Assembly (NCBI GenBank): GCA_905207905.1 | Contig: CAJLNC010000117.1 | Location: 1 to 5,414, forward strand | From: an uncultured Lachnospiraceae bacterium | GTDB taxonomy: Bacteria; Bacillota_A; Clostridia; Lachnospirales; Lachnospiraceae | Direction: 5' to 3' | Length of the DNA: 5,414 bases | Part shown: positions 1 to 5,414 of the stretch, in pieces | Position numbering within the stretch: position 1 is the stretch's first letter | Layout of the letters: each line of letters starts with the position of its first letter | Program-made: the position numbers and the translations under genes | Notes under the pieces: generated by a model | Told to the model about the DNA's origin: nothing | Databases searched by the model: none | What the model saw: only the letters and a program-made list of their open reading frames with translations

Positions 1-93
1 GCAGAGCAGGGGAAAATCACCCGAAAGGGTAGCTCCGGTAGTATTTTGCAACACCTTTATCATCTTAAGAAGGAAATAAAAAATAGTAGTTGA
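1..93 (+). CDS. Probable C-terminal end of an upstream gene (partial)
   Basis: Frame 1 is open from the window edge to a TGA at 91-93 and would encode about 30 residues ending in a basic tail (LKKEIKNSS). I do not recognise the family. The stop lies only 18 bases before the ATG of the lipoprotein gene, with just a ribosome binding site between, which is the spacing of co-transcribed genes. That spacing is the main reason to call it coding. A second frame is also open from the edge to 77-79, so the frame choice is uncertain. The stretch also holds a small hairpin with a GAAA loop (ACCC-GAAA-GGGT, 22-33), so it could instead be the end of a structured untranslated region. Confidence 0.35.
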   Translation, partial: AEQGKITRKGSSGSILQHLYHLKKEIKNSS

Positions 94-111
94 CAAACAG
101 GAGGATAAGGT

Positions 112-807
112 ATGAAGAAGAAAGTGCTGACAATTTTAGTGATAGGAATCGTGGCGGCAGTTCTGACTGCCTGTACTCGGGCAGATAATGGAAGCAATGC
201 GGCGGCAGGCAGCGGTTCTACTACTTCCGGAAGTGGAACGATTGCGCAGCAGAATCCGGCAGAGAACAGTGCAGGCGCCGGCAGCAGTTCGGGGACGGAT
301 ATTGGTACGGGAGGAGCGGGAACGGCAGACGGCGGCCAGACCAATAATGGAGCTTCTTCTTCCGGCACTCCAACAGGAGGCAATGCTGCGGGAACAGAGG
401 CACCTCAGCAGCCAGTGACAGAAGCTCCGGTTTATGAGGAGAATTATGAGGATGATTTTCCGGACGCTCAGAATGAGGACGATCCTTCCAATGCCCAGAA
501 TGAGGACGGGATAGAGGAGCTGGAGGCTCCGTTGGATTTGGATAAACCTTGGGACGGAACTTATGTAAGCGATACGGGCGAAACGCTTACGGTTTCAGTC
601 ACTGATTCGGATGTTTCCTTTGCTTTTGCCAATGCCGGGTTATCCGGAACAGCCAAGAAGGATGGCAACCAGGCAGTATACAACGGTGACGATCATCATT
701 CTCTTATTTTGGAATATGCAGAGACGGATATTAAGGTTACCGTGGTCAGCGAAGAAGATTTTGATACCAGCACTTCTCCGCTGAACGGGGTGTATGTCCG
801 CCAGTAG
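112..807 (+). CDS. Secreted lipoprotein with Gly/Ser-rich linker and C-terminal beta-rich domain
   Basis: A 231-residue predicted lipoprotein. Residues 1-20 form a type II signal peptide: basic start (MKKK), a hydrophobic core, and the lipobox LTAC with Cys21 as the lipidated residue. Residues 22 to about 105 are low-complexity Gly/Ser/Ala/Thr/Asn, a typical spacer through the Gram-positive wall. Residues 106-140 are strongly acidic and contain a short tandem duplication (DAQNEDD then NAQNEDG). Residues 145-231 look like one compact beta domain, from WDGTYVS to NGVYVRQ, with alternating hydrophobic strands; GTYV near its start and GVYV near its end may be first and last strands of a small barrel. 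Its ligand is unknown and I do not recognise a named family. The start is supported by AGGAGG at 99-104. It is probably expressed from an upstream promoter, because no convincing one lies in the short gap before it. No clear terminator follows. Confidence 0.85.
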   Translation: MKKKVLTILVIGIVAAVLTACTRADNGSNAAAGSGSTTSGSGTIAQQNPAENSAGAGSSSGTDIGTGGAGTADGGQTNNGASSSGTPTGGNAAGTEAPQQPVTEAPVYEENYEDDFPDAQNEDDPSNAQNEDGIEELEAPLDLDKPWDGTYVSDTGETLTVSVTDSDVSFAFANAGLSGTAKKDGNQAVYNGDDHHSLILEYAETDIKVTVVSEEDFDTSTSPLNGVYVRQ

Positions 808-882
808 GAAAGAGTTAAAAAGTCAGATAAATATTTGAATATCAAAATAAATGTTGGAAAATAAGAAAAGTTAAAAAAACGC

Positions 883-911
883 TTGACTTTTAGAAAAGTT
901 AATAGTATACT
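883..911 (+). promoter_or_regulatory. Sigma-A type promoter of the tRNA operon
   Basis: TTGACT (883-888) and TATACT (906-911) are separated by exactly 17 bases, each one mismatch from the sigma-A consensus. Transcription should start near 917-919, about 28 bases before tRNA-Val. The region just after the -10 box is G-rich, as is common in stringently controlled stable-RNA promoters. The DNA upstream is very A/T-rich and may act as an UP element. Confidence 0.85.
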
Positions 912-917
912 GTCAGA

Positions 918-938
918 GCGGGTTGAGGTTAGACCCGC
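918..938 (+). promoter_or_regulatory. Hairpin in the 5' leader of the tRNA transcript
   Basis: GCGGGT (918-923) and ACCCGC (933-938) form a perfect six-base-pair stem with a nine-base loop. It begins at or next to the predicted transcription start and ends seven bases before tRNA-Val. It would protect the 5' end of the primary transcript before RNase P cleavage. The role is inferred from position only. Confidence 0.5.
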
Positions 939-945
939 ACGGCAT

Positions 946-1018
946 GGGGTCTTAGCTCAGCTGGGAGAGCATCTGCCTTACAAGCAGAGGGTCATAGGTT
1001 CGAGCCCTATAGGCCCCA
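946..1018 (+). tRNA. tRNA-Val (anticodon TAC)
   Basis: A complete 73-base cloverleaf. The acceptor arms GGGGTCT (946-952) and AGGCCCC (1011-1017) pair over seven positions with one G-T wobble, followed by discriminator A at 1018. The D-arm carries AGCTCAGCTGGGAGAGC. The anticodon stem TCTGC/GCAGA encloses the loop CTTACAA, with anticodon TAC reading GTA and probably other GTN codons. The T-arm has the usual GGTTCGAGCC core. CCA is not encoded, so it is added by the CCA-adding enzyme. It is first in a two-tRNA operon behind the 883-911 promoter. Confidence 0.96.
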
Positions 1019-1038
1019 TGGATTTCAAAATTATATAT

Positions 1039-1112
1039 GGCGGAATAGCTCAGCTGGCTAGAGCACACGGTTCATACCCGTGGTGTCGAGAGTTCAAGTC
1101 TCCCTTCCGCTA
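1039..1112 (+). tRNA. tRNA-Met, elongator type (anticodon CAT)
   Basis: A complete 74-base cloverleaf. The acceptor stem is GGCGGAA (1039-1045) with TTCCGCT (1105-1111), including a terminal G-T pair, and discriminator A at 1112. The anticodon stem CACGG/CCGTG encloses TTCATAC, giving CAT. The stem lacks the three G-C pairs of initiator tRNA and the first acceptor pair is not the C-A mismatch of initiators, so it is an elongator. The same G1-U72 ending is known in Bacillus elongator tRNA-Met. A tRNA-Ile(CAT) read by lysidine is less likely. CCA is not encoded. Its 3' end faces an integrase remnant, so it was probably once an attachment site. Confidence 0.94.
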
Positions 1113-1115
1113 CTG

Positions 1116-1145
1116 AAAAGCCCTTGATTATTCAAGGGTTTTTGT
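1116..1145 (+). terminator. Rho-independent terminator of the tRNA operon
   Basis: CCCTTGA (1121-1127) pairs with TCAAGGG (1132-1138) around a TTAT loop, flanked upstream by AAAAG and downstream by a T-rich tail (TTTTTGTTTTT). It begins only a few bases after tRNA-Met. The TGA stop codon of the minus-strand integrase remnant lies inside the 3' arm of this stem. Confidence 0.85.
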
Positions 1146-1461
1146 TTTTCGTGTCATACAATCTGTCAAAATGACTGATCGCAATCTGAGAAGCTCTTCG
1201 CTGCTCATCCTCCATTACATGGCGATATACGGATTTTAGGACGGTATCGTTCCCCCAACCGCCGGCCGACATAATGTAGGCATCTGGTATCCCCAGTGCG
1301 TGCAGGATCGATGCAGAATAGTGTCTTAGGTCGTGGAAGCGCATCCGGTCAAGCCCGATATGTTTCCGGATGCGGCCAAACCGCTGCGAGATCATAGTTG
1401 GGTTTAATTCAGTTGCCTTCCCGGATTTAGGATATTTATTGACGACAAATTCCGGTGAAGT
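1132..1461 (-). pseudogene. Tyrosine recombinase (phage-type integrase), C-terminal remnant
   Basis: The minus frame is open from just inside a TAA at 1474-1476 down to the TGA at 1132-1134. Integrase-like sequence starts at about base 1460 (SPEFVVNKYPKSG) and runs for some 108 residues, against about 350-400 for an intact phage or ICE integrase. It keeps most of the catalytic end of the fold: HDLRH supplies the His-x-x-Arg box, SAGGWGND the Trp at the His/Trp position, and VYRH the nucleophilic Tyr. The N-terminal arm-binding and core-binding domains and the first catalytic Arg are missing. The upstream end is replaced by an insertion-sequence end at 1461. An internal ATG at 1393-1395 could start an 87-residue product, but no good ribosome site precedes it. 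Its position with the C-terminus against tRNA-Met is the classical arrangement of an element integrated at a tRNA gene. Confidence 0.85.
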
Positions 1462-1464
1462 GCC

Positions 1465-1503
1465 CCCCTTTTGTTAGACAAAATATAAGTCTAGTGAAAG
1501 GGG
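1465..1503. repeat. Interrupted palindrome at the left IS end
   Basis: The arm CCCCTTTTGTTAGAC (1465-1479) faces GTCTAGTGAAAGGGG (1489-1503) around a nine-base A/T loop. The outer CCCCTTT/AAAGGGG and inner TAGAC/GTCTA helices are perfect and are separated by a small symmetrical internal loop. ATTTTT follows on the plus strand. In transcripts reading into the element this could act as a terminator-like hairpin limiting transposase expression, a behaviour known for several IS families. Confidence 0.65.
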
Positions 1504-1510
1504 ATTTTTC

Positions 1511-1636
1511 ATGTCATCAGGAAAAAAGATGTATTCGACAGAATTAAAAAAGGACAGATTGGAAAGATTGCTCCCAATCTTATCCAGCGTAATTTTAAAT
1601 CAGATAAACCAAATCAAAAATGGACGACTGATATAA
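1511..1636 (+). pseudogene. IS3-family orfA remnant
   Basis: The ATG at 1511 is preceded by AAAGGGG and opens a 41-codon frame. Its first residues (MSSGKKMYSTELKK) resemble the start of OrfA proteins of IS3-family elements, which normally run to about 90-170 residues with a helix-turn-helix. The homology fades after about residue 14, where the reading passes into DNA that codes for orfB in another frame. This marks an internal deletion that joined the start of orfA to the middle of orfB, out of frame. It is not expected to bind DNA. Confidence 0.5.
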
Positions 1637-1956
1637 CAGAATTTTCTTTATTTGGAACGAAACTGTATTTTTCTCCTATCCTTGATATGTTTAATGGTGG
1701 AATCATTCGTTATAACATAAGCGAACATCCAGTGCTGAACCAAGTACTGGATATGTTGGATAAGGCGTTTTTGAAGATTCCAGATAATATAAACCTTATT
1801 TTCCATTCCGGTCAAGGTTGGCAATATCAACACAAACAGTAGCAAAAAGGAATCCGGCAAAGTATGTCCAGAAAAGGGAACTGTCTGGATAATTCTATCA
1901 TGGAGAATTTCTTCGGGTTACTTAAATCAGAATTATTAAGAGAATGGTTGCTATAG
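1558..1956 (+). pseudogene. IS3-family transposase orfB remnant (DDE integrase core)
   Basis: Frame 1 reads IAPNLIQRNF, then [53 protein letters not shown] and LLKSELL, the ordered landmarks of the IS3-family DDE core. The first Asp is kept (codon 1630-1632) and the Glu is kept (codon 1903-1905). The second Asp, normally in HSDQGWQYQ, is Gly (GGT, 1810-1812). A TAG at 1840-1842 interrupts the frame where a Tyr is usual, about five residues are missing after it, and a second TAG lies at 1954-1956. Beyond this only faint similarity remains to about 1990. The start is missing. The gene is clearly inactive. Confidence 0.85.
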
Positions 1957-1990
1957 GATTGTAGGCTATATAAAGATAATTATTGGCGCT

Positions 1991-3301
1991 TCAAAACAGC
2001 CTTTCAATATTCTCCTGTACTTTCTGATTCAACTGAGCATACTGTTCTGCCTCCTCCCTGGAAAACCCTTCCAGTGCGGTTTGCCGGTAGGAGAGGGAGA
2101 TGGCGGAGAATTCCCGGAGAATCGGATCTGCCGCTGCCAGAAAAGTGACGGCAAACTCTCCGGTAGAACGCTTCGTTTCTGTTTTGATCAGACTCTTGTG
2201 GGTCAGACGCTGCAGGAGAGAGGACAGGGTGGAAAGAGAAATACCTGCAAAATCAGCCAGTTCTTTTCGGGTAATGCCGTGGTGAGGGTCGAACAAACAG
2301 AAAAGCAGCCAGACTTCCTGGGAGGTGAGACTGTTTTTCTGGGCGATGGGCTCCAGACAGTAATCCAGAAGCTTTCTGCTGCGGTAACAGTCTTTCAGGG
2401 GGCCTGGTCCCACAATGGCCTCCTTTGATACAAAACTTCGCTCTTCCCCCAGCTTTTTGGTACCGGGCAGGATGGAAGGGAGAACAACTCCGTCATTGGC
2501 AGCGTCAATGAGAAAACGATAGACTCGAAGCTGATTTTTTTCATAGTCTTTTTCTGTCAGCACATGTTTATAAAAATTGTTGTAGTACTCAAAGACTATA
2601 AGCTTCATTTTGATGGTCTGAGTAATGCTCATGCCCTGGTTGGCCAGAGAGCCCTTTGTATTGACATAATAGTAGAGCGGTACCGGCAAGACATAGAATG
2701 TCTTTGCATGGCGGATATATTCCAGGTTAAACATAAAATCTTCACACCAGCTGATGGCTGGATCCATTTTAAGCTGGTGCATTGCAATAATTTCCCTTCG
2801 GTACAGTTTATTCCAAAGCACCCCATAATAGAAATCTGCAGGGTTTTCCAGCATATAGGCGGCAAATTCTTCTGTGGTCAGCAGTCCCTCCTCATCAATA
2901 TTCCCCTTGTGGGAGACTCGTTTTCCGGAAACACGATAAAAATCACAGATGACCATATCGCACTGGCAGGTCAGGGCGGCATTGCTCAGCAAGCGCATAG
3001 CATTGGGAGTGATCCAGTCATCACTGTCTAAAAACTGTACATAGGTTCCCCTGGCAAGGCTGAGAGCCAGATTTCTGGAGGCAGATACGCCGGAATTTTC
3101 CTGGTGGATGACCCGGACTCTGGGATCTTTTTTTTCATAGCTGTCGCAGATCGCGCCGGAATTGTCGGTACTTCCGTCGTCTACGATCAGAAGCTCAAAA
3201 TCGGTATAATCCTGTTTTAAAACGCTGTCCAGGCAGCGGGCAATGGTCATTTCTGCATTATAAACAGGAATGATCATGGTGATCATGGGATTCGCAGTCA
3301 T
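1991..3301 (-). CDS. Family 2 glycosyltransferase fused to a C-terminal MarR-like winged-helix domain
   Basis: A 436-residue protein starting at ATG 3299-3301, which has AAAGGAG five bases upstream; the longer TTG start at 3364 lacks such a site. Residues 6 to about 210 form a GT-A glycosyltransferase of family GT2: MIIPVYNAE at the start, nucleotide-binding VDDGSTD (Asp41/Asp42), the metal-binding DSDD (92-95), and WCEDF (Glu187/Asp188) at the catalytic-base position. Such enzymes transfer a sugar from a nucleotide sugar to a surface polysaccharide or other acceptor. No membrane segment is evident. After a helical linker, residues about 315-436 look like a MarR-family unit: LTSQEVWLLF, recognition region RKELADFAGISLSTLSSLLQRL, a wing (TETKRSTGEFAVTF), then a C-terminal helix (GFSREEAEQYAQL) like the MarR dimerisation helix. 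The frame is continuous, so this is not a frameshift artefact. Acceptor, sugar and DNA target are unknown. The stop abuts the IS remnant. Confidence 0.9.
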   Translation of the reverse strand: MTANPMITMIIPVYNAEMTIARCLDSVLKQDYTDFELLIVDDGSTDNSGAICDSYEKKDPRVRVIHQENSGVSASRNLALSLARGTYVQFLDSDDWITPNAMRLLSNAALTCQCDMVICDFYRVSGKRVSHKGNIDEEGLLTTEEFAAYMLENPADFYYGVLWNKLYRREIIAMHQLKMDPAISWCEDFMFNLEYIRHAKTFYVLPVPLYYYVNTKGSLANQGMSITQTIKMKLIVFEYYNNFYKHVLTEKDYEKNQLRVYRFLIDAANDGVVLPSILPGTKKLGEERSFVSKEAIVGPGPLKDCYRSRKLLDYCLEPIAQKNSLTSQEVWLLFCLFDPHHGITRKELADFAGISLSTLSSLLQRLTHKSLIKTETKRSTGEFAVTFLAAADPILREFSAISLSYRQTALEGFSREEAEQYAQLNQKVQENIERLF

Positions 3302-3364
3302 AGATACTCCTTTATTTCCGCGGACAATGAGCCAAGCAGCCGCACTTGTGGGGAGATTTGGCAA

Positions 3365-3478
3365 ATGTATGCGGGGACTCTGATTGATACCATTTATTTA
3401 TGCATCACGGTAAGTTCGGTAATCTTTCTGATGATTCTTATTTTAATGGAAGCTGAAGAGAAAGGGAAGAGCGTATAA
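3365..3478 (+). CDS. Possible 37-residue single-pass membrane protein
   Basis: The ATG at 3365 is preceded by GGGGAG (3350-3355) at a nine-base spacing, and the frame ends with TAA at 3476-3478. The product has a short N-terminus (MYAGTLID), one hydrophobic segment of about 20 residues (9-28, including VIFLMILILM) and a charged tail (EAEEKGKSV), the layout of small bacterial membrane proteins. It is divergent from the glycosyltransferase gene, with 63 bases between the two starts. I know no family for it. No clear promoter is visible. Chance is a real alternative for so short a frame; the good ribosome site and clean topology are what favour it. Confidence 0.4.
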   Translation: MYAGTLIDTIYLCITVSSVIFLMILILMEAEEKGKSV

Positions 3479-3708
3479 AAATTTAATAATTCTGTTCCAA
3501 TAATCATCCTGAAATCATTTTTTAGATTTTTTTCAATACCTTTTTGGATAAGGGAAAATAAATGGAGGTTAAGAGAAACGGAAGAGTAAGAAAAGCGGGA
3601 AACGAATCTGCATTTTCAGAACAATTTTGGTCTTTTACATGACAGATATCTCATGCAGAATAAATCACCGGAACAAATAAAAAAGCGTAGAAAAGAGAAA
3701 TTCAGGGC
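3479..3708. other. Non-coding stretch, A/T-rich
   Basis: No convincing gene is seen. The stretch has T-runs (around 3517-3534), an inverted repeat TCTGCAT (3607-3613) with ATGCAGA (3653-3659), and nested in it CATGA (3638-3642) with TCATG (3651-3655). These may be regulatory sites or may be chance. A 26-codon frame at about 3562 lacks a good ribosome site. The stretch leads into the ptsH promoter. Confidence 0.5.
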
Positions 3709-3737
3709 TTATCAGAAGTATGAGAAAAGAGTATAAT
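3709..3737 (+). promoter_or_regulatory. Probable sigma-A promoter of ptsH
   Basis: A perfect TATAAT at 3732-3737 has TTATCA (3709-3714, four of six consensus bases) 17 bases upstream. Start of transcription would be near 3744, giving an untranslated leader of about 200 bases before ptsH. Confidence 0.6.
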
Positions 3738-3743
3738 TTTTGT

Positions 3744-3941
3744 AAAAAGACAGATACTGTTTAGGAGAAGAATAGTATCTAAGCGCCCGGACTTGTCAAA
3801 GTGGAGCAGGGAAGCGCCGGGAAAATGGGATAGGCTGGAAGAAAGCAGCCAGAGGGACCAAAGGATACCATATTACGAAAAAAGAGAATCCGTGCATAAG
3901 GCGTGAGGGTTCTTTTACACGGAGGATGCAGGAGGACAATT
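3744..3941 (+). promoter_or_regulatory. Structured 5' leader of ptsH, candidate cis-regulatory RNA
   Basis: The leader can form several helices. P1 pairs GTATCT (3775-3780) with GGATAC (3863-3868). It encloses P2, CCCGG (3786-3790) with CCGGG (3817-3821), extended by ACTT/AAGT (3791-3794/3799-3802) with a 14-base purine-rich bulge, and P3, GGCTG/CAGCC (3833-3837/3846-3850). Together these make a three-way junction. The 5' strand of P1 can instead pair with AGATACT (3752-3758) just upstream, forming a seven-base-pair hairpin, so two states exclude each other. A terminator-like hairpin follows (3882-3916). I could not match it to a riboswitch class I know (purine, TPP, SAM, cobalamin, lysine, FMN, c-di-GMP, T-box). 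It shows no coding frame. The structure is read by eye, without energy calculation. Confidence 0.45.
3882..3916 (+). terminator. Terminator-like hairpin (possible attenuator) before the ptsH ribosome site
   Basis: AAGAGAATCC (3882-3891) pairs over ten positions with GGGTTCTTTT (3907-3916), including three G-T wobbles. The interior can pair further (GTGC/GCGT around ATAAG). The T-tract is short and partly inside the stem, so it may be a weak or conditional terminator, or a stem controlling access to the nearby ribosome site at 3921-3935. Confidence 0.45.
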
Positions 3942-4199
3942 ATGAAAAAGTTTCAGTATGTGATAACCGATGCAATAGGACTTCACGCCCGTCCGGCTGG
4001 ACTTTTGGTGAAAGAGGCAAAGAAGTTTGAGAGCAGGATCCAGGTGGCAAAGGGGGAATGCTCTGCTGGGGCGGATCGGCTGATGGCATTGATGAGTCTT
4101 GGAGTCAAATGCGGGGATGTGGTGGAAGTGATCCTGGAAGGCCCGGATGAGGAACTGGCGCTGGAAACTATGAAAGAATTTTTTGAAAAAAATCTGTAA
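3942..4199 (+). CDS. ptsH: HPr, phosphocarrier protein of the PTS, lacking Ser46
   Basis: An 85-residue HPr, the usual length. HPr accepts phosphate from enzyme I on His15 and passes it to sugar-specific EIIA proteins in the cytoplasm. The active site is intact: GLHARPAG with His15 and Arg17. The second landmark, MSLG at 51-54, aligns without gaps with Bacillus HPr, but the residue at 46, where HPr kinase phosphorylates Ser, is Arg (ADRLMALMSLG). It is therefore not a Crh-type protein, which has the opposite change (no His15, Ser46 kept). The start chosen is ATG 3942, with GGAGG at 3931-3935 six bases upstream; a GTG at 3903 would add 13 residues unlike HPr and begins inside a hairpin. No ptsI is adjacent, and promoter and terminator flank it, so it looks monocistronic. 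A role in transport or as an auxiliary carrier is likely; classical HPr(Ser-P)/CcpA control through this copy is not expected. Confidence 0.93.
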   Translation: MKKFQYVITDAIGLHARPAGLLVKEAKKFESRIQVAKGECSAGADRLMALMSLGVKCGDVVEVILEGPDEELALETMKEFFEKNL

Positions 4200-4204
4200 A
4201 TACG

Positions 4205-4242
4205 TTCGGACTTTCTGATCGTATGTCCTGAACTCTTTTTTT
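4205..4242 (+). terminator. Rho-independent terminator after ptsH
   Basis: TTCGGAC (4205-4211) pairs with GTCCTGAA (4225-4232) with one bulged T, followed within three bases by seven T residues (4236-4242). The loop is 13 bases. It starts a few bases after the ptsH stop and separates it from the amidase gene. Confidence 0.7.
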
Positions 4243-4285
4243 CCATCTGCATAATTTGTAGAAAAAGAGAGAAAAGGAGTACATT

Positions 4286-4987
4286 ATGGCATTAAAAATA
4301 GAAACGTATTTTTTGACGAAGAATCGCTGCTATCAGCAGGCGATTCCTGGAGAAAAAAGAGGTATCCAGGTTCACAGCATCGGCACGCCGCAGGGAAATG
4401 CAAAAGCAGTGGCGGATTACTGGAATCAGCCCTCTGTCTCCGAGTGCGTCCATTATATTGTGGACTGCGAGAAAGAAGGGAAGGTTTTGTATACCTTGCC
4501 GGAGCCATACCGAAGCTGGGCAGATGCGGGATATGGAAACAGGCATCTGATCACCTTTGAGATCTGCGAAACCAACGCTATGCGGTATACTGATGGGGCA
4601 AAGTATGAGGTTTTAGACGAGAAGAAATTTAAAGAGGATATTCTGAGAGGGTATCGGGGGACAGTAGAACTGTGTACAAAAATTTGCAGGGAAAGAGGCT
4701 GGGATCCTATGAAGAAGCTGGATTCCGGCCTGTATTTGATTTCCAGCCACGACGAGGGAAGAATCGCAGGAGAATCTTCGGGACATGTGGATCCCACCCA
4801 TGTATGGTCCAGAATGGGGCTCTCCATGAATGGTTTTCGGCGGGAGGTGAAGGAAGCCCTGGAACAAGGGGAGAATCCGGAGAAAATATACTTTGTGCAG
4901 GCCGGGGCATTTTCTCAAAAATCCAATGCGGAGGAGTTGGTAAAGCGCCTTCATGAGGCTGGATTTGAGGCATTTATAAAGCATTGA
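4286..4987 (+). CDS. Endolysin-like N-acetylmuramoyl-L-alanine amidase (Amidase_2) with a half SPOR-like tail
   Basis: A 233-residue zinc amidase expected to cut the bond between N-acetylmuramic acid and L-alanine of the peptidoglycan stem peptide. Residues about 5-190 form the Amidase_2/PGRP fold: YFLTKNRCY and GIQVHSIG near the start with His30 as a zinc ligand, CVHYIVD, ITFEICET, and SSHDEGR (His155) with SGHVDPTHVW (Asp169 probably the third ligand). The layout resembles phage endolysins. Residues 201-233 (YFVQAGAFSQKSNAEEL to FEAFIKH) match the first beta-alpha-beta half of a SPOR domain, which binds denuded glycan strands; the second half is absent. There is no signal peptide or membrane segment, so the enzyme needs a holin, lysis or non-classical export to reach the wall. 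The start has GGAG at 4276-4279, six bases upstream. No phage genes are adjacent, so it may be a domesticated lysin. Sporulation or wall turnover are alternatives. Confidence 0.9.
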   Translation: MALKIETYFLTKNRCYQQAIPGEKRGIQVHSIGTPQGNAKAVADYWNQPSVSECVHYIVDCEKEGKVLYTLPEPYRSWADAGYGNRHLITFEICETNAMRYTDGAKYEVLDEKKFKEDILRGYRGTVELCTKICRERGWDPMKKLDSGLYLISSHDEGRIAGESSGHVDPTHVWSRMGLSMNGFRREVKEALEQGENPEKIYFVQAGAFSQKSNAEELVKRLHEAGFEAFIKH

Positions 4988-5034
4988 TCAGGGATTTTTT
5001 CTGAAATGTTTTTCGGTTGTGTTTTTCTTGATCA
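4985..5034. repeat. Long-loop inverted repeat after the amidase gene
   Basis: TGATCAGGGA (4985-4994, starting at the amidase stop codon) can pair over ten positions with TTCTTGATCA (5025-5034), two of them wobble, around a 30-base T-rich loop. No T-run follows the stem, so it is a poor terminator. The 3' arm overlaps the spacer of the candidate nth promoter. Confidence 0.35.
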
Positions 5035-5045
5035 CAGGCTATAAT
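5017..5045 (+). promoter_or_regulatory. Candidate promoter for nth
   Basis: A perfect TATAAT (5040-5045) is preceded 17 bases upstream by TTGTGT (5017-5022), which keeps only the TTG of the -35 consensus. It would give a leader of about 110 bases before nth. No other good promoter is visible between the amidase and nth. Confidence 0.4.
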
Positions 5046-5161
5046 AATTTCAGAGTACGGACATGTGTTGGAAGCAGACAACAAAGCCGGGAGGTTTTAG
5101 AATCGGGAAGGTACAGGGATAGAAAAAAGTATAAGGATCTAGAGAAAGCGGGAAGAAAAGA

Positions 5162-5414
5162 ATGCCGAAAAATACAAAGGATAAAAAAAACGAAGAGAAA
5201 TCAGCATTGGCTCTGGAGGTAATTGCGCGGCTGAAGCAGGAGTATCCGGATGCTGGATGTACCCTGGATTATGACCAGGCATGGAAACTTTTGGTGAGTG
5301 TCCGTCTGGCTGCGCAGTGTACGGATGCGAGAGTCAATATGATCGTTCCGACGTTATTTGAAAAATATCCAAGTGTGGAAGCACTGGCGGATGCTGATGT
5401 GGCAGATATCGAGG
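5162..5414 (+). CDS. nth: Endonuclease III, N-terminal part (cut by the window edge)
   Basis: The first 84 codons of endonuclease III, a DNA glycosylase/AP lyase that removes oxidised pyrimidines in base excision repair; the full protein is about 210-220 residues. The visible part has the family's order: a basic N-terminus (MPKNTKDKKNEEK), the helix ALEVIARLKQEYPDAGCTL, then LAAQCTDARVN containing the conserved Gln, PTLFEKYPS and ALADADVADIE. The catalytic Lys and Asp of the helix-hairpin-helix region and the four Cys of the iron-sulphur cluster lie beyond the window. The start at ATG 5162 is favoured because an in-frame TAA lies at 5132-5134; its ribosome site is weak (GGGAAG, 5150-5155). 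A later start near 5220, behind GGAGG at 5215-5219, would remove family-conserved residues. Confidence 0.92.
   Translation, partial: MPKNTKDKKNEEKSALALEVIARLKQEYPDAGCTLDYDQAWKLLVSVRLAAQCTDARVNMIVPTLFEKYPSVEALADADVADIE

Follow-up and report, generated by a model that had tools for sequence, protein, structure and literature searches.

Only a few enzymes are known to double as direct transcription factors, and there is much to learn from them. BirA and PutA are described as enzymes that repress transcription themselves (PMC6978683), and GmaR from Listeria monocytogenes is described as both an O-GlcNAc transferase and the antirepressor of MogR (PMC9638930). Ligand-responsive regulators such as the MarR proteins are characterised as frequently autoregulatory, and they may lie divergent to their targets (PMC5487221). 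In the account given of the SCO3205-DNA structure, Arg81, Ser76 (recognition helix) and Arg60/Thr62 (helix 3) contact phosphates, Arg72, Ser73 and His77 contact bases, and a D-x-R motif in the wing puts an arginine into the minor groove (PMC3737563).

The stretch of DNA analysed here (5,414 nucleotides, called the window) carries a minus-strand gene that encodes a GT2 glycosyltransferase followed by a predicted MarR-type winged helix. Enzymes with a DNA-binding domain are a known kind of protein, and what is new in this case is the pairing of GT2 with MarR. At the level of titles and abstract openings, no description of a fusion of GT2 to MarR or to a uracil-DNA-glycosylase (UDG) domain was found in the literature.

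Two domains in one reading frame

A single frame of 436 codons, open throughout 3301-1991 on the minus strand, codes for both domains (Table 1). A longer alternative begins with TTG at 3364, and the alignment of the relatives starts around the ATG region. The closest named relative is a protein of Parablautia sp. (P0003), with 84% across the alignment, which makes a member of the Lachnospiraceae the likely host. The two full-length relatives for which a source name is given are annotated as glycosyltransferase only.

Table 1. Coordinates of the fusion gene and its parts in the window, and of fusions on the same GT2 lineage at other loci.
Feature	Location	Strand	Residues	Remarks
GT2-MarR fusion gene	1991..3301	-		436 aa; ATG at 3301, stop 1993-1991
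Ribosome-binding-site-like AAAGGAG upstream of ATG	3307..3313	-		read in sequence
GT2 part	2477..3301	-	1-275	
VDDGSTD motif	3164..3184	-	40-46	D42, G43, S44, D46 invariant, n = 91 sequences
DSDD motif	3017..3028	-	92-95	D92, D94, D95 invariant, n = 91
CEDF motif	2735..2746	-	186-189	all four residues invariant, n = 91
Linker	2402..2476	-	276-300	from GT helices to MarR helix 1
MarR/SlyA-type winged-helix domain	1994..2401	-	301-436	predicted model and sequence profile
MarR helix 1	2336..2401	-	301-322	helix from predicted model
Predicted recognition helix	2198..2236	-	356-368	helix from predicted model; position variability
Wing	2138..2191	-	371-388	two strands in predicted models; sequence comparison
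GT2 + DNA-deoxyinosine-glycosylase-like	L149:4669-6039			PF03167 E 2.8e-11
GT2 + DNA-deoxyinosine-glycosylase-like	L150:3786-5681			PF03167 E 5e-9; then aminoacyl-tRNA editing domain
GT2 + DNA-deoxyinosine-glycosylase-like	L151:4953-6518			PF03167 E 1.5e-7
GT2 + PF03167	L087			cut piece

The sequence-only reading of this DNA had described one uninterrupted frame with a GT2 domain, its Asp motifs and a complete-looking MarR winged-helix unit, and both halves of that description were borne out. The protein matches the Pfam GT2 model with E 3e-38, agrees with both the GT2 sequence profile and the GT-A fold, and keeps the Asp-rich nucleotide/metal motifs, with D42, D92, D94, E187 and D188 invariant in 91 sequences. 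The GT2 half is predicted to be a cytosolic sugar transferase. Its nearest structures are the glycosyltransferases GalT1 (5hea), TarP, TarS, RmlT and K4CP, which work on glycans or wall polymers; the GT domain of GmaR is a weak match (PDB 22ao, E 3.2e-5).

The VIA-align structure list for the whole model contained GT matches only, which is why the MarR part was given a model and a structure search of its own. AlphaFold returned a full SlyA/MarR fold at pLDDT 92.8, with six helices and a winged helix-turn-helix (HTH), and SlyA was the best PDB match, with RovA also among the best (3qpt, 3q5f and 4aij, the last with DNA). The sequence profile matched SlyA with E 1.7e-10. With the window sequence alone, several Pfam winged-helix models matched at about residues 325-380, all under their cut-offs, and the NCBIfam SlyA match was weak (residues 310-435, 26 bits vs a cut-off of 120). 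Confidence in the whole model drops between the halves, to blocks of 55-76 across residues 211-290, and is low at 261-290. A search for stand-alone copies of the MarR part found 85 proteins, many of them from short contigs, so that solo genes look the same as fragments.

Distribution of the fusion and its sister fusions

Both domains were present in the same order in 80/80 kept relatives (the best 80 of 173, from GTDB genomes), a sample biased toward fusions because the scan was queried with peptides from both halves. A search with the GT part only (E <= 1e-60, in 397 sampled genomes of one family, MarR being called at >20 bits to the profile) found a relative in 57/397 genomes, and MarR was present in 41 of the 57. 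Among the others, a uracil-DNA-glycosylase domain was present in four (truncated by the end of the contig in one), a short HTH-like tail in three and an N-terminal GNAT domain in one, and eight had no added module. The GT part matched 5/391 genomes of a class-wide sample, two of the five with MarR. The pairing is conserved across Lachnospiraceae and Oscillospiraceae, in one copy in 24/26 distinct genomes checked and in two copies in the other 2/26. Because the two domains occur together in all 80 kept relatives and in 41/57 genomes found by the GT part, across many assemblies including isolates, an assembly artefact joining two genes, which the sequence-only reading had named as a possible undoing of the fusion, was ruled out.

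Phage or mobile-gene origin was also considered and rejected, as an IMG/VR scan confirmed no relative. One unannotated 4.3 kb record from human faeces, labelled 'Bacteriophage sp.', matches at 57% over 97%, and is perhaps bacterial DNA.

A tree of the GT parts (n=98: 46 of the first 80 loci, later loci minus seven same-genome duplicates, and the window) had every MarR carrier on the same side of a branch whose SH-aLRT was 100. The presence of MarR took two changes on this tree, one being the loss in L098, the single exception; as the tree is unrooted, gain of MarR cannot be distinguished from loss. In L098/L148 (genome G593), the GT2 part, at 66% identity, ends after ~300 residues, and no MarR follows downstream of it in any frame. 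MarR has been lost in this genome and the GT kept.

In a sister clade with 44-52% identity in the GT part, a UDG-type domain replaces MarR in the same place, and seven genomes of a sister clade lack any C-terminal module. A branch with support 93 sets the UDG carriers apart, and one with support 95 the carriers of the HTH-like tail. PF00535 and PF03167 occurred together in at least 105 proteins (105/120 among the matches listed, of 1758), in a search whose length rule leaves out stand-alone glycosylases, and at least three proteins among the matches listed (120 of 1758) bear the name DNA-deoxyinosine glycosylase. The tails of L084, L085 and L124 are short and HTH-like, with a weak Pfam HTH_23 match (E 0.008 in one of two scanned), and in L086:611-1999 a GNAT acetyltransferase stands N-terminal to a GT2 of the same lineage. 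DNA-related modules are therefore found on two clades of this GT2 lineage, or on three if the HTH-like tail is real.

The PF03167-type domain was also seen in other company among the 120 of 1758 matches listed, fused to a GNAT acetyltransferase in one (P0211) and to PF02583, which we take to be a CsoR-like metal repressor, in seven (P0228, P0231, P0233, P0234, P0236, P0237 and P0239).

Putative DNA-facing residues, upstream regions and neighbours

In MarR proteins it is the HTH and the wing that face the DNA. Lys or Arg was present in >=80% of 91 sequences at positions 345, 346, 365, 369, 373, 378 and 381, and such positions make up 7/45 of the HTH plus wing vs 1/48 of helices 5-6 (Fisher p 0.027), or vs 5/91 of the rest of the MarR domain (p 0.062). 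The two residues exchange at 346 (50/33 of 91), 365 (47/41), 369 (51/35) and 381 (41/33), the pattern expected if charge is selected. Six of these seven basic residues are present in the window protein, which has Gly at 381; it also has Leu at position 356, which is Arg in 56/81 sequences. Positions 357, 358 and 361 are among the most variable, with entropies of 2.6-3.0 (357 2.6, 361 3.0). The wing exceeds 16 residues in 59/91 sequences, some with long Lys-rich inserts, and its mean net charge is just +1.8. In MarR helix 1, Lys or Arg is kept at R307 in 89/91 sequences, at R309 in 90/91 and at K310 in 91/91.

When the contacts described for SCO3205 are transferred by motif spacing, the phosphate contacts would map to positions that are largely kept here (Arg81 to 365, Ser76 to 360, Arg60/Thr62 to 344-346), and the base contacts would map to 356 (Arg72), 357 (Ser73) and 361 (His77), the latter two variable. 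Kept backbone contacts together with drifting base readers fit a divergent or relaxed specificity; probably the lineages have come to differ in their DNA target, or else binding has little sequence specificity. The D-x-R motif, compared by eye, is absent from the wing of the window protein and of its aligned relatives. This motif is common in the MarR/SlyA family and does not define it.

The MarR half has been evolving at roughly three times the rate of the GT half, with a median omega of 0.49 vs 0.15 over 201 pairs (Nei-Gojobori, with dS partly near saturation and pairs that are non-independent). Omega stayed <1 in the MarR half among the 30 closest pairs.

Upstream regions were searched for k-mers, palindromes and columns anchored at the promoter-like -10. 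The set comprised 80 regions of <=300 bases, from 79 loci and the window; L069 was excluded because it has too little upstream sequence. No operator-like palindrome was shared across them, and the signals found were those of ribosome-binding sites and sigma-70-type promoters only. AAAGGAG was the commonest 7-mer (33/80 regions). The promoter score was reached in 48/80 regions vs 13/80 after one base shuffle, and the promoter-like pair often had TG ahead of the -10; the window's own upstream region scored low (7.0). An autoregulatory upstream palindrome is common in the MarR/SlyA family and not a defining trait. On these results autoregulation through an upstream operator, by which the protein would control its own gene, finds no support; a degenerate or distant site may have escaped the search.

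Clustering of the neighbours of 80 loci and the window found no family that keeps the same position in more than a handful of loci; the biggest family occurred in 15 loci, at scattered positions. Pfam assignments for 138 immediate neighbours (those >700 aa left out) gave mixed housekeeping functions, of which PrsW (7) and MutL (5) were the commonest. A function shared with an operon or neighbourhood was discarded, and a link to adjacent surface-polysaccharide genes found no conserved neighbourhood behind it. Since MarR-type regulators are described as often autoregulatory, and as regulators that may be divergent to their targets, the context here speaks against a local regulator.

Seven loci (L026, L029, L036, L042, L049, L055 and L070) have a gene of ~650-700 aa just upstream of the fusion in the same direction, probably mutL. 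In the window, an HPr-type phosphocarrier protein (3903-4199) and an amidase_2-SPOR protein (4286-4987) are encoded past a divergent intergenic stretch of ~600 bp, an arrangement that neighbour clustering did not find conserved among the relatives. The sequence at 1501-1960 (+) is a decayed transposase in which an integrase core (rve E 2.2e-12) is recognisable and a stop interrupts the frame; it ends shortly before the fusion gene's 3' end. Genes for tRNA-Val and tRNA-Met followed by a C-terminal phage-integrase fragment (-) occupy 945-1395, which is likely an old integration site.

A possible trigger enzyme and its comparison with known systems

Our preferred reading, to which we give somewhat less than an even chance, is that the fusion protein is a trigger enzyme, a sugar transferase whose MarR half would bind DNA away from its own gene. 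Fold and conserved charge are what suggest DNA binding elsewhere in the genome, and this is the best reading we can offer of them. We infer catalysis, dimerisation, DNA binding and coupling of the halves: the protein would dimerise via its MarR half, the dimer would bind DNA at sites distant from the gene, occupancy by sugar-nucleotide or acceptor would likely tune that binding, and the halves would be coupled perhaps via MarR helix 1, which lies next to the GT half and is, with one other, the best conserved of the helices in its domain. Conservation of the fusion, the MarR fold, the kept basic positions and the precedents of GmaR, PutA and BirA make this reading a tentative first choice. The weak p of 0.062, the window protein's Gly at 381 and Leu at 356, the missing D-x-R, the variable base readers, the fast MarR half, the loss in G593, the want of an operator or neighbouring target and the low model confidence between the halves count against it.

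The main rival, next after the trigger enzyme and possible if rather unlikely, is that the MarR fold oligomerises a cytosolic GT2 whose activity needs a dimer, or positions its acceptor, and no longer binds DNA. Helix 1, by analogy the dimerisation helix, is well conserved (entropy 1.21), while the recognition helix (1.92) and the wing (2.22) vary. Such a platform would also suit the faster evolution of the MarR half, the absent D-x-R, and the failure to find an operator in 80 upstream regions or target genes in the neighbour survey. TarS and TarP, which are structurally related GTs, carry C-terminal oligomerisation domains. However, helices 5 and 6, which MarR proteins also use to dimerise, vary as much as the recognition helix does (1.91-2.12 and 1.90), and the basic residues are kept on the HTH and wing, not on helices 5-6. 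The rapid change of the MarR half could also mean that it was fused by chance and at most aids folding or stability of a GT that works alone, as could the lineage that dropped MarR and the seven sister-clade genomes with no C-terminal module. We consider this quite unlikely, because MarR persists in 80/80 kept relatives and 41/57 genomes with no interrupting stops, its fold and basic positions are maintained, and omega is <1 among the closest pairs.

The UDG-type domain at the same place in the sister clade and the HTH-like tail in a second clade raise another idea, that MarR brings the enzyme to DNA and that DNA or a nucleoid-bound protein is glycosylated. This GT2 lineage of gut Clostridia would then be a family of DNA-directed glycosyltransferases in which one C-terminal junction has received MarR, a DNA-deoxyinosine glycosylase or else an HTH-like tail. 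Both the mechanism and the family seem improbable to us: the structurally closest GTs work on glycans or wall polymers, the HTH-like tail is weak, and no modified-base pathway was noticed among the mixed neighbours in the Pfam survey. Least probable is a regulator and glycosyltransferase of flagellin, for which GmaR, as a GT described as also controlling transcription (PMC9638930), and the weak match to its GT domain might speak. Flagellin was found in 8/41 GT2-MarR genomes vs 13/20 unmatched genomes (Fisher p 0.001; the 20 are the first unmatched genomes listed, and kinship is uncorrected), which disfavours a flagellar role, and the description of GmaR includes no MarR domain.

If the trigger-enzyme reading is true, the joining of a glycosyltransferase to a DNA-binding domain of its own would be new, and in common gut bacteria a single protein would link sugar chemistry to gene expression. 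Among glycosyltransferases the closest precedent is GmaR, a single protein that combines an N-terminal GT domain with control of genes, as would be the case here. GmaR is described with TPR, linker and antirepressor domains and works through its binding to the repressor MogR, whereas the window protein has a MarR winged helix instead, and no TPR or MogR-binding antirepressor domain was detected in it with Pfam at E up to 1. BirA and PutA, which combine an enzyme and a DNA-binding function in one polypeptide, would by analogy serve as a model for trigger-enzyme logic; they are unrelated enzymes (biotin ligase and proline dehydrogenase) with proven DNA binding. SlyA and RovA (3qpt, 3q5f, 4aij) resemble residues 301-436 in fold and sequence profile, yet SlyA stands alone, and the MarR unit of the window is fused behind a GT, has a wing without D-x-R and has no operator found upstream. 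The PDB titles of GalT1, TarP, TarS, RmlT and K4CP make no mention of a DNA-binding domain. The GT2-DNA-deoxyinosine glycosylase fusions of Clostridia (L149-L151) raise the directly testable question of why this GT accompanies DNA-related domains: they belong to the same GT2 lineage and carry their module at the same place, with a uracil-DNA-glycosylase-type domain where the window protein has MarR.
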